From NCBI RefSeq assembly GCF_003955715.1, contig NZ_CP034463.1, positions 62,001 to 126,000 on the forward strand: 64,000 bases of DNA, given 5' to 3'. This DNA is from Streptomyces aquilus (GTDB lineage Bacteria > Actinomycetota > Actinomycetes > Streptomycetales > Streptomycetaceae). The translations under genes were made by a program, and so were the position numbers. This document shows positions 1 through 64,000 of the stretch, in pieces (position 1 is the first letter of the stretch; each line of letters starts with the position of its first letter). The notes under the pieces were generated by a model. It ran no database searches. It saw nothing but the letters and a program-made list of their open reading frames with translations, and had not been told where the DNA came from.

Positions 1-530
1 TCCTCGGCCTCGAAGGCGTACGGGGAGGCGTCCAGGCGTTCTGGGAAGAGTCCGAGCTCCCGGGTGTGGGCCAACGCTTCCTCGCAAGGCCGACTGCTGC
101 TGATGTAGAGGTACTGGTCCCATCCCACATGGACCGCGAACGCGCCTTCCGCCTCCAGCCGACACCAGGCTCCGTATTCGCGCAACATGGCTCGCACCAG
201 CTGCAGCCCGATATCGAGCGGTACTTCTGCCCCGTCGTGAAAACCGGTAAGGCCGCCAGGGAAGAGCCCGTCCAACCCAAAGCCGTCCACCGGAGGCTCC
301 ACACCGAAGTGCGCCAAGGACGGGACCTGTGGTTCACGTACGGCCAGGTGATCGACGCCGCTGTCCCCGGCGAAGGCCGCGACCGCCTGAAGATAAGACG
401 CCTCGACCTCGCCGTGATCGCTGACGGTGTCCTCACTGCCCGTGTAATGCCCGTGTTCGTCACGGTCGGCAGGGTCGTACTTGGTGACGCGGTAGACGTA
501 GGGGAGCTGCACCGCCCCATCATCCAGCAC
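1..530 (-). CDS. Conserved Streptomyces-type hypothetical protein, cut by window edge
   Basis: The minus strand stays open from a GTG at 530 to the window edge, about 176 codons with no stop. It has strong actinobacterial codon bias. The N-terminus reads LPYVYRVTKYDPADRDEHG and the last visible part reads FAVHVGWDQYLYISSS followed by a helix ending ELGLFPERLDASPY. The sequence is soluble, acidic and without a signal peptide. I recognise the style as a widespread Streptomyces hypothetical family but assign no function. An upstream ATG is out of frame, so the GTG is the best start seen. The 3' end lies outside the window. Confidence 0.7.
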   Translation of the reverse strand, partial: MLDDGAVQLPYVYRVTKYDPADRDEHGHYTGSEDTVSDHGEVEASYLQAVAAFAGDSGVDHLAVREPQVPSLAHFGVEPPVDGFGLDGLFPGGLTGFHDGAEVPLDIGLQLVRAMLREYGAWCRLEAEGAFAVHVGWDQYLYISSSRPCEEALAHTRELGLFPERLDASPYAFEAE

Positions 531-864
531 GCTTGTGTCGCCCCCCGAGGAAATGTCATGGGAGGTGAGACAGAGGCGTAGGCCAATATCTTGAGACAGA
601 TCAGGAACCTGCTCGTCAGCGCAATGCTCTGTGACACGAGCCGCGAGATCCTACAGCAGGCTATGACCGGCCCACCCGTTGCGCACGCGGGAGCGCCCGC
701 CGGGTATGCGATCGCCTCGACAGGGACGTCGATGGTCGGGCTCCTGGTCGGCCGCCGCTGCACCCGGCCCCGCGGTGCGCCCTCTTGTACGAGGCACCCC
801 ACAACGGAGTGATCTTGGATCGCAGGCCGTGACGGGCCAGGAGATCACGACAGTTTGCACGATT

Positions 865-1177
865 ATGAACCGATTCATGACCATGACCGCGATCACGGCC
901 ATCCTCGCCGGCCTCGCCGTTGCTCCACAGGCCGCCGCCGCACCCCCGCAGAAGACGACCGCCGCACCGTGCACCACGCAGTGGGAGGTCACGGGCAAGA
1001 CGGTGGCCGTACGGCGCCCGGCGAGCGGAGGGCGACCGCGTGACCTCCTGCGTCACCGCCATCGCCAGAACCGAGAGCGGACCCGCCTACCACAAGTGCG
1101 GCCGCGACGGACACCTGTGGCAGATCGTCCGAGGCGGACAGGTCCCCCAGACCTGCCTGAAGAAGGTCAACCACTAG
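865..1177 (+). pseudogene. Small secreted protein, frameshifted
   Basis: From ATG 865 the product starts MNRFMTMTAITAILAGLAVA, a clear Sec signal peptide with an Ala-rich cleavage region. It continues as a small Cys-containing mature domain (PCTTQWEVTGKTVAVRRPAS). Near 1030 the reading must move one frame to keep good sequence (GDRVTSCVTAIARTESGPAY, then HKCGRDGHLWQIVRGG), which ends at TAG 1177. The joined product of about 100 residues would be a secreted SH3-like small protein with paired cysteines. The frameshift may be real decay or a sequencing indel. Confidence 0.5.
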
Positions 1178-1187
1178 GCCGGTCAAG

Positions 1188-1204
1188 CCCCCCCCCGGGG
1201 GGGG
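1188..1204. repeat. C9-G8 homopolymer palindrome
   Basis: Nine C followed directly by eight G lie 10 bp after the stop of the preceding frameshifted gene. The tract is self-complementary but has no loop, so it is a poor terminator on paper. It is a likely site for slippage or sequencing error. Confidence 0.6.
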
Positions 1205-1291
1205 CGATGAGCCGTAGAACGCAGCGCCTACCCCCGAGAGCCGGGGACGGGCGCTGTTTCCACCATCAGTGCGCCGTTGTCTGTTGCGCCG

Positions 1292-1599
1292 ATGGGCACG
1301 TGTTCAGTACCGCTTTCGACGATGTTCGTCATCGGGGACGGCAACCTGCTGCCCATGGAGAAGGAGCAGGACAAGATCCGGATGACCGACGGCGCTTACC
1401 TCAAGGACGACGACCTGTCTTCAACAAGGAATACGAGGTCCACGCGTACGTGAACTGCATGCTGGTCGACTTCTTCGCCGCAGATGAACGCGACCACGAC
1501 TGCGAGGCCGACGGCTACAGCGACACGCCGCATGGACTCACGAAGTGTGATTCGGAGCACACGGTCCTGCTCCTCTGCGACAGGCCCAAATGCCCCTGA
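1292..1599 (+). pseudogene. Small Cys-rich hypothetical protein, frameshifted
   Basis: One frame (ATG 1292) gives MFVIGDGNLLPMEKEQDKIR followed by MTDGAYLKDDDL, then runs out of sense. The next frame continues naturally from about 1425 with NKEYEVHAYVNCMLVDFFAA and ends in a Cys-containing tail (CDRPKCP) at TGA 1599. Together they read as one protein of about 100 residues broken by a single indel. No family was recognised. Confidence 0.35.
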
Positions 1600-1780
1600 C
1601 CAGCGGTTTTTGGAAAAGCGCCGGACGTAGGCAAGAGGTTGAGCAACACGCTACCTGAACGCCGAAATCCACGTTTCCGGGCGTCGCGATAGTCCGATTA
1701 GCCCGAATACAGGTCGTGTCCGGTGTAAGTCCCCACCAGTACGGTTGTCGCTACCGAAAACCCCTTCGGAGGCATGACGA

Positions 1781-1836
1781 AGGGAGACCCCTGCGCGGTC
1801 CGTGCTTTGGCGGGCCTGGCCACGCGGGGATCTCCC
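1781..1836. other. Imperfect hairpin upstream of a small membrane gene
   Basis: AGGGAGACCCCTGCG at 1781-1795 pairs with CGCGGGGATCTCCCT at 1822-1836 across a loop of about 26 nt. It lies 45 bp before the start of the next gene. It could be a terminator or a leader RNA structure; there is no U tract. The rest of 1600-1880 shows no gene. Confidence 0.35.
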
Positions 1837-1880
1837 TCTCGTGTCGTCAACGGCTTGTCCGCTGTTAGGAGACCAACCGG

Positions 1881-2093
1881 ATGACGCTTCACGAACGTAC
1901 CCCAGGCGAGACCCCGCCGCCCAGCTCCGCATGGCTCACGCGGCTGACCGCCCTGACCGGACTCGTCTCCATCATCGGGATCGTGGTCCTGTCCCTGACC
2001 CACAACACCGAGGCCGCAGCCACCGTCGGCGCCATCGGCACGGCAGTAACGGCTCTGGGCGGCGTGCAGATCGGCGTGCGCAACCGCCAGTGA
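1881..2093 (+). CDS. Small single-span membrane protein
   Basis: A 70-residue protein starts at ATG 1881, after a purine-rich site (TTAGGAGACCAACCGG). A polar N-terminus is followed by one hydrophobic helix at about residues 22-42 (LTALTGLVSIIGIVVLSLTH), then a small Ala/Gly-rich second segment ending in a basic tail. Small membrane proteins of this kind are common in Streptomyces accessory regions. Function unknown. Confidence 0.6.
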   Translation: MTLHERTPGETPPPSSAWLTRLTALTGLVSIIGIVVLSLTHNTEAAATVGAIGTAVTALGGVQIGVRNRQ

Positions 2094-2285
2094 TGGGGCT
2101 CTTGCCCGGCCCTGGGCATCCTTCGCCTCCCATGCAATCGTTCCCGAGCATCCGCGAATCCTGAAGGGCAGCACACCGCGGGTGTACGGGAACGGACCGG
2201 TTGCTGAGGCACCCTCTCCCGACAGACAACCAACTGCCATGCTGAGCCGCCGAACGCACACCTCACCCCACCTTTGGAGAGCAGT

Positions 2286-2642
2286 GTGGAACTGAGCGCC
2301 ACCGGCGAACCCGCCGTCGTGCAGGAAGACACCCATGTCCACGTCGGCCTGGATCTCCGGCCGGGCAGCCTCACCCTCATCCGGGACGGAGAGGACTTCG
2401 AGCCGTACCGCGCCGTGGTGCAGTTCGTCGGCGTCCACGACAACCCGTGGGCAGCGCAGGAGGTCAAGTTTTCAGCGACGGGACCGGACGGCAAGAACGT
2501 GGGGTTGACCGTGGATCTCCTCAATGACTCCTGGGACGGGCCCCGGGACGATGTTCCCGAGGCGATCTGGAAGGTGGTGGCCCTGGCCGCGACGTCCGCC
2601 GGGGACATCGGCATCACCTATACAGCTCCTGGCCCAACCTGA
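2286..2642 (+). CDS. Hypothetical small soluble protein
   Basis: The start is chosen at GTG 2286, six bases after a GGAG site; a TTG at 2274 would overlap that site. The 118-residue product is acidic and rich in predicted beta strands (VQEDTHVHVGLDLRPGSLTL, then VVQFVGVHDNPW). It has no signal peptide, membrane segment or known motif. Its last 25 bp overlap, tail to tail, a degenerate minus-strand gene. Function unknown. Confidence 0.6.
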   Translation: MELSATGEPAVVQEDTHVHVGLDLRPGSLTLIRDGEDFEPYRAVVQFVGVHDNPWAAQEVKFSATGPDGKNVGLTVDLLNDSWDGPRDDVPEAIWKVVALAATSAGDIGITYTAPGPT

Positions 2643-2985
2643 GGCAGATGCGCGCTGTCGAGAATTACGTACATTGCCGCCAGCTCCTTCTGGACAGCGG
2701 CGACGGGATCGCTGGCGACGATCTTCGGGATGCCGAGCACGCAGCCTGTGATCGCCAGAACTTCCGGGACGCCGGCCTCTCCCCATCGGTCGGGCTCATC
2801 GCAGTCCGCCGGGTCCAGGCTGCTCGTGGCCTCCTCGACAGCGTCGGCCAGATCTCCTGTGATCCAGTTCCCGGTCGCCGGGCCAGGCAGGAACGAAGCC
2901 AGTTCGCCGCCCGCAGGTCGGCGGCGGCAGTCGCTTCAAGAGCCGCGGTCTCGCTGGGGATGGGCTCACGGGGCGGCCGACCAGG
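2618..2985 (-). pseudogene. Degenerate hypothetical gene, frameshifted
   Basis: On the minus strand, 2905 to the TAG at 2618 encodes good sequence (PGPATGNWITGDLADAVEEA, ending VILDSAHLPQVGPGAV). A TGA closes this frame just upstream with no usable start. Another frame continues the sense upstream (PIPSETAALEATAAADLRAA) across an apparent one-base shift near 2905. So this is one broken gene running toward its convergent neighbour. No family was recognised. From 2985 to 3080 I see only a short decayed minus-strand fragment (VLPDGTYYQISRPAAV then stop). Confidence 0.4.
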
Positions 2986-3080
2986 CTGCTAGACCGCGGC
3001 GGGACGGGAAATCTGGTAGTACGTCCCGTCTGGCAGAACGCCCCTCTGCGACCAGCGACACGTCCCCAGCCCGCACGTGC

Positions 3081-3785
3081 TCAGGCCGTGTCGGCGTAGG
3101 GCACAGCCCACGCGCCGCTCGTGGTGGACACTTCGAAGGGCAGGCGCCACGGCTTATGCCCTTCAGCTTCGCAGTCGGCCCACAACCGCAGGGGACGCTG
3201 GTAGCGGTAGTCGGCTTCCCATCGCAACTCGCCGGACGCGCCCTCGTACCAGCGCGGCCGCATGCTGGGTTGGACAGTGACCTTCCGCTCGTCGTGAGCC
3301 TCCAGGTGGAAAGGCCCAGCGGTTCGCTCTCCTGCGTCGGCCCGGTCGACCCCTTGACGGAACCTCAGCGGGCCCCAGATCACTGCGGCGCGCTCGGCTC
3401 GCTGTTCCTCGGGGTCCGCGCCAAGGACCGGGTCATCGGAGTGGTCGCGGTCGTCGCGGATGCTCAGGCGGACCTGAAGGCGTCCCAGCTCCCCTGGTCC
3501 CTCGAATCGCAGAACGAGCACGTGATTGGGCTCGGAAAGGTCAACGCGTACTCGGAGGCGGGGGGTCAGTTCGCGGTGCCAGCGGTCCCGCTCGATCTGG
3601 GCCACCGACTCGGCAGTCTGAGCAGCCAGTTCGGCCGTCCGATTCGCCGTCTGCCCGTTGTGGTCTGACGACTCGGCAGCCTTCTTAGCTGTCTTCGCGG
3701 CGTCCATGGCGCTGTACGCAGCCCAGCCCGTGAAGAGCGCGGCAGCAGCCGCGAGGCTGCCCTCAACAAGGTCCATGCGCGGCAT
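3081..3785 (-). CDS. Membrane-anchored hypothetical protein with N-terminal coiled coil
   Basis: A 234-residue protein. Residues 6-27 form one hydrophobic anchor (GSLAAAAALFTGWAAYSAMD). Residues 28-65 form a charged, heptad-like helix (TANRTAELAAQTAESVAQIE). A globular domain starts at the RDRWHRELTPRLRV motif often seen after such anchors in Streptomyces. The soluble part is rich in Trp and Arg with beta-type periodicity. No catalytic motif is visible. The ATG at 3785 gives the anchor directly. Probably a membrane-tethered protein of unknown job. Confidence 0.65.
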   Translation of the reverse strand: MPRMDLVEGSLAAAAALFTGWAAYSAMDAAKTAKKAAESSDHNGQTANRTAELAAQTAESVAQIERDRWHRELTPRLRVRVDLSEPNHVLVLRFEGPGELGRLQVRLSIRDDRDHSDDPVLGADPEEQRAERAAVIWGPLRFRQGVDRADAGERTAGPFHLEAHDERKVTVQPSMRPRWYEGASGELRWEADYRYQRPLRLWADCEAEGHKPWRLPFEVSTTSGAWAVPYADTA

Positions 3786-3916
3786 TCAACCTGCACTGCG
3801 GACATGGCGCGCCGATTTGCCGAATCCGACGAAGCGGGCAGCGCCCTCCACGCCATCTGTGCAGCCGTCCGGGGGGCCTGTGCCAAAGATGCTCATGACG
3901 GTGGAAGTCGTTGACC

Positions 3917-4770
3917 ATGTCCTCGCCTACGCCCGACTGGTCTCTGGCCGAACCGATGCGCGCCGTACCGGTCAACGATCCGGCTTTGCCTTCCGGGTGC
4001 GCGGCACAGGTCAAGTGGGATGGCTATCGCGCCCTCGCGGGGCGGTGGGCCGACGGCCATATCGCCGTACGGAGCCGTAACGGCCGGGACCTGGCCGCCC
4101 CGTTCCCGGAGATCGCGCACGCGGTGGAGCAGCTGCCCGTCGACACGGCCGTCGACTGCGAACTGGTGGTGTGGGAGGCGGGTCGGCTGGCGTTCGAGCG
4201 TCTCCAGCAGCGCATGCACCGCCGCGGCGCGGGTGCGGCCCGGGCGGCGGAGAAGTGGCCGGCGCACCTGGTGGCGTTCGATGTCCTGCGTCTGCACGGA
4301 CGGGATCTGACCAGCCGTCCGCTCGCTGAGCGTCTGATCGCGCTGGAGGAACTGTTCCGCGAGCACGCCCTGGCGGCGCCGTGGTCGCTGTGCCCGACCA
4401 CGACTGACCCCGAGCAGGCTGCCGCCTGGCTTGTAGTGCTCGTAAGGCGCCCTCATTTCCCACGCGTGCTCGTACGCGTCTTCGGCCGCTCGGCGAGAGA
4501 CCGGGTTCCGTCGAACGCTGCAGCCCGGTCATCGGTTGAGCTGACGGGTGGGCCATTGCGCGCCAACATGCTGAACTTGACAGAGAATCCGCCGAGTGGG
4601 GCTCCCGGGAGCACTTGTCGGTGCTCCTGGTCGTGCCCGAGGTCATCGCCGAAGTCGCCGTGGACGTTGCCCGGGACAGCGCCGGGCGCTGGCGCCACCC
4701 GACACGGCTCACACGTATCCGCACCGACATGGAGCCCGGCGAGGTGCCGCGGTTCGGGACGGCCCTCTAG
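3917..4770 (+). pseudogene. ATP-dependent DNA ligase (LigC/LigD-type), internally deleted
   Basis: From ATG 3917 the sequence matches the N-terminal half of a small ATP-dependent DNA ligase. It has the nucleotidyl-lysine motif QVKWDGYRAL, the RSRNGRDL segment, and the AVDCELVVWE and VAFDVLRLHG motifs; similarity stops near 4435 (TDPEQAAAWL). The matching C-terminus (VVPEVIAEVAVDVARDSAGR, then RWRHPTRLTRIRTDM) reappears in another frame and ends at TAG 4770. About 160 bp of unrelated sequence replaces the middle, including the motif IV/V region. The enzyme would seal nicks using ATP, but this copy cannot be active. Confidence 0.7.
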
Positions 4771-4989
4771 CGGGTCAGCGGCAGGTGTTCCAGTTGCGCC
4801 CGTCGTGTACCAAGGCGCCGCTGCGTTCCAGGACGCGCGGATCGCTGGACCGGCAGCTGGACGGCTGGCACTCCGCCCGAGTGTCAGCCGGACCCTTCGT
4901 AGCCCGGATCCGAGCAGCGCACGGCCGCCCGGACGCGATCGAGTGACAGAGATGATGCGGGAACTCTCACTGGCGCGCCATCGGTGCGC

Positions 4990-5508
4990 TCACCAGATGG
5001 TCGCCTGCTCCGCGGCGGGCTGGTAAGCCAGACCGCGGAATACCGGTGGCACCGTCGCGGAACGAGGCGCGTGATCATGCCGATGCCCAGGACCGGGACC
5101 GGGACCTCCATGGGCATGATGGCTGTGCGCGGCGACGTATCCGCCGTGCTCGTCCCGCTCGTACACGCCGTTCGCAAAGAGACGGGCGGCCCGCTCCCGC
5201 AGAGCAGAGAAACTGGCCGGTACGTCCTCCAGCAACGGGAATCCGACGGGGCTCTGCTGCAGCCACGCATGACAGATCACCGTCAGGATGTCGGCACACG
5301 GCCCGGTGACCTCCTCATGGACCACGGCATACAGCGACGCGATCAGATCAAAGACGGTGTCCTCGTCCTCCACGCGCATCCGTGCAGTGGGCGGGTACAT
5401 CCGGCCCCCGATCACGGCTGGCTTGTCCCGGAACACCATCGGTTTCGGCACCACCCCGTGCGCGTTGCACTCATGAACGGCCGTAGACTTCGGCTTCCTG
5501 TTGACCAC
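4990..5508 (-). CDS. Hypothetical protein with His-rich tail
   Basis: The sensible part starts at a GTG near 5508 or at the paired GTGs at 5454/5451 (VVPKPMVFRDKPAVIGGRMY). It runs about 165 residues. The core is helical (VFDLIASLYAVVHEEVTGPC, then TVICHAWLQQSPVGFPLLED). The C-terminus is rich in His and Gly (HSHHAHGGPGPGPGHRHDH) and may bind metal or may be a degenerate tail. There is no signal peptide. Similar proteins of unknown function occur in Streptomyces. Between 5509 and 5814 no gene can be supported. Confidence 0.5.
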   Translation of the reverse strand: MVNRKPKSTAVHECNAHGVVPKPMVFRDKPAVIGGRMYPPTARMRVEDEDTVFDLIASLYAVVHEEVTGPCADILTVICHAWLQQSPVGFPLLEDVPASFSALRERAARLFANGVYERDEHGGYVAAHSHHAHGGPGPGPGHRHDHAPRSATVPPVFRGLAYQPAAEQATIW

Positions 5509-5814
5509 ACGCCCAACTGAGGTCCCGGCGCCCGGGGAACGGCACCGTCGTCCCAGTTCACTCCAACAGCACGGCGATATACGCCATCCCCACCGCCCTG
5601 GGCCGCAACTGCCGCTCACCGCTTCACTCCGCCGTTGCCGTGCCACGATCGCGTACCGAGGAGCGGGGCGCGCGGGATCCGCCGCACCATCCCGTCCTCA
5701 AGAAACGCGGCTCGTGTGGCAGCCGGCCACCGAAGTTCGACCGCAGAACTACAAGACTCAGCCCGCCGCACAACGCCGTTTCCGTCCAGCGCACCGGTCC
5801 TTGAAGGTCTACGC

Positions 5815-8800
5815 TCACGACGCGAACCCGCGGGCCGCCCGCAGGATGTCACTTGGAGCGGTCCCGCACTGGGCCCATGCGATACCGACACCTGCGCGCA
5901 TCTGCACGGTCTGGTTGCCCAGGGGGATCGGCAGGTGGATCTGGGACTGCATCCACACCGCGGCGCTGTGCGCATCGGCGGGACCGAAGCCGTCGGCGAG
6001 GACGACGAACTCGTCACCGCCATACCGGGCGACCGTGTCGCCGTCGCGTACGGCCTTACTGAGCCGCCGGGCGACCTCGACGAGGACTCTGTCCCCCGCG
6101 TCGTGCCCGAAGCGGGTGTTGATCGCCTTGAAGTCGCGGAGGGCGAGGAACACCACGGCCAGGCCATGGGTGTTGTCGTCGCCCACAGGGGCCAATACGT
6201 GGATGTGGGGGGACGCGGCCTGGTCGGCGTGGCGGAGGTGGGGGTCGTCGACCCGCTCCGCAGCAGTGTCGGACCCGTGGCCCCGGTATGCGCAGAGCCT
6301 GGCGTCAATACGGGCGTGCAACTCGGCGGAGTTCGGCAGGCCGGTGAGGGAGTCGTGGGAGGCGCGGTGGGCGAGCCGGAGCTCGCGGCGCTTGCGGTCC
6401 TCTATCTCCTCGACGTGAATGAGCAAGAAGCGGGGGCCATCGGCGGCGTCCGCGACCACGCTGTTGCGCAGCGAGACCCACAGATACGTCCCGTCGCGGC
6501 GCCCGAGGCGTAGTTCCGCGCGCCCGCCCTCGGCGCTGGTGCGGAGCAGGATGGCCATGTCCTCGGGGTGGACGAAATCAGAGAACGAATAGCGGCGCAT
6601 GGCAGAGGCGGGGCGGCCGAGCATGCGGCACAGTGCGTCGTTCGTCCGGAGGATGCTGCCGTGGCGGCCGCCGTCCATCTCGGCGATGGCCATACCGTTG
6701 GGCCCGTACTCGAAGGCCTGCCGGAAGGATTCCTCGCTGGCCCGCAGCGCCTGCTGCTCCCTTTCGAGCCTGACCAGTGCCCGCTGCATATTCGAGCGTA
6801 GCCGCGCGTTGCTGATCGCGATGGCGGCCTGGAAGGCGTACTCCTCCAAATCCCGGCGCTCGTCCGGCCGGGGACGACGGCGGGTGAGGGGTTGGTCCAC
6901 GGAAATCACACCGAGCAGCTCACGGTGGGCGGCGCCGGGAGCGCTCCGGGTGTACATCGGCGCGAAGAGGCGGTCGGAGGGGTGCCACTCGTCCTCGAAG
7001 CGGGGTACGGGGCCGTCGGTGTACCACTGCGGTACGTCGTCGTCGTCGAGGACCCAGCCCTCGGTGTGCGGGATGAAGACCAGGTCTCCCCAGTTCTCAC
7101 CCATGCTCAGCCGGCGCTCCCAGGAGTCACGGGAGCCGACCCGGCCAGTGATCTGTGCCTCGGCGGCGGGGTTGCCCGCGAAAGAGGCGACCACGAGATC
7201 GCCGTCCGGGCGGACGAGGTTGACGGATGCCAGCTCGTACCCGAGACCGGCCACAACTCCGTGGGCGACGACCTTCAGGGTGTCCGCGAGATTGTGGGCG
7301 AGATGGAGACCCTGGACCGCGGCCCGCAGACTGTGAATCTTGTCGATGGCGAGCGCGCTGCCGGTGGCGAACTCGGCAGCAACCGACAGATCGGCGTCCT
7401 GGAAGGGCTGCTCGGTGGGGTGCCGCAGGAGGACCGCCGTGCCGATGATCCGCCTGCGACCGTGCAGGGGCACAAGAACGGTGTGGCCTCCGCCAGGTGC
7501 CTTATGCCCCTCGCCGAGCAGTTCCAGCAGTGCGGTGTCACCGACCGGCGAGTCGGTGGTGACCGGCAGTGCCCCGTTCAGTACTTCGAAGAGCGCGCTG
7601 TCGGGGCGTACCTCGCACTGCGCGGCACCCCCTCCGGCATGGAGCGGCTGCACTTGTTGCAGCCGGAGCACCAGCGGGCCCGCGTGTTCTTCGTCGTCCA
7701 CCGGGAGCGGGTCCCGCAGGTAGACCATGACCGCGTCAGCGACGGTGGGGACGGCGGCCCGGCGCAGCCGCGTCACGATGTCCTCCGGGTCCCTTCCCCA
7801 GGTGATCCGCCGGGCGGCCTCGGAGATGTCGCCCTGGGGGTCGGCGGCCGGAGGCCGTGGGGATTCGAGCGCGGGGAAGGTTGTGTCCTGGCTGGTCGGC
7901 GGGTTGTTCGGGGTTGTTCCGGACGACCCGAAGGGTTGTCCCCCTGGGTTCTGCCGAATGTGTCCGGGCGCTAAGACGCTGGCTTGCGCCGGAGAAGCAG
8001 GGGGACTTGAGGACGACCAGTAACCCACCTCGTCGGCGGCCTGCTGAACGGCTTCGTGCTCCTGGTCGAGGACGGCGCGCGCCTTCTCCAGCGCACGGTC
8101 CACGTCGTTGAGCGCAGCGTCGTCCGGGCTGAGTGCGTGCAGATCGGGCCGGGACAGCAGCGGGGCTGGCTCCTGCGTCCGGGATGGCCCGTCCTCCCCC
8201 ATTCGGTGCCGCAACTGGGCTAGTTCGGCCTCCAGTTCATCGATACGGCGTGCCGCGTGGTCGGCGACCTGCTGGGCGATATCCCGCTCCCGCTCGGCGC
8301 GAATCAGCTGTTCACTTAGTTCCGTCTCCTGCCGTTGCGCTCGGAAGAGAAGCTCCACCACCCCTTGACCGCCAGGGAGGTGGACCGCCACCGACTCCAG
8401 CGCGTCAAGCCGACGCCTCAATTCGGCGACCTTCGCCTGGGCCTGTCCGAGCATGACGAACAGCAACGTGGCGATTGACAGGGCCTGTTGCCGCCCGTGC
8501 TCGCCAGCCTCGTAGGCCTGCCGGGCGCGCTGCATCTCCTGGAGAACCTCGATGATGCGGTCCTTGGCCTCCAGCAACTCCCGGGCAGGCACCAGCTCCT
8601 GCGCCTCCGTGATCGCTGTGGGGTTCGTGCCCGCCCGATCCCACAGCATCCTCGCCTCCTCGAGGCGCTGCCGGGAGAGGCCGGCCTGTTCGTGGGGAAA
8701 ACACACGTCGGCCACGGCCTCGACGAGATCCCACGCCAGCGACTCACCGGACAGCCGGTCGCGCAACCGGCGTAACTCGGGCACGGCGCCGGCGATGAAG

Positions 8801-8952
8801 TGCTCGGGAGTGAGCCGTGCGTGCAGCTCCCGTACAGACACCGCTGATTCATCGAGCCAGGAGCGCACCACCGCGACCAGCTGATTGATCTCGACGCACG
8901 AGCCCCGGGCCGGTCCCCACGGGCGCCCCGCTCGCTTCCTCTCGCCGGCCAC
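5815..8952 (-). CDS. Multi-domain GAF-PAS-GGDEF protein, probably catalytically impaired
   Basis: A 1045-residue signalling protein. Residues 1-110 form a helical N-terminal domain and about 120-275 a long coiled coil. Two GAF-like domains lie at about 395-555 and 560-700, a PAS domain at about 735-855, and a GGDEF domain at the C-terminus (RYGGDEF near residue 975). Active GGDEF proteins make cyclic di-GMP from GTP. Here the GGDEF loop is intact, but the segment that normally reads (V/I)DLDxFKxxND reads FLALRDFKAINTRFGHDAGD. The first metal-binding Asp and its partner are therefore lost. The domain also ends abruptly at ILRAARGFAS, about ten residues short of the usual helix. It is more likely a GTP or c-di-GMP binding sensor than an enzyme. 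No partner gene is in the same operon. Confidence 0.8.
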   Translation of the reverse strand: MAGERKRAGRPWGPARGSCVEINQLVAVVRSWLDESAVSVRELHARLTPEHFIAGAVPELRRLRDRLSGESLAWDLVEAVADVCFPHEQAGLSRQRLEEARMLWDRAGTNPTAITEAQELVPARELLEAKDRIIEVLQEMQRARQAYEAGEHGRQQALSIATLLFVMLGQAQAKVAELRRRLDALESVAVHLPGGQGVVELLFRAQRQETELSEQLIRAERERDIAQQVADHAARRIDELEAELAQLRHRMGEDGPSRTQEPAPLLSRPDLHALSPDDAALNDVDRALEKARAVLDQEHEAVQQAADEVGYWSSSSPPASPAQASVLAPGHIRQNPGGQPFGSSGTTPNNPPTSQDTTFPALESPRPPAADPQGDISEAARRITWGRDPEDIVTRLRRAAVPTVADAVMVYLRDPLPVDDEEHAGPLVLRLQQVQPLHAGGGAAQCEVRPDSALFEVLNGALPVTTDSPVGDTALLELLGEGHKAPGGGHTVLVPLHGRRRIIGTAVLLRHPTEQPFQDADLSVAAEFATGSALAIDKIHSLRAAVQGLHLAHNLADTLKVVAHGVVAGLGYELASVNLVRPDGDLVVASFAGNPAAEAQITGRVGSRDSWERRLSMGENWGDLVFIPHTEGWVLDDDDVPQWYTDGPVPRFEDEWHPSDRLFAPMYTRSAPGAAHRELLGVISVDQPLTRRRPRPDERRDLEEYAFQAAIAISNARLRSNMQRALVRLEREQQALRASEESFRQAFEYGPNGMAIAEMDGGRHGSILRTNDALCRMLGRPASAMRRYSFSDFVHPEDMAILLRTSAEGGRAELRLGRRDGTYLWVSLRNSVVADAADGPRFLLIHVEEIEDRKRRELRLAHRASHDSLTGLPNSAELHARIDARLCAYRGHGSDTAAERVDDPHLRHADQAASPHIHVLAPVGDDNTHGLAVVFLALRDFKAINTRFGHDAGDRVLVEVARRLSKAVRDGDTVARYGGDEFVVLADGFGPADAHSAAVWMQSQIHLPIPLGNQTVQMRAGVGIAWAQCGTAPSDILRAARGFAS

Positions 8953-9087
8953 TCGTTCTCCCCCATGGTTTGTTCGCCGGACAACCCTCTGTTGTTACCG
9001 GAGAATCATCCAACCGCCCCACCTGCGATTCCGCGCAGGGATCGTCGTAATTCGTCATCGACACCACACGACCCAGGCGGTGCCTTC

Positions 9088-9288
9088 ATGAAACACACCC
9101 TCCCGGCGTTCCTGCTCCTCGCGCTGGCGGTGGCCGTCCTCTTCTCCGTCGTCGCTGCGGCGATCGCCTTCGCCCTCGCCCGCTGGGAGGGAGCCGCCGT
9201 GCCGTCGGCCCTGTCCCGCTGCGGCATCGCGTTCGCCGCCAGCCTCACCCTGTGCCTCGCCATCTTCTCGGCGCTGGACCGGACGTGA
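9088..9288 (+). CDS. Two-span small membrane protein
   Basis: A 66-residue protein from ATG 9088 with two hydrophobic helices (about 6-31 and 42-62) joined by a short loop ARWEGAAVPSALSRCG. It is clearly related to the small protein at 34126-34335, whose loop reads ARLDGATYASALLRG. Each copy sits close to a candidate defence gene, here SIR2. Function unknown. Confidence 0.65.
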   Translation: MKHTLPAFLLLALAVAVLFSVVAAAIAFALARWEGAAVPSALSRCGIAFAASLTLCLAIFSALDRT

Positions 9289-9297
9289 CCGGAGCGG

Positions 9298-9665
9298 TCA
9301 AGGGAGTTCGTCGTTGTCTCTGACCCTTGTAGTGGCACTCGCCGGCCTGCCGGGGAGCAGCCGGGTCATGGTCTCGGCGGCGCGTACGGCAGCGTCCCCA
9401 CAGCAGTTGTCGAACAGGACGTGGACGCGCTCGGCCCGCTCGGCGAGGGCGTGCAGCCGTGGCAGCACCATTCGGTGAGCTCGTCCCGGTCGTACGAGTA
9501 CCGGAACCGCTCCTCCTTGTTCCCGGGCCTCCAGGACTCGCTGCGCCCGTGGAACCGTACGACGGAGAGCCGGGAGGACGGGAGTGCCGGGTTCATGTCG
9601 ACGGTGGCGGCGGCCATGCCGTACCGCGCGAGCAGCGTGCACGTGGCCGACACCAGCTCGCTCAT
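9298..9665 (-). pseudogene. DUF72 (YecE-like) C-terminal fragment, frameshifted
   Basis: Minus-strand sequence from about 9665 reads PALPSSRLSVVRFHGRSESW followed by FRYSYDRDELTEW. It then needs a frame change near 9470 to continue as LPRLHALAERAERVHVLFDN and a helix ending AAETMTRLLPG. This arrangement (RFHGR, RYxYxxxEL, then VLFDNxxGDxAVxxA) is typical of the C-terminal third of DUF72 TIM-barrel proteins. The N-terminal two thirds are missing, so this is a remnant. Confidence 0.6.
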
Positions 9666-9858
9666 CCGCGCATCGTAGTGCGGGTATTGGCCGGGATGTC
9701 CGGCTCATCGGCGGCTACTGACTCCACAGCGTCCGACGATCCAGAAGGTCCCTTTCTCTCCGATTCCCATTCTCGTCAAACTGACGGTAAGATTGGATGC
9801 GGAGAGGCCGCCCCGTGCGACCGACACCCGGTCATGCCGTCGCACCCGGAGGCCAGTT

Positions 9859-11577
9859 GTGGAGCCCTACGTCAAGCTCGCGTTCACCATGCGCGACACC
9901 CCCGGCGCGTACGCGGTCCTGCTCGGGGCCGGCGCCTCGATCGCTGCGGGCATGCCGTCGGCGTGGGACGTCCAAGAGGATCTCATCGCGCGCCTGGCGG
10001 CCACCGAGGGCTCCACCGGGATCGGGGACCCCCACGCCTGGTACCAGGAGCGCTTCAGCCACTCGGCTACCTACGACGATCTCCTGGCGGCGCTCACGAG
10101 CACCCCGTTCGAGCGGCAGGCGCTGCTGCGCTCCTACTTCGAGCCCGACGAGCAGGAGCGGGAGGACGGCCTCAAACAGCCCACCGCCGCGCACCGCGAG
10201 ATCGCCCGTCTGGTTGCCGCGGGACACGTCCGCATCGTGCTGACGACGAACTTCGACCGGCTTGTTGAGACCGCGCTGCGTGAGGTCAACATCGAGCCCG
10301 TCGTCGTCGCCGACGCGGCCGACGCCGCCGGCCTCGCCCCGCTGCACACCATCAGGTGCCTCGTCGTCCATGTCCACGGCGACTACCTCACCCCGACGAG
10401 CATGCTCAACACCCCCGAGGAACTCGACCGCTACGCCGAGGACATCGACCGCCTGCTCGACCGCGTCTTCACCGACTACGGGCTGATCATCTCCGGCTGG
10501 TCCAGCACCTGGGACCCCGCCCTGCGCAACGCCATCGCCCGAAGCACCACCCGCTACTTCGCCTCCTACTGGACCGACCCCAGGCCGCTGTCGGAGACCG
10601 CCCAGAAACTTCTCACCCACCGCGCCTTCACCTACGTCCAGGCCGACGCCGACACCTTCTTCACCCGGACCGCCGACGCAGCCGACGCGGTCACCGACAC
10701 CAAGCGCCGGCACCCCGCGAGCATCGACATCGCCGTGGCCGCCGCCAAGCGCGCCCTGGACGGCTTCAGCCAGGGCATCACCCTGCACGACACCCTCCGC
10801 CGCGAGATCGACCGCATCGCCGCCCTCCCCCTGCGCACCACCGGCCCGTGGAACGTCGGGAACCGCGCCGAGACCGATGCCGAGCACGGCCGACGGCTCA
10901 ACACCCTGGAAACCGAGATGGAACTCCTGCTCACCCTGGTCGCCGTCACCGCCTACTGGGGGAACAACACGACCGACCGCTGGTGGCTGCGCGACATCGA
11001 ACAGCTCGGCGCACTCCACGATCCCGGCGGCGACCTCGGCCTGATGAAACTCGTCAGGGCCCCCGCCACCATGATGATCTACGCGGCGGGTATCGCCGCA
11101 CTGGCCAACGAGCGCTGGGACACTCTCGCCCACGTTCTCACCGAGCCCCGAGTCGAGCAGCGGATCAACGGGAAGACCTACGCCGCGGCCGCCCTCCTGA
11201 GCCCGTGGGAGACCCTCAACGTCAACGGCTCCTCCAAGCGCGTTCACGACCAGCTGCGCCCCGTCTTCACCCAGCACCTCGCCCTCAGCGAGACCGCCTA
11301 CGGCGAGGCGTGGGAACGCTTCGAGTATTTGCGCGTGCTCGTCGAGGACGATGCCGATCTGGCCTTCAGCCTGCCGCACATCAGCCCGACCGGCTACCTC
11401 GGCACCTTCGACCCCGCCCCCGCCGCCTGGCTGAAGAAGCAGATCGACCAGTACGGCGACAACATCCCCGTACTCCGCGAAGGCCTCCTCGACGGCAGCC
11501 GCCAACGGCTCGACCAGGCAGTCACCCGCGTCGAGAAATCCTTCAACTACATGGCCCAACAGATGCGCTACGCGTAG
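9859..11577 (+). CDS. SIR2-like domain protein, candidate NAD-consuming defence effector
   Basis: The start is GTG 9859, preceded by GGAGG at a good distance; it gives 572 residues. Residues 15-200 form a SIR2-like Rossmann fold: VLLGAGASIAAGMPS (GAGAS, 23-27), LTTNFDRLVE (129-138) and VHVHGDY (170-176, with the catalytic-type His 173). No Cys4 zinc site of classical sirtuins is seen, as in the bacterial SIR2 proteins that degrade NAD+. Residues 280-572 form a helical domain without a recognised name, possibly the phage-sensing or oligomerisation part. It stands alone: no Argonaute, HerA or TIR partner is next to it. Family knowledge supports NADase-based abortive infection; activity here is inference. 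Confidence 0.8.
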   Translation: MEPYVKLAFTMRDTPGAYAVLLGAGASIAAGMPSAWDVQEDLIARLAATEGSTGIGDPHAWYQERFSHSATYDDLLAALTSTPFERQALLRSYFEPDEQEREDGLKQPTAAHREIARLVAAGHVRIVLTTNFDRLVETALREVNIEPVVVADAADAAGLAPLHTIRCLVVHVHGDYLTPTSMLNTPEELDRYAEDIDRLLDRVFTDYGLIISGWSSTWDPALRNAIARSTTRYFASYWTDPRPLSETAQKLLTHRAFTYVQADADTFFTRTADAADAVTDTKRRHPASIDIAVAAAKRALDGFSQGITLHDTLRREIDRIAALPLRTTGPWNVGNRAETDAEHGRRLNTLETEMELLLTLVAVTAYWGNNTTDRWWLRDIEQLGALHDPGGDLGLMKLVRAPATMMIYAAGIAALANERWDTLAHVLTEPRVEQRINGKTYAAAALLSPWETLNVNGSSKRVHDQLRPVFTQHLALSETAYGEAWERFEYLRVLVEDDADLAFSLPHISPTGYLGTFDPAPAAWLKKQIDQYGDNIPVLREGLLDGSRQRLDQAVTRVEKSFNYMAQQMRYA

Positions 11578-11679
11578 CCGAACGCGGACGCAGTCACGGC
11601 ACCTCCCCGGCAGCCGGCGGGAGGTACGCCCCCGCCGTCATCGTGCCGGTGATCACCCGCGAGGCAGCCCCCGAGCCCT

Positions 11680-12050
11680 ACCAGCAGGCTGCGACGCCAC
11701 CGCGGCGGTCGAGGTCGTCAACGGGCGCGGCGGGGATGGCGGGATCGACATCAAGGTCACCACGGGATCGGCGGCCGCGGGGCGGGTCTGCGGATGCGAA
11801 CGGTCGGCACCGAGCTCGCGGTGCGCCTCACCGAGACGGTGCGGCGCCTGGACCTCGACAACCGGGAGCTGCCGGTCGATCGCGGCCAAGACGAAGAGGA
11901 GGTCCTGGCCCGCATGCTCATCGCGGCAGCCTGGTACCAGGCCCTCGCCCGTACGCCGATCGGCTTCGCCTTCACCCTCACGCGGCTCCTGAAGCTCCCG
12001 CACCGCGACCTGGTCGCCGACGTCACCGCAACGACGCGCCCTCGCCAAAG
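11680..12050 (+). pseudogene. Remnant with restriction-endonuclease-like motif
   Basis: One frame contains AVEVVNGRGGDGGIDIKVTT (about 11705-11764). This is close to the GGDxGID active-site segment of Mrr-like PD-(D/E)xK nucleases. A second frame from 11794 contains good coding sequence (VGTELAVRLTETVRRLDLDN, then MLIAAAWYQALARTPIGFAF) that stops making sense near 12045, before the IS element. The pieces look like one or two decayed genes downstream of the SIR2 gene. 12051-12215 shows nothing clear. Confidence 0.3.
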
Positions 12051-12215
12051 TCACCGCCTTTGGGGCAGCGATCGATCAAAGATTCAAAGATGGTTCTCAG
12101 CGCGTCAGCATGCTGGTCCGCCGAAGAAGCCGTCCTCGCCGTCGCTGCCGTCACAGCCGCTGCCCCCGTCCGTGACGAAGCCGGTCCTAGACGTCCTGCC
12201 GTGCGATACGAGTAA

Positions 12216-13081
12216 GACCGTGTCCTACGTGGTGAGGCGGACGAGCCGCTTGTAGCAGCAGATGGCTGCGGCGAGCCCGAGGAAGGCCAGGTAGTTACGG
12301 GGATTTCGCTCGTAGCGGGGGCTGAGTCTGCGGTAGCCGGACAGCCACGACATGGTGCGCTCGATCACCCACCTGCGCCGCCCTAATCGTTCGCTGGACT
12401 CGATGCCTTTGCGGGCGATGCGCACGCCTATGCGTTTCCATCGGAGCCATCTGCGCAGGTCGGCACGGTCGTAAGCTTTGTCTGCGTGTAGACGCTGGGG
12501 CTTGAAGTACCGGCCGTTGCAGGGGTCGTGTCTCGTTTGGTGACCCTCGATCATGGGCTTCAGCCCTTCGCTGTCGTGGGTGTTGCCGACTGAGATGCCG
12601 ACGAGAAGGGGCAGTCCGTTCGCGTCCGACAGGACGTGCATCTTGGAACCCGGTTTGCCTCGGTCCACGGGGCTCGGACCTGTGTGTTCGCCCCCTTTTT
12701 AGCCCTGACGTGGGCCGTGTCGAGGACGACGCGGGTGACGTCGATGAGGCCGGCGTCGTCGAGGCGGTGCAGTACGGCTTCGTGCAGGCGGCCCCAGACG
12801 CCGGCTCTCGACCAGATCAGGAACCGGCGGTGGGCGGTCGACTTCGATATGCCGAAGCAGGGCGGCAGTTGGCGCCAGGCGCAGCCGCTGACCAGGACGT
12901 AGATGATGGCCGCGAACAGTGTCTCGTCAGGCGTGTCCTGCGTTCCGCCGCCCTGCGGCCGCACCCGTGACGGAGGGATCAGTGGCTTTGCGATCTCCCA
13001 CAGCCCGTCCGGAACAATCCAACTCCATGTACCCCGCCCCATGAACGAATCAACGTCCGCCTCACCACGTAGGACACGGTC
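12216..13081 (-). mobile_element. IS5-family (IS427-type) insertion sequence, 866 bp
   Basis: Perfect terminal inverted repeats begin GACCGTGTCCTACGTGGTGA at 12216 and mirror this at 13081, about 28 bp each. A 3-bp direct repeat TAA flanks both ends (12213-12215 and 13082-13084). The element holds a single transposase read in two overlapping frames. Its right end abuts the inverted repeat of the next IS element. Confidence 0.9.
12225..13042 (-). CDS. IS5-family transposase, expressed by frameshifting
   Basis: The N-terminal frame runs from ATG 13042 (VPDGLWEIAKPLIPPSRVRP) and carries the first DDE aspartate in VVLDTAHVRAKKGANTQ. The C-terminal frame, down to 12225, carries the second Asp (LHADKAYDRADLRRW) and the Glu (RRWVIERTMSWLSGYRRL). 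The frames overlap at an A5-G5 slippery run (12690-12700), the usual place for programmed frameshifting in this group. With intact IRs the element looks functional. Confidence 0.88.
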
Positions 13082-13113
13082 TAAGTGGGTGTTCTGTGAG
13101 CTTTCGTGGGGTC

Positions 13114-13530
13114 TCAGTCCGGGGATGGCGTTGGTTGCGGTAGCCGGAAGAGGCCGGGCTCCGGCTCGGTGAGAATGCCGCGGCTGACCAGGCGTTTCAG
13201 TTTCGCGCGGACGCCTTCGACATGCCGGGGTTCGGTGCCGGTGTCCAGGGCGATGCAGACGTCCTTGGGGCGCAGTCCGTCTGCGGTGTCTTCGAAGAGG
13301 GCGAGGATCTGACGGTAGGCCGAGGGCAGCGGAGCGAGGCCGCCGGGAAGGTCTGGTGCGATCTCCAGAATCGTCTCCCGGGTGATCCTCAGTCTCTCCA
13401 ACGCCTTTTCGGCGGCCGCGAGTTGGGTGGTGAGCTCGGCGATCTGAGTGCGGAGTCTGTCCGCGAGGTCACGGCCGGCCGCCTCGCGGATCTCGAGCTG
13501 TTCCAGGAACTCCTGCATGCTCACGCTCAC
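13114..13530 (-). CDS. Coiled-coil/winged-helix transposon companion protein
   Basis: A 138-residue protein starting four bases after the transposase stop, inside the IS ends. Residues 5-52 form a coiled coil (RTQIAELTTQLAAAEKALER) ending in the conserved RLRITRETIL. Residues 70-130 look like a winged helix (YRQILALFEDTADGLRPKDV, then VRAKLKRLVSRGILTEPEPG). A second family member (32815-33342) sits beside an ISKra4 transposase. It probably binds DNA and may regulate the transposase or help target it; this is inference. Confidence 0.7.
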   Translation of the reverse strand: MSVSMQEFLEQLEIREAAGRDLADRLRTQIAELTTQLAAAEKALERLRITRETILEIAPDLPGGLAPLPSAYRQILALFEDTADGLRPKDVCIALDTGTEPRHVEGVRAKLKRLVSRGILTEPEPGLFRLPQPTPSPD

Positions 13531-13534
13531 TCGT

Positions 13535-14392
13535 TCATGCCGGTCCGGGGGAAGCGGGTCGGCGGCGGTCCCGCCAGGTGGGAGTGGTCGTGGCGGTGAG
13601 CCGGTGGGTCATGACGTCGGTCATCGACCAGCGGATCCAGGACGCGGAACTGGCGGGCAGGGTCTCGTAGTCGCGGGCCAGGCGGCGGTGCAGCATGAGT
13701 GTGCCGAAGGTCTGCTCGACGATCCACCGCTTCGGTGACGGGGCGAACCCCTTCGCCTGCGGGTCACGCGATACCACCTCGACGTCGATGCCCAGCGACC
13801 TGCCGTGCTCGATGACGGCGTTCTTGAACCCGGCATCGACCCAGCTCTTCACCACGCCGGGGTTGTCGGCGGCCACCTTGTCCAGCAGCGTGATTCCGAC
13901 GGCGTTGTCGTGCACGCTCGCGGCGACCACGATCACGGCGATGAGCAGACCGAGTACATCGGTGGCGATGCCCCGCTTGCGGCCCCGGCTCTTCTTGCCC
14001 GGGTCCAGCCCGGTCGTCTCCTTGGGGGCGTTGACCGAGGCGTGCACGGTCTGGGAGTCCATGACGACCGCGGACGGGTCCTCGCGCCGGCCCTTCGACT
14101 CGCGGACCTGCCAGCGCAGCAGATCGTGGATGGTCTGGTCGGTGCCGTCATCGCGCCACAGCCCGAAGTAGTAGTACACCGCGGTGTACGGCGGGAAGTC
14201 GTGCGGCAGGTAACGCCACTGGCAGCCGACCCGGGCCTGATACAGGATCGCGTTCACGATCTCCCGCATCTCGTATCGGCCCTGATGACCGCTGACCGAG
14301 CGGTGCTGTCCCTTCCAGGCCGTGATGACCGGCCGGATCAACTCCCATGCCTCATCCGACAGATCACTCGGGTACGGCTGCCGCTCAGCCAC
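13535..14392 (-). CDS. IS5-family transposase (full length)
   Basis: A 285-residue DDE transposase in a single frame. The N-terminus LSDEAWELIRPVITAW and the WRYLPHDFPPYTAVYYYF segment are typical of IS5-family DNA-binding domains. Catalytic residues lie in VVMDSQTVHASVNA (D), SWVDAGFKNAVIEHGRSLG (D) and KRWIVEQTFGTLMLHRRLA (E). The frame is intact and the IRs are present, so it is probably active. The companion gene follows at once. Confidence 0.9.
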   Translation of the reverse strand: MAERQPYPSDLSDEAWELIRPVITAWKGQHRSVSGHQGRYEMREIVNAILYQARVGCQWRYLPHDFPPYTAVYYYFGLWRDDGTDQTIHDLLRWQVRESKGRREDPSAVVMDSQTVHASVNAPKETTGLDPGKKSRGRKRGIATDVLGLLIAVIVVAASVHDNAVGITLLDKVAADNPGVVKSWVDAGFKNAVIEHGRSLGIDVEVVSRDPQAKGFAPSPKRWIVEQTFGTLMLHRRLARDYETLPASSASWIRWSMTDVMTHRLTATTTPTWRDRRRPASPGPA

Positions 14393-14473
14393 GTCTCCAG
14401 CACACCGCAGAAGCCGTCAACCGCAACCCCTCAAACCGGACAACCAGACACGACGACTCGCAGAACACCCACT

Positions 14474-14680
14474 CAGATAGGCCAGTCCCCCAAGCCGCTT
14501 GCGCGGCTGTCGGGGCGCACCCCATCACGGCCTCGGTGGAAGCACGGGCCGACGCTGCATTGAGAGTCTGAGCAGGTGTCACCGTGCTCACACCGCCTGA
14601 TCGTTGACCAGGAATGAGAACAGCGTGGCGCGGTGCGAGGGGCAGAACTCTCACTGTTTTGTGAGAGATGCGAGAGCGCT
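14474..14680. other. Intergenic region, no gene seen
   Basis: This stretch separates the IS element from the 3' end of the XRE regulator gene. It holds short A/T-containing segments and the inverted pair CTCTCAC/GTGAGAG around 14648-14668 (with TGTTTT between the arms). This could act as a terminator for the minus-strand regulator gene. Confidence 0.4.
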
Positions 14681-15871
14681 TTACAGGCCGATCCAGGCAG
14701 CCATGTGGTTGAGGCTGTCCGGGGTCCGGCGGGACAGGTGCACCAGGCCGGTGATAGTCTCCCTCGCCGCCGGGTGATAGCGGGTCTGCTCCGGAGCAAC
14801 GCGACGGGCTTCAAGCAGCGACATCAGCGCGCCGTCGGCGTGTCCCGTCTCCATCTGGGTGCGTGCCTGGTCGATCAGGAAATGAGCTCGCCGGGAAGTA
14901 GCCAGCTGCGGCGGCAGCTTCTTTCCGATCTTGTGGGCTTTGGTGAGGGCGTCGTCGTAGGCGTGCATCTCCACGGCCGCGGACATCTCGTGCAGGTCCA
15001 CGTTGGTCGGGCCGAAGCTGAGCCAGTGGATCTCGCCGGCGTCACCGAGCTTTCCCGCGATGCGGCGCGCCTCGCCGATGTGGACCTGGACGGCGGCGGC
15101 GTCTTCAGCACGTGCGGAGATCACTGAGGCACCCAGGTGCAGCTGTCCTGTGACGGCCAACGCCTCGCGGGTCGTGCCGTCCTGGCCCACCACGCTCTGG
15201 CCAGAAGCGATCAGCCTCTGGCCGATCCGGTACTCGCCCTCGCGGAAGTAGACCAGGGCCCGCATGTACTGGCGCACCGCGGCCAGGCAGGGGTCGGAGG
15301 CCCGTTGCGCCGCCCAATCCATCCGGTCCAGGGCAACAGCCGACAGGTCGTAGTAGCCGAGCTTCACACTGATGTCGTGCGCGGTGCGGTAGCACGAGGC
15401 AAGGGCCTGCCACAACGCGGTCGAAGGCGTCGACCACGCCGTGTGCGTCAGCTCGGCAATGATGCCCGGAAGAGCGCGGGCAGCCGTCCGCAAGTGCGCG
15501 GCACGGACCTGTGCGCACAGTTGGTCCGCACCGGCGACGAGCTGGCCGGCCGGCCGTGCAGTCACGTCCGGGTTCGGGCCGAGGTCATACAGGTCGAGAG
15601 CTTCACGGATCGGCCGCACGAGTTCGGCCAGCCGGTCCCGCTGGAGCTGCGTCACGTACGGCTGGCCGGTCAGCACGGTCACGTCAATGTTGAGCGTCTT
15701 CGCACACGCCGCCACAAAGTCGGCCGTCGCCGGGCGCGCACCGCACTCCACCTGGGTGAGGTAGCTGTAGGAGTAGGGCAACCGGGCAGCGAACTGCCGC
15801 TGCGTGAGCCGGGCCAGCCTGCGCTGCTCCCTGATCCGTGCGCCCGTGTGGTTCTCGTCCGGTGTGGGCAT
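14681..15871 (-). CDS. XRE-family transcriptional regulator with TPR-like sensor domain
   Basis: A 396-residue protein. Residues 10-65 form an XRE helix-turn-helix (GARIREQRRLARLTQRQFAA, then YSYSYLTQVECGARPAT). Residues 100-390 are all-helical and TPR-like, as in many Streptomyces regulators. It is divergently transcribed from a flavoprotein gene, with about 90 bp between the starts. This pairing is common in Streptomyces and suggests that the regulator controls the flavoprotein gene. The ligand is unknown. Confidence 0.85.
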   Translation of the reverse strand: MPTPDENHTGARIREQRRLARLTQRQFAARLPYSYSYLTQVECGARPATADFVAACAKTLNIDVTVLTGQPYVTQLQRDRLAELVRPIREALDLYDLGPNPDVTARPAGQLVAGADQLCAQVRAAHLRTAARALPGIIAELTHTAWSTPSTALWQALASCYRTAHDISVKLGYYDLSAVALDRMDWAAQRASDPCLAAVRQYMRALVYFREGEYRIGQRLIASGQSVVGQDGTTREALAVTGQLHLGASVISARAEDAAAVQVHIGEARRIAGKLGDAGEIHWLSFGPTNVDLHEMSAAVEMHAYDDALTKAHKIGKKLPPQLATSRRAHFLIDQARTQMETGHADGALMSLLEARRVAPEQTRYHPAARETITGLVHLSRRTPDSLNHMAAWIGL

Positions 15872-15961
15872 TCTGCTCTCCGTTCAAAGCACCCACTGGG
15901 AACACTACCCGCGCCCGACTCCCCTCCGGGCGGGCACCGTTGCATGTGGTCGTATAGAGCC

Positions 15962-16510
15962 ATGACGACGACTCGTGTGCTCTACCTGTTCGGCAGCGCC
16001 GCCCCTCCCGTCTTCGACGTCGCGCAGGTGATCCACAACGCGCACGAGCGCGGCTTCGACGTGTGCCTCGGTCTCACCCCCACCGCCGCACGCTGGCTGG
16101 CCCCGCAACTCGCCGAGCTGGAGCGCTTGACCGGGCATCCCGTGCGCAGCGAGTACAAGCTGCCCGGCGAACCGGACGTGTGGCCGACAGCGGACGTGAT
16201 CGCGGTCGCGCCGGCCACCTTCAACACGATCAACTCATGGGCGCTCGGCCTCACCCACGACTTCGTGGTGGGCGTCGCCGCCGAAGCCATCGGCAAGAAC
16301 ATTCCGACCGTGACCATGCCCTGCGTCAACGCTGCATACGTACAGCATCACGGGTTCGAACGCAGCGTCGCCGAGCTTCGCGCGATGGGCGTTGGGGTCC
16401 TGTACGGCAAGGACGGCTTCATCCCCAACCAGCCAGGCCAAGGCAAACCCAAGGAGTACCCCTGGCACCTCCTCCTCGACGCAGCCGAACACGCCTCACC
16501 CCCGAGCTAA
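15962..16510 (+). CDS. Flavoprotein (phosphopantothenoylcysteine decarboxylase-like fold)
   Basis: A 182-residue flavoprotein starting at ATG 15962. The N-terminal strand-loop (TTRVLYLFGSAAPPVFDVAQ), the middle motif ADVIAVAPATFNTINSWALG and the late TVTMPCVNAAYV match the HFCD family that binds FMN. The AP-T-N motif contacts the flavin in this family. The catalytic His of true PPC decarboxylases is not obvious. It is divergent from the XRE regulator and probably controlled by it. Substrate unknown. Confidence 0.8.
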   Translation: MTTTRVLYLFGSAAPPVFDVAQVIHNAHERGFDVCLGLTPTAARWLAPQLAELERLTGHPVRSEYKLPGEPDVWPTADVIAVAPATFNTINSWALGLTHDFVVGVAAEAIGKNIPTVTMPCVNAAYVQHHGFERSVAELRAMGVGVLYGKDGFIPNQPGQGKPKEYPWHLLLDAAEHASPPS

Positions 16511-17010
16511 CACCTGCTCCCCAAGTGCAGCAGGGGCAGCCCGCTCATCCACGGCAAGGAGCCACTCAATCTCTCGTCATGGGCCGTAACCCATGGGATG
16601 GCCCGACAACGGCCTCGCCCATACCGCCGCCTTCGTCAAGGAAAGGTCCACCCCCTCCTCTGACCACAAGCCACAGCCCGACTACTACCGGCCGCGGCGA
16701 GCAACACATCGGCCAGGCGCTCCGCAGCGTCCGGGCACCTGTGGGAAGGAGCTCACTCGGCCATGACTGCGTCGTTGAGGACCTGTCAGCAACGGCGCCG
16801 CCGCGCCCGCAGTGGCTCTGGGAATTCCTCGCCGGTGAGCGCAACCACGGCCCCAGCATCGACGCGGCGCCATGCGTTGTGAGACCTGACCTCCTTGCCG
16901 GCCGCAGGTGGCGAGCGGCGTGAACCCGCCTGGTTCTCTCGGCACGATCCGCTCCGCGATCATCCCGGCCGCTTGCTCTTGGCTGTTGTCCTGCGCACGC
17001 TGCAGGTGCT
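16511..17010. other. 500 bp without a supported gene
   Basis: A short plus-strand stretch from ATG 16593 (MGWPDNGLAHTAAFVKERST) has passable codon use for about 57 codons and then stops. It has no recognised relatives and no clear ribosome site. Nothing else is convincing. This may be a decayed gene. Confidence 0.3.
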
Positions 17011-17655
17011 GTGGACACTGGCGGAGTGACAGATAACTCCATTTCTTTTGTAGCCAACCTCATCACCGTGTTCTTCGCCCTGGCGATCGGCACCCGTCTC
17101 GGCTACATCGTCGCAGCTCGCGGAACAGCGCACCACATCGATCTGATAGACCGGCACTTCGAGAACAGCCGTCGGCTCTTCGAACACCAACAAGATATTC
17201 AGCGGCAGACCGACGCGCACAGGAGGTCGCGTGAGGAGCTGAAAGACAGCTATGAAGCACTCGGTATCTGGCTTCACCGCCTGGGCCAGACCCTCGACGA
17301 GATTTACTTTGGGGCCGTGTCGGACAAGCAGCCGATGCGGGACAAAGCCGAAGCACTCATCAGCGTCCGACCCTGGGAAGTCGTCTCACCGCCAACCAGC
17401 ACAGCCGCAGCCGCGTTCTACTGGAGTCCGGAGGTGCTGCGGAAGATTCGCGAGCTGCAGGGTCCTTACGCACAGTTCGTCGCACACATACGGCTGACCA
17501 TGCTGCCGACCGAGTCCGACGACGCCCCGGCATCATCCCGGCCCGAACAGGGGTGCTGGCAGCAGTGGCAGGAACTGCAGTCCCTCATCGCGAGCATCAA
17601 GAGCCAGGCACGCGCGGACCTGATGCCCACCTCGCCGACTGTCAACGAACGCTGA
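17011..17655 (+). CDS. Membrane-anchored hypothetical protein
   Basis: About 214 residues from GTG 17011 (GTG 17026 is an alternative). One membrane helix at residues 12-36 (ISFVANLITVFFALAIGTRL) is followed by a helical coiled-coil stretch (HFENSRRLFEHQQDIQRQTD) and a soluble helical C-terminus ending near LIASIKSQARADL. It has the same architecture as the anchored proteins at 3081-3785 and 48741-49460. It is convergent with the next gene, leaving 6 bp between stops. Function unknown. Confidence 0.7.
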   Translation: MDTGGVTDNSISFVANLITVFFALAIGTRLGYIVAARGTAHHIDLIDRHFENSRRLFEHQQDIQRQTDAHRRSREELKDSYEALGIWLHRLGQTLDEIYFGAVSDKQPMRDKAEALISVRPWEVVSPPTSTAAAAFYWSPEVLRKIRELQGPYAQFVAHIRLTMLPTESDDAPASSRPEQGCWQQWQELQSLIASIKSQARADLMPTSPTVNER

Positions 17656-17661
17656 TGAACA

Positions 17662-18450
17662 TCAGGGCGTACGAGCCCGCCTGCGCATCTTGGGAAGAAT
17701 CCGCCTTCGCGCCTGTGACGTCGGCTCGTGCACGGCCTCCACATACAAAGGGGTCGCCACCACCAGCCGGTGAACCCACCGCGGACGATCAATGTCCATC
17801 AACACAATGGCATGCCCTCGCAGACGTCCCCGAGTAGACGGCGGGTGCTCTCGCTGAATCCAGCCGTGCACCCCGAACGCGGCGTCTTCGATGAGCACTT
17901 CGCTGCGGCGATGGGGCATCAGATCATTGAGGAACTCGGGAATCACGTTCAGTCCGCGGTCCTCACGACGCTCAACCTCGAGAATCAGATCGTGCAGCCA
18001 CGTGGTATCCGAGCCCATCCGGCCTCGCCCGCACACCTGCGTACGCAGATGCTGCACCGAGCCGCACAACATGAGCCCCAGGTCGCGCGGCTGGCCAGCC
18101 GTCCCCGCAGGAACCTGCCCGACGAACAAAGCAACGTCCTCGGGCGGTGTGCCACTGTCTTCGTGAACGGCTACTTGAGCCATGTCCAGATCGAAACTGA
18201 CCCACTGATTCACCTGCAAGTTTCGGGTCGTAAACGGCACCGGGCTGAACCGCCGCTCGATGCTGCTCCGGGCCTTCTCCACTAACGCGTGCCCGGCGAT
18301 TGGCTCAGCCGCCTCATCCCAGCTCCGGCTTCCCGACACCTCGATCAACGGCGGAACCTTCAACGAGGCCTGCAGACCCTGCTGCACGGAGACAGGCCGG
18401 ATACCAAGCCGCCCGTAGATTTTGCGCTCAGAGACATAGACCAAATCCAC
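17662..18450 (-). CDS. Conserved actinobacterial hypothetical protein
   Basis: A 262-residue soluble protein. The N-terminus MDLVYVSERKIYGRLG is followed by a helical region and a beta-rich part with VNQWVSFDLDMAQVAVHEDS. Next come a VALFVGQ strand and LGLMLCGSVQHLRTQ, then a basic C-terminus. The layout resembles Streptomyces proteins grouped as DUF7019, but I hold this name loosely. There is no catalytic motif, signal or membrane segment. It is convergent with the preceding anchored protein. Confidence 0.65.
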   Translation of the reverse strand: MDLVYVSERKIYGRLGIRPVSVQQGLQASLKVPPLIEVSGSRSWDEAAEPIAGHALVEKARSSIERRFSPVPFTTRNLQVNQWVSFDLDMAQVAVHEDSGTPPEDVALFVGQVPAGTAGQPRDLGLMLCGSVQHLRTQVCGRGRMGSDTTWLHDLILEVERREDRGLNVIPEFLNDLMPHRRSEVLIEDAAFGVHGWIQREHPPSTRGRLRGHAIVLMDIDRPRWVHRLVVATPLYVEAVHEPTSQARRRILPKMRRRARTP

Positions 18451-18644
18451 AGCAATCCCCCACTACCCGCCCTGACGACTCGGTGAAGCCCTCGGCTTCA
18501 GAGGTCGTTCTCACACAAGCAGGCTCGCATAAAGGATCTACACAAGGGTGACGAAGGAGGGAATCGGTAGGATGAACGCGCCCTGACGGTCTGTCGGACA
18601 CGGACGCACCACCATGGTCGCCCGCCACCTCTGCTTCGTACCAC

Positions 18645-19230
18645 GAGGTTTCCTTGGAATCGCTCTTCGACGTGGAGCTCACGCAGGATCAGCGCAGCCT
18701 CCTCGACGCGATCGCCCATATGTGGCTCGCCCGCGGCGAGTAGCCGCAATGGGACATCGTCCAGTACCAGTTCGACATGCGCGGCCAGGACGCCGACGCC
18801 ATCTTCCACTCACTGCCGCGCATCGGCGTCCAGGCGCCGTATGCCGCTGGCTACGGCTTCACCGTCCCCATGCGCGCCCCCATCAACGGCACTGACCGGG
18901 TTCGGCTGACTCTGGCCTCCGCCCTCAAGCTCACTGAGGTGTGGATGACGGCGGGGCAGTCGTTCGTGAAGGTCCTCCGTCACATGATCGACCTCTACAC
19001 CAGTCGGCCCATGCACTTCGAGGTGGTCCCCACCGTCAGGTTGCGCTCCGACGCGCTGGCAACTGCACTCCCCGAGCTCACGCCATGGTTCATCAAAGTG
19101 CTGCCCGAGATCCTCTTCGTGGAGACGCCAGATCCGCCCGATGGAGCGCGCCGGGTCCGTCCCTTCGACCATGCCAGTTCCACACCCGGGAGGGGCACCT
19201 TCGCGTGGGTCGTCAGCACCGCGAGGACGT
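18645..19230 (+). pseudogene. Hypothetical gene with an in-frame stop
   Basis: Good coding sequence (EVSLESLFDVELTQDQRSLL, then AIAHMWLARGE) is stopped by TAG at 18699-18701 and continues in the same frame with PQWDIVQYQFDMRGQDADAI, then LASALKLTEVWMTAGQSFVK and a run to about 19230. Beyond that the sense is lost. No good start codon lies upstream in frame. One base change in a Glu/Trp-type codon would explain the stop. Family unknown; 19231-19645 holds no supported gene. Confidence 0.5.
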
Positions 19231-19645
19231 CGACGGCGAAGCTGCTCGGGCTCGGCTCGTTCATCTCCAACGCCCCAAGGCGCGCCGACGTCCAGGCCCC
19301 GCCGCTGCAGCCGAGGAAGGACGCGCCGACAGAGGACGTCGCGGACTGCTGGCACAGGGGGGGGCAGCACCGTAGTCGTGTCACCGCTTCCCCACCAGTG
19401 CAACGATGCACAGTTGGGCGATCGAGCTGTGTTACGAAAGCGGCGAGTAGCACCGGCCGGCGATCTGACCTGCACGTTTCATGCCTGCCTGATCATGTGT
19501 AACATTGGTTGACGTCGGGCATTCTTGTGCCCTAGTCAAGCTTCGAGCCCGCCTACTGGCGGGCTTTTCGCTTTCCTCAACTCATCCGGGCTCCCAGCTT
19601 CACGCTGGGGGCCTTTCGTCATTTTCAGGGCCGGAGGCTCTCATC

Positions 19646-19894
19646 GTGTTCCCTACTCAGCTCCTCCATACCAGCACCCTGATCGTGCTGGCAGCCCTCG
19701 TGCCGGTCATCGCGGCTATTGTGGTCTTCGGTGTCATCGCAGTCATGGTCGTACGGCGCCTGAACGGGGCCGACTTGGTCTCGACCCTGGAAGTCACGGG
19801 CCGCACCCTGGTTGCACTGCTGCCGAGCCGCAAAGCCCAGGGGGTGTTGACCGGTGCTCCATCGGGTTCGGCCTCGGAAGGAGAACAGCGATGA
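19646..19894 (+). CDS. Small single-span membrane protein
   Basis: The start is GTG 19646, eight bases after GGAGG; 82 residues. A hydrophobic helix at residues 8-32 (IVLAALVPVIAAIVVFGVIA) is followed by a basic patch VVRRLNG and a polar tail. Its stop overlaps the next start (ATGA at 19891), so the two genes are translationally coupled. Function unknown. Confidence 0.65.
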   Translation: MFPTQLLHTSTLIVLAALVPVIAAIVVFGVIAVMVVRRLNGADLVSTLEVTGRTLVALLPSRKAQGVLTGAPSGSASEGEQR

Positions 19895-20793
19895 GCCGGC
19901 CGTCGACCTTCCGTGATCCGACGTCGCGTCATGCGGACGAACGGTGGCTGGATCGGGCGCTGAACGAACTGCATCCGTGCGACAGGGAGATCTTGCTCGC
20001 CTACGTGGGCGGGGCCAGCCGTACTCAGCTGTCTCTGGCGATCACCGCGACGAGAGAAGTCGACCAGCGACTCGACATGGTGCTGGGCACCATTCTGCAG
20101 CAGCTGCGCACCTCATCTGCGGTAGAGGGCTTGCGTGAAGATTACGCAGCAGAGCACGGTCCACGGCATTCGCTCATGATGCGCGCAGCAATGGAGGCAC
20201 AGGACCGCGTGCCTCGGTGCGCACACTGCCGCAAGCCGATGCTGGAGCCGACCGCGACAGGCCGACCTCGCCGCTACTGCGGCAACGCATGCAAGCAAGC
20301 GGCTTACCGGATCCGCAAAACCGCGCCCTCAGGATCTGCTCCCCCACCAGGGGAAAACCTGTTTCCTGTGCGTGATCTCTTCGCCGCTGCCTGGGCTCTG
20401 CCGAAGGTAGGCGACGTGCCGCTCGCGGATCCCGAACTGATGAGGGAGGCACGTCAACGATGGCGGGAGCGCCACCTCACCTTCAGGAGGTACGGCACAG
20501 CGGGGCTGGTGCGAGACCAAGATGCGGACCGCCGGGAAGGAGTGCAGGCGATGCGCCGAATGGCCTCCGGACGTAACCGCGTGGGTGGCGCGCCTCGCTA
20601 CAGCAGCCAATTGCACGGCCAGCGCAGCCGACGTAGGCGTCGTACGACGGCAAGCAGGTGTTTCCCTCGCAGAGACGCCTCCAGCTCGCTGTCCTTCGGG
20701 AGCGCGGGAGATGTGATGATGCCGTGGCCCGTACGATGCCTGTCATGCATCACCTCTGTGATTGACCAGCGATCGTTCCGTGGCCCTCCGTAG
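19891..20793 (+). CDS. Sigma-region-4-like/zinc-ribbon DNA-binding protein, tail uncertain
   Basis: The start is the ATGA overlap with the upstream membrane gene. Residues 10-75 are helical and read like a sigma region 4 or HTH segment (ELHPCDREILLAYVGGASRT). Residues 110-145 form a zinc-binding knuckle: CAHCRKPMLEPTATGRPRRY followed by CGNACKQAAYR (CxxC...CxxxC). The sequence is good until about LTFRRYG (residue ~205), after which it becomes Arg/Ser-rich and may be frameshifted. It could be a plasmid- or ICE-type regulator; the coupling to a small membrane protein hints at an anti-sigma pair, but this is speculative. Confidence 0.5.
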   Translation: MSRPSTFRDPTSRHADERWLDRALNELHPCDREILLAYVGGASRTQLSLAITATREVDQRLDMVLGTILQQLRTSSAVEGLREDYAAEHGPRHSLMMRAAMEAQDRVPRCAHCRKPMLEPTATGRPRRYCGNACKQAAYRIRKTAPSGSAPPPGENLFPVRDLFAAAWALPKVGDVPLADPELMREARQRWRERHLTFRRYGTAGLVRDQDADRREGVQAMRRMASGRNRVGGAPRYSSQLHGQRSRRRRRTTASRCFPRRDASSSLSFGSAGDVMMPWPVRCLSCITSVIDQRSFRGPP

Positions 20794-20870
20794 GCCGCGG
20801 GACACAAACGACGTCATTCCGGTCGTTCGTCCCGGTCATCGTTCGGGACGTCACACTGCTGGAGTCACTG

Positions 20871-21040
20871 GTGCTCTTCGCTCGACGCCGCCCTCACGCA
20901 AGTCTCGTCGCGCTCCTGCGCGACAACGCCGACTTCCGACGCCTCTTCTGTGCTTCCGCTCTCAGCCTGACTGGTGGCTGGTTCACTTCGTCGCCCTCAG
21001 CAGCTTCGTCTACCGCCATAGGGACTGCTGCGTGATCAGG
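20871..21040 (+). pseudogene. MFS transporter N-terminal remnant beside an IS3 element
   Basis: From GTG 20871 the sequence reads LLRDNADFRRLFCASALSLT then GGW. A frame change leads to HFVALSSFVYRHR, the typical start of a major facilitator superfamily transporter (LLRxNxxFRRLxxAxxxSxxG). It ends where the IS3 element begins, and the rest of the transporter is absent on the other side. Confidence 0.5.
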
Positions 21041-21052
21041 TGACAGCGGGAT

Positions 21053-21943
21053 TTATGCAGCCAGGGCTGCGGGTGGGGTCATGATGGTCTCGTACTCGAT
21101 GGGGGTCAAACGGGCCAGGCGTCTTTGGCGTCGACGGCGGTGGTAATTGCGCTCGATCCAGGTCACGATCGCGATCCGCAACTCCTGTCGAATGGACCAG
21201 ACTTGGCGATCCAGGACGTTCTTCTGCAGCAGCGCGAAGAAGCTCTCCATCGCCGCGTTGTCGCCGGCTGCCCCGACCTTTCCCATCGAGCCGGCCATGC
21301 CGTGGTGGGTGAGAACGGCGACGAATTTCCGTGAACGGAACTGCGATCCACGATCCGAATGCACGATGCATCCGGCGACCTGGCCGCGGCGGGCGATGGC
21401 AGACTCCAGCGCGGTCACCGCGAGGCGGGACTTCATCCTTGCGTCGATGGAGTAGCCCACGATGCGGCCCGAGAACACGTCCTTGACCGCACAGAGATAC
21501 AGCTTGCCCTCGCCGGTGGGGTGCTCGGTGATGTCGGTCAGCCACAGTCGGTTCGGCGCCTGGGCGGTGAAGTCGCGCTGCACCCGGTCGTTGTGAACCG
21601 GCGGCCCCGCCTTGGCGTTCTTGCCGCGGCCCTTGCGCTTGCCGAACACGCTCCACCAGCGGTTGTCCCGGCAGATCCGCCAGGCGGTCCGCTCAGCCAT
21701 CGCCTCGCCTGCGGCGCGGGCCTCGTCGACGAGGAAGCGGTGGCCGAACTCCGGGTCGTCGCGGTGCGCGTTGAACAGGGCGTTGGCCCGGTAGGCCTCG
21801 GTCAGTTCGGTGTCGGTGACCGGGGACCTCAGCCACCGGTAGTAGGGCTGACGGGCCAGCCCGAGCACCCGGCACGTCACCGCCACCGGCACACGACGAG
21901 GGGCGACGGCGGCGGCCAGCTCGCGGACGAGCGGGTACATCAT
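21053..21943 (-). CDS. IS3-family transposase OrfB
   Basis: A 296-residue integrase-core transposase. The HTH_21-like region reads YRANALFNAHRDDPEFGHRF. The DDE motif is seen in RLWLTDITEHPTGEGKLYL (D), CIVHSDRGSQFRSRKF (D) and GAAGDNAAMESFFALLQKNV (E). It overlaps orfA by 4 bp, so OrfAB would be made by frameshifting or coupling. The frame is intact. Confidence 0.9.
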   Translation of the reverse strand: MMYPLVRELAAAVAPRRVPVAVTCRVLGLARQPYYRWLRSPVTDTELTEAYRANALFNAHRDDPEFGHRFLVDEARAAGEAMAERTAWRICRDNRWWSVFGKRKGRGKNAKAGPPVHNDRVQRDFTAQAPNRLWLTDITEHPTGEGKLYLCAVKDVFSGRIVGYSIDARMKSRLAVTALESAIARRGQVAGCIVHSDRGSQFRSRKFVAVLTHHGMAGSMGKVGAAGDNAAMESFFALLQKNVLDRQVWSIRQELRIAIVTWIERNYHRRRRQRRLARLTPIEYETIMTPPAALAA

Positions 21944-22251
21944 TTTGCCGGCAGATTCGCCTGCGACAGATACGCCGCGGCCCGGCGCAGTACCTCGTTC
22001 TCCTGCTCCAGCAGCCTGATCCGCTTGCGGGCCTCGGCCAGCTCAGCCAACTCACTCCTTGCGGAGCCAGGACCGGCGGCCGGGCCCGGCTCGCCGCGTT
22101 CCTCAGCCGCCGCGCGTCGGATCCACTTCGTCAATGAGGCCGGGTGGACGCCGAAATCAGCGGCGACTTGCTCCAGGGTGACGCCGGGCTCGCGGTTGCG
22201 CGCGACCCGCACGACGTCCTCGCGGAACTCCTTCGGATACGGCTTGGGCAT
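21940..22251 (-). CDS. IS3-family transposase OrfA
   Basis: A 103-residue protein with an N-terminal helix-turn-helix (YPKEFREDVVRVARNREPGV, then VAADFGVHPASLTKWIRRA) and a C-terminal leucine-zipper helix (RIRLLEQENEVLRRAAAYLS). It provides DNA binding for the IS3 transposase. Confidence 0.9.
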   Translation of the reverse strand: MPKPYPKEFREDVVRVARNREPGVTLEQVAADFGVHPASLTKWIRRAAAEERGEPGPAAGPGSARSELAELAEARKRIRLLEQENEVLRRAAAYLSQANLPAK

Positions 22252-22615
22252 TGCGACATCCTTCCAGCCCGCCCCTCAGCGAGCCAGATCAGGGTCACCC
22301 AACCCTGCAGCAGTCCCTACATCCTTTCCGCTGCCTACACGCGCGCGACAACGGTCGAACAGAGCTTCCTGGAAGCCTTCAAGGCTTCCATGGCTCGCAG
22401 CAACAGTGCGTTCGACTCACAAGCGAACTGCACTGTCACCTGTGCAGAACGGCGGGACGCTGAACTACAAGCACTCCGCGACCTGGAACCGCCGTGAGCA
22501 GGTATGTGAGCGACCTGTAACGGTGACCGTGGCGTGGCAGGCTCGCTGGCCGCGTCCGGCACGTGCAGGCCCTGCTCAGCCCACACCTACCCGGTCACGG
22601 CTTTTGCACCACGCT

Positions 22616-23275
22616 TTAACCGCTGACCATGCGTTGAGGACTGTTCACGATGGTGATCGCGGCTTCGAGGGCGGAATCGACCTCGATGTCGGGGTGAGTC
22701 ATCGTGCCGTTCCAACTCCGGCCTCTGCGGAGCCATGCTGTCCGCAGACCGGCCTGTGCTCCCCCGAAGATGTCCTCAACCGGTGCATCACCGACCATCC
22801 ACCCGGCCAGTTCAACACCGCAGCGGCGGGCCGCCTCTTCGAAGATCCTTCGATCCGGCTTGCCTACGCCGACGTCCTCCGCCACGCACAGCGCGTCGAT
22901 CAACGGCGTCAGCCCCGAGCGGGCGAGTTTCTGGCTCGTCCTCGTGTTCGATCCGTTGGTCACCACGCCGATCTTCCAGCCGGCATCGCGTAGCAGGGTC
23001 AGGGCCTGAATCGACTCCTGTTCTGTTCCGTAGCACGAGGGGTAGCTGACCGCGTACCACTCGCGCATCTCACCATCGGTCATGTGGACCCCGGGGAGAG
23101 TGCGCACCACTGCCAGGAACTCGTCCCGCGGCCTGGTGCCCTTTTGGTCGGCGTCGACGATGGCCTCAACGGCGCCTTCGGGCATGCCTTCGCGGCGGGC
23201 GAGCAACCGCGCCCAGCGCCGGATGGCGGCAGAGCGGCTGACCAGCGTGTCATCGAAGTCGAACAGAGCCAGCAT
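22616..23275 (-). CDS. HAD-superfamily hydrolase
   Basis: The start is ATG 23275, four bases after the stop of the PhyH gene; this gives 219 residues. The HAD motifs are complete: FDFDDTLVS (nucleophile Asp6, acid Asp8), VVTNGSN, VGKPDRRIFEEA (Lys) and MVGDAPVEDIFGGAQAG (acidic motif IV). The helical cap after residue 15 marks subfamily I. It likely removes phosphate from a small molecule. Translation is probably coupled to the two upstream genes. From 22298 to 22615 no gene is seen. Confidence 0.8.
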   Translation of the reverse strand: MLALFDFDDTLVSRSAAIRRWARLLARREGMPEGAVEAIVDADQKGTRPRDEFLAVVRTLPGVHMTDGEMREWYAVSYPSCYGTEQESIQALTLLRDAGWKIGVVTNGSNTRTSQKLARSGLTPLIDALCVAEDVGVGKPDRRIFEEAARRCGVELAGWMVGDAPVEDIFGGAQAGLRTAWLRRGRSWNGTMTHPDIEVDSALEAAITIVNSPQRMVSG

Positions 23276-23279
23276 CAGG

Positions 23280-24029
23280 TCAGCTCTGTCCCTGCCGCAG
23301 TGATCCGGAGACGCGGAGTACGCGGTTGGCGAGGAAGCGGCGCTTGCCGAACAGCTGGGTCGCCCCGGGGTGGTCGACCTGGCTGAGTTCGTCGGAGCCA
23401 CGGCAGGCGAAGACCACACTGCGCCGCGAGAATGCCGAGGTGTTGCGCCCCACGCTGTGGAAACACAGGCAGTTGAGGAGCAGGATGCCACCGGCGGGCA
23501 TTTCGACCGGCAGCTCCTGGCCGATCAAGTGCTGGTACTGGTCGTGTTCGTCGGCCCAGTTGCCCCCGCCGCCGCCGGACTGGGGGCCGGCATACGGCAG
23601 ACGGTGGGATGCCGGAACGACCGTGGTGCAGCCGTTGGCGATGGTGGCCGGCTCGAGGTAGAAGAAGACGGCGACGAGTGGCTGTGACCACTGCTGAATG
23701 TCGCGGTGCAGCCGGAACGGAATGTCACCTGGGCCGTTCAGCGTTGCATGATTGTGCCTGGCGTGCACCACGTCGACAGCTGGCCCGAGGACTTGCCGCA
23801 ACGCCGCTGCAACGCACTCGTGGCGCAGCGCTTCCAGGAAGACAGGGTCTCTTTCCAGCAGATCATCGAGTCGGCAGGGCGTTCCTGTGTCGTTGACACG
23901 GTAGGGCGGGACGCCGCGAGCGAAATGATCATCGATCACCGTGCGCATGCGGCTCACCAGATCGGGAGGCAGACGATCAGGGAGTTTCGCGTAGCCGGTC
24001 GCTTCGAAGAAGCGGGCCAGGTCTGTCAT
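23280..24029 (-). CDS. Phytanoyl-CoA dioxygenase (PhyH)-family Fe(II)/2-oxoglutarate oxygenase
   Basis: A 249-residue protein with the non-haem iron facial triad: His108-x-Asp110 in FRLHRDIQQWSQP and His191 in NCLCFHSVGRN. Arg202 (SRRSVVFACRG) probably binds 2-oxoglutarate. The N-terminal helices (FFEATGYAKLPDRLPPDLVS) are typical of the PhyH family, which includes hydroxylases of nucleotides, amino acids and natural products. Its ATG overlaps the stop of the upstream gene (ATGA), so it is the middle gene of a three-gene operon. Substrate unknown. Confidence 0.8.
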   Translation of the reverse strand: MTDLARFFEATGYAKLPDRLPPDLVSRMRTVIDDHFARGVPPYRVNDTGTPCRLDDLLERDPVFLEALRHECVAAALRQVLGPAVDVVHARHNHATLNGPGDIPFRLHRDIQQWSQPLVAVFFYLEPATIANGCTTVVPASHRLPYAGPQSGGGGGNWADEHDQYQHLIGQELPVEMPAGGILLLNCLCFHSVGRNTSAFSRRSVVFACRGSDELSQVDHPGATQLFGKRRFLANRVLRVSGSLRQGQS

Positions 24030-25072
24030 GATCCCCTCCCGTTAGCGATCTCGCGGGTTTCCTCGTTCGTCCACATCCCTTCGAATTGGCTTCGAAAGCG
24101 TGCGTACCACAACGCGTCGGTCGCCCGTGCCACGAGGAAGCCCGGACGCCAGGACGATGGCTGTCGCCACGACCAGAACCAGATGTAGACGTGCGCCCGC
24201 TCGTCGTCCGCGTCGAAGAAGTACGCCGTGAAGGGCGGCATGATGTCGTAGGCGCGCAGCTGCAGGCTGTCGGCCGGGGCCGCTGCCGCTGCTCTGATCG
24301 ATGTCAGGGTGGCGATGGCGCTGCGGTGTTGATGGCGGACGTCTTCGGCCGATGCCTTGGGCGTGGAGCTGCGGCGGTTTGCGTCAAGGACCGCTTGGCC
24401 CTCCGGATCCTGCATGAGGACGCGGACCTGGCCGCCCGACCTGAGGATGCGGCCGATCTCGTCGGAGTAGGTGACAGCCATCCGGTTGTGGCCGAAGCCG
24501 CACATGTCGACGGTGCGGGCATGTTTCCAGGACGCCGCGAACCGAGGGCTGTTGTGCACGTAGTTTTCGATGAACACGCCACCGGCCGTGGTCGGTGCAT
24601 GTCCGTTCGGCTGGGCCGGTTCGATCACCGTGTCGAAATCGGACGGCGGCACCGGCTCGCTCTCGGCAGCGGGGCGGGCCCGCATGAGCAGCTGCAACAG
24701 CGCGAGGTCGGCCTGGTGTCGTACGTTGCGCGAACTGCCGATCCACTCGTGCGCCAGCGCGAAGTCTTCGACTCGTTCGAGCCAGTTGAAGTCACCGAAT
24801 GCGCCGTCGATGTTGAAACTGAGCCTCAACAGCTCCCGCTCACGCGGCGGTGCCCTCTCGATGAGCTTCTTGAGGTTGTCCAGCCCCTGGGTGAGCTGGC
24901 TATCGGTGTCGTCTTCGATACACAGCACCCGGCGCTTGACGAACTCGGACAGGTAGTAAAGATCACCGGGGCTGGCGATGCCCCTGCCGTGGCGCAGACG
25001 TTGCAGGCTGTCGAAGTCGTCGCGCAGGCCCTGAGCCCTTGCCAGCGTCGCCACGGTGACCCTCATGAGCAT
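24026..25072 (-). CDS. Regulator-like protein with a PLD-type C-terminal fold
   Basis: A 348-residue protein. The N-terminal half is helical (LQRLRHGRGIASPGDLYYLS, then RAPPRERELLRLSFNIDG). The C-terminal half resembles the phospholipase-D-like fold of Streptomyces DUF5919-type proteins: GFGHNRMAVTYSDEIGRILR, VRVLMQDPEGQAVLDANRR and the late strand FFDADDERAHVYIWFWSW. No HKD catalytic pair is seen, so it may sense rather than cut. It is the first gene of the operon with the PhyH and HAD genes; tandem GGTGTCCA repeats lie upstream. Confidence 0.6.
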   Translation of the reverse strand: MLMRVTVATLARAQGLRDDFDSLQRLRHGRGIASPGDLYYLSEFVKRRVLCIEDDTDSQLTQGLDNLKKLIERAPPRERELLRLSFNIDGAFGDFNWLERVEDFALAHEWIGSSRNVRHQADLALLQLLMRARPAAESEPVPPSDFDTVIEPAQPNGHAPTTAGGVFIENYVHNSPRFAASWKHARTVDMCGFGHNRMAVTYSDEIGRILRSGGQVRVLMQDPEGQAVLDANRRSSTPKASAEDVRHQHRSAIATLTSIRAAAAAPADSLQLRAYDIMPPFTAYFFDADDERAHVYIWFWSWRQPSSWRPGFLVARATDALWYARFRSQFEGMWTNEETREIANGRGS

Positions 25073-25090
25073 ACGTTACGCCGCAGAGGC

Positions 25091-25108
25091 GGTGTCCACT
25101 GGTGTCCA
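25091..25108 (-). promoter_or_regulatory. Tandem 10-bp repeats upstream of the PLD-like/PhyH/HAD operon
   Basis: GGTGTCCA occurs at 25091-25098 and again at 25101-25108, exactly one helical turn apart and 19-36 bp before the operon start. This spacing suits binding of a regulator to one DNA face. No core promoter could be fixed with certainty. Confidence 0.35.
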
Positions 25109-25208
25109 GAGCGTTCCAATGCACGCCGTCTGAAGGGCTGTTGGCCCTTTTCGGGGCCGAACAGGATCTCCCTGTCACTGTCAGTTCAGCAGATGCGGAG
25201 ATCCCTCC

Positions 25209-25496
25209 ATGCTCCCAGCACCCCGCGGCCACCGGCTCGCGCGCATCCCCGAGCCTCAGCCCATCGTGGTCACGACGACTCCGTGCATCCCCGCCTCCGG
25301 CCGACCGTGCGGCTGCGGCGCGCCCCACTGCTGCGAGGGGGGCGCGGCCGGCCGCACCCGAGGCCGGCCGCAGCGCGCATCGCGCATGCCCCGCCGCCTG
25401 CTGCACGAGGCGCTCTGGGCGGCCGTAGCCGGCGCGGCGTACACGTGCGGTGCCACCGGCACGGGCACGGTTTTGTACTGGTTCATCCACCGTTAG
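25209..25496 (+). CDS. Small Cys-rich protein with C-terminal membrane helix
   Basis: 95 residues from ATG 25209, with GGAG about eight bases upstream. A Cys cluster (PCGCGAPHCCEGG) in the middle might bind metal. The C-terminus is a membrane helix (EALWAAVAGAAYTCGATGTG then TVLYWFI). The basic N-terminus suggests a cytoplasmic head. Function unknown; it could also be spurious. Confidence 0.45.
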   Translation: MLPAPRGHRLARIPEPQPIVVTTTPCIPASGRPCGCGAPHCCEGGAAGRTRGRPQRASRMPRRLLHEALWAAVAGAAYTCGATGTGTVLYWFIHR

Positions 25497-25936
25497 GGGA
25501 ACGGGGTGCGCCGGTGCCTGCAGTCCGCCGCCGCGATGTCCGGGCTGCAGGCACAGTCGAGGAGGGCGCGCACTCCGCGTATGAGCGCGGACTGGCCGAA
25601 CGCCAGCTTGGAAGACAGCAGTTGGTCATCCGATTGCGAGGACGGCGGTTCTTTCGTGACCGGCCGTCGTGTCGGCGACGCACCTTCGTCGAGCAGGTCG
25701 ACGGGCTGTAGCGGGCGGTAGGGACGCGGGCCGTGAGCTGACACCGCTGGGGCTCTGAATCCGTTGGCCACCACGGCAAGTCCGACGAGGGCGTTCGAGC
25801 CTACGCAGATCATGGTCCAGAGCTGCGGCTCGTTCACGGGGAACGGCAGATCCGTCAGGGGCCACTCGCGCTGGAGCAACGCCGTGCGGTGTCTTTGTGT
25901 TCGCCGATGCCGAAGGAAATCTGTACCGGGGTCATG
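25493..25936 (-). pseudogene. Small membrane-type hypothetical, frameshifted
   Basis: From an ATG near 25936 the minus strand reads MTPVQISFGIGEHKDTARR. After a one-base shift near 25880 it continues LLQREWPLTDLPFPVNEPQL, then WTMICVGSNALVGLAVVANG, and ends near 25493 with LLDCACSPDIAAADCRHRR. One hydrophobic segment is present. The good sequence on both sides of the shift argues for one broken gene. Confidence 0.3.
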
Positions 25937-26406
25937 ATCCCCAGTGTGCCGTCCGCGCTCGAGAAGACGCGGCGCCGTTGCGCTCAGACGGTGCTTTGCA
26001 CGGAGGTGTGCGGGCGGGCCGCGCGCTGGGCGCGCGGCCTCACCGCTGACCGGGCGCACCCCAAATGCGCTGCGGTCCGGGTTCCGTGCACGGCGTTGTC
26101 CGAGGTGCCCAGATCCTGCGACCAGGGTGTCCCAGGCTGGCCGCAGGAAGCAACTCGAAACCTGGACACGGGCGGGACAGCGTTGTTCTGCCTCGTGCCG
26201 ACTAGCCGGAGGAGGCCTTTGAACAGGGAGAACGCATCGGAGTCCTGTTCTGGACACAGTTGGGACAATGCCTTGAACTCTAGGTTCCGGGTGGTGTTGA
26301 GGGGGGCGGGTCCGGCAGGATCTGGGATGTGTGCAGCGGCGGGCTGGCCCCAAACCTCCCGTCGGCAGTGGCACACATGTCCGAGGTGCATCAAGGGAGT
26401 TCACGC
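25937..26406. other. 470 bp without a supported gene
   Basis: Both strands are open in places but with poor codon use and no recognised motif. A purine-rich site (AAGGGAG) at its right end serves the following small membrane gene, so its promoter is probably here. Confidence 0.4.
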
Positions 26407-26628
26407 ATGAGTAAGGCTCTGCTGTGTGTCGGGGACGGCGCTCCGGTGCCGCGTCACCTGTCCGATGTCGTGATGGTCGTTGCCGTGCTGATCGTGGTGG
26501 TCGGCACGCTGGGTTCGGCGGCGGCCTGGCAGGACGCGGCGCAGGTACTCGTCACCGAGACAGTGGCCGCGGTAGTGGCCGCGATGGTGGTGGCCGTGGT
26601 GAAGCCGTCGGCGCACGACCGCATGTGA
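26407..26628 (+). CDS. Two-span small membrane protein preceding the MORC-like gene
   Basis: 73 residues from ATG 26407, which has AGGGAG seven bases upstream. Two hydrophobic segments (VVMVVAVLIVVVGTLGSAAA and TVAAVVAAMVVAVVKP) flank a short Gln/Asp loop. It lies 15 bp upstream of the 789-residue HTH/GHKL gene on the same strand, so co-transcription is likely. It may be a membrane partner of that protein; this is inference. Confidence 0.6.
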   Translation: MSKALLCVGDGAPVPRHLSDVVMVVAVLIVVVGTLGSAAAWQDAAQVLVTETVAAVVAAMVVAVVKPSAHDRM

Positions 26629-26643
26629 CGGCTGGTTGATGTC

Positions 26644-29013
26644 ATGGCGGGGCGACGGGAGAAGGAGCTTGTTGCCCGGGTGCCGGAAATGGCGGAGGTG
26701 GCGCGCTGGCTGCGGCAGTCGCGCCACCTGTCGGGCCTCACGTACGAAGACCTCGTACAGGCTACGGGCTTCAGCAGGGGCAGACTCAACCGGGCAGCCC
26801 ACGGCTGGCGCTCCCCCTGGCCGGTGGTCGAGGCGTTCACCCGGGCCTGCGGCACGGACGTAGCCGAGGCCAGACAGCTCTGGCTGAAGGCGAAGGCCGC
26901 CCTTGAGGGGATCGACCAGGGCCCCGATGTGATCTCCATCGGGCAGGTGGGCACTTTCGAGGAATTGCGCGAAGCGATGAACCGCCTGCGCGCCCTGGCA
27001 GGTTCGCCGAGCCTGCGTGAGCTGGAAGATCGGGCTGGAAAGAGGCTGACGCGGAGCACCTTGAGCAATGTCCTGAGCGGAGCGGTGAATCCCCGCCGGA
27101 ACCTGGTGGTGATGTTCGCCGAGATCGTGGGGGTAGGACGCAGTGAGGCAGCAGCCTGGGCAGCTGCCTGGGAGCGTGCCGACACCAACTCTCGTGCCGC
27201 ACGGGCTCGTACGGCACGAGACCTCAAGGCCCCGGCGAAGCCGTTGATGTTGGTGCCTGCTCCGGCCGCGCTGGCCGCGTTGGCCGACATCCCGCTGGCC
27301 GAGTGGGCGGCTGTGGCCGAGTTGGTGGACGCCGTGATGAAAGGCAGCACAGGGGCGGGGCAGCACCCTGCGGTCACGGTCGGATTCCAGCACGATCCGG
27401 ACTCCCCCGGCCACGAGACGATCACCGTCTCGTGCCGGCACACCGGTATGGACCGCGACACCATCAGCAAGGCTTTCCTGGCAAGTTGGACCGGCGGGAC
27501 GCAGGACCAGGACATCTTCGGCCTGGGCTTTGTCGTGGCGTGTCTGCAGCTGGGTGCGCACATCACGCTGCGCACCGCCCGGGCAGGCGATACGGCATGG
27601 ACCGTCCTCACCTTCGATCTGGCCTCCCTTACCGCCGGCTCCCCCTGGCACGCGCTCATCGGCGCGGAACCCAAAGCAGCGGCGGAGGACCAGGGCACGT
27701 TCATCACCATCAAAGCCCTGCGCGACCCCTGGCCGCCGGGCAGGCAGAACCGTCTGCGGCATCAGCTGGGAGACATTTACAGCTACCTGCTGCGCAAGGA
27801 GCAGGTACAGCTGACCGTGTCTGACCGGCCGGTGGCTCCCCGCATGCCGTGCATCTGGGGCGAGAACCGCGTTGTCCAGCGGCGCGAGGGCAACATCGCG
27901 GCCGTGCAGCGCCTCGACATCGTGCTGGCCACGCGGTATCGCTGCCGGAACTGCCGTCACACCAGTCCGCTTGGCTCACCGCATTGTCTGCAGTGCCAGG
28001 GAACACAGCTCGAGTTGACGGAACAACGCGTATGGGGCTGGCTGGGCGTTCAGCGCTATCTGCACGGCAGTGACTACGGCCTCGACTTCTATCGCAACGG
28101 CCGCAAGGTTCTCGTCAGGGACAAAGGCCTGTTCTTCTTCGAGGATGGCCCTGACCGCTCCATGGTGGAGTATCCGGTGGACGGGCCCGCGAAGGGCAGG
28201 CTGGTCGGTGAGATCCACTGTGACCACGTGCCCGTCAACTTCACCAAGACGGCATTCGATTACGACAGCCCGGAATGGCGTGCGGTCGTCCATGCCGTGC
28301 GCGGCCCCGGCCCTCTTGCTCCCCGGCACGCCCAGCGGTTGGGATACGCGCCCAACACCAGTCCCCTGGCCACCCTCTTCCGCGCCTTCCGCAGGAACGA
28401 TCCCGGTCTGCGGAACCTGATCCCCGGAGACGGAGCAAAGGCCCTGCACGATGAAGCCGCCGCATGGGCGGAGCGTTTCCGCAAAGGAGATCCTGCCTAT
28501 CAAAGCGACGACAAGTGGTACGAGGCCGCCCTCGCACACGACACGCCGCGTCCCGCCGTCGTTGCGGCCGCCGACGACCGTATCGATCTGGTGAGCCTGT
28601 CCCCCGAGGACTTGGACGATCTCGTCCACCGCCTCTGCATGGAGCTGCACGGCACTACTGAAGGCGGCCCCCGCGAGTTGATCGGACCAGGGCCAGCAAC
28701 CACTGTCTTGCGTGACAGGCCCACCACCGGCGAACGGTGGGTGCTTCAGTGCCGGCGCAACCGGCACGTCGTGCCTCTGGAGACGGTTCACGCCCTGGCC
28801 GGGCAGATGCTGGACGTGCAGGCCAGCCGGGGCATCCTGGTCACCACCAGCTGGTTCGGGGCAAGCAGCCATGCGTTCGCCCAACGCAGCGGCCGCATCG
28901 ATCTGGTGGACGGCCGAACTCTGAAAGCCCTTCTGCGTGAACACCTCGGCATCGAGGCCCGGCTCGGACTTGGCCGTCTTCCGCCTGAGTGGAATCCGGG
29001 AGACATTGCCTGA
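26644..29013 (+). CDS. HTH-MORC-like GHKL ATPase-zinc ribbon-Mrr-like fusion
   Basis: A 789-residue protein. HTH 1 is at residues 15-75 (LTYEDLVQATGFSRGRLNRA) and HTH 2 at about 105-175 (RSTLSNVLSGAVNPRRNLVV). A GHKL ATPase domain at about 215-400 resembles MORC/MutL-type domains, with an N-box at AVAELVDAVMKG (225-234), a G1 box at TGMDRDTISKAF (267-278) and a G2 box at FGLGFVVACLQLG (292-304). The Asn usually following ELVD is Ala230, and the Asp of the usual DxGxG is missing, so ATP use is uncertain. A zinc ribbon has C434-x2-C437 and C448-x2-C451. The C-terminus (about 690-770) resembles an Mrr/REase core (GERWVLQCRRNRHVVP, then RGILVTTSWFGASSHAFA, then IDLVDGRTL), with Arg704 where QxK nucleases have Lys. 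Prokaryotic MORC-like ATPases are known from restriction-linked gene neighbourhoods. A role in sensing and blocking foreign DNA is inferred. Confidence 0.75.
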   Translation: MAGRREKELVARVPEMAEVARWLRQSRHLSGLTYEDLVQATGFSRGRLNRAAHGWRSPWPVVEAFTRACGTDVAEARQLWLKAKAALEGIDQGPDVISIGQVGTFEELREAMNRLRALAGSPSLRELEDRAGKRLTRSTLSNVLSGAVNPRRNLVVMFAEIVGVGRSEAAAWAAAWERADTNSRAARARTARDLKAPAKPLMLVPAPAALAALADIPLAEWAAVAELVDAVMKGSTGAGQHPAVTVGFQHDPDSPGHETITVSCRHTGMDRDTISKAFLASWTGGTQDQDIFGLGFVVACLQLGAHITLRTARAGDTAWTVLTFDLASLTAGSPWHALIGAEPKAAAEDQGTFITIKALRDPWPPGRQNRLRHQLGDIYSYLLRKEQVQLTVSDRPVAPRMPCIWGENRVVQRREGNIAAVQRLDIVLATRYRCRNCRHTSPLGSPHCLQCQGTQLELTEQRVWGWLGVQRYLHGSDYGLDFYRNGRKVLVRDKGLFFFEDGPDRSMVEYPVDGPAKGRLVGEIHCDHVPVNFTKTAFDYDSPEWRAVVHAVRGPGPLAPRHAQRLGYAPNTSPLATLFRAFRRNDPGLRNLIPGDGAKALHDEAAAWAERFRKGDPAYQSDDKWYEAALAHDTPRPAVVAAADDRIDLVSLSPEDLDDLVHRLCMELHGTTEGGPRELIGPGPATTVLRDRPTTGERWVLQCRRNRHVVPLETVHALAGQMLDVQASRGILVTTSWFGASSHAFAQRSGRIDLVDGRTLKALLREHLGIEARLGLGRLPPEWNPGDIA

Positions 29014-29026
29014 GCATCCCGGCTCT

Positions 29027-29052
29027 CGCTGCCAGCCGTACGGCTGGCAGCG
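29027..29052 (+). terminator. Perfect palindrome after the MORC-like gene
   Basis: CGCTGCCAGCCGT and its exact complement form a 26-bp palindrome 14 bp after the stop codon. It likely ends transcription of the MORC-like gene. 29053-29349 shows no supported gene. Confidence 0.65.
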
Positions 29053-29349
29053 TCGTTCGCGAAGGCCATCGCTGCTTCGGCTGTGCCTGTCCCTGGTCGA
29101 CTGAACCAGTCGCGGAGCGCGCCGCGCGCGGGCGCTGTCGTGCCGCGATCGGAAATAACCCGAATCTGCCTGCCTGTTCGCTACTCGGGGGCTAAAGTCG
29201 CGTTTCAGGCCCGGGTCGCCGCTCGTAGCGATGGCACGAGCTGCAACAGACTTCCACGCTGTCCGGGGATGCGGTCGTACCGTGCCCACCAGCAGCTTTC
29301 TTCTCACTGCGGCGGGCTTCGGCTTGCCGCGCATCGTTGGAGCTCCTCC

Positions 29350-30783
29350 ATGACAGCCGTCCAGGCCACCCCATCTGCGCTGCCCCGCGACTTCTTCTGC
29401 GAGCACTCCGCCAGCAAAAGCCGCGTTCTCGTTCTGCTGGCACACCCTGACGGGCCCTCCAGCCTGCAGGCCGTCATGACCTGCAAGGATGCGCTCGTGG
29501 CCCAGCATGCCGCGCTCCTCCTCTCCCTCGCTGCCCGCAACGGGATCCTCACCGCGCCGCAGCAGAACACGGCGGGCAAACTGCTCACTGTGCTGCCGGA
29601 TGCTCCTGCTGCCTCCTTCCGTCAAGCTCTCGACCAGGCACGCGCGGGGGTGTGGCCCGCCGGCTCGCCGGGGTTCACCTGGCCTTCCGACGACCCGTTC
29701 GACTGGGTGCAGGAGAGCGGCACGGAAGAGGCACTTCCCGTTTCCGCTATCCGCACCCCGAGGGACGCTCGGCTCGCCGACCTGCCCGGTCCGGTGATTC
29801 GCGTGGTCCAGTTGCGCGAGTTCCACGTCTACGACCAGGCCAAGGCACTCACGGCAGCGGCCGCCAGCGGCTGGGAGCCTGCGCCGCAGGAGGAGCTCAC
29901 CCAGGAGGATCCGCACGACCTGACCGGCGCTGTCATGTTCGCTGCCGAGACCACGGGTGACCTGCCGGGCGCGGACTGCCTGAACGACACGCAGGAAGGT
30001 CAACTGCTGCTGTCTGCTCAGGGAGACGAGGTCGCCGACTGGTCGGCTGAGCCGGTCCGCGTCGATTTCGGCTCGGGCTGGCGCCTGCACCGGACCAATC
30101 GCTCCGGCACCGCCTCGAGCACGGGCGCTGTGCCCGAGAGCGACCAGGAGCAGCCGGACTTCGCCGCTCTCTTCGCGCTGCCCGCGGCGTGCGACTGCGA
30201 GGAGGAGGACTGCCGCAAGTGCGACTGGACGCTCACGCCGCGCACGGCCGAGCTGCTGTACAGCGCGCTGGTCGAGCTTGCTGAGTCGGCTTACGACGAT
30301 GCCGCCGAGTTGGGTGATCGTCCCGTCATCAAGGACGATGACGGTGCCTGGGGCTTCTTCTCCCGTCTTCCGCAGGTGACCTGGCGCCAGAACGCGCAGT
30401 GGCGGCGCGGCCTGGCCCGGGCCTGCGACGATCTGGCAGGCGACCTCGCGAGCGGCAGATGGCCCCGGCCCGTCTGCGCGGCGGAGGAGATGGTCTTGCA
30501 TCTCGCCCTCGACGATGCCCTCGAGCATCTGGAAGCCGGTGACGGCAGTCCGCATGCGGCACTGCCCACGCACCGCGACGACTATGACTTCGACGCCTGC
30601 TCGGATTTCTTCTTCCAGGACCACGATGTGCTGTGGCTGTACGACAGCAAGTACAGCGAAGACGCCGGAGAAGCCGAGGGCAGGGAGCCTGTCGGCGTCC
30701 CGCCCGCCTTGCACCCGGACAACTGGTTCGAAGACTTCCTCAACGTCCCTGCGCGCTCCCCAGAGCGCGGATACCGCCGCTGA
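29350..30783 (+). CDS. Large acidic hypothetical protein
   Basis: 477 residues from ATG 29350. The protein is acidic and has a Cys cluster CDCEEEDCRKCDW in its second half, a possible metal site. Helical stretches include RTAELLYSALVELAESAYDD and WRRGLARACDDLAGDLASGR. The N-terminal part (LVAQHAALLLSLAARNGILT) looks like a small helical domain. I recognise the type as a Streptomyces hypothetical but give no function. It follows the MORC-like gene on the same strand, separated by a terminator-like palindrome. Confidence 0.7.
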   Translation: MTAVQATPSALPRDFFCEHSASKSRVLVLLAHPDGPSSLQAVMTCKDALVAQHAALLLSLAARNGILTAPQQNTAGKLLTVLPDAPAASFRQALDQARAGVWPAGSPGFTWPSDDPFDWVQESGTEEALPVSAIRTPRDARLADLPGPVIRVVQLREFHVYDQAKALTAAAASGWEPAPQEELTQEDPHDLTGAVMFAAETTGDLPGADCLNDTQEGQLLLSAQGDEVADWSAEPVRVDFGSGWRLHRTNRSGTASSTGAVPESDQEQPDFAALFALPAACDCEEEDCRKCDWTLTPRTAELLYSALVELAESAYDDAAELGDRPVIKDDDGAWGFFSRLPQVTWRQNAQWRRGLARACDDLAGDLASGRWPRPVCAAEEMVLHLALDDALEHLEAGDGSPHAALPTHRDDYDFDACSDFFFQDHDVLWLYDSKYSEDAGEAEGREPVGVPPALHPDNWFEDFLNVPARSPERGYRR

Positions 30784-30887
30784 ACCGCAGGCACGGCTCT
30801 TGGCATCAGCCGATGTCGTGAACCCTTCGCCTTCTGCACTCACATCGCCACGGGCTGGCGCCCGGACCTGCAACAGAGAGCACCTGG

Positions 30888-31217
30888 ATGAACGTGAGCA
30901 CGCAGCCCGTATGGGCTGAAGAGAGATACGAGCGCAACAAGGTCCGCCAGCTGCTGGTCCCCGGCGGCACACTACAGGCCACCGACGAGGCCGGGGCGCT
31001 ACAAGTTTCCAACGTCTACGGCAGCTGGCCCGCGGTACGCACGCCAGCGGAAGCGGCCGACGGGCTGACCGCCGTGCTGCCCGGCTCTTCCGGCCAGGAG
31101 GTGCACTGGCAGGGCAGCCGCATGGCGCACCCGCCGCAGGCGGTGGTGGAGTCGTATCGGGATGCCATCGGCTTTGGGTGCGGATCCTTTGAAGTGACCG
31201 TCGGGATCAAGCGGTGA
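30888..31217 (+). CDS. Hypothetical protein abutting an ISKra4 element
   Basis: 109 residues from ATG 30888, just after a weak purine site. The N-terminus NVSTQPVWAEERYERNKVRQ is followed by a mixed beta region. The last 7 residues (VTVGIKR) lie inside the ISKra4 inverted repeat, so the original C-terminus was probably replaced by the insertion. Function unknown. Confidence 0.45.
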   Translation: MNVSTQPVWAEERYERNKVRQLLVPGGTLQATDEAGALQVSNVYGSWPAVRTPAEAADGLTAVLPGSSGQEVHWQGSRMAHPPQAVVESYRDAIGFGCGSFEVTVGIKR

Positions 31218-32819
31218 GGCCGTAGTTCTGCGGGTCGGGGCTGGGGTAGAGGCGTTGATGTTCACGCACCGCGTGGTAGCGCCAGTAGTCCTCGAAGTCG
31301 CCGTTCGTGATCAGTGCGCGGAGTTGGAGGACGGCTTCGGCGCCGTCGAGTCCCCAGCGGGCGCCGGTGATGTCAAGGCGGTCGGCGATGAGGTGGCGGC
31401 AGGCGCCTTCGACGGCGCCGGTGGCGATTGGCCAGCCAGCCGTGAGGGCGGTGTCGTAGTGGAGCTGGTCGAGGTGACCGGTGAGATAGCGAGCGCAGGT
31501 GGTGACGGCGTCGCAGCGGGTTGCGGGAAGCTGTTCTGCTGCGGCCTGGGCGGTCATCTCGGTGGCGGCGCGGTCGGCGTGTCCGGCGAGGATCGCGGTG
31601 AGTTTGTCTGCGGCCCAGGTCTCGGCCTCGCGGCTGCCGACCGGATGGAAGGCATGCGCGTCCGTCCACGTGTACTCGGCGACGTGCACGAAGTCGAGCA
31701 GGATATTCAGGTGAATGCCGCGGCGGTCGGCTTCGGCCTGGATCAGGTCGAGTTGGTGGCGGGCGCCGTCGACGAGGACGAGCCAGTCCCGCAGATGCCG
31801 GGGGTCGCGGGCCTCGGCCTGGTCGAAGGCGTCGGCGACGACCAGTTCTGGAGAGTGCATCACCGAGGCGGTGCACCATTTGCGCTCCGCTTTCGGGCCC
31901 TGTCGTGGCGGCCGGGTTTCGCTTCGGCCACCGGGCGGGTGGACGATATCGTGCGGCCGACGTGGGGCCGGAACGACATCGAAGACGCAGGCCACCGTCG
32001 CCATGCGTTTGCGGTTGGGCTTCTCGCCCGGGGCCAGGCGTCCGCGTCGCCCGGCCGCCGCGCTCTTGGCCGCGGCTCGGCGGGTGGCTTCGCGCAGGGC
32101 TTCGGGGCGCATCACCACGCCCTTGCCGTCGATCTCGATGACCAGCGGCATCTCGCGGGTGCACGGGGTGGGGATCTTCGCCGTGTAGTAGGCGGCGATG
32201 TCGACCGCGGAGGCGACCACCAGTTCTTTGAGGCGGCGCTTGCCCAGCACCTTCCCACATCGTCGCTCGATTGCAGCGGCAGCCTGGTCGAACGAGCCTC
32301 TCACGGCTTCCAGGACCGCGAGCCGGGCAAGGCCGCGTGAGTGCCGGCCCGCGGGCAGCGACAGCTTCTCGTCTGCTGGGTGCACGTTGGCAACGCCTCG
32401 GCCACGATGGGCGATCCGGGTCACCCGAACTGGCCCGAACACGCACGTCAGTAGGCGGCGGTGACCCATCTCTCGCCAGGTTCGAGGCTGTCCTTCCGGA
32501 CCGAGTACCAGGGGCTGCCCTCGGTCCGCTCGCATCGTGTCCTCCTCCTTCCTGGCTCGCTGATCGAGGTGGTTCTGCATCAAATGCCGCAGCAGTTCGC
32601 GCCCTAACTCTTCGAGCTGGGCTTCGAGTTCGTCGTGAGACAAGTCTGCTGCCGGGCCGTCGGCCAGCGTCGAGATGAGGCGTTCGAAGGCATCACGGGA
32701 GGCGGAGTATGGATCAGGCTCGGGTAAGGCATCGTACGGTTCCATCGAGGGCTCTTCTTCGGGAGTGATTCGTTTTGGTTGGCACCTACGAATCTACGGA
32801 GAAGAGCCCCTTGGTCACT
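31193..32819 (-). mobile_element. ISKra4-family insertion sequence, about 1.63 kb
   Basis: Short imperfect inverted repeats (AGTGACCNNNGGGNTC read inward) start at 31193 and end at 32819. They enclose a single transposase gene. No target duplication is seen. The left end overlaps the 3' end of a hypothetical gene. The right end contains the stop codon of a coiled-coil/winged-helix gene. Confidence 0.6.
31207..32745 (-). CDS. ISKra4-family transposase
   Basis: A 512-residue transposase. The N-terminus is helical with an RELLRHLMQNHLDQRA segment. Family signatures follow: YYTAKIPTPCTREMPLVIEI, then DGKGVVMRPEALREATRRA; the middle WLVLVDGARHQLDLIQAE and ILLDFVHVAEYTWTDAHAF; and the C-terminal GAVEGACRHLIADRLDITGA and WGLDGAEAVLQLRAL. 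These match the DDE-type ISKra4 family seen often in Streptomyces. The frame is intact. Confidence 0.88.
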   Translation of the reverse strand: MEPYDALPEPDPYSASRDAFERLISTLADGPAADLSHDELEAQLEELGRELLRHLMQNHLDQRARKEEDTMRADRGQPLVLGPEGQPRTWREMGHRRLLTCVFGPVRVTRIAHRGRGVANVHPADEKLSLPAGRHSRGLARLAVLEAVRGSFDQAAAAIERRCGKVLGKRRLKELVVASAVDIAAYYTAKIPTPCTREMPLVIEIDGKGVVMRPEALREATRRAAAKSAAAGRRGRLAPGEKPNRKRMATVACVFDVVPAPRRPHDIVHPPGGRSETRPPRQGPKAERKWCTASVMHSPELVVADAFDQAEARDPRHLRDWLVLVDGARHQLDLIQAEADRRGIHLNILLDFVHVAEYTWTDAHAFHPVGSREAETWAADKLTAILAGHADRAATEMTAQAAAEQLPATRCDAVTTCARYLTGHLDQLHYDTALTAGWPIATGAVEGACRHLIADRLDITGARWGLDGAEAVLQLRALITNGDFEDYWRYHAVREHQRLYPSPDPQNYGLTA

Positions 32820-33342
32820 GCGAGTTGCTGCGGTCTCGCCCCGGGCCTTGCCGGGCGAGGGTGAACTGTCCCGGCGTGTTCTCGTCCAGCCAGCCTCGTT
32901 CCACCAGCCGCTTCAGCTTTTCCCGGGTGCCCTCGATCTTCCCGGTCGTCGTCGGCAGACCGATCCGCGGCACGATCTGCTTGGCCTGCAGCGGTCCTGG
33001 CGCGTCAGCGATGATCTCCACGATGTCCCGGTAGACATCCGGTAATACCGCCACCACCAGGCCCTCCCGCCAAGGCGGCACCATCATCACCCCGACGCCG
33101 TGAGGCACCGACGTCTCGTCCGGCGCCGGAGCATCCCCCGCCGCAAGGTGCGGTCCGGCCTGAGCGGCCGACAGTTCCGCCAGCACCTGCGCGACGGTCT
33201 CCCGCGTGATCTCGAGCCGCGAAAGATCCTCCCGAGCCGCCTCCAGCCGGATGGCCAACTCGGCTGCCTCAGCTTGGAGTGCCTCCACGCGCCGCCGAGC
33301 TGCGGCCTCTCGAGCCTGAAGCTCTTCCGGCAAAGACACCAT
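32815..33342 (-). CDS. Coiled-coil/winged-helix companion of the ISKra4 element
   Basis: The start is ATG 33342 (MVSLPEELQAREAAARRRVE), with GGAGG upstream; this gives 175 residues. A coiled coil (ELAIRLEAAREDLSRLEITR) leads into a winged-helix part (VYRDIVEIIADAPGPLQAKQ, then GTREKLKRLVERGWLDENTP). It shares RLxITRET and the REKLKRLVxRGxL pattern with the protein at 13114-13530. Its TGA stop is formed inside the IS end, 70 bp before the transposase start. It is likely a DNA-binding partner of mobile elements. Confidence 0.6.
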   Translation of the reverse strand: MVSLPEELQAREAAARRRVEALQAEAAELAIRLEAAREDLSRLEITRETVAQVLAELSAAQAGPHLAAGDAPAPDETSVPHGVGVMMVPPWREGLVVAVLPDVYRDIVEIIADAPGPLQAKQIVPRIGLPTTTGKIEGTREKLKRLVERGWLDENTPGQFTLARQGPGRDRSNSQ

Positions 33343-33524
33343 GGCGCCCCACCTCCATCCCGCCACGGTAGAAGCCCGACGACACCACCACACACCAATC
33401 AGCGTTTGCCCAGCTCTCCCCGCCCGGGAGCAACTACACCCAATCGATCATTCGAAGGGGAAGAGCAGGACAATAGGCAAGTGCAATCAGTGATTCCCCT
33501 AGACCGGAGCAGGGTGCTGAGCCG

Positions 33525-33968
33525 ATGATCAAAACACCGCCCACGATGCAGATGGTCTCCTTTGCGGCCTGGCGGGACACTGCCCCGCATACGGGCCACC
33601 ATGCCGATCGGCACTACGTCACCCTGGCCGAACTCCTGATCCGCCTGGGGAGTTACGGCCTCACGCTCACGTGGCGAGCCCGGATCTTCGACGATCACCC
33701 ACACTCCAGCTTCGCGGAGCTGGTCAGAGCTTCAGCCGGCCACGGAATCCCCACCCTCGAGCTGTTGGCCATGGACGCGCCCCACCTGCAGGCCGTCGAC
33801 GGAGACTTTGAAGGCTACGCGGGTAGCGAGCTCGTGCTGACCCTGAGGGAGTTCGACAGTTCAAGCTGGGATGTCCGCACAGCAGACGAGTGGGTACTCA
33901 ACGAGATCCGACGACACTATCCGGACGCCAAGCCCATGACCCCGGACGAATGGGATGCCACGAACTGA
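33525..33968 (+). CDS. Hypothetical acidic protein
   Basis: 147 residues from ATG 33525. The sequence (ADRHYVTLAELLIRLGSYGL, then HLQAVDGDFEGYAGSELVLT and a DEWDATN end) has good codon use and mixed alpha/beta character. No signal, membrane segment or known motif is seen. Confidence 0.6.
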   Translation: MIKTPPTMQMVSFAAWRDTAPHTGHHADRHYVTLAELLIRLGSYGLTLTWRARIFDDHPHSSFAELVRASAGHGIPTLELLAMDAPHLQAVDGDFEGYAGSELVLTLREFDSSSWDVRTADEWVLNEIRRHYPDAKPMTPDEWDATN

Positions 33969-34125
33969 TCCCCGAGGAGGGAACCGTCACTCCAAAGGAT
34001 CCGCACCCAACAGAGATCCCGCAGCCGACGCCCTGGCACTGGCCGTATCCAGGCGCCCACGACCGACGGCATCACCACAGCGCACGCCGCGTGGGCCTGA
34101 CGAAGTACGGCAAGGCGTCCGTCGT

Positions 34126-34335
34126 TCATAGTGCTGCGAGGACGAAGGTCAGCAATGCCAGGGAGAGCGTGGCACTGCCCGCGAAGGCCACGGCACCCCG
34201 TAGCAGGGCGCTGGCGTAAGTGGCTCCGTCGAGGCGGGCAAGTACGCCAGCCGCTGCTCCTACGAGCATGCAGAAGAGTGCAACGACTGCTAGGAGCAGG
34301 ACCAGGAGCATCAGGTGGATGGGTGAGGTGTTCAT
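34126..34335 (-). CDS. Two-span small membrane protein, paralogue of the SIR2-linked one
   Basis: The ATG at 34335 gives 69 residues with two hydrophobic helices (LLVLLLAVVALFCMLVGAAA and RGAVAFAGSATLSLALLTFV) and the loop ARLDGATYASALL. The same layout and loop occur at 9088-9288. It is divergent from the HTH-NACHT gene, with about 120 bp between starts. The gap 33969-34125 shows no supported gene. Confidence 0.65.
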   Translation of the reverse strand: MNTSPIHLMLLVLLLAVVALFCMLVGAAAGVLARLDGATYASALLRGAVAFAGSATLSLALLTFVLAAL

Positions 34336-34458
34336 GACTTCTTCCCGGAGCGGTCGACGACGGGGACTCCAGGAAATTTCGCGGCTTTCGTGTTCACCGG
34401 GGTTCAGGGCGAACAAAGATGAACGAAGACGGTCGCCCGGGGGACGGAGAAGCAGGAC

Positions 34459-37362
34459 ATGGGGGAAGTACACGCGGATCCGTTGGCGGAGCTCGCGCTG
34501 CAGCTGCGCTCCCTCAGGGCTCAGCGGGGTTTACAGATGGGCGGGTTGCAGCAGAGGACCGGGCTGGGTCGGACGACGGTCAGCCAGGCACTGAACGGCC
34601 AAGTGGTGCCCTCCGAGGCCACGCTGGTGGCCTTGGCGAAGGCCCTGGGTGCTGATGTGGACTCTATGCTGGCCCTGCGCGAAGCCGCAGCGCGCCAGCC
34701 GAATGTCTCGCCAGTAAGAATGGTGCGCAGGCGGGTACGGCCGAAGGTGGAGGCGCCCTTTCAGAAGCGGTATCTCAACTACGTGGCAGAACGGCATTCC
34801 CAGCTGACCGTCGTAGGGCTGGATTTGAGTCGACCGGAACGTGCGTGCTGGCCGCTGGACGCGGCGTACTTGAGCTTGGAACTGGCAGAGCGGTCAGAGG
34901 ACTGGCCTGCAGGCGATGAGGAAGCGGACCGGCCGACCGTCGTAGTGAAGCGTGCCGAGCACGCGCTGGCCAACTGCCGACGAGTTCTTCTGAGAGGGCT
35001 CGCCGGCAGTGGAAAGACGACACTGCTGCAGTGGTTGGCTGTCGCAACGGCGCGCGATGAGCTGCCGGAGGAACTGGCGGACTGGCGAGGGTGGATTCCG
35101 TTCGTCCTGCCGCTGCGGACGCTGGTGAGGCGTGGGCCTCTTCCGGAGCCGCACGACTTCCTGTCTGCGGTCGGCACCCCCCTGGCCGCCTCCCAGCCGG
35201 ATGGGTGGGCCGATGCCGTACTTGCCGGGGGCGAGGCACTCGTCCTGGTCGACGGCATCGACGAGGTTCCTCAAGAGCACCGGGGTGCTACGCGGGACTG
35301 GCTCGAGCGGCTCTTGGCGGCCTACAGGGACGCGCGCTTCGTGGTCACCACGCGCCCGTCCGCTGTGCCGGAAGGCTGGCTAGCTTCGTCGCACTTCACC
35401 GAACTGTCAGTACGGCCCATGAGTGCCGCCGACACCGGAGTCTTCGTACACCGGTGGCACACCGCAGCGCGACACAATGCGGCAACCGACGCCGAACGCT
35501 CACAATTGCATGATCTCGAAGCAGCGCTCCAGGTCACGGTGCGCGCTCAGCGTGACCTGGCGCAGCTCTCCAGCACGCCCCTGATGTGTGCGCTGATCTG
35601 CGCGCTGCACCGGGACCGCCGCGGTCATCTGCCCCACAGCCGCATGGAGTTGTACGAAGCAGCGCTGTCGATGCTGCTCGTACGCCGAGACCTTGAGCGC
35701 AGCATCGATGTACCGGAAGGCATTCAGCTCACCGAACACCAGAGCGTCCAGCTCCTGCAGCGTCTGGCCTACTGGCTCATCCGCAACCGCCAGACCGAGA
35801 TGGAACGGGCCACCGCGATGGCCCTGGTCGACGACGCGCTGCCCGCCATGCAGGCCGTGGCCGAGCAGGGCACTGCCGACCAGGTTCTGGCTCACCTGGT
35901 CGGCCGCAGCGGGCTCCTGCGCCAGCCCACCGCGGACACCATCGACTTCGTCCACCGCACCTTCCAGGACTACCTCGGGGCCAAAGCCGCCATCGAAGCC
36001 CACGACTTCCCCCTGTTGGTCAACAACGCCCACGACGACCAGTGGGAGGACGTCGTACGCATGGCCGTCGCCCACGCCCGCCCAGCCGAGAGCGCTGATC
36101 TCCTCCGCCGCCTCGTCAAACGCGGTGATGCCGACGGCGAACACCGGGGCAGACTCCACCTCCTGGCAGCCGCCAGTCTGCAGTACGCCACTGAAATCGA
36201 ACCCGAGGTCCGCAGGCTGGTCGAACAGCGAGCACGCCTTCTGATGCCTCCCCGCTCTTCTGAGGAAGCGGAGGAGCTTGCCGCGCTGGGTCCGGGCATC
36301 CTGGATCTGCTGCCCGGGCCCCAAGGCCTGAAGCAGGATGAAGTGAATGCGGTTTTCCGCACGTCTGCTGTTATCGGCGGTGACCAAGCATACGCCTTCC
36401 TTCAGCACTTCACACAAACATCGTCTCCTACCCCGGCAAACTACGAGCTAGTCGACGCCTGGGAGAAATTCAATGCAGACCAATATGCCCAGGACATCCT
36501 TTTCCGCTTCAAAGAAGGATTGCATCTGAGCGTACAGACTCAAGACCAGAGGAACGCCCTGCGATTCCTCAAACCTATCACCAACGTCGCCTTCAGGGGA
36601 GAATTCACCCAAGCCGAGATCACCGAGCACCTTTCTCCTGATCACACTCGGAAGATCGAGATCTACTCGGGTCAACTGCTCGAAGATTTGACATTCGTAC
36701 GCGATTTCCCCGCCCTAAAGGAACTCGCTCTCAGCAGCTGCACAAAACTCGGTCACCTCGAAGACCTTGAAGGGCTGCCACTACCCAACCTGAGACTGCT
36801 TCAACTCCCGGACTCTTTCTCATTCAACGCACTGGCCACCCTTCCCCACCTCACCGAACTCGCTCTCTACACACGCCTGCCATGGAATAGCCTGGGAGAG
36901 CTACCCGCACCAGCAGATCTCACCTCACTACGCCTCGCCGAATGGATCGGCGTACCCCTGACAGGCATCTCTAAATGGAATCAACTGCGGGAGCTAGTGA
37001 TCAACGCGGCACCTACGCCCGCGGAATGGCGAGAAATTTCCAGCCTGCCCCACCTATCAAGACTTAGCCTCGGACAATATGACCTCGCGCAGGCCACTCC
37101 CATAAATAGCGTCACTTACCTGCACCTTTCCCCTATCGACTCAGACACCCAGTTGGACCTGGTGCCGGATACCTTTCCCAATGTGAAAGAGATTTTCGTC
37201 AACTGTCGGTCATCCCTGCCCGACATCACCGACGTCACCCCCTTGAAAAAAATCAAAGATCTTACAATCTCCTTGAGTTACGCGAATTATGTCGTTGGCC
37301 GAGAGGAGTTCGGTCCAGAAGCGGTGCGTCTCTACCCACGACCCCGCACAGAAATCATCTGA
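34459..37362 (+). CDS. HTH-NACHT NTPase with LRR-like repeats (bacterial NLR-like)
   Basis: 967 residues from ATG 34459 (GGAG upstream). An XRE-type HTH lies at residues 10-70 (LQQRTGLGRTTVSQALNGQV). The NACHT ATPase has Walker A LLRGLAGSGKTTLLQWL (177-193), Walker B ALVLVDGIDEVPQEH (260-274) and a sensor-type VVTTRPSAVPEGW (295-307). A helical region continues to about 640 (TIDFVHRTFQDYLGAKAAIE). From about 740 to 930 short leucine-rich units repeat (LKELALSSCTKLGHLEDLEG, LPHLTELALYTRLP). NACHT proteins with an HTH or other effector form part of bacterial anti-phage systems related to animal NLRs. The last third has clearly more A/T and different codon use, suggesting a transferred or fast-evolving sensor region. 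Confidence 0.85.
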   Translation: MGEVHADPLAELALQLRSLRAQRGLQMGGLQQRTGLGRTTVSQALNGQVVPSEATLVALAKALGADVDSMLALREAAARQPNVSPVRMVRRRVRPKVEAPFQKRYLNYVAERHSQLTVVGLDLSRPERACWPLDAAYLSLELAERSEDWPAGDEEADRPTVVVKRAEHALANCRRVLLRGLAGSGKTTLLQWLAVATARDELPEELADWRGWIPFVLPLRTLVRRGPLPEPHDFLSAVGTPLAASQPDGWADAVLAGGEALVLVDGIDEVPQEHRGATRDWLERLLAAYRDARFVVTTRPSAVPEGWLASSHFTELSVRPMSAADTGVFVHRWHTAARHNAATDAERSQLHDLEAALQVTVRAQRDLAQLSSTPLMCALICALHRDRRGHLPHSRMELYEAALSMLLVRRDLERSIDVPEGIQLTEHQSVQLLQRLAYWLIRNRQTEMERATAMALVDDALPAMQAVAEQGTADQVLAHLVGRSGLLRQPTADTIDFVHRTFQDYLGAKAAIEAHDFPLLVNNAHDDQWEDVVRMAVAHARPAESADLLRRLVKRGDADGEHRGRLHLLAAASLQYATEIEPEVRRLVEQRARLLMPPRSSEEAEELAALGPGILDLLPGPQGLKQDEVNAVFRTSAVIGGDQAYAFLQHFTQTSSPTPANYELVDAWEKFNADQYAQDILFRFKEGLHLSVQTQDQRNALRFLKPITNVAFRGEFTQAEITEHLSPDHTRKIEIYSGQLLEDLTFVRDFPALKELALSSCTKLGHLEDLEGLPLPNLRLLQLPDSFSFNALATLPHLTELALYTRLPWNSLGELPAPADLTSLRLAEWIGVPLTGISKWNQLRELVINAAPTPAEWREISSLPHLSRLSLGQYDLAQATPINSVTYLHLSPIDSDTQLDLVPDTFPNVKEIFVNCRSSLPDITDVTPLKKIKDLTISLSYANYVVGREEFGPEAVRLYPRPRTEII

Positions 37363-37493
37363 TCACCCATCTGGTTGAGGTCTCAGCACATAGATCGGCT
37401 TCTCTTCAACGCGGACCCATCAGCTGCGCATCCGCCGCCACCTATGCATCCAGCATTCAGACCAAACGTCGCTCACCGTCTCGCCACCTCTAG

Positions 37494-38917
37494 ATCATCG
37501 ACACCGCCGAATGCGACGCGGTCCTTTTCACGGATGCGCGCGGCTCGATGGTCGATATCGTGCAAATGGTCGGACGCGCACTTCGACTGCATCCCGGGCG
37601 CGGGAAACTGGCCACGTTGATCGTCCCGGTGTTCCTCGGACCCGACGAAGATCCGAACGAGCTTCTCACGTCTGACGCTTATGGCAGCCTGTCCAAGGTG
37701 CTGACAGCCCTGCGGGCCCACGATGCCCAGACCATCGAAGCCCTCGCCGATCCCCGTGTCCGCAGCGGCAGTTGGTCCTCCGAGGACGACGGCGAAGGCC
37801 TCGCGGACGACATCGACGACCAGGACGACGACGGACAGGACGACGAGGGTGAGGAGCGGAGGAGCGGGATCTGGTGCCGCCGATCGGGGCCGCCGCGGCG
37901 GGGGTGCTGCGGTTCACCGAGGAACGCGACCCAGCCGCACTCGCGCAGTTCGTACGGCTACGGGTCATCGACCCCGAAGGGACCTACTGGCGCCGCGGCA
38001 TCGAAGCCGCCACCCGCTGGCTACACCAGACCGACAACACCGAACTGCGCGTGCCCTACACGTTCGAGACGCCTGGGGAGTGGGGGGCGCTTGGAGGGCA
38101 TCCGCTGGGGGTATAGGTGGCGGATCAGCGCCGCTACTACACCGCCGGGACCCTGGAGACCAAGCGCGTGGCGGAGTTGGAGGCGCTGGGCATGGTGTGG
38201 TCCGTGCACGCCTCCGCCTGGGAGGCCGGCCTCGCCGTCGCCCGCGACTACGCCACCGTCCACGGCCACCTCCTCCCGCCGACCTCAGCCGTGTGGGGCG
38301 GGGACGGGTTCCCCATTGGGGTCTGGGCCAAGAACCAGCGGGCGGCGGCCAAGCGGACGCGGGAGAACGCCCTACGCCGGGCGAACGGCGAGACCGGGCT
38401 GTCCTACGCCGGAGAGCTGTCCGCCAGCCGCATGGAGGCGTTGAACGAGATCGATCCCGGGTGGGCCCCGGAGGGATGGGAGATCGCCTGGCAGCGCTGC
38501 TACCGGCTCCTGCTCGCCCACATACAAGCCGGGGGCGCGCTCCCGGCCGGGCCAGGGGACGTCGTCGTCCAGGGCGAAGACCTCGGAGTGTGGATCGCCG
38601 GAAAGGTGGCTGGTTGGGACCGGCTCGTACTCGCACAGCAGTACCTCCTCGAGACGATCGGCGTGCACCCGGAGACCGAGAGCCTGCCGGTAGTGCCGGC
38701 ACGGCGCTCGCAAGACGCACGATGGGCCGCCAACCTCGCCGCGGCCCGGCAGTTCCACGCCCGAGAAGGACACCTGCGGCCCGCGCGCAAGCACATCGAG
38801 ACCGTCAACGGCGAAAAGATCAAACTCGGAACGTTCCTCGACAACACCCGGCGCCGCGCCGACAAACTCAGCCCCGAACGACGTACTGCTTTGGATGAGT
38901 TGGGCATGCGATGGTAG
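37494..38917 (+). pseudogene. Superfamily 2 helicase with helicase-associated repeats, truncated and mutated
   Basis: The remnant begins mid-protein at IIDTAECDAVLFTDARGSMV, followed by helicase motif VI (DIVQMVGRALRLHPG). After a frameshift near 37870, helicase-associated (HA) repeats follow: IDPEGTYWRRGIEAATRWLH, DYATVHGHLLPPTSAVWGGD and FHAREGHLRPARKHIETVNG, ending DELGMRW at 38917. A TAG at 38114-38116 falls where HA proteins read PLGVW, so it looks like a TGG-to-TAG change. The 5' two thirds, with Walker motifs, are absent. The preceding 37363-37493 holds no gene. Confidence 0.7.
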
Positions 38918-38944
38918 GTGCGGGAAAGCGCTGTTGAAGCGTGC

Positions 38945-38970
38945 GTCGGCCGCATGACCGCACGGCCGAC
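38945..38970 (+). terminator. Hairpin after the helicase remnant
   Basis: GTCGGCCG (38945-38952) pairs with CGGCCGAC (38963-38970) around a 10-nt loop, about 28 bp after the stop. A terminator is likely. 38971-39164 shows nothing else. Confidence 0.5.
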
Positions 38971-39164
38971 TCGCTGTGTGTGCGCGGCCGTTGGGGTCGT
39001 TGCCGTGCAACTAATCGCCAGGGTTCGCCAGGGTGCGCCTGATGGTGTGCCACTGGGTGATGAGGCCACTCTGAGACTGCTCACCTTTGTACCGGACCTG
39101 CCTGTCCCAGCAACCGGGCTGGGCACGCCCAGGATCTGGGCTCTCTTCGGTAAGGGAGGTGGGC

Positions 39165-39293
39165 ATGCGAAAGCGGAAGAAGGGTGACCGCCGCATGCAG
39201 CGGTGGGACCCGGCCAGCCGGGCGCAGGTGGTTGTCGCTGCGCTCACGGCGGTCACTGCGATCGCAGGATGTGCGGCTCAGTTCGCACGCTGA
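39165..39293 (+). CDS. 42-residue basic membrane peptide
   Basis: ATG 39165 has an excellent AAGGGAGG site eight bases upstream. The peptide is strongly basic at first (MRKRKKGDRRMQRWDPASRA) and ends in a hydrophobic helix (VVVAALTAVTAIAGCAAQF). A tail-anchored or toxin-like peptide is possible, but the function is unknown. Confidence 0.5.
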   Translation: MRKRKKGDRRMQRWDPASRAQVVVAALTAVTAIAGCAAQFAR

Positions 39294-39397
39294 GGCGTTG
39301 AGGCAAAGACACAGCCGGACGGCCACGGTGGGGCTCGCGCGGGCGGGCCCGACCGGCAGATGATCGGCCGGACCCGCCTCAACGCTCCGCACATCCG

Positions 39398-39429
39398 GCC
39401 CGGGCTCTGGAGGCCACCAGAGCCCGGGC
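39398..39429. terminator. Strong 13-bp stem hairpin
   Basis: GCCCGGGCTCTGG (39398-39410) pairs perfectly with CCAGAGCCCGGGC (39417-39429) across a 6-nt loop. It lies about 105 bp after the small membrane peptide gene. 39430-39672 shows no supported gene. Confidence 0.6.
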
Positions 39430-39672
39430 ACCGCGGACCATGCGGCTCCTGCATCAACAGGAGGTCTATGTGGACACGATCCAGTATTGCCCCCTGCTCG
39501 GCGATCCCAACACCCTGGCGAGCAGGAGTGAAACGTGGCGAACAAGGGTGGCGCGTGCACGAGACTTCGATCTTGAAACTGGCAGGCGATCCCTCACCGG
39601 TGCCACGGCAGCAGGCGTGCGTCGAGCGCGTGGGAAGGCCGCCTCCGCGTCAACGGCATCCTGTCCGCCAGG

Positions 39673-40005
39673 GTGAGTGAACTGATCGTCGCGGGCAAGG
39701 ATCTCGGGGACCTGGATCGCCGCGCAGCCGTCGGCTGGGAGAGACTGGTGCCGACGCAGCAGTGTCTGTTGGAGAGCGTCGGCTCGCCCCGGATGCAGGT
39801 GTGCCGCCGGTGGGAGACCCACCTCGCCACAGCCCGCCAGTTCCACGCCCGCGAAGGACACCTGCAGCCGTCACGCAAGCACATCGAGATCGTCAACGGC
39901 GAAGAGATCAAACTCGGAACGTTCCTCGACAACACCCGCCGCCGCGCCACCAAACTGTCCGCAGAACGACGCGACGCCCTCAACACACTCGACATGCACT
40001 GGTAG
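39673..40005 (+). pseudogene. Second helicase-associated-domain tail (fragment)
   Basis: Only the last 110 residues of another HA helicase are present: LVPTQQCLLESVGSPRMQVC, then FHAREGHLQPSRKHIEIVNG and FLDNTRRRATKLSAERRDAL, ending DMHW. It is highly similar to the end of the remnant at 38750-38917 and lacks all helicase motifs. Likely a duplicated and decayed copy. Confidence 0.6.
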
Positions 40006-40073
40006 AAGGCGCGGTTGCGGACGTCACAACGCCCGTGGCTGTGCACGCGAGTTGCGCGTACATAGCCGTTCGG

Positions 40074-43000
40074 TCAATTGTCCTTCTTCCAGAGCCTCTT
40101 AAGGGCCTCCGATAAGGGCTTTGCTGGCTTGTCGACGTTACGCAAGCTGCCTACGCCCGGGGCTGTGTCAGGTGGCTGCCTGACAGGCACAGTCTCGGGC
40201 CCCGATGTTGTGTCGGAGTGGAAGATGACCAGGGCGAGTGCGCGGCGGCTCGATACGGTGCCCCGCTTGTCAGCAAGCCCGGCGCGCTGGACGATGGAGG
40301 CTTCCAGCTCCGCGCGGGCCTGCTCGAACTGTTTACCGCACAGCGCGAGGATGCCCAGCTCGTGGTGAAAGTGGGCCTGTTCCGATATCTCACCGGCAAG
40401 CCGGGAGGCCTCGGCGCCTAGCCGCAGCGCCCGCTCCCAAGCGCTCCAGCGCATGCCTATGGCGAACGCCAGTGCCGCTGTGCGAGCCAACTGCACAGTT
40501 ACGTCTTCCTCGCCGTTGGCCGATGCCGTTGTGCCCGGCACCAGCACGCTGAGTGTCGCAAGCAGGGCGTCGGCTTCAGCGCACACACGTTGTGCGGTGA
40601 CCGCGGGGTGCCCGGCCCACCAGGCGTAGTGCTGAGCTGCCGTCAGGGCTCGGTCTGCGGCGTCGTCACCGTACCCGGCGGCCTGGAGTTGCTGCAGCAC
40701 TCCGGCCGCGAGGTGGTAGCGGGGACCGGCTGGCGAGACCAGTCCGCAGAACTCCAATTCGCCAAGAGCGGCGTCCGCGTGAGTGTCGCCTATCAGCGCC
40801 GGCAGATGCATCTGGTGGGGGACCTCGCCGCCGAGCGCGACCGCGAATCGCAGGGTGTCGCGCGCGGAGGTGCTGAGCCCCGCAGCCAGCAGCGGTGCAG
40901 GCGTAGCGGCCTCGTTCAGAGACGGCAGTTGACCGCGTTGGCGCAGCAGGGCCCCGGCCTGGACGAAGCCCAGCGGCAGCCCTTCGGTCTCGAACCAGAT
41001 GTCGCCCGCCCAATTGGCCTCCTCCTCGGTGAGGTCGCGGTCAACGACGCGCTTGAGGAGTTCCAGTCCGCCCGCGCGTGTCAGTCCGCTGATGAGGACC
41101 TCCTCGACGGCAGAGTCAGCGGGGGGTGCAGGCATATCGGGAGTAGTGCCGATCAGGAAGGCGCACTCGGGCGCCGCATCCAGCAGCTCATCGAGTTGGG
41201 AGCCTCCGAACTCCATGTCGTCGAGGACGACGATCGCGCCGATCTCCCGCACGTATAGGAGCAGCTCGTCCCGATCCGGGCGGTACAGAGGCGCGTAGTA
41301 GATGGCATAGAAGAGTTCGTGGAGCAGGTCGCCGAGGGTGCGGTGGAAGCCGCTGAGGCGGACGACGCCGTCGGGAGCAAGGTCCGAGCAATCCTCGGCG
41401 ACGACGTCGAGCAGCGCGGTGCGGCCGGCGCCGGCGGGTCCGGTCAGCCGGACTGAGCGGCCGCGAGCCAGCAGCCGAACCAGCCGCTCGCGCTCGTCTT
41501 GCCGCTCCAGGAGAGGGAGCCTTCGCCGTGCCTCCAACTCCCCCACGACAATCGGTCTGGTCGCTCGGCCCAGCTTGGGGCGCTCAGCTGCCGTGAGCTT
41601 CCTCGGCCGCCCCGGGCGCCTATGCGGCGGGCAAACCTCAATGTCGCTGTCGTCGACGGGGTTGACGGTCAGGAGATAGTCGCCCGTAACAAGCTGCACC
41701 GTGTGCTCGGGCGCGGGCGTGTGCTCTCCGGAGGCAGGCGGGTGGGATGTAGTGGAGGGGCGCTGGTCCGGGGCGCTGCCATCCTGATCGTGGTCTGTCG
41801 AAGGCGGGGATTCGGGGGTGGCAGGAGTGAAGAGTGGCACTGGAACCGTGTGTGGAACTGGGTACGGCTCCGCAGCGGCCTTCTCATGGTTCTGAGCGTC
41901 TGTGCCGGTCATTGAGGGTTGGGCAGCTCGGTCGGGTCCGGAGGCGCCTATAGAGGGGGGTGCAGGGCGGGCGCCAGGGATGTTGATGCGGGGCTGCTCG
42001 GTGATGATTCGCTGCGGGGTGTATGGCTCGGCTGATTTAACGGTGTGGTGTTTGTTGTCCGGGTTGCTCCCTGCTTCCCGCTGACCTGCGTGAGGCATTT
42101 CAAGCACTATGACGTGTTTGCCTTTTTCTGGCATGTCTTTGATCGTCCGGAGTGTGGCGCCATGTGCCAGTACATCAGCCTCCACCTGCGCCATCTGATC
42201 CGAGTCGAGGTCAGGGAAAGAGCCTTTGACGTCGACGCGAATGGATTGGTCCCGTTGTGCAGCTGAAACGGTCACGGGGGTTTGGCCTGCTGCTCTGGGG
42301 GCGGCTGCGATGATCAGCCGGGTGAGTGTGTTGGGCAGCCATTGTGCGTCCAAGCCGATGAGCGTGGGCGGCGCGAACACCATGAAGCGTGTCTGCTCCA
42401 GGCCGGTCCCAGCAGTCGCCGCTCGTACGCCTTCGTGGACTGCCGAACTGAGTGTGCTGGACTCGGCGGGGGGAGCGGGGTGCGTCTGGTTCAGGGTGAG
42501 GGCTGGGGCAGGGACCGCAATGGCCGCGCGGGCTTCTTTGGCACTGCGTAGCAAGTCTGCGCGGGCAGCGGCCGGGAGTGCGCCGCATAGCTGAGCGACG
42601 GCCTCGGTGCCGGGCTCGTCCATCCGCGCGAGGATCTGGATGAGGAGTTGGTGGTATTCCATGGTCTGAAGCCTCAGCCGGCTGGCCTCGGCCCGGGCCT
42701 GGTCGTCCCGCGGCAGGATGAACGGGTGTTGCGGGGAGGAGCTCTTGTCCAGGCGGACCGTGAAGGTGATCACGGATCCGCTGCGGCTGTCTCCTTCGAC
42801 CACGGGGGTGGTGCGCAAGTCGACACGTACTTCGCTGCCGTCCTTGGCCTTGAGGACCTGGCCTTGCAGGCTGCAGGGCTTGGCCTCGAGGAGAGAGCGC
42901 CCCAGGAGAGTGTCGGCGTAGGGCTGGGGCTGCCCGTCCAGACGGGAGTTCTGGGTCAGCGAGGGGAACGAACGCCCTGTGAGCTCGCTCGGCTCATAGG

Positions 43001-44168
43001 CGAGCGCGGATGCGGCGGCCGCGTTGGCCAGAGTGATCTGGGCGTCGGCACCGACACGGATGATGCCTTCGGTGGCGGTGTGCAGGATCAACTCGATCTG
43101 GCGCTGCTGCCTGACGAGCTCCGTCTCGAGTCTCTGGACGCCTGTCAGATCCTTGATCAGGATCATCAGTTGGCCGTCGGCGGAGCCGCTGGGAGGTGCC
43201 TGCCTATTTGATCTAGCTGTTTCACCGGCGGGGGTAGGGGGTGCGTCGAGACGCACACTGTGGACCTCGACCAAGAGGTCCTGTCCGTCGAGACGACGTG
43301 CCTCGCTGCGCAGCGATGGCATTCTCCCGGCCTGGGACGCGTCCTCGCTCCTGGCGAAGTGGGGCAGCCGAGAGATGTCGAACGACGGCAGAAGCTCAAG
43401 CAGGCTCCTGCCGAGGAAGCCCTCGTCCCCAGCCCCCCAGAGCGCTCTGGCAGCACCGTTGGACTGAAGGATCGTCCCGTGAGAGTCAGTGAAGAGCACC
43501 GCGTCGGGGAAGCCATCTGCCCATACAGCAAGGTCAGATGCGCTCTGTAGAGCCCAACTGTCGCTCGGCACAGCACCCGGCGGCAGGAGAGCTTCGGGCG
43601 GGTCGATGAACTCCGCGATCTCCTCGTCACTGGCAGGCGCGAGTGATCCGCCCAGGTCTTCGGTGCTGAAGGACTTGGGTAATTCGCCGTAGGCCGTGTG
43701 CCAGAGCCGGGCGAACTGCAAGCGCAACTGGTCGGGTGCCGTGTCACCGGCGCAGTGCTCGGCGATCAGGTCCGGCAGCCACCAGTGGCCGTACGGTCCC
43801 TTCTTGTTCGCCCCTCCCAGCCTCCGACTCAGGAACGTCGCATTCAGCTCTGTGACGCCCTGTTCCTGCAGCATGTCGAGGAAAGTGTTCCGAGAACCGT
43901 GGGAAACGAGGATGCGCTCCTGCAGGGCCACGATCAGGGCCAGGACCCCGCGGCTGAAGCGCGTACGGATGGCCGCGTTCGCGGTCTCGATGGCTAACCG
44001 CTCTTTGTCCGGCAACTTCGCGAACTGCTCCGGGCAGCGCACCGAGAAGATGAAGGCATCGATCGCCGCGCGCTGCCCGCCCCGGCCCAGCAGCTCCGCC
44101 AGCCCCAGTCCCTTGCTGCTGCGGTAGCCCGCGCTTGCCGCGTCACCATCGATAGCCGACCCCTCCAA
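40074..44168 (-). CDS. Giant PAS/PAS-STAND NTPase-TPR-like signalling protein
   Basis: About 1364 residues from a TTG near 44168 (the exact start is uncertain). The N-terminal 1-170 is a helical domain. PAS 1 is at about 210-330 (GFPDAVLFTDSHGTILQSNG) and PAS 2 at about 355-480 (ILHTATEGIIRVGADAQITL). A histidine-kinase-like region without a clear phospho-accepting His follows, then a Pro/Ser-rich linker at about 720-860. A STAND-type P-loop domain comes next (Walker A RLTGPAGAGRTALLDVV near residue 907, Walker B AIVVLDDMEFGGSQ near 976), then TPR-like helices (AHFHHELGILALCGKQFEQA). It combines sensing and STAND assembly in one chain. A symmetric ATGTTGCA operator lies just upstream. Ligand and output are unknown. 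Confidence 0.7.
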   Translation of the reverse strand: MEGSAIDGDAASAGYRSSKGLGLAELLGRGGQRAAIDAFIFSVRCPEQFAKLPDKERLAIETANAAIRTRFSRGVLALIVALQERILVSHGSRNTFLDMLQEQGVTELNATFLSRRLGGANKKGPYGHWWLPDLIAEHCAGDTAPDQLRLQFARLWHTAYGELPKSFSTEDLGGSLAPASDEEIAEFIDPPEALLPPGAVPSDSWALQSASDLAVWADGFPDAVLFTDSHGTILQSNGAARALWGAGDEGFLGRSLLELLPSFDISRLPHFARSEDASQAGRMPSLRSEARRLDGQDLLVEVHSVRLDAPPTPAGETARSNRQAPPSGSADGQLMILIKDLTGVQRLETELVRQQRQIELILHTATEGIIRVGADAQITLANAAAASALAYEPSELTGRSFPSLTQNSRLDGQPQPYADTLLGRSLLEAKPCSLQGQVLKAKDGSEVRVDLRTTPVVEGDSRSGSVITFTVRLDKSSSPQHPFILPRDDQARAEASRLRLQTMEYHQLLIQILARMDEPGTEAVAQLCGALPAAARADLLRSAKEARAAIAVPAPALTLNQTHPAPPAESSTLSSAVHEGVRAATAGTGLEQTRFMVFAPPTLIGLDAQWLPNTLTRLIIAAAPRAAGQTPVTVSAAQRDQSIRVDVKGSFPDLDSDQMAQVEADVLAHGATLRTIKDMPEKGKHVIVLEMPHAGQREAGSNPDNKHHTVKSAEPYTPQRIITEQPRINIPGARPAPPSIGASGPDRAAQPSMTGTDAQNHEKAAAEPYPVPHTVPVPLFTPATPESPPSTDHDQDGSAPDQRPSTTSHPPASGEHTPAPEHTVQLVTGDYLLTVNPVDDSDIEVCPPHRRPGRPRKLTAAERPKLGRATRPIVVGELEARRRLPLLERQDERERLVRLLARGRSVRLTGPAGAGRTALLDVVAEDCSDLAPDGVVRLSGFHRTLGDLLHELFYAIYYAPLYRPDRDELLLYVREIGAIVVLDDMEFGGSQLDELLDAAPECAFLIGTTPDMPAPPADSAVEEVLISGLTRAGGLELLKRVVDRDLTEEEANWAGDIWFETEGLPLGFVQAGALLRQRGQLPSLNEAATPAPLLAAGLSTSARDTLRFAVALGGEVPHQMHLPALIGDTHADAALGELEFCGLVSPAGPRYHLAAGVLQQLQAAGYGDDAADRALTAAQHYAWWAGHPAVTAQRVCAEADALLATLSVLVPGTTASANGEEDVTVQLARTAALAFAIGMRWSAWERALRLGAEASRLAGEISEQAHFHHELGILALCGKQFEQARAELEASIVQRAGLADKRGTVSSRRALALVIFHSDTTSGPETVPVRQPPDTAPGVGSLRNVDKPAKPLSEALKRLWKKDN

Positions 44169-44177
44169 CTCCCCCTA

Positions 44178-44227
44178 TGCAACATCGCAGTTCGCATGTT
44201 GCACATTTGCTGAGCTGGGATGTTGCA
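44178..44227 (-). promoter_or_regulatory. Three ATGTTGCA boxes upstream of the PAS/STAND gene
   Basis: TGCAACAT (44178-44185) and ATGTTGCA (44196-44203) form an inverted pair with centres 18 bp apart. A third ATGTTGCA lies at 44220-44227, 24 bp on. They sit 10-59 bp before the gene start and look like an operator, possibly autoregulatory. The binding protein is not known. Confidence 0.6.
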
Positions 44228-44530
44228 CTCCGTTTCGCTGGCTTCAGCGACTCTAGCGGGTTTGAAATATGGGCGTAGCGCCATCACGGAAATCCGTGTG
44301 GCGCTACCGGCAAAACACAGGGCCTCGCACCGCACTCCGTTCGCCAACGACTACGGCACGAGGCCCACCATCCATCCATCAGCGAGAAGGAAGGACCCCT
44401 CTAGGATGCTTGATCACCTGCCTGCGAAGGTAGGGGTCTCGGCTGGGAACGGCACCCGTACCGCCCGAACGGCCCGCACCCCCCGTACCTGTGACCACCC
44501 CGCACCGCACGTCCGCCCCGGCGGTGCAGC

Positions 44531-44716
44531 ATGACAAAACTGCAGGTCCTCACACTCCTGCTGGCCCTGTCAGCTGCCCTCAACCTCGGCTGCGCATCCG
44601 GCATCATCGCGATCTACTCCGGCGCAGGCACAGCAAGCGCGATCCTCGTCGGCGGCGGCACCGTCGGAGGCGCGATGACCCTCTTCCTCGCCGGCGTCGG
44701 CGTATACCGCCGCTAG
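44531..44716 (+). CDS. Two-span small membrane protein
   Basis: 61 residues from ATG 44531. Hydrophobic helices LQVLTLLLALSAALNLGCAS and AILVGGGTVGGAMTLFLAGV lie on either side of a short loop. Such MTKLQxLTLLLALSAALN proteins are frequent in Streptomyces. Function unknown. 44228-44530 holds no other gene. Confidence 0.65.
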   Translation: MTKLQVLTLLLALSAALNLGCASGIIAIYSGAGTASAILVGGGTVGGAMTLFLAGVGVYRR

Positions 44717-44781
44717 ACAAAGCTTCTTGGCCGCCTCCCGGCGGCCAGAAGCCCACAACGATCTCCTGATCGATAAGGTCC

Positions 44782-44823
44782 GCAACGGGGCCGTGCCGAC
44801 TGCAGTCGGCACGGCCCCGTTGC
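44782..44823. terminator. 42-bp perfect palindrome, convergent terminator
   Basis: GCAACGGGGCCGTGCCGAC, then TGCA, then the exact complement. It lies between the plus-strand membrane gene and the minus-strand 49-residue gene, so it probably ends transcription from both sides. Confidence 0.8.
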
Positions 44824-44827
44824 GTGG

Positions 44828-44977
44828 TCACCGATGATGTGCCCGTTGGTAGTGCGCTTCCCCTGCATGCTGGGAGATCACGTCGGTGATCCTGCCGATG
44901 GTCGCTTTGGCATCCGGACACTTGTCCCGTTTGCCCAATTGGCGCTGTAGCGCATAGGCGAGGTCAGCCAACTGCAC
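44828..44977 (-). CDS. 49-residue hypothetical protein
   Basis: The minus strand from GTG 44977 to TGA 44828 encodes VQLADLAYALQRQLGKRDKC, a middle with IGRITDVISQHAGEAHY and the end QRAHHR. A TGA lies four codons before the GTG, which fixes the N-terminus. The amphipathic helices and codon use look real. The strong palindrome follows its stop. It may be a small DNA- or protein-binding peptide; function unknown. Confidence 0.45.
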   Translation of the reverse strand: MQLADLAYALQRQLGKRDKCPDAKATIGRITDVISQHAGEAHYQRAHHR

Positions 44978-45182
44978 TCGCGTGCGAGCTCACGAAGTGC
45001 ATGGAACAGAGAGACAGCCGGAGTTCGATGAGGAGCAGGGCGGTGGGACAGGTGCAGGGATTGCCGGTGCGAGGGGCGCCCGTCGTTGCGGCCGATAGGT
45101 GCAGCGCACGCGAGGTAGCGAGATCATCTGTTTCGTCCGGCAGCATTGGTGGTCTGCCGGCCAGACGGTGAAAACTGGTGCC

Positions 45183-46160
45183 ATGCGACTCATGCAACCG
45201 TTCGCTTTCGACTGGGACCGCCAGTCCATGCAGCAGACCGAGCAGTGGAACTGGCTCGCGGTCGAGATAGCCGAGATCCGGCGATGCGCCGAAGCGGGCG
45301 ATCAGGCACACGACCGCCTTGCTCTCATTCTCCTCGACCATCTGGTGGAGGTGGTCATCGGCCGTGAGGTCAACGCTCAGCTGGCGTTCCAGATCGCTGA
45401 CAGCGTCATTGAGGAGATGCGCGAGTTCCGCGACAGTGGCGGAGAGCTCAGCGAGGACCTCAGCCGGCTGGTCGAGGAGCATGTGGGACCGAAGCGCCGA
45501 AAGGCCATGGACGCTGCCCTGCACGAAAAGACCAAGTTCCTGGTGCAGAGGGGCGTCCTGACAGAGCAGGAACGCGAAGTGCTCGACCGACTGCACGAGT
45601 ACCGCAACGCGGCCTACCACCGGGACACCCTGGAGCCAGATCTGATCTCAGATCTCGTGCTGGCTTTCAGGGTTCTGGCCGACGAACTTGTCGGCCGGCA
45701 CAAACCGATCGCATGGACGATGGCGTCATCGGACCCAGCTCCCATCGTGACGCCACAGCAGCTTCGGGACCGACTCACAGAGGGCGTCGACGTCGATGTC
45801 AAAGCGATGGCCCGCCGGTTCCACGGTCACGCAGTGAAGCGCGTGCAAGCCGTCAAGGCGGCCGTAGCTACCGCGCAGCAGTTGTTGGGCGTCGACAGCT
45901 CCGGAAAAGCCGACCCCTCCCTTCCAGATGACGACATGGCCCGCATGCTGACCGGACTCAGCGACAAGTCCAAGAACCTGAAGTCCTGGGCGAAACAAGC
46001 GGAGGGATTGATGTCCAAGACGTCGTCGCTCACCGGTCTGATGATTCCATTCATCAACCTGGACCGAGCCCTGAGCTCCATCGAACCGTCCGTCAGGCGC
46101 CTCGAAATGATCCTGGACTACTGGGAGCAGCAACAGATCAATGAGCTCCGCGGCAAGTAG
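45183..46160 (+). CDS. HEPN-like domain protein
   Basis: 325 residues from ATG 45183. An all-helical protein; residues 41-150 (LILLDHLVEVVIGREVNAQL, then RLHEYRNAAYHRDTLEPDLI) include R141-x4-H146, the RNxxxH pattern of HEPN RNases. The second half is helical with a small hydrophobic stretch (SLTGLMIPFINLDRALSSIE). HEPN proteins cut RNA in many toxin and defence systems. Only this motif supports the call, so the assignment is provisional. 44978-45182 holds no supported gene. Confidence 0.5.
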   Translation: MRLMQPFAFDWDRQSMQQTEQWNWLAVEIAEIRRCAEAGDQAHDRLALILLDHLVEVVIGREVNAQLAFQIADSVIEEMREFRDSGGELSEDLSRLVEEHVGPKRRKAMDAALHEKTKFLVQRGVLTEQEREVLDRLHEYRNAAYHRDTLEPDLISDLVLAFRVLADELVGRHKPIAWTMASSDPAPIVTPQQLRDRLTEGVDVDVKAMARRFHGHAVKRVQAVKAAVATAQQLLGVDSSGKADPSLPDDDMARMLTGLSDKSKNLKSWAKQAEGLMSKTSSLTGLMIPFINLDRALSSIEPSVRRLEMILDYWEQQQINELRGK

Positions 46161-46188
46161 CCATCAGCCGAACTCACATGCAGCCGAC

Positions 46189-46450
46189 TGAACCTCTCCG
46201 GGATCGGTGGAGGTGGTCTGCCCTGGGTCTGATGGAGTCGGGTCGCTGGAGAACTGACTGTTCAGCAGCTTCCGGAGGCCATCATGCCCCGCAGTTGTCC
46301 GCCCGAGTTCCGCCGTCGTGTTCTCGACCTGGTCGCCTCCGGCCGGAAGGTTGCCGACCCGCGTTCCTGGATAACGCGCGGCACCGGGTCGCCAAGCTGA
46401 GTGCCGAGCGGCGCAGCGAGCTGGCCGCGCTCGGTCTGGAGTGGGCCAGG
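46189..46450 (+). pseudogene. IS3 orfA fragment fused to a helicase-associated tail
   Basis: An IS3-like left end (TGAACCTCTCCGGGATCGG at 46189) leads to an orfA start at ATG 46284 (MPRSCPPEFRRRVLDLVASG then RKVADPR). At about 46363 the sequence switches to a helicase-associated tail in another frame (FLDNARHRVAKLSAERRSEL then AALGLEWA). This is the third HA tail in the window. The junction shows a deletion or IS-mediated rearrangement. Confidence 0.55.
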
Positions 46451-46879
46451 GAGGGTCGCCCAGCGATCCAGTACAGCTCGCTGAGCAGTGGGCGGCCCGG
46501 CATACCGAGTGGCGGCGCGTTGCCGCACTTATGGACGGTGCAGGCTGGCCGGTCTACGTGCCCGCACAGGACGTCCAGGGCAGCGCGTGGGAGCAGGACC
46601 GCGAGACGCGCCGCCAGGCGGCCACCGCCAGGCATGCCGCCTGGCGGCTGGAACAACGACGCTCGCGACGAACTACAGGCGCAGGTATGGCTGTCGGCAG
46701 AGGTCAGCCGCCGCCTGCGGAACATCAGCCGCGCTACCGGCCTGAGCGCGGAGCAATTGCTCGCCCACCTCGCCGACCAGGTCCGCCTGAACGACGACGG
46801 CACCCTCACCGCCGGCCCCTTCACCCCGGACCTAACATCGCCCCGAAACTACGACATTCACCCCTTGGGCAGGTCTTAG
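46451..46879 (+). pseudogene. Hypothetical gene with frameshift
   Basis: One frame carries EQWAARHTEWRRVAALMDGA, then GWPVYVPAQDVQGSAWEQDR and ATARHAAWRLEQ. After about 46660 the sense moves to another frame (DELQAQVWLSAEVSRRLRNI, then LSAEQLLAHLADQVRLNDDG) and ends at TAG 46879. The joined product of about 140 residues looks like a small helical DNA-associated protein. 46880-47020 holds no gene. Confidence 0.45.
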
Positions 46880-47020
46880 GGAGCGGAGGACAGTAGAAGT
46901 GCCGAAACTCATGGGTCGGGCCCGTGGTCTGGCGACAGGAATACGGGTGGGAGCGGCTTAGGACTCTTGAATTGCAGACCCCGCACAACGGCCCGGCCCC
47001 GTTGTGGCAGGGTGACCGGC

Positions 47021-47599
47021 ATGGTGACCACTCCCCACACAGAGGCCTTGCTGGAAACCCGGCTTCAGCAGACCCTCGACCAGATGTCGGACGAGTCCCT
47101 CGCACGGCTCGCACAGACGCTCCAGACCGTGGCCCACTATGCCGAGGACAGCCGCCGCCAGGTCACCCGGACCCTTGCCAGCCCCGAACTCACCGCAGCC
47201 CTCGCCCAGATCGCCGGCGCCGTCGAGAGATTCCGCAACGTCAGCGAGCCCCAGCTGGCCGCCGCAGCAGCCGTACTGATGCAGGCATACCCGCCCGCAC
47301 CCTGCGACGACGTGCCCGATGAACTCAGGGCAGAACTTGATGAAACCCTCCGCGAGTTCTCCACCACCGACGCCGCCCTGCTGTCGCCGGACGCGGCGCG
47401 CACGGTGTTCGTCTGTTTCTGCGGCCTGCTGGCCGTCCTCGCACTCATCCAGGTCTCCCTGACATCGCCGACCGCGGACTTCCTGTTCGGCAAGGTCTCT
47501 GAGTACGAGCCGTACGGCACCGCGGCCATGGCCGCCGCCGCGGTGGCCTGGGACCGCGTCCACCGCCGCCCTCAAGATGACGAAGAAGACGGCGACTGA
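47021..47599 (+). CDS. Membrane protein with long cytoplasmic helix
   Basis: 192 residues from ATG 47021. The first 130 residues are helical and amphipathic (LLETRLQQTLDQMSDESLAR, then AAALAQIAGAVERF-like repeats). A membrane helix follows at about 128-148 (TVFVCFCGLLAVLALIQVSL), then a weaker hydrophobic stretch and an acidic tail. Function unknown. Confidence 0.65.
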   Translation: MVTTPHTEALLETRLQQTLDQMSDESLARLAQTLQTVAHYAEDSRRQVTRTLASPELTAALAQIAGAVERFRNVSEPQLAAAAAVLMQAYPPAPCDDVPDELRAELDETLREFSTTDAALLSPDAARTVFVCFCGLLAVLALIQVSLTSPTADFLFGKVSEYEPYGTAAMAAAAVAWDRVHRRPQDDEEDGD

Positions 47600-47633
47600 T
47601 CAGGCCGCAGGGCTCAACCCCCGCATCTGACAT

Positions 47634-47768
47634 TGAACTTTAAGGAACAGACCAGCTCCCCAGCCAAAATGCGCGGGCGGGGCGCGGCGGTATTTCGTAC
47701 TGTCTGTACGGCGGTCAGCCACTTCCTCGCTCTTGGTGGCGGTGGCTGGACTGCTCCTTAAAGTTCAG
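47634..47768. repeat. 135-bp MITE-like inverted-repeat unit
   Basis: TGAACTTTAAGGAACAG (47634-47650) is repeated in inverted form as CTGCTCCTTAAAGTTCAG (47751-47768) with one mismatch. The core of about 100 bp has no gene. The size and terminal repeats resemble a miniature inverted-repeat transposable element. The right repeat provides the TAA stop of the neighbouring protease gene. Confidence 0.6.
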
Positions 47769-48651
47769 ATCGAGGTGATCGGGCGTGAACAGAAGTGGGT
47801 TTCCAGCCCGGCGGGGCGACCTCGGGCACGAGCTCGAAGAGGGCGTCGACCGTCCACACCTTGCCCAGGTCGGATTCCTTGTGGATGCGTCCGCTGTAGA
47901 CCCCCACCAGTGCGGTGACCGACTCATCGTGCACGATCGCCTCGCCGCCGACGACGACCGGCTCACCGGGGCGGATGTGCATCAGGACCGGAGCCCCTGA
48001 CTGGCCCTCCCTGGTACGGGAGTCCAGCAGGAACCCTGGCAGATTGTTCCAGCACGCCAGGGGTTCACTCGCGACCGGCGCCACGGTCCAGACCGCGAAC
48101 GGCCACGTGCCGACATCTCCGAACGGGAAACCGAGGACGAACAGCTTGTCGGTGATCCGCAGGGGAAGGTCGATGTCCGCCTCGCTGCCCTGCGCGGCAC
48201 GGCGCTCAGGGGGGAACAGATCACGCAGGGTGGGCCAGGTGTTGGGCATGAACGCCTCCACCACCCCCTCGGGAGCGGCACCGATGTGCAAGGCCGCGAT
48301 GTCGACCCGCCGGTCGGCGGGACTGCGCCACCGGGGACCATGCTGGAATTCCTCGTCGTAGAGCTCGTACTGCTGGATGACCGGCTGGAAGCCATCGTCC
48401 GCCTCTCCAGCGAAATGGACGCGCACAAAGTCCGGGCAGAGGGCGTCTTCACGCATGATCTCACCATCGTCCGAACGGCGTCCGCTGAAGACGTGCCAGG
48501 CAGTGACGAGGCAGTAGTCCCCGGGGACCCCGATCAAGAACCCTGTGGCGGGACCGAGGAGCTTGTCCTTTGCGTCGCCGTAGGAGCGGCTCCAGGACTG
48601 GATGTAGAGGGCGCCGAGGGACAGGGTGTGCACACGCTGGACTCCTTGCAT
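47758..48651 (-). CDS. Trypsin-like serine protease domain protein
   Basis: 297 residues. The catalytic triad is clear: His53 in CLVTAWHVFSG, Asp117 in RRVDIAALHI and Ser218 in REGQSGAPVLMHI. There is no signal peptide, so it is probably a cytoplasmic trypsin-like peptidase of the kind found as an effector in prokaryotic conflict systems. The last residues and the stop come from the MITE-like repeat, so the native C-terminus may be lost. It is divergent from the anchored protein gene at 48741. Confidence 0.75.
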   Translation of the reverse strand: MQGVQRVHTLSLGALYIQSWSRSYGDAKDKLLGPATGFLIGVPGDYCLVTAWHVFSGRRSDDGEIMREDALCPDFVRVHFAGEADDGFQPVIQQYELYDEEFQHGPRWRSPADRRVDIAALHIGAAPEGVVEAFMPNTWPTLRDLFPPERRAAQGSEADIDLPLRITDKLFVLGFPFGDVGTWPFAVWTVAPVASEPLACWNNLPGFLLDSRTREGQSGAPVLMHIRPGEPVVVGGEAIVHDESVTALVGVYSGRIHKESDLGKVWTVDALFELVPEVAPPGWKPTSVHARSPRSEL

Positions 48652-48740
48652 GCCCGGAGACTACGCGTCGACCGATCAGTACCCGTGGCCTGTTCCTTGG
48701 AGTCCGCTATCGAGTCCCCGGGTTCGACGCATCCGGGAGG

Positions 48741-49460
48741 ATGCTGCCGGTGCAGACCGAAGCCATCGCCGCCGTAACCGCCTCCGCGGCCGCAATCCTG
48801 GGCGTCCCGGCCGCGCTCCTCGTCGGATACCGACAGGCACGCGCAGCCCGCCACGCCGCCGAACTCACCGCCCGCGCCGCCCACGACCAGGTTCGGCGAC
48901 AAGCGCGACGCGACGCCGCCGTCGAATTCATCATCGCCGTCGAGAAGGCCAAGAAGTCAGCGGTGCTGCTCGCCGAAAGCGAGGAACCCATCGAGGACTA
49001 CCTCGTGCATGCTGAGCAACGCGTGCCGCTCGATGTCGGCCGGTCCTTGGCCGTCATCCGCATCGAGGGTCCGGACGTCCTCGCCAAGCACGCCCAAACC
49101 GTCAACGCCTGGATGGAGAACCTCACAGTCCGCGCCCTGCGTATGAACCGTCTCCGGTACGCGCGGTCCCTACTCCGGCACGCCGCAGACACCGGAAACG
49201 AAATCATCGCCGCCGCTCTCGCTCAGCTCACCGACCCGGCCGGAACCGACGAACAGCGGGCCGAAGCCTGGCGGGCGGTGAAGGGCACGGGCCTACTCAC
49301 CCTGCACCAGCTCGCCACGCTGCGGCAACACTGGCAGCACCGTCCGCCAGCAGGAGGCTTCAAGCCCGTCGGCATCCCAGAGGCCTCCGCCGCCGTCAAA
49401 ACCAGCCTCGACGCGTTCGTCGAGGCGGTGCGGACCCACCTGGACGAGCCGCCCGTATAG
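48741..49460 (+). CDS. Membrane-anchored hypothetical protein
   Basis: 239 residues from ATG 48741, with GGGAGG just before. One N-terminal membrane helix (VTASAAAILGVPAALLVGYR) is followed by a charged helical stretch (HAAELTARAAHDQVRRQARR) and a helical soluble part ending LDAFVEAVRTHLDEPPV. It has the same layout as the anchored proteins at 3081-3785 and 17011-17655. It is divergent from the protease gene. Confidence 0.7.
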   Translation: MLPVQTEAIAAVTASAAAILGVPAALLVGYRQARAARHAAELTARAAHDQVRRQARRDAAVEFIIAVEKAKKSAVLLAESEEPIEDYLVHAEQRVPLDVGRSLAVIRIEGPDVLAKHAQTVNAWMENLTVRALRMNRLRYARSLLRHAADTGNEIIAAALAQLTDPAGTDEQRAEAWRAVKGTGLLTLHQLATLRQHWQHRPPAGGFKPVGIPEASAAVKTSLDAFVEAVRTHLDEPPV

Positions 49461-49589
49461 GCCTTTCTTTTATCTTCTGTCCGTGTCGTACGGCGGTGAC
49501 GGTCGGTTCCAGACGTCATCGAACCTGCTGATGATCTGGCGGAGTTCGCGGGCGGTTCGAGGCGACATTGCATGCCTCACGGTGTCGAG

Positions 49590-50110
49590 AAGAGCGCGTG
49601 CTTCAAGGGGGTTGCCGGACCTGCTTCCGCTGGGCCCGGTACGCCGGGCTTGTCCCTGCCCCCGACGTCCGGGGCTGGGCGTGGTCGCGGGCCGCTGTCG
49701 AGGCAGGATGCAGGAGCGATCAGGGCGGCCATGCCCCGCGAGGCGATCCTGGGCAGCGCCGCCGCCGACCGGATCGCCTCCGCGCTCGGCACGCCCAACC
49801 CCACCGAGTACGGCGAGCGCGCGCACGTCACCGCGTTCGTGGTCCGCCGGCTCATCGCCCGCGGCCTGCTCACCGACCTCAGTGCCGTCCGCGACACCGT
49901 CCTGGTCAATCCCGACCAGGTCGACGCCGTGTGCAGCAGGCCGGACCTGGCCGCGATGGTCGCCGCCGACACCCCACTCGGTCCCGACCAGGCCTCCCGT
50001 GCCGTGCTCCGGGCCAGCGCAGGTCCCCGCGGCGCCGGTCGCGTCAGGTTCTTGGACGTCGACTGCCTATGCGGTGATGTCGTCATTGGTCAGAGGAAGA
50101 AGCGCTCGGC
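49590..50110 (+). pseudogene. Streptomyces-type hypothetical gene, frameshifted and 3'-truncated
   Basis: RWARYAGLVPAPDVRGWAWS in one frame is followed, after an indel near 49710, by GSAAADRIASALGTPNPTEY, then RAHVTAFVVRRLIARGLLTD and VLVNPDQVDAVCSRPDLAAM. The sense fades after VAADTPLGPDQAS and runs into the 3' end of the convergent gene. This is a known style of Streptomyces hypothetical with DNA-binding character, here broken. 49461-49589 shows nothing else. Confidence 0.4.
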
Positions 50111-51079
50111 GCAGGTCGACTTCGAGGTGCTGGGTGGGGATGAGCAGACGCTGGCGCACGGTGCCGCTGACGTTCGTTGCCGTAGCGCGCCACTCGCCGA
50201 CGAAGGAGTCGCCTGCCACCTGCGTGCTGTAGAGCGTGATCGGATCGAGACGGACCGTCTCGTGGGGTCGCAAGTCGACCGGCGTGAAGCGGATGATCGT
50301 GCGGCCCTCTTCGTGCTCGATGTCCGGTGAGTCGATGGGTGGCAGCCGAAGCACTGATGCCTGCAGGGCAGCCATACGCGGGAAGGTGCTGAGGCTGACG
50401 GGGAGGGCCGCTGATCCGTATTCTTTGGGCTCGTCAGGCCATTCGACGTCCTCTTCGTCGTCTGTGACGTGCGCGAGGATCGTGTCGGGGAGACTCAGCA
50501 CGACTTCGACCTTGCGGAGATTTTCCTCCCCCGGGTTGGTCAGTTTCAGCCGCAGTGGCGTCCCCTCTGTGCCAACTGCCTGTACGAAGGATTGCTGCAT
50601 CGCGGCGTCGAAGTCGCGCAGGTACTCCTCAACCTGCTCGCGGAAGTCATCGGGCGAGCGGTAGTCAGTGGGGGGGCAGGGCGCGGAACACGTCGAATGC
50701 CGTGGCGTACGGGAGGGCTCCTGTCGCGCTGGTCTTCTTCGCAGGGCGCCTGGCGTCGAGCTGCTTCAGAAGGTCCTCACGCAAGACGTCGAGGATCTTG
50801 CTGCGCGTGTCTTCGATGGGCGACACCACAGCGACAGCACCCGCAGCAACACCTACGGTGACATTCACGCGCTTGGCCGCGCGCCGGGCCCGCTCCGTCA
50901 GGGCATCGATCTCGGCTGCGCGCGCGGGCTGAGTCTTTCCGGCGTACCGGTGGAAGACGGTGCCCGCGTAGAAGTTCTGGTACTCCTTGCGGAGCGGGTG
51001 AAGCGGATCGCCCCATCGCGGAGGGAAGACGTCGACCAGCATGACGTGCCGCGGGCCTTCGCCGTTGTCGAACGGCACG
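50067..51079 (-). pseudogene. AlbA/Schlafen-type gene, 5'-truncated by an IS and frameshifted
   Basis: Beside the IS end the sequence reads PRHVMLVDVFPPRWGDPLHP and AGTVFHRYAGKTQPARAAEI, a segment typical of the end of AlbA_2 (Schlafen-like) domains in actinobacteria. It continues with a hydrophobic patch (VTVGVAAGAVAVVSPIED). A run of seven G (minus-strand C) at 50670-50676 breaks the frame; with one base removed it reads on into FREQVEEYLRDFDAAMQQSF and a beta-rich C-terminus. The N-terminal half is gone. Confidence 0.5.
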
Positions 51080-51884
51080 AATGAGGTTCGGAGTCGTCTC
51101 AGGCAGATGATGCTGCAGGCTAGTTGAAGCAAGCCGTGGTGGAGGTCTGCGCGTATCTCGTAGCGGATGCGCAGGCGCTTGAACTGGTGGAGCCATGCGA
51201 ACGTCCGCTCGACCACCCAGCGGGTCTTGCCCAGGCCCGAGCCGTGGGCGACGCCGCGACGGGCGATGAGCGGCTTGATCCCACGCTTCCACAGCAGGCG
51301 GCGGTACTTGTCGAAGTCGTACCCTCGGTCGGCGAACAGCCTGCGTGGCCGTGTGCGCGGGCCTCCGCGCAGGCCCCGGATCGGTGGGACCGCGTCAAGA
51401 AGCGGCAGGAGCTGTGTGACGTCGTGGCGGTTGCCGCCGGTCAGCGTGACGGCGAGCGGGGTGCCGTGCCGGTCGACGATCAGGTGATGCTTACTGCCCG
51501 GCCGGCCCCGGTCGACCAGCGAAGGTCCGGTGTGAGCCCCCCTTTGAGCGCCCTGACGTGCGAGCCGTCGATCGCCGAGTCGTCCATCTCCAGGAGACCC
51601 ACCGCTCGCAGCTCGGCGAGAAGGACCCCGTGCAAGCGAGGCCAGACGCCAGCCTCCGTCCAGTCCCGGAGCCGACGCCAAGCGGTCACCCCTGAACAGC
51701 CAACGACCTGGATGGGCACATCGCGCCAGGCCACTCCTTTGCGTAGCACGTAGACGATGCCGCCCAGTGCGACGCGGTCCGATACCGGCAGTCGGCCGGG
51801 GTGGCGATGGCGTCGGGCAGGCCGAGCTGGGAGAAGCGGAGCTATGCGCTCCCAGAGATCGTCGGGAACGAGGTCGGCAGGCAC
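51080..51884 (-). CDS. IS5-family transposase, two frames
   Basis: The first frame, from GTG 51884, reads VPDDLWERIAPLLPARPARR and GVAWRDVPIQVVGCSGVTAW, with the first catalytic Asp in MDDSAIDGSHVRALKGG. The second frame carries DRHGTPLAVTLTGGNRHDVT, then LFADRGYDFDKYRRLL (Asp) and TRWVVERTFAWLHQFKRLRI (Glu). The shift lies near 51540, as in IS5 elements that use programmed frameshifting. The second frame reads through the IS end into the flanking gene. Confidence 0.75.
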
Positions 51885-51888
51885 CGGT
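51080..51888 (-). mobile_element. IS5-family insertion sequence, about 0.8 kb, ends approximate
   Basis: The element carries one transposase in two frames. Its left end lies within 51065-51090 and its right end within 51884-51890, judged from where host coding sequence begins. Truncated, unrelated genes on opposite strands flank it, so a deletion accompanied or followed insertion. Confidence 0.65.
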
Positions 51889-52689
51889 GCGTTGATCGTC
51901 CTGGACAACGCGGCAGACGCGGAACAGGTGCGGCCGCTCCTGCCCGGGACCCGCGGATGCCGTGCGCTGATCACCAGCCGACGCCCCCTGCCCGACCTCG
52001 GTGCCGCCGCCCGCTACCCGGTACCGGTGCTCGCCCCGGGGGACTCTCTCGAACTGCTGCGGGCAACGGCCGGTGCCGAACGGGTCGCCATGGACATCCC
52101 GGCCGTCCAGCAGATCGCGGACCTGCTGGGGCACCTCCCGCTGGCACTGTCACTCATCGGCCACCACATGCGCGACCACCCTGCCTGGACGCTCGGCGAC
52201 TACTACCGCGAGCCGCTGCTCACCCTCGCACTGGAGGACGGCGTACGGACCGCGCTGGCCGCCTCCGACACGCGGCTGCCCAAAGGTGCGCGGCGGCTGC
52301 TGCGCCTGTCGGCCCTCCATCCGCTGGAGGAGTTGGACGCTGCCACGGCCACCGCGCTCCTGGGGAAACCGGCCACCGTCACCGAGTACCACCTCGCCAC
52401 CCTGACGACAGCGCACCTGATCCAGCGAACCGCGAGCGGCGGTTTCCAGCTTCACCCACTCACCCACGCCTACGCGGAGGAACGTATCTGCGTCGATGAA
52501 CCGGCGACCCACATCCGACAGGCACTCGCCCGCCTGCTGGAACACAGCCGTGGCCGCGGTGCCACCGTCCGGCTCGGGACTCGGACCCTACACGGCTTCC
52601 GTCTGCCCATGCCCCGCCAGCATGCTGAAGCAGACGTCGAGCCCCGGCTGCCGCAGCAGCGGGGCGCGGGGCGGGTACTCGCAGCCTGA
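51889..52689 (+). pseudogene. NB-ARC/AfsR-type ATPase, 5'-truncated by the IS
   Basis: Host sequence resumes with GALIVLDNAADAEQVRPLLP (Walker B), then CRALITSRRPLPDLGAAARY and LLGHLPLALSLIGHHMRDHP. This is the typical second half of the NB-ARC domain of AfsR/SARP-like regulators. It continues with a winged-helix part (FQLHPLTHAYAEERI). The Walker A region and any N-terminal effector are missing. After about 52560 the sequence is Arg-rich and probably frameshifted. Confidence 0.6.
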
Positions 52690-52782
52690 TGGAGCCGGCA
52701 TAGAGCATCGACATGCCGATGCGCCTCCTCCTCAGCGCCCGCACAGGCCGAACCCCGCCTCGTGAGTGGACTGGAGAAGAGC

Positions 52783-53472
52783 ATGCCCGCCGACCAGCAT
52801 CAGGTCGTCGTCTTCGACGTCAACGAGACGCTCAGCGGCCTCACCTCGCTGCGCGGCCGCTTCGAGGACATCGGTGTCCCCGGGCAGTTGCTCCCGGCCT
52901 GGTTCGCCGGGGTGCTGCGAGACGGATTCGCGCTGACGGCTGCCGGCGCGTACGCGGACTTCGCGTCCGTCGCCCACGACGCGGTACGGACGCTGGTGTC
53001 CAGCCTGGAGGGCTGGGCGGGAGATGAGGAGGAGGCGGTCCATCAAGTTCTGGACGGCTTCGCCCACCTGGACGTCCACCCAGACGTGCCCTACGGCATA
53101 CGGAAACTGAGCGAGGCGGGATACCGGCTGACGGCGATGACCAACGGCGCTGCCGCCCTGACCGAGCAGCTGCTCGACACCGCAGGAGTGCTGGACTGCT
53201 TCGAGACCCTCTCGGACGTGCGCGGCCCGCGCTGCTGGAAACCGGCCCCGGCCGCCTACCGTTACGCCGTCGAGCGGGCCGACGCGCGGCCGGACCAGGC
53301 TCTGCTGGTCGCCGTGCATCCCTGGGACATCGACGGAGCGCGGCGAGCTGGACTGGCCGGTGCCTGGCTGCGGCGCGGAGCCTCCGTGTACCCGCAGACG
53401 ACGACGCCGCCCACCCTCAGCGCGGCAGACTTGCGCGAACTTGCCGACATGCTGGCCGCTGACCGACCGTGA
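52783..53472 (+). CDS. Haloacid dehalogenase type II-like HAD enzyme
   Basis: The start is ATG 52783 after GGAG (a GTG at 52762 is upstream of that site); 229 residues. Motifs: VVFDVNETLSGL (nucleophile Asp), LTAMTNGAAAL, CWKPAPAAYRYAVER (Lys) and VAVHPWDIDGARRAGLAGAW. This matches L-2-haloacid dehalogenase-type proteins, which remove halide or act as phosphatases. No operon partner is seen. Confidence 0.8.
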   Translation: MPADQHQVVVFDVNETLSGLTSLRGRFEDIGVPGQLLPAWFAGVLRDGFALTAAGAYADFASVAHDAVRTLVSSLEGWAGDEEEAVHQVLDGFAHLDVHPDVPYGIRKLSEAGYRLTAMTNGAAALTEQLLDTAGVLDCFETLSDVRGPRCWKPAPAAYRYAVERADARPDQALLVAVHPWDIDGARRAGLAGAWLRRGASVYPQTTTPPTLSAADLRELADMLAADRP

Positions 53473-53757
53473 CGGCACCTTCCCCGAGGGCCGGACACGA
53501 TTCAGGACACCGGGAGTTCGACGCGGTCGTGGTGCCCTCCCGCGGGATTCAGGGCCGGCGCAGTCCGCACGGGTTCCCGCCATCGGGCGCGGGGAACTGG
53601 GCCGGCCTCTCGTTCGCTCGCGGGCCTGCCTGGGTCAGCGCGGCACCTCTCGAGCGGCAACTGCTGGGCGCTTCCGGGGGCACGGATTCACCGGCGCCGG
53701 CACGTGTAGCTCCCCCCGCAATTGCCGTCATCCCTATGGCCTTCCGGCCTGATCCGG
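53473..53757. other. 285 bp without a supported gene
   Basis: An open plus-strand stretch exists but has low-complexity Pro/Ala/Gly content and no motif. The stretch marks the change from IS-rich DNA to ordinary chromosomal genes. Confidence 0.4.
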
Positions 53758-54045
53758 TCAGTTGGCGAGGAAGGACAGTCGCGGGTCGGTCAGGTTCGGG
53801 TCGATCTCGATGACCTCTGCGGTCACGACATCGTGGGCGACGAACGGGTCCTCGGCGACGCGCGCCTGGAGCGCCTGGGGCGTCAGACCCGTGGCAAGCA
53901 CGGCACCGCCCTCCCCGGGCCGGATACTCCCGACGAGGAGGAACACGCCGTCGTCCATGCCGCGGCGGATCCAGTCCTGATGGTCGGCCATGTGCTTGGG
54001 CGCCTCGGCCTTGTTGTCGGAAAAACGAAGCAGGACGATGTACAC
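53758..54045 (-). CDS. YciI-family protein
   Basis: The start is GTG 54045, seven bases after AAGGAG, giving 95 residues; a longer start at 54114 would overlap the regulator stop. The core MYIVLLRF...HMADHQDWIRRGMDDG (with a conserved His), then FLLVGSIRPGEGGAVLA and DPFVAHDVVTAEVIEI is the YciI fold. Members act in redox or dehalogenation chemistry, but the role here is unknown. It lies directly downstream of the TetR gene. Confidence 0.8.
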   Translation of the reverse strand: MYIVLLRFSDNKAEAPKHMADHQDWIRRGMDDGVFLLVGSIRPGEGGAVLATGLTPQALQARVAEDPFVAHDVVTAEVIEIDPNLTDPRLSFLAN

Positions 54046-54110
54046 GTCGGTCTCCTTGCTGAAGGTGAAGAGAGTGGTGTGACCAGGTTCAGCACGCAGG
54101 AGCAGCCCGG

Positions 54111-54680
54111 TCACGCGATGGCGATCTGCTCGGTCAGCCAGGTGTTGAGCCGAGCAACCTCGCGACGCACGAAGTCGCGGTCGCGGAAGGCGTTCGACAG
54201 CGTCGCGACGCCCTGGGTGAAAGTCAGGACATACATGGCGAGGTCGTCAGCGTCCGCCGTTCGCCCGAGTTCTTCGAACTGCCCTCGCAGCCAGGTGCGG
54301 AACACCTCGAACACGCCGACCGCGTGTGCCCGGGAGGGATGGCCGAGCTTGGCCAGCTCGTTGGTCAGCGTCCCGACCGGGCATCCGTAGTTCTCGATGT
54401 CTCCCTGGTTGGTGATGACGATCTCGGCGAACCGCCGTACCCGTTCCAGTGGGCCCGCCGATCCCTCGTCCCACGTGGCCAGCATCTCCCGCGTGCTCGC
54501 CAGGCGGGCCTGGATCACCGCTTCGAGGATCTCGTCCTTGGTCTTGAAGTGGTAGTAGAAGTTCCCACGAGAGATCCCGACCGACTCGGCGATCGCAGCG
54601 AACGAGGTCCGCTCGAACCCCTGCTCATAAAACAGGCGATTCGCGGCGTCCACGATCTGCTCACGCGTACCCACCAGCAT
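54111..54680 (-). CDS. TetR/AcrR-family regulator
   Basis: The ATG at 54680 gives 189 residues (a GTG at 54698 is possible). The N-terminal HTH reads QGFERTSFAAIAESVGISRG, then NFYYHFKTKDEILEAVI. The C-terminal ligand domain contains CPVGTLTNELAKLGHPSRA. Two near-identical palindromes lie upstream of its start, which fits autoregulation and control of the adjacent truncated MMPL gene and the YciI gene. Confidence 0.88.
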   Translation of the reverse strand: MLVGTREQIVDAANRLFYEQGFERTSFAAIAESVGISRGNFYYHFKTKDEILEAVIQARLASTREMLATWDEGSAGPLERVRRFAEIVITNQGDIENYGCPVGTLTNELAKLGHPSRAHAVGVFEVFRTWLRGQFEELGRTADADDLAMYVLTFTQGVATLSNAFRDRDFVRREVARLNTWLTEQIAIA

Positions 54681-54704
54681 CCACCTCGCGGCGCTCACCC
54701 ACGC

Positions 54705-54756
54705 CTAGGACGGATGTCCTAGACGAATGCCGGAACTGTAGGACACTTGTCCTACA
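54705..54756 (-). promoter_or_regulatory. Two TetR-type operators
   Basis: CTAGGACggatGTCCTAG (54705-54722) and TGTAGGACacttGTCCTACA (54737-54756) share the GTCCTA half-site with a 4-bp spacer, and are spaced about three helical turns apart. They lie 25-76 bp upstream of the TetR start. Binding by the encoded TetR protein is inferred. Confidence 0.75.
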
Positions 54757-54769
54757 AGGGGCAAGGTCT

Positions 54770-54947
54770 GTGCCGTCAACAGCGTCATGGCCGGCAACGC
54801 CTGGCTGGTCTTGCCGGCAGCGAACTGCACGGCGTACGGCTGGGCAGCTCGAACCACCCGCTGGCCGAAGTCGGTGAGCCACATCCGGTGCCCACACCGT
54901 CCGCAGATCAACAGCTGCCCCTGCAGGTCTTGTTCGAGATGCGTCCT
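54770..54947 (-). pseudogene. Serine-recombinase zinc-ribbon fragment
   Basis: A minus-strand fragment LQGQLLICGRCGHRMWLTDF has the CxxC zinc-ribbon signature (LxGLLxCGxCGxRM) of large serine recombinases. It is fused to the broken MMPL gene and has no catalytic domain. Confidence 0.4.
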
Positions 54948-55251
54948 GATGCGCGTCGATTGTTCCGCTGCCCGTGTGCAGCACGATCTGCGAGGCCGTG
55001 CCACACACCGCCTTGGAACCGTGCGCATCCAGCAGGTCGGAGCCGGTCTGCCCGAAGGTTCCGGGCAGCGAGAAGTCGTCGTCGTAGGTGCCGCCCCAGG
55101 CGCGGGCGGCACCGATGGCGGCCACCGCCACCAACAGGCAGGTGCCCAGCACCCACCAGGCCTGGCGGGCGCACCAGCGGCCGAGCCGGTGCAATCGGCC
55201 GACGGGAGGGAGCAGTGGGGAGCTCGTATCGGTCGGGTGGGTCGCTGTCAT
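54948..55251 (-). pseudogene. MMPL-family transporter, N-terminal fragment
   Basis: From ATG 55251 the sequence reads WCARQAWWVLGTCLLVAVAA then YDDDFSLPGTFGQTGSDLLD, the first membrane helix and start of the first extracytoplasmic domain of MmpL transporters. It stops near 54948 and is replaced by a recombinase fragment. TetR-MMPL pairs are common, so the neighbouring TetR probably once controlled the complete gene. 55252-55396 holds no gene. Confidence 0.65.
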
Positions 55252-55396
55252 GGTGTCGCTTCTGGTCGGGCCCGCGTGGGGGCGTTGGGAGAGGCTTATA
55301 CGGAACCGCTTTCCGACGACGCGCGGTGGATGCGATCGACCGCGACCTGCCGGACGCGCCGGTCTGAACACCACACATGTCCCCGGCATCACCTCC

Positions 55397-56080
55397 CTAT
55401 TGCGCGGCGATCCAGTGCTCGAACGCCGTCAGGTGCCGCTCGGAGGCGGCGAGCAGGTGGGTGTACACGTGGCGGGTGTCCGGTGCGGTGAGTCCGGACA
55501 GGGCCTGGGTCAGTACGGCGATGTCGTCGGTCTCGACCGTGCGGCCCGCCTTCAGGGCTCCGGTCAGGCTGTCCTCGCCTTGTTTCAGGAGCCGGTTGTA
55601 GGTCGCCTGCACCGCCGGGTCGGTGAACTCACCGGCCTGCTCGCCGGCAGTCGGGTCGGTGACGTCGTAGCGGTTCAGCAGGGCGCGCACGGCGGTCAGG
55701 TGGCTGCTCTCCGCCGCGGCGATCCGCTCGAAGGCCCGTGCGTCGTAGCGTGCCGAGAACTCCGTGTACAGGTCGTGCGCGAGTTTCTCCTCCTCGGCCA
55801 TGCCCGCCAGCGTGGCCTTCTGAGCGGCCGTCAGGGTGCCTTGCTCGGCCAGGGCGGCGGCTCCGTCGCAGTTCCGGTCGTGCTGCCGGATGCCGTCCAT
55901 GCCCCCACCGTGGTGGCTCCCCGGGTGCTGAGCGTTCATCAGCAGGCTCTGGGGCGCGGTCTGCGCGGCCCCTGACGCGGCACCGCCCTGGTCCGCGGTC
56001 ACCGGGCCGACGGCCAGCACTCCGCCGATGGTGAGCACGCCGGCGGCGAGGGCCGTCGCGATCTTGGTGTTGCGCTTCAT
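55397..56080 (-). CDS. DUF2202-domain secreted protein
   Basis: The ATG at 56080 follows GGAGG; 227 residues. A Sec signal peptide (TKIATALAAGVLTIGGVLAV) is followed by a His/Gly-rich segment (HPGSHHGGGMDGIRQHDRN), then the DUF2202 helical domain (LAGMAEEEKLAHDLYTEFSA, then AAAESSHLTAVRALLNRYDV, ending RHLTAFEHWIAAQ). The domain is ferritin-like. Its conserved acidic and His residues suggest metal binding outside the cell. It is divergent from the two-component system genes. Confidence 0.85.
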   Translation of the reverse strand: MKRNTKIATALAAGVLTIGGVLAVGPVTADQGGAASGAAQTAPQSLLMNAQHPGSHHGGGMDGIRQHDRNCDGAAALAEQGTLTAAQKATLAGMAEEEKLAHDLYTEFSARYDARAFERIAAAESSHLTAVRALLNRYDVTDPTAGEQAGEFTDPAVQATYNRLLKQGEDSLTGALKAGRTVETDDIAVLTQALSGLTAPDTRHVYTHLLAASERHLTAFEHWIAAQ

Positions 56081-56254
56081 GGCGAACCTCCTCCACTCGG
56101 CAGGAGCCCTATTGAGTTCCCGCACCGTCACGTTCGCGCCCGGTCCTGCAGTCGCCGTGCGATGGGTGTGGAGACGGGATGGAGACGACCGGTGAGCGGG
56201 CTGGGGCTGTTCGGCCCCTCCCGGGGGCGGGCGCCCGGCGCGTAGACGTGGGGC

Positions 56255-56950
56255 ATGGCCCTCACCGTGCTCGTCGTCGAGGACGAGAAGGAGATCCGCG
56301 AGCTGCTGCGCCGCTATCTGGAGCGCGCGGGTTACGGGGTGCTGACGACCGGGTCGGGCGCCGAGGCCGTACGGCTGCTCGGCGAGCGCGGGATCGACCT
56401 GACGCTGCTCGATCTCGGGCTGCCGGACGTGGACGGCGACGAGGTACTGCGCGAGGCCCGCGAGCGAGGGCGGGTGCCAGTGGTGGTGCTGACCGCGCGG
56501 ACCACCGTCGAGGACCGCATCCATGGGCTGCGGCTGGGCGCCGACGACTATGTGACCAAACCGTTCAGTCCCACCGAGGTGGTGCTGCGGGTGACCGCGG
56601 TGCTGCAGCGGGCCGGGGGCACGGCGGCGGGAGCGGCGCCGGTCTCGTCGTACGGCGAAGGACGGTTGCGGATCGACGAGGCTCGGCACGAGGCGGAACT
56701 GGACGGCTCCTCCCTGGAGCTGACGCCCACCGAGTGGGGTCTGCTGACCGCGCTCGCGTCCGTGCCCGGCCGGGTGTTCTCGCGTTACGAGCTGGTCAAC
56801 CGGGTGCGCGGCTACGAGTTCACCGGGTACGAGCGGACCATCGACTCGCATGTGAAGAATCTGCGGCACAAGCTCGGGGGCGCCGGCTCCGACCTGGTGA
56901 AGACGGTGCTGGGCGTGGGCTACCGCCTGGGCTGGGCCCGTGACACGTGA
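56255..56950 (+). CDS. OmpR-family response regulator
   Basis: 231 residues from ATG 56255. The receiver has the acidic pocket VVEDEKEIRELL, the phospho-acceptor Asp in LTLLDLGLPDVDGDE, the Thr in VVLTARTTVED and the Lys in DDYVTKPFSP. The C-terminal winged helix (LELTPTEWGLLTALASVPGR, then YERTIDSHVKNLRHKLGG) binds DNA. Its stop overlaps the kinase start, so the two are coupled. It is divergent from the DUF2202 gene, a likely target. Confidence 0.9.
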   Translation: MALTVLVVEDEKEIRELLRRYLERAGYGVLTTGSGAEAVRLLGERGIDLTLLDLGLPDVDGDEVLREARERGRVPVVVLTARTTVEDRIHGLRLGADDYVTKPFSPTEVVLRVTAVLQRAGGTAAGAAPVSSYGEGRLRIDEARHEAELDGSSLELTPTEWGLLTALASVPGRVFSRYELVNRVRGYEFTGYERTIDSHVKNLRHKLGGAGSDLVKTVLGVGYRLGWARDT

Positions 56951-58427
56951 GCCGCGTTCGCCGCGCTCCGGCGTGCCGCCGTCCGCGGGGCTCGGCCCGC
57001 TCGGGCGACGGCTGTTCGCCGCGTTCGCCGTGGTGGCGCTGGCGTCCGTCGCCCTGCTGACGACCGCGGCGCTCGTCGGAACCGACCGCGGGCTCAGCAG
57101 CGCCCATCAGGCCGAGCGGCAGCGGACCGCCGACCGGGTGGCCGCGGCCGCCGCCGACGCCTACCGGGCTGCGGGCGGCTGGGCATCGGCTGATCTGTCG
57201 GCGGCGCGTTCCGTCGCGACCGCCGCCGGTGCGGTGCTCACAGTGCGCGACGCGGACGACGAGATGATCTCCGACGACGCGGGCTCCGGGTCGGAGGACG
57301 AGCACGGCATGCCCGGTTCGGGTCGCGGGCATCACGGGCAGGGTGCCGGCTCGGGACCCGGTGTGAGCGCTCCGGTAGTGGTCGACGGCCACACGGTCGG
57401 CTTCGTAGGCCTCGTCTTCTCGGCCGGCTCCGGGTCGGCGGGCCGGTCCGTCGCCTGGGGCTGGGTGGCCGCGGCCGCCGTCGGCGCGCTGGCGCTGGCG
57501 CTGGCCGTGAGCTGGTTCGTCACCCGGCGCCTGACGGCTCCCGTCGTCCGGGTCGCCGCGACCGCGCGTGCGCTGGCCGCCGGGGACCGCGGCGCACGGG
57601 CCCGCATCGACGCACCTGGTGAACTGGGCGACCTCGCCCACGCCTTCGATGCCATGGCCGACGACGTGAGCCACACCGAGCAGGCCCGCCACCGCCTCGC
57701 CGCCGATGTCGCCCACGAACTGCGCACGCCTCTGGCCTCGTTGCAGGCGGGACTGGAGGAACTTCGCGACGGATACACCGAACCGACCCCGGACCGTCTT
57801 GCCTCCCTGCACGATCAAGCCCTGCGGCTGGGCCGCGTCATCGACGACCTCGGTGAACTCGCCGAGGCCGAGTCCGCACGGATGTCCCTGCACCTGGCCG
57901 AGGTGGACCTGACCGTCCTGGCGGGCGCCGCCGTGGCCGAGCGGAAGGCCGAGCTGCGCACCGCCGGGCTGACCGTTCACACCGTCCCCGGCCCCGCTCC
58001 CCTGCCGGTCCGCGCCGACGCCGACCGGCTGCACCAGGCCCTTGGCAACCTGCTGAGCAACACCGCCCGCCACTGCCGCCCCGGCGACACCGTCACCGTC
58101 ACCACGTCCGCCACGCCCGCCGAAGCCGTCATCGAGGTGGCCGACACCGGCCCCGGTATCCCCGCCGACGAGCTGCCGCACATCTTCGACCGGCTGTGGC
58201 GCGGGACCCGCGCTCGCTCCAAAGGCGGCAGCGGCATCGGACTCGCCGTGGTCAAGGAGCTGGTCACCGCCCACGGCGGCACGGTCACCGCGGAGTCCGG
58301 ACCGAGCGGCGGGACGCGGATGACGCTCCGGTTGCCCAGGGCTACGCCGCAGGGACCACCGCTCGTTTCCGGCCCCGGTACAAAACCGCGCATTGCCTCT
58401 CGGGCAAATACCCCCAGGGGTATTTGA
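56940..58427 (+). CDS. Sensor histidine kinase with His/Gly-rich sensor loop
   Basis: 495 residues from GTG 56940, overlapping the response regulator. TM1 is at about 23-48 and TM2 at about 175-197. The extracytoplasmic loop contains an acidic/His-rich stretch (DDAGSGSEDEHGMPGSGRGH, then HGQGAGSG) that could bind metal. A HAMP domain is followed by the H-box LAADVAHELRTPLASLQAG, the N-box ALGNLLSNTARHCRP, the G1 box VADTGPGIPADELPHIF and the G2 box GGSGIGLAVVKELV. The 3' end overlaps the first CstR-like operator of the sulfur operon. Confidence 0.9.
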   Translation: MTREPRSPRSGVPPSAGLGPLGRRLFAAFAVVALASVALLTTAALVGTDRGLSSAHQAERQRTADRVAAAAADAYRAAGGWASADLSAARSVATAAGAVLTVRDADDEMISDDAGSGSEDEHGMPGSGRGHHGQGAGSGPGVSAPVVVDGHTVGFVGLVFSAGSGSAGRSVAWGWVAAAAVGALALALAVSWFVTRRLTAPVVRVAATARALAAGDRGARARIDAPGELGDLAHAFDAMADDVSHTEQARHRLAADVAHELRTPLASLQAGLEELRDGYTEPTPDRLASLHDQALRLGRVIDDLGELAEAESARMSLHLAEVDLTVLAGAAVAERKAELRTAGLTVHTVPGPAPLPVRADADRLHQALGNLLSNTARHCRPGDTVTVTTSATPAEAVIEVADTGPGIPADELPHIFDRLWRGTRARSKGGSGIGLAVVKELVTAHGGTVTAESGPSGGTRMTLRLPRATPQGPPLVSGPGTKPRIASRANTPRGI

Positions 58428-58479
58428 CGCTCGCCTCCAAGCCGCCGTACTCTCGCCGGAGAGATACCCCCGGGGGTAA
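58408..58479 (+). promoter_or_regulatory. CsoR/CstR-type operators and promoter of the sulfur operon
   Basis: ATACCCCCAGGGGTAT (58408-58423) and ATACCCCCGGGGGTAA (58464-58479) are the G/C-rich pseudo-palindromes bound by CsoR-family repressors. Between them a -35 TTGACG (58424-58429) and a -10 TACTCT (58448-58453) are spaced 18 bp apart, so both boxes bracket the promoter. Control by a persulfide-sensing CstR is inferred from the sulfur genes downstream. Confidence 0.8.
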
Positions 58480-58495
58480 TTGAGGAGGCAACGAA

Positions 58496-58822
58496 GTGGC
58501 TCGTGAAGTGACACAGGAAGCGTTCGCGGCGGCCTGGGCCGACGGCGCGGTCGTGGTCGACGTACGGGAGCACGACGAATACGCCGCCGGACACGTGCCC
58601 GGCGCCCGCCTGATGGCGCTGCGCACCGTCCCCACGAGGTGCGGCGAACTACCCACCGGCCGACCGGTGTTCGTGATCTGCGCCAGCGGCAACCGCAGCA
58701 GGACCGCCGCCGACCGGATGAACACCCACGGCATCGACGCCTACTCCGTGACCGGCGGCACCGGCGCCTGGGCCCGCGCCGGCCGCCCCGTCGTCACCGG
58801 CTCCCACGAGCACGCCGCCTGA
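58496..58822 (+). CDS. Single-domain rhodanese
   Basis: 108 residues from GTG 58496, which has GGAGG nearby. The domain has VVVDVREHDEYAAGHVPGAR and the catalytic Cys in FVICASGNRSRTAA. Rhodaneses move sulfane sulfur between carriers such as thiosulfate, sulfite and persulfides. It is the first gene of the sulfur operon, under the CstR-like operators. Confidence 0.88.
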   Translation: MAREVTQEAFAAAWADGAVVVDVREHDEYAAGHVPGARLMALRTVPTRCGELPTGRPVFVICASGNRSRTAADRMNTHGIDAYSVTGGTGAWARAGRPVVTGSHEHAA

Positions 58823-58869
58823 TCCCCGTCCGACACCCGCACCCCGGCCAGCCGGAAAGGAGCACCGCC

Positions 58870-60099
58870 TTGGCCGCCACACCCTCCCCCTCCGACACCC
58901 CGATCTCCGGCCGCCACCGCGTCGCCGTCATCGGCGGCGGCAGCGCCGGCATCAGCGTCGCCGCCCGGCTGCGCCGCGCCGGCGTCACCGACATCACCCT
59001 GATCGAACCGTCCGACACCCACTGGTACCAGCCACTGTGGACCCTGGTCGGCGGCGGCCAGGCTCCCCTGCGCGCCAGCCGCCGCCCCGAGGGGTCGGTC
59101 ATCCCGGACGGCGTGCGCTGGATCCGCCGCCGAGCTCTGGCCGTCGACCCCGACACGCGCACCGTGACCCTGTCCGGCGGCGCAGAACTCGCCTACGAAC
59201 ACCTGGTGATGGCACCAGGTCTCCAGCTGGACTGGAACGGCGTCCCCGGTCTCGGCGAGGCCATGGGGCACGACCGAGTGAGCAGCAACTACGCGCCCGA
59301 GTACGCCCCGCGCACCTGGGAGCTGATCCGCGGGATGCGCACCGGCACGGCCGTCTTCACCCACCCGGCGACCCCGCTCAAGTGCGGTGGTGCCCCGCAG
59401 AAGATCGCCTATCTGGCCGCGGACCACTGGCGCAGGCAGAAGGTCCTCGACGACATCCGCATCATCCTCGTCATCCCCGATCCGGCGATGTTCAAGGTGC
59501 CCGCCTGGTCACAGGTCCTGGAGAGGGTGGCCGCCCGGTACGGGATCGAGGTGCGGCTGCGCTCCGAGATGACCGCCATCGACGGCGACGCCCGCGAGGT
59601 CACGGTCACCGACCACGCCAGCGGCACCAAGGAGATCATCGGCTACGACTTCGTGCACGCCGTGCCACCGCAGAGCGCTCCGGACTGGGTCAAGGCGAGT
59701 CCGCTCGCCGACCCGGCGAGCCCCCAGGGGTTCGTGACCGCCGACAAGCACACCCTCCAACACCCCGCCTACGCCGAGGTCTTCGCACTCGGGGACGTGG
59801 CGAACCTGCCCACCTCCAAAACCGGCGCCGCGGTGCGCAAGCAGGCCCCGGTGGTGGCCGGCAATCTGCTCGACGTCATGAACGGCCGGGCTCCGTCGCA
59901 CCGTTACGACGGCTACACGTCCTGTCCGCTGGTGACCGCCCGGGACCGTATGCTGCTCGCCGAGTTCGACTACGACCTCAACCCCACACCCTCGTTCCCA
60001 CTGCTCGATCCGTTCAAGGAGCGGCGCACGATGTGGGTGTTCAAGCGGTACGGCCTGCCGCCGATCTACTGGCACGGCATGCTCACCGGCCGTCTCTGA
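58870..60099 (+). CDS. Sulfide:quinone oxidoreductase-type FAD protein
   Basis: The start is TTG 58870, seven bases after AAAGGAG; 409 residues. The FAD-binding N-terminus is RVAVIGGGSAGISVAARLRR. A redox Cys sits in ATPLKCGGAPQKIAYLAA and a second candidate in YDGYTSCPLVTARDRM; the second FAD contact is EVFALGDVANLPTSKTGAAV. This fits sulfide:quinone reductase, which oxidises sulfide to sulfane sulfur at the membrane and passes electrons to quinone. It lies in the sulfur operon after the rhodanese. Confidence 0.85.
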   Translation: MAATPSPSDTPISGRHRVAVIGGGSAGISVAARLRRAGVTDITLIEPSDTHWYQPLWTLVGGGQAPLRASRRPEGSVIPDGVRWIRRRALAVDPDTRTVTLSGGAELAYEHLVMAPGLQLDWNGVPGLGEAMGHDRVSSNYAPEYAPRTWELIRGMRTGTAVFTHPATPLKCGGAPQKIAYLAADHWRRQKVLDDIRIILVIPDPAMFKVPAWSQVLERVAARYGIEVRLRSEMTAIDGDAREVTVTDHASGTKEIIGYDFVHAVPPQSAPDWVKASPLADPASPQGFVTADKHTLQHPAYAEVFALGDVANLPTSKTGAAVRKQAPVVAGNLLDVMNGRAPSHRYDGYTSCPLVTARDRMLLAEFDYDLNPTPSFPLLDPFKERRTMWVFKRYGLPPIYWHGMLTGRL

Positions 60100-60177
60100 C
60101 CGGTCGGCCCGGGACATCCCTCGACCCGGGCGGCCACCATCCCCGCCCTCCGACAAGGGCGGACCAGACCCTTCTGT

Positions 60178-60193
60178 ATACCCCCTGGGGTAA
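60178..60193 (+). promoter_or_regulatory. Third CsoR/CstR-type operator
   Basis: ATACCCCCTGGGGTAA lies 32 bp before the dioxygenase start, in the 125-bp gap after the quinone reductase gene. It suggests a second regulated promoter inside the operon. Confidence 0.7.
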
Positions 60194-60224
60194 TGAGCCC
60201 CTTCCGATCCGGAGGTCATCCGCC

Positions 60225-61610
60225 ATGTTCTTCGCCCAGTACTACCTCGACTGTCTCTCCCAGGCGTCCTACATGATCGCCGACGAGAGCACCGGCAGGG
60301 CCGTCGTCGTCGACCCGCGCCGCGACGTCTCCGAATACCTCACCGACGCCGCCGAACACGGTTTCACCATCGAGGCGGTCATCAACACCCACTTCCACGC
60401 CGACTTCCTCGCCGGCCACCTGGAACTCGCCGACCGGACCGGCGCCTGGATCGGCTACGGGCAGCGCGCGGAGGCCGAGTACCCCATCCACAAGCTGGTC
60501 GACGGCGAGCGGATCAGCCTCGGCGACGTCACGCTCCAGATCCTCGAAACCCCCGGCCACACCCCGGAGTCGATCAGCGTCCTGGTGTACGAGCACTCCG
60601 GCGACGCCGTCCCCTACGGTGCCCTCACCGGCGACGCGCTGTTCATCGGCGACGTCGGCCGCCCCGACCTGCTCGCCTCCATCGGCGTGACCGCCGACGA
60701 ACTCGGCACGATGCTCTACGACACCATCCAGCACAAGCTGATGGGCCTCCCGGACGCGGTCCGGGTCTTTCCCGCCCACGGCGCCGGCTCCGCCTGCGGC
60801 AAGAACCTCTCCACCCAGCGCCAGTCCACCATCGGCGAGCAGCGCGCGACCAACTACGCCTGCCGGCCCATGAGCAAGGAGAAGTTCGTGTCGCTGGTGA
60901 CCGAGGGCCAGCCGTCCGCGCCCGCCTACTTCGTCTACGACGCCATCCTCAACCGCAAGGAACACGGCCTGTTCGACGCGGCCGCAGCACCCCGCCCGCT
61001 GTCCGTGGAGGAGTTCATGGAGCGGCGCGCGGCCGGAGCGGTCGTCCTCGACGCCCGTTCCCCGCAGGACTTCGCGCCCGGGTACCTGCGCGGCTCGGTC
61101 AACGTGCCCGCGGACGGCCGCTTCGCCGAGCAGGCCGGCATGGTCGTCGCCCCCGAACAGGACGTCGTCGTCATCGCGCCGCAGGACCGTGAGGAGGAGG
61201 TCGTCACCCGGCTGGCCCGGATCGGCTTCGACAAGGTCGGTGGCTACCTTCGTGAGCCCGAAGGAGCCTTCCCGGCTCTCGCCGACGCGATGGATCAGGC
61301 CAGCCGGCTCACCGCCGACGAACTACGCCGCCTGCTGGACGGCGACGCATCGCCGCTGGTGCTGGACGTGCGCAACACCGCCGAGCGCGAAGAGGGCTTC
61401 ATCGAGGGCTCGCTGCACATCCCGCTGGCCGAACTCGCGCGCCGTATCGAGGAGATCCCGACCGGCCGACCGCTGGTCGTCCACTGCGCGGGCGGCCACC
61501 GCTCCTCCATCGCCGCCAGCCTGCTGCGCCACAAGGGCCGCGCCGACGTCTCCGACCTGCTCGGCGGCTACGGCGCCTGGCTCGCCCTGCCCGCAGCCGC
61601 CGACGTCTGA
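60225..61610 (+). CDS. Persulfide dioxygenase fused to two rhodanese domains (CstB-like)
   Basis: 461 residues from ATG 60225 (GGAGG upstream). Residues 1-240 form an ETHE1-type metallo-beta-lactamase fold with VINTHFHADFLAGHLELADR, the iron ligands of persulfide dioxygenases, and ALTGDALFIGDVGRPDLLAS and FPAHGAGSACGK. Rhodanese 1 (about 265-355) has no catalytic Cys (VVIAPQDREEEVV). Rhodanese 2 (about 365-461) has it in LVVHCAGGHRSSIAASLL. The enzyme would oxidise thiol persulfide to sulfite, and the active rhodanese may add sulfur to make thiosulfate. Confidence 0.88.
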   Translation: MFFAQYYLDCLSQASYMIADESTGRAVVVDPRRDVSEYLTDAAEHGFTIEAVINTHFHADFLAGHLELADRTGAWIGYGQRAEAEYPIHKLVDGERISLGDVTLQILETPGHTPESISVLVYEHSGDAVPYGALTGDALFIGDVGRPDLLASIGVTADELGTMLYDTIQHKLMGLPDAVRVFPAHGAGSACGKNLSTQRQSTIGEQRATNYACRPMSKEKFVSLVTEGQPSAPAYFVYDAILNRKEHGLFDAAAAPRPLSVEEFMERRAAGAVVLDARSPQDFAPGYLRGSVNVPADGRFAEQAGMVVAPEQDVVVIAPQDREEEVVTRLARIGFDKVGGYLREPEGAFPALADAMDQASRLTADELRRLLDGDASPLVLDVRNTAEREEGFIEGSLHIPLAELARRIEEIPTGRPLVVHCAGGHRSSIAASLLRHKGRADVSDLLGGYGAWLALPAAADV

Positions 61611-61687
61611 CACCCCGCCCGGGGGTGGCGGTCACGCGAACGGGCCGCCGTCCCGCCCAACCGCCGCAAAGACACCAGGGACCCCCG

Positions 61688-62269
61688 ATGAACCTCCGCA
61701 CCGACACACCACTCCTCGGCCCCGCCGCCCTGCGCGACCTGACCCGATCGGGCGGGGGCCCGCGCCTGCTGGACGTGCGCACGCCCGGCGAGTTCCGCAC
61801 CGCCCACATCACCGGCTCCTACAACGTCCCCCTCGACACCCTGCGCGAACACCGCGCCGAACTGCGCCACCACCTCGACGAGGACGTCATCCTCATCTGC
61901 CGCTCCGACGCACGCGCAGCCCAGGCCGAACAGGCCCTCGCCGAAGCCGGACTGCCCAATCTGCGCATCCTCGACGGCGGCGTCCTGGCCTGGGAGACCG
62001 CCGGAGGCCCGCTCACCCGGGGGCCCAAGCGCTGGGACCTGGAGCGCCAGGTGCGGCTCATCGCCGGAGTTCTCGTCCTGGTGACCGGCGTCGCGGGCCT
62101 GTTCGTGCCCGGACTCCATCTGATCGGCACGGCAGCCGGCGCGGGACTCACCATCGCCGCGCTCACCAACACCTGCGCCATCGGCATGCTGCTGTCGAAG
62201 CTGCCCTACAACCGCGGCCCGCGCACCGACCTCGACACCGTCGTCACCGCCCTACGAGGCACGACATGA
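61688..62269 (+). CDS. Rhodanese with C-terminal membrane domain (DUF2892-like)
   Basis: 193 residues from ATG 61688. Rhodanese domain: RLLDVRTPGEFRTAHITGSY, with the catalytic Cys in VILICRSDARAAQAEQAL. Two membrane helices follow (RLIAGVLVLVTGVAGLFVPG and IGTAAGAGLTIAALTNTCAI) in a DUF2892-type tail. It may hand sulfur to or from the membrane. Its stop overlaps the permease start (ATGA), so the two are coupled. Confidence 0.85.
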   Translation: MNLRTDTPLLGPAALRDLTRSGGGPRLLDVRTPGEFRTAHITGSYNVPLDTLREHRAELRHHLDEDVILICRSDARAAQAEQALAEAGLPNLRILDGGVLAWETAGGPLTRGPKRWDLERQVRLIAGVLVLVTGVAGLFVPGLHLIGTAAGAGLTIAALTNTCAIGMLLSKLPYNRGPRTDLDTVVTALRGTT

Positions 62270-63243
62270 TCGCCGTCGTCATCGCCGCGTCCCTGCTCAT
62301 CGGCGTCAGTCTCGGCGTACTGGGCGGCGGCGGGTCCATCCTGACCGTGCCCATCCTGGTCTACCTGGCCGGAATGGAGACCAAGCAGGCCATCGCCACC
62401 TCGCTGTTCGTCGTCGGCGTCACCAGCGCCGCCGGAGTCGTCTCGCACGCCCGCGCCGGACGCGTCCGCTGGCGCACCGGGCTGCTGTTCGGTCTGGCCG
62501 GCATGACCGGCGCCTACGCGGGCGGACGGCTCGCCGCGTTCATCCCCGGCGGCGTCCTGCTCGTCGCCTTCACCCTCATGATGATCGCCACCGCCGTCAC
62601 CATGATCCGTGGTCGCCGCCAGGCGCCGAAGAAGGCCCACCACGAACTGCCAGTCCCGCATGTCCTGCTCGACGGCATCGTCGTGGGACTGGTCACCGGG
62701 CTGGTCGGCGCCGGTGGCGGCTTCCTCGTCGTTCCCGCGCTCGCCCTGCTCGGCGGGCTGCCGATGACCGTCGCGGTCGGCACCTCACTGCTGGTCATCT
62801 CCATGAAGTCCTTCGCCGGGCTGGCGGGATACCTCGCGAGCGTGCACATCGACTGGGGCTTCGCCGCCCTCGTCACCGCGACCGCCGTCGTCGGCAGCCT
62901 CATCGGCGGCCTGCTCGCCGGGCGCATCCCGCAGGACGCGCTGCGCAAGTCCTTCGGCTGGTTCGTCGCCGTCATGGGCGTCTTCGTCCTCACCCAGCAG
63001 GCCGACGCCGGCCTCCGCCACACCCTGCTGACCAGCCCCTGGACCTGGGTTTCCACGGCCGCGGCGGCGGGGATCGCCGTCAGCCGGTACATGCTCGGAC
63101 GCTCCGGACGAACACCGGCGCGGGGAAGGGCGAACGACGCCCCGGACGCGTCGGCCGACGAACCCGAACCCGTGGTCTCGCTCACCGTCCGTGCCGAGAC
63201 CGTACGCGGCAACGGCACCACCGCGTCGCCGCAGGACGCCTAG
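62266..63243 (+). CDS. TauE/SafE-family permease
   Basis: 325 residues from ATG 62266. Eight or so membrane helices carry the two inverted TauE/SafE repeats: GVSLGVLGGGGSILTVPILV in the first and VTGLVGAGGGFLVVPALALL in the second. A soluble acidic tail of about 45 residues follows. The family exports sulfite or other sulfur oxyanions; here it is the last gene of the sulfide detoxification operon. Confidence 0.88.
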   Translation: MIAVVIAASLLIGVSLGVLGGGGSILTVPILVYLAGMETKQAIATSLFVVGVTSAAGVVSHARAGRVRWRTGLLFGLAGMTGAYAGGRLAAFIPGGVLLVAFTLMMIATAVTMIRGRRQAPKKAHHELPVPHVLLDGIVVGLVTGLVGAGGGFLVVPALALLGGLPMTVAVGTSLLVISMKSFAGLAGYLASVHIDWGFAALVTATAVVGSLIGGLLAGRIPQDALRKSFGWFVAVMGVFVLTQQADAGLRHTLLTSPWTWVSTAAAAGIAVSRYMLGRSGRTPARGRANDAPDASADEPEPVVSLTVRAETVRGNGTTASPQDA

Positions 63244-64000
63244 ACGGTCGATGAAGATCTTGGTGAGGGGCAGCTGCGGGGGGCGCACTCGGACGGAATC
63301 CACACCTGGACAAGGGTCCGCCCGGTCGGAGGCGAGCACGGTCGGTGCGTCGGCGACGGTGGGGAGACAGCGGTCGGACACGAGCCGTCTCCAGCATGGC
63401 TCATCATCTGAACACGCAAGTAAGCACCGTAGAGCGCCCGACCGGAATCCTTGAAAGTCTCTCAGTCGACCGCCGACACCTCGACGGCAAGCGCTCAGGT
63501 ACCTGTCGTACGAGCCCGAACGATGCCTCATCGCTGCTGTCGGCGCTCGTCGCGCCACCACCATGACCAGCTCCGGCTTCGCACCGGCTGAGGATCAGCC
63601 CTGACCACCGCCTGCCACACCGGGTCGGGGGACATCGAGCAGGACGTCGTCGGCAGACAGGCCGGACACCGCGGCGTGCCGGAGCGCGGCCGACGTACAC
63701 GGGCACCGCTCGTGCGGTTTGACTCCGAACGACCAAAGGACTAAGGACTGTGGATACCGGCCTCCTCCGCGACGTGCCAGGTCTCGGACTCGCGCACTCT
63801 GTGCTCAGACACCCCACGATGGCAGGAGCAACAGCCTCGGCCTGATCCCCGCGATGGGGCCGGAAGGAGCTCGCGCAGCGGGTGAGTCTCGGGGCGCGGT
63901 CAGCTCGGCCCACCGCACGCTCCGACTGCGCTGGGCGCGGCTACCGCACCGTGTGGAAAGGGCGTTGACGATTTCAAGGCCGCGGCCATGTTCCTCGGGG
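63244..64000. other. 757 bp without a supported gene
   Basis: Several frames are open on both strands but are Arg-rich and show no recognised motif or consistent codon bias. No CsoR-family repressor is visible here. It may hold decayed sequence; the window ends before the next clear gene. Confidence 0.4.

Follow-up and report, generated by a model that had tools for sequence, protein, structure and literature searches.

The RexA-RexB pair of phage lambda combines a DNA-binding sensor with a membrane protein. Prokaryotic GHKL proteins of the MORC and paraMORC type belong to restriction-modification loci, as described by Iyer, Abhiman and Aravind (2008, PMC2292703). The operons of MORC-type GHKL proteins also contain an SF2 helicase gene along with Dcm and Vsr-like genes. 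The modules of conflict systems of multicellular prokaryotes are typically acquired in inactive form, according to Kaur et al. (2020, PMC7159879). We analysed a window of 64,000 nucleotides from Streptomyces aquilus (NZ_CP034463.1, positions 62,001 to 126,000), in which a hydrophobic ORF lies directly upstream of a double-HTH gene, the arrangement by which related loci are defined below. Neither this cassette nor the domain fusion is described in the titles and abstract starts listed by searches of open-licence PMC papers, which is not proof of novelty.

Layout of the locus

The locus starts with a gene for a membrane protein of 73 aa (26407..26628, + strand), which has two hydrophobic segments and is classified as coding by our own codon model. 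It is followed on the same strand by the gene for a 789-aa protein (26644..29013), the gap being 15 nt as given in the initial annotation. The stop codon of the latter is separated by 336 nt from the gene of a 477-aa protein (29350..30783, + strand), which neighbours the helicase gene and does not invariably accompany the cassette. This SF2 helicase gene is represented by a 5' remnant (30888..31217, + strand). The 109-aa ORF seen at this position was rejected as a gene of its own: it corresponds to the first ~96 codons of the helicase gene, the remainder of which is missing. The similarity to the helicase stops at 31175, at the transposase gene of an ISKra4-like element (31207..32745, minus strand, weak UPF0236 match), and stretches of 45-48 bases beginning at about 31173 agree with ISKra4 transposase features annotated on two plasmids.

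The chromosome of 10.39 Mb carries a second copy at the mirror position, the encoded protein being 100% identical. Hence the locus probably sits in a terminal inverted repeat. A search of the region 25000-33000 against Rfam gave no match at the gathering threshold.

Domain structure of the 789-aa protein

The domain order HTH-HTH-GHKL-zinc ribbon-Mrr, as initially annotated, is supported by Pfam matches, by the fold match of an AlphaFold2 model and by invariant cysteines; all parts are given on the + strand. HTH_31 matches two stretches, best at residues 20-79 (HTH 1, 26701..26880), the helices of which are modelled with high confidence. HTH 2 (residues about 123-165, 27010..27138) is indicated by HTH_3 (E 0.01) along with the second HTH_31 stretch and by helices in the model. 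HATPase_c is found at 223-326 with an E-value of 0.003, which is under the Pfam cut-off. In the model, residues 204-586 (27253..28401) match MORC ATPases best, followed rather closely by Hsp90 and Topo VI-B chains. The model predicts a GHKL fold with S5/transducer domain, and the GHKL fold expected for residues 215-400 held up. The zinc ribbon (CxxC-x10-CxxC, residues 434-451, 27943..27996) retains its cysteines 434, 437, 448 and 451 in 36 of 36 aligned proteins. At the C-terminal side, Mrr_cat matches residues 651-764 (28594..28935) with an E-value of 7.7e-15 (55.5 bits, cut-off 21), and NA-iREase1 matches the same region weakly (E 0.13, under the cut-off). The model has a mean pLDDT of 73.8, the Mrr part being mostly at about 50 or below.

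Twelve full-length homologues share 66-91% identity, which together with the dN/dS of one pair (see below) shows that the chain did not arise by chance. A PDB sequence search with the family gave weak matches only, led by L40e zinc ribbons. The phage collection contains no match to the 789-aa protein, none of the 60 matching records of the plasmid collection covers more than 80% of it, and a scan of genome contigs brought up no more than a single, distant GHKL locus. PADLOC models match the REase part exclusively (mREase_IV with E 4e-20 at residues 639-782, PDC-S02 more weakly); beyond this shared domain there was no PADLOC match to a known anti-phage system, and the matches of the other three proteins were not convincing.

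Catalytic residues are lost and the fold is seemingly retained

Neither the canonical ATP-binding motifs (motif I Asn, motif II Asp) nor the catalytic D..QxK of Mrr restriction endonucleases has a match in the 789-aa protein, in which the ATP-motif stretches read AELVDAVMK and SCRHTGMD. The motif I Asn and the motif II Asp are each found in 0 of 13 proteins of the Mrr-fused clade versus 22 of 22 GHKL-only proteins. The basic Lys of S5 is present in 3 of 13 versus 22 of 22, including the aligned place in the 789-aa protein itself, and the first glycine of motif III is kept in all 13. Both the catalytic Asp and the catalytic Lys of the Mrr domain are absent from the same 13 proteins, compared to 12 of 12 relatives having each of them. 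The Asp column contains A (12) or T (1) and the Lys column R (12) or Q (1), and three alignment modes agree on this. Since the 12 relatives were extracted by a Q-A/V-K-R pattern, the independent evidence is the Asp count only. The genome that encodes the 789-aa protein also carries the gene of an intact Mrr relative. The HTH-GHKL relatives P0018 and L042, which lack Mrr, have intact ATP sites; hence catalytic loss does not characterise the cassette as such.

There are signs of selection on the fold. For one pair of loci, dN/dS of the 789-aa gene is 0.31 overall and 0.18 for the Mrr part, while the GHKL part (0.48) and the stretch behind it (0.53) are least constrained. These values from one pair along with 13 full-length open frames led us to reject a decaying pseudogene. 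Judged by its sequence, the 789-aa protein seems to be a look-alike of an ATPase and a nuclease that has lost key residues of both and is apparently under selection. The initial view of an ATPase linked to a nuclease is not supported, given that all 13 proteins of the clade have lost two residues of the GHKL site and two catalytic ones of the Mrr domain. An ATP-driven defence nuclease in which unusual residues replace the canonical ones could point to the presence of both folds and to the invariant motif III glycine; we consider it hardly credible, as the four residues are lost together and constraint is lowest in and behind the GHKL part.

The membrane gene is linked to double-HTH genes

The initial annotation proposed conserved linkage of the membrane gene as a sign of a system, and this linkage extends far beyond the window. 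A hydrophobic ORF is located upstream in 6 of 6 HTH-GHKL loci that include a 5' flank, in 23 of 25 double-HTH loci and in 19 of 25 further loci. In a set of 49 loci it is found in 42, as opposed to 4 of 368 controls and 0 of 36 single-HTH relatives. On these controls a chance hydrophobic frame of GC-rich DNA was rejected. In 41 of the 42 cases 2-16 nt separate the end of the ORF from the HTH gene, and in one the two overlap by 14 nt. Clustering at 50% identity yields 20 clusters, 19 of which have the hydrophobic ORF in at least one member and 17 in every member; the one cluster devoid of the membrane gene comprises short HTH proteins from 5 loci. The small gene is included in the NCBI annotation of 5 of 6 plasmid HTH loci examined.

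Some choices affect these counts. L102 was chosen since its small ORF resembles that of the window, which favours linkage; the count is 41 of 48 without it. L166 has no start codon by the rule used and was left out of the 25 further loci, and a weak second HTH match on L134 was left out of the 49 loci and of the clusters. The small proteins of L134 and L142 are identical and the two entries may represent a single locus, a duplication that clustering absorbs. The sample of 126 genomes comes from the same genus and overlaps the earlier one, such that the 26 further loci are new but the genomes not all so. Among four extra double-HTH loci the rule identifies linkage in two, and in a third only with a different start codon.

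The best 19-residue hydrophobic windows of the 73-aa protein start at residues 21 and 47. It is 75% identical to its counterpart in G388 over 69 aligned codons, with a dN/dS of 0.26 for this one pair. No match was found in Pfam or NCBIfam above cut-off or in PADLOC under E 0.05. A profile of 34 other small proteins detects those of the window and of G388 at E about 0.002; the other four GHKL-linked small proteins, those of L006, L042, L043 and L044, did not score above shuffled sequences. For these four we hence claim position and hydrophobicity only, not homology. Common descent of the small proteins is thus indicated by sequence for some, not for all.

Tight gene order, small gaps, several copies on plasmids and the existence of HTH-only versions would suit a toxin-antitoxin-like pair, in which a toxic small hydrophobic protein would be repressed or bound by the HTH protein and the tails would be incidental. 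However, most toxin-antitoxin loci have the antitoxin gene first, unlike the order with the membrane gene in front seen here, and dN/dS of the single pair compared indicates purifying selection on the large tail. Such a pair is therefore improbable.

The C-terminal tails are exchangeable

The double-HTH proteins vary in their C-terminal tails, which comprise DndB, zinc ribbon, BTAD-NB-ARC, MORC-type GHKL and GHKL plus Mrr. Several are bare and have no obvious input domain. The HTH-fused GHKL domains group together in the tree with a support of 96/97, suggesting a single capture; the nearest group consists of actinobacterial GHKL-only proteins. The Mrr domain of the 789-aa protein shows about 43-45% identity to the nearest Mrr proteins of the same genus.

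The bare proteins, two partners bearing a BTAD transcription-activator domain plus NB-ARC, and the lack of an obvious conserved third gene in L042-L044 are in line with a membrane-tethered transcription regulator that has no role in defence. The small protein would hold the HTH protein and free it on a signal, and the targets would be plasmid, telomere-region or developmental genes. This is possible yet doubtful: tails resembling DNA restriction or modification proteins (GHKL, Mrr, DndB) are odd for a house regulator.

Downstream genes

The two same-strand genes noted downstream in the initial annotation are present as ORFs. As parts of a system they are weakly supported, one being the truncated helicase gene. 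The pair of 477-aa gene and helicase (or its remnant) was found at 4 loci, 2 of which lack the HTH gene. The model of the 477-aa protein has a pTM of 0.46 and no PDB fold match at E <= 0.001. Together with the cassette, this protein and the helicase might constitute a four-gene system, of which the window copy would be broken because the helicase gene is cut. In G223 the 477-aa gene and then the helicase gene likewise follow the 3' end of the HTH gene, with 90% identity over 2745 bp, and the homologues of HTH protein and 477-aa protein in [Kitasatospora] papulosa are on contigs both 467595 long, presumably one contig. On the other hand, no more than about the final 200 residues of the HTH protein are retained in G223, G196 and G227 have the 477-aa gene and the helicase without the HTH gene, six loci with 477-aa homologues of 42-51% identity (L092-L097) have neither helicase nor HTH gene, and the 19 kb examined in G388 contain neither of the two downstream genes. 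A four-gene system is thus very unlikely.

A putative sensor cassette and its relation to known systems

We tentatively favour a two-gene cassette in which a double-HTH sensor with exchangeable input acts through a membrane partner. It would consist of the small two-helix membrane protein and the double-HTH protein, the latter binding DNA and controlling, presumably by contact, its partner. The exchangeable C-terminal part would be the input, which in the 789-aa clade is the MORC-type GHKL/S5-zinc ribbon module with the Mrr domain. Both modules may derive from relatives of restriction-modification enzymes whose folds were kept without the usual catalytic residues. Most likely such an input would bind a ligand, either DNA whose state or modification is unusual or, as a decoy, a phage anti-restriction protein. 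The HTH part might pass the signal on to the membrane protein, which could then stop the infected cell or hypha in a RexA-RexB-like manner.

If the linkage means what it seems, many Streptomyces loci of one large class can be recognised by a small membrane ORF immediately in front of a double-HTH gene, and the tail exchange hints at DNA-related signals being sensed. A conserved, doubly dead restriction enzyme would, if true, provide a clear example from bacteria of pseudo-enzymes retained for sensing or as decoys. Rather unlikely is the broadest version: widespread, undescribed two-gene immune cassettes of Streptomyces, made of a membrane hairpin peptide and a swappable-tail double-HTH sensor, whose dead parts are decoys or readers of phage anti-restriction and whose peptide executes an abortive response.

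The likeness to RexA-RexB concerns this working model only. The 789-aa protein differs from those carrying the NACHT-associated inactive restriction endonuclease domain (NA-iREase1) by having no NACHT. With MORC and paraMORC proteins it has the GHKL and S5 fold in common, but it is fused to two HTH domains and Mrr and has lost the ATP-site residues. GHKL loci without the double-HTH module have a helicase and a ~200-aa gene in 22 of 23 cases (L127-L129 being outside this count); among the genes examined at the locus no Dcm or Vsr cluster member lies beside the 789-aa gene, and the helicase remnant belongs to a different helicase. Mrr-family restriction endonucleases of the same genus share the Mrr_cat fold, of which the 789-aa clade has lost Asp and Lys in 13 of 13 proteins. 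The systems of Kaur et al. (2020, PMC7159879) are similar in having inactive enzyme versions that are exchanged as modules and have active counterparts in the cell. They differ in that we noticed no MoxR-vWA or VMAP gene at the present locus, which instead combines a small membrane gene with a double HTH.

A membrane gene precedes double-HTH genes

Both the 73-aa membrane ORF (26407-26628, +) and the 789-aa HTH-GHKL-zinc ribbon-Mrr ORF (26644-29013, +) of the initial annotation are borne out as described. The start at 26644 is supported by the MAGRRE.. N-terminus common to five homologues (P0005, P0007, P0008, P0009, P0016). Named homologues at 66-91% identity derive from Streptomyces and [Kitasatospora]. 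The genome is a single contig of 10.39 Mb, the window representing bases 62001-126000. A second copy of the 789-aa gene is located at the mirror position on the opposite strand (10302978-10305344) and encodes a 100% identical protein; the gene therefore probably sits in a terminal inverted repeat. Mirror copies of the 73-aa and 477-aa genes are also present. A few kb downstream in the window (34459-37362), a 967-aa HTH-NACHT protein is encoded (NACHT E 3e-26, weak LRR matches), which puts a second putative conflict gene close to this end of the chromosome.

All six HTH-GHKL loci with 5' flank carry a hydrophobic ORF of 49-73 aa ending 4-15 nt before the HTH gene. Mrr-fused loci with flanks comprise two full-length ones (window and G388, another genome of the genus) and a truncated copy in genome G223; the 12 other homologues were covered as proteins only. 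The same upstream ORF accompanies double-HTH proteins with quite different tails. Membrane ORFs were defined by a length of 35-150 aa, an end between -30 and +60 nt relative to the start, a coding score above zero and a best 19-residue hydropathy of >= 1.9, i.e. by hydropathy and a home-made coding score rather than a trained topology predictor. Such an ORF was found in 23 of 25 double-HTH loci; among other genes encoding at least 200 aa the count was 4 of 368. Searching 126 genus genomes with a profile yielded 26 further double-HTH loci, one without a start by the rule; 19 of the 25 scored have the membrane ORF. In a matched control of 36 single-HTH relatives with similar N-terminus (open frames of 1247-1760 aa) it was found in none. 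Pooled, 42 of 49 loci carry it. After clustering at 50% identity it occurs in at least one member of 19 of the 20 clusters and in every member of 17; the exception without it consists of five HTH proteins of 203-211 aa. Independently, NCBI annotation contains the small gene in 5/6 plasmid HTH loci.

By eye, the aligned small proteins show a hydrophobic stretch, a G-M/L-P-like turn and a second hydrophobic stretch, with a hydrophilic start in many and often a basic end. Four of the six GHKL-linked ones show no recognisable sequence kinship to the remaining small proteins.

The tails are exchangeable

Some proteins are bare double HTHs (e.g. loci L111 and L113). Eight (L059, L110, L112, L115, L119, L120, L130, L135) continue, as judged by eye, into a CxxC...CxxC stretch and a Pro-rich tail, in which Pfam gave no match. 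In L131 (3799-5185, S. chartreusis plasmid) the double HTH continues into a DndB C-terminal half (Pfam E 3.6e-43, under the NCBIfam DndB cut-off) behind a 50-aa hydrophobic ORF. BTAD-NB-ARC tails occur in L151 and L158, both frames being cut by the locus end. The remaining tails are GHKL-zinc ribbon and GHKL-zinc ribbon-Mrr.

Active-site residues are lost in the Mrr-fused clade

GHKL-only relatives show the motifs AELxDN and DNGxGM. All 22 examined keep the Asn of motif I, the Asp of motif II and the S5 Lys; they were picked among 120 matches listed of 2870 and compared as proteins, apart from gene neighbourhood. The corresponding sequences in the window protein are AELVDAVMK and SCRHTGMD. Asn and Asp are absent in all 13 Mrr-fused proteins (P0002, P0005-P0016), and S5 Lys is present in three. 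The G388 protein, a 14th case, lacks the same residues.

In the nearest Mrr domains, which belong to different proteins from the genus, the motif is DDG[IV]DA...QAKR. In alignments of three modes, the catalytic Asp column of the fused clade holds A in 12 and T in one (D in 12/12 relatives). The Lys column holds R in 12 and Q in one (K in 12/12 relatives, a non-independent count as these were excised by a Q-A/V-K-R pattern).

HTH-GHKL proteins without Mrr differ among themselves: the GHKL motifs are intact in P0018 and L042, Asn is gone and Asp retained in P0019-P0022, L006, L043 and L044, and both are gone in P0017, which has a short C-terminus.

Between window and G388, dN/dS is 0.31 (772 codons; simple method, single pairs). 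It is lowest in the Mrr (0.18) and zinc ribbon/S5 (0.23) parts and highest in GHKL (0.48) and the segment that follows it (0.53). In this single sequence comparison the folds look retained rather than decaying.

Origin of the GHKL module

In 22 of 23 loci that have a GHKL gene but lack this HTH module, the GHKL gene is followed by genes for a helicase and a ~200-aa protein; in L008 an IS element interrupts this set. A Dcm gene is among the genes shown in 20/23, often with a Vsr-like gene, both names coming from plasmid annotation. In L046, Pfam assigns HATPase_c, Mrr plus SF2 helicase, and DNA_methylase, and its GHKL protein had no PADLOC match at E 0.1. These loci agree with the MORC restriction-modification loci described by Iyer et al. 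2008 (PMC2292703).

The set recurs, mostly with Dcm and Vsr-like genes, in L045-L055, L103-L106, L108-L109, L005 and L007-L010, its hosts being actinobacteria and plasmids of Rhodococcus, Roseobacteraceae and Deinococcus. Shortly after it, the Deinococcus plasmid pDrdI (L009, 14145-17281) carries E2/UBC, Mov34 and SAVED genes, which we take to be CBASS-like.

In a tree of 41 GHKL regions, the 17 HTH-fused ones form one group (support 96/97), adjoined by 12 actinobacterial GHKL-only proteins; this fits a single capture. Another neighbour (95/90) is the long-branch protein of L107 (6666-9719, -; 1017 aa), in which a different kind of N-terminus stands ahead of the GHKL-zinc ribbon module; it may have arisen by a separate, second fusion.

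Downstream genes

The 477-aa gene (29350-30783, +) has a match in 38 of 392 genus genomes, many just to the C-terminal ~190 residues. This part recurs elsewhere in the genus, in some cases within open frames of ~850-1130 aa. For the fold of the 477-aa protein no PDB match was obtained at E <= 0.001. In genomes G223, G196 and G227 the gene is followed by a helicase gene of 1004-1057 codons (Pfam ResIII, Helicase_C), by eye with a PD-(D/E)xK-like end. The 109-aa ORF of the window (30888-31217, +) corresponds to its first ~96 codons. Past this remnant the DNA resembles annotated ISKra4 transposase genes, an ISKra4-like element lying at the cut point (31173-32745). Codons beyond the first 97 were not found in a search of the genome, at both mirror copies likewise.

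G223 retains the 477-aa and helicase genes as open frames, but of its HTH gene just the 3' part is left; beyond residue ~969 its helicase diverges from the G196 protein. DUF2398 and DUF2397 genes (L041, 3607-6536, -), possibly further defence genes, adjoin this truncated HTH gene. In G196 and G227 the pair occurs with no HTH gene beside it, and six more loci with 477-aa homologues have neither helicase nor HTH gene. We read the 477-aa gene as a neighbouring module.

A possible mode of action

The near-constant pairing of membrane peptide and double HTH, together with the exchange of tails, suggests a core circuit in which the DNA binder would communicate with the membrane peptide and the tail would serve as changeable input. 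For the window protein this input would be a dead restriction machine. A serious rival is that the same pair represents a membrane-tethered transcription regulator with no defence role. Our best guess for the system is that it senses foreign DNA or anti-restriction, or acts as a decoy for these, with the membrane peptide as anchor or effector. According to Kaur et al. 2020 (PMC7159879), who also discuss decoys, conflict systems of multicellular prokaryotes typically acquire modules in inactive form; among the literature consulted, this is the nearest parallel.
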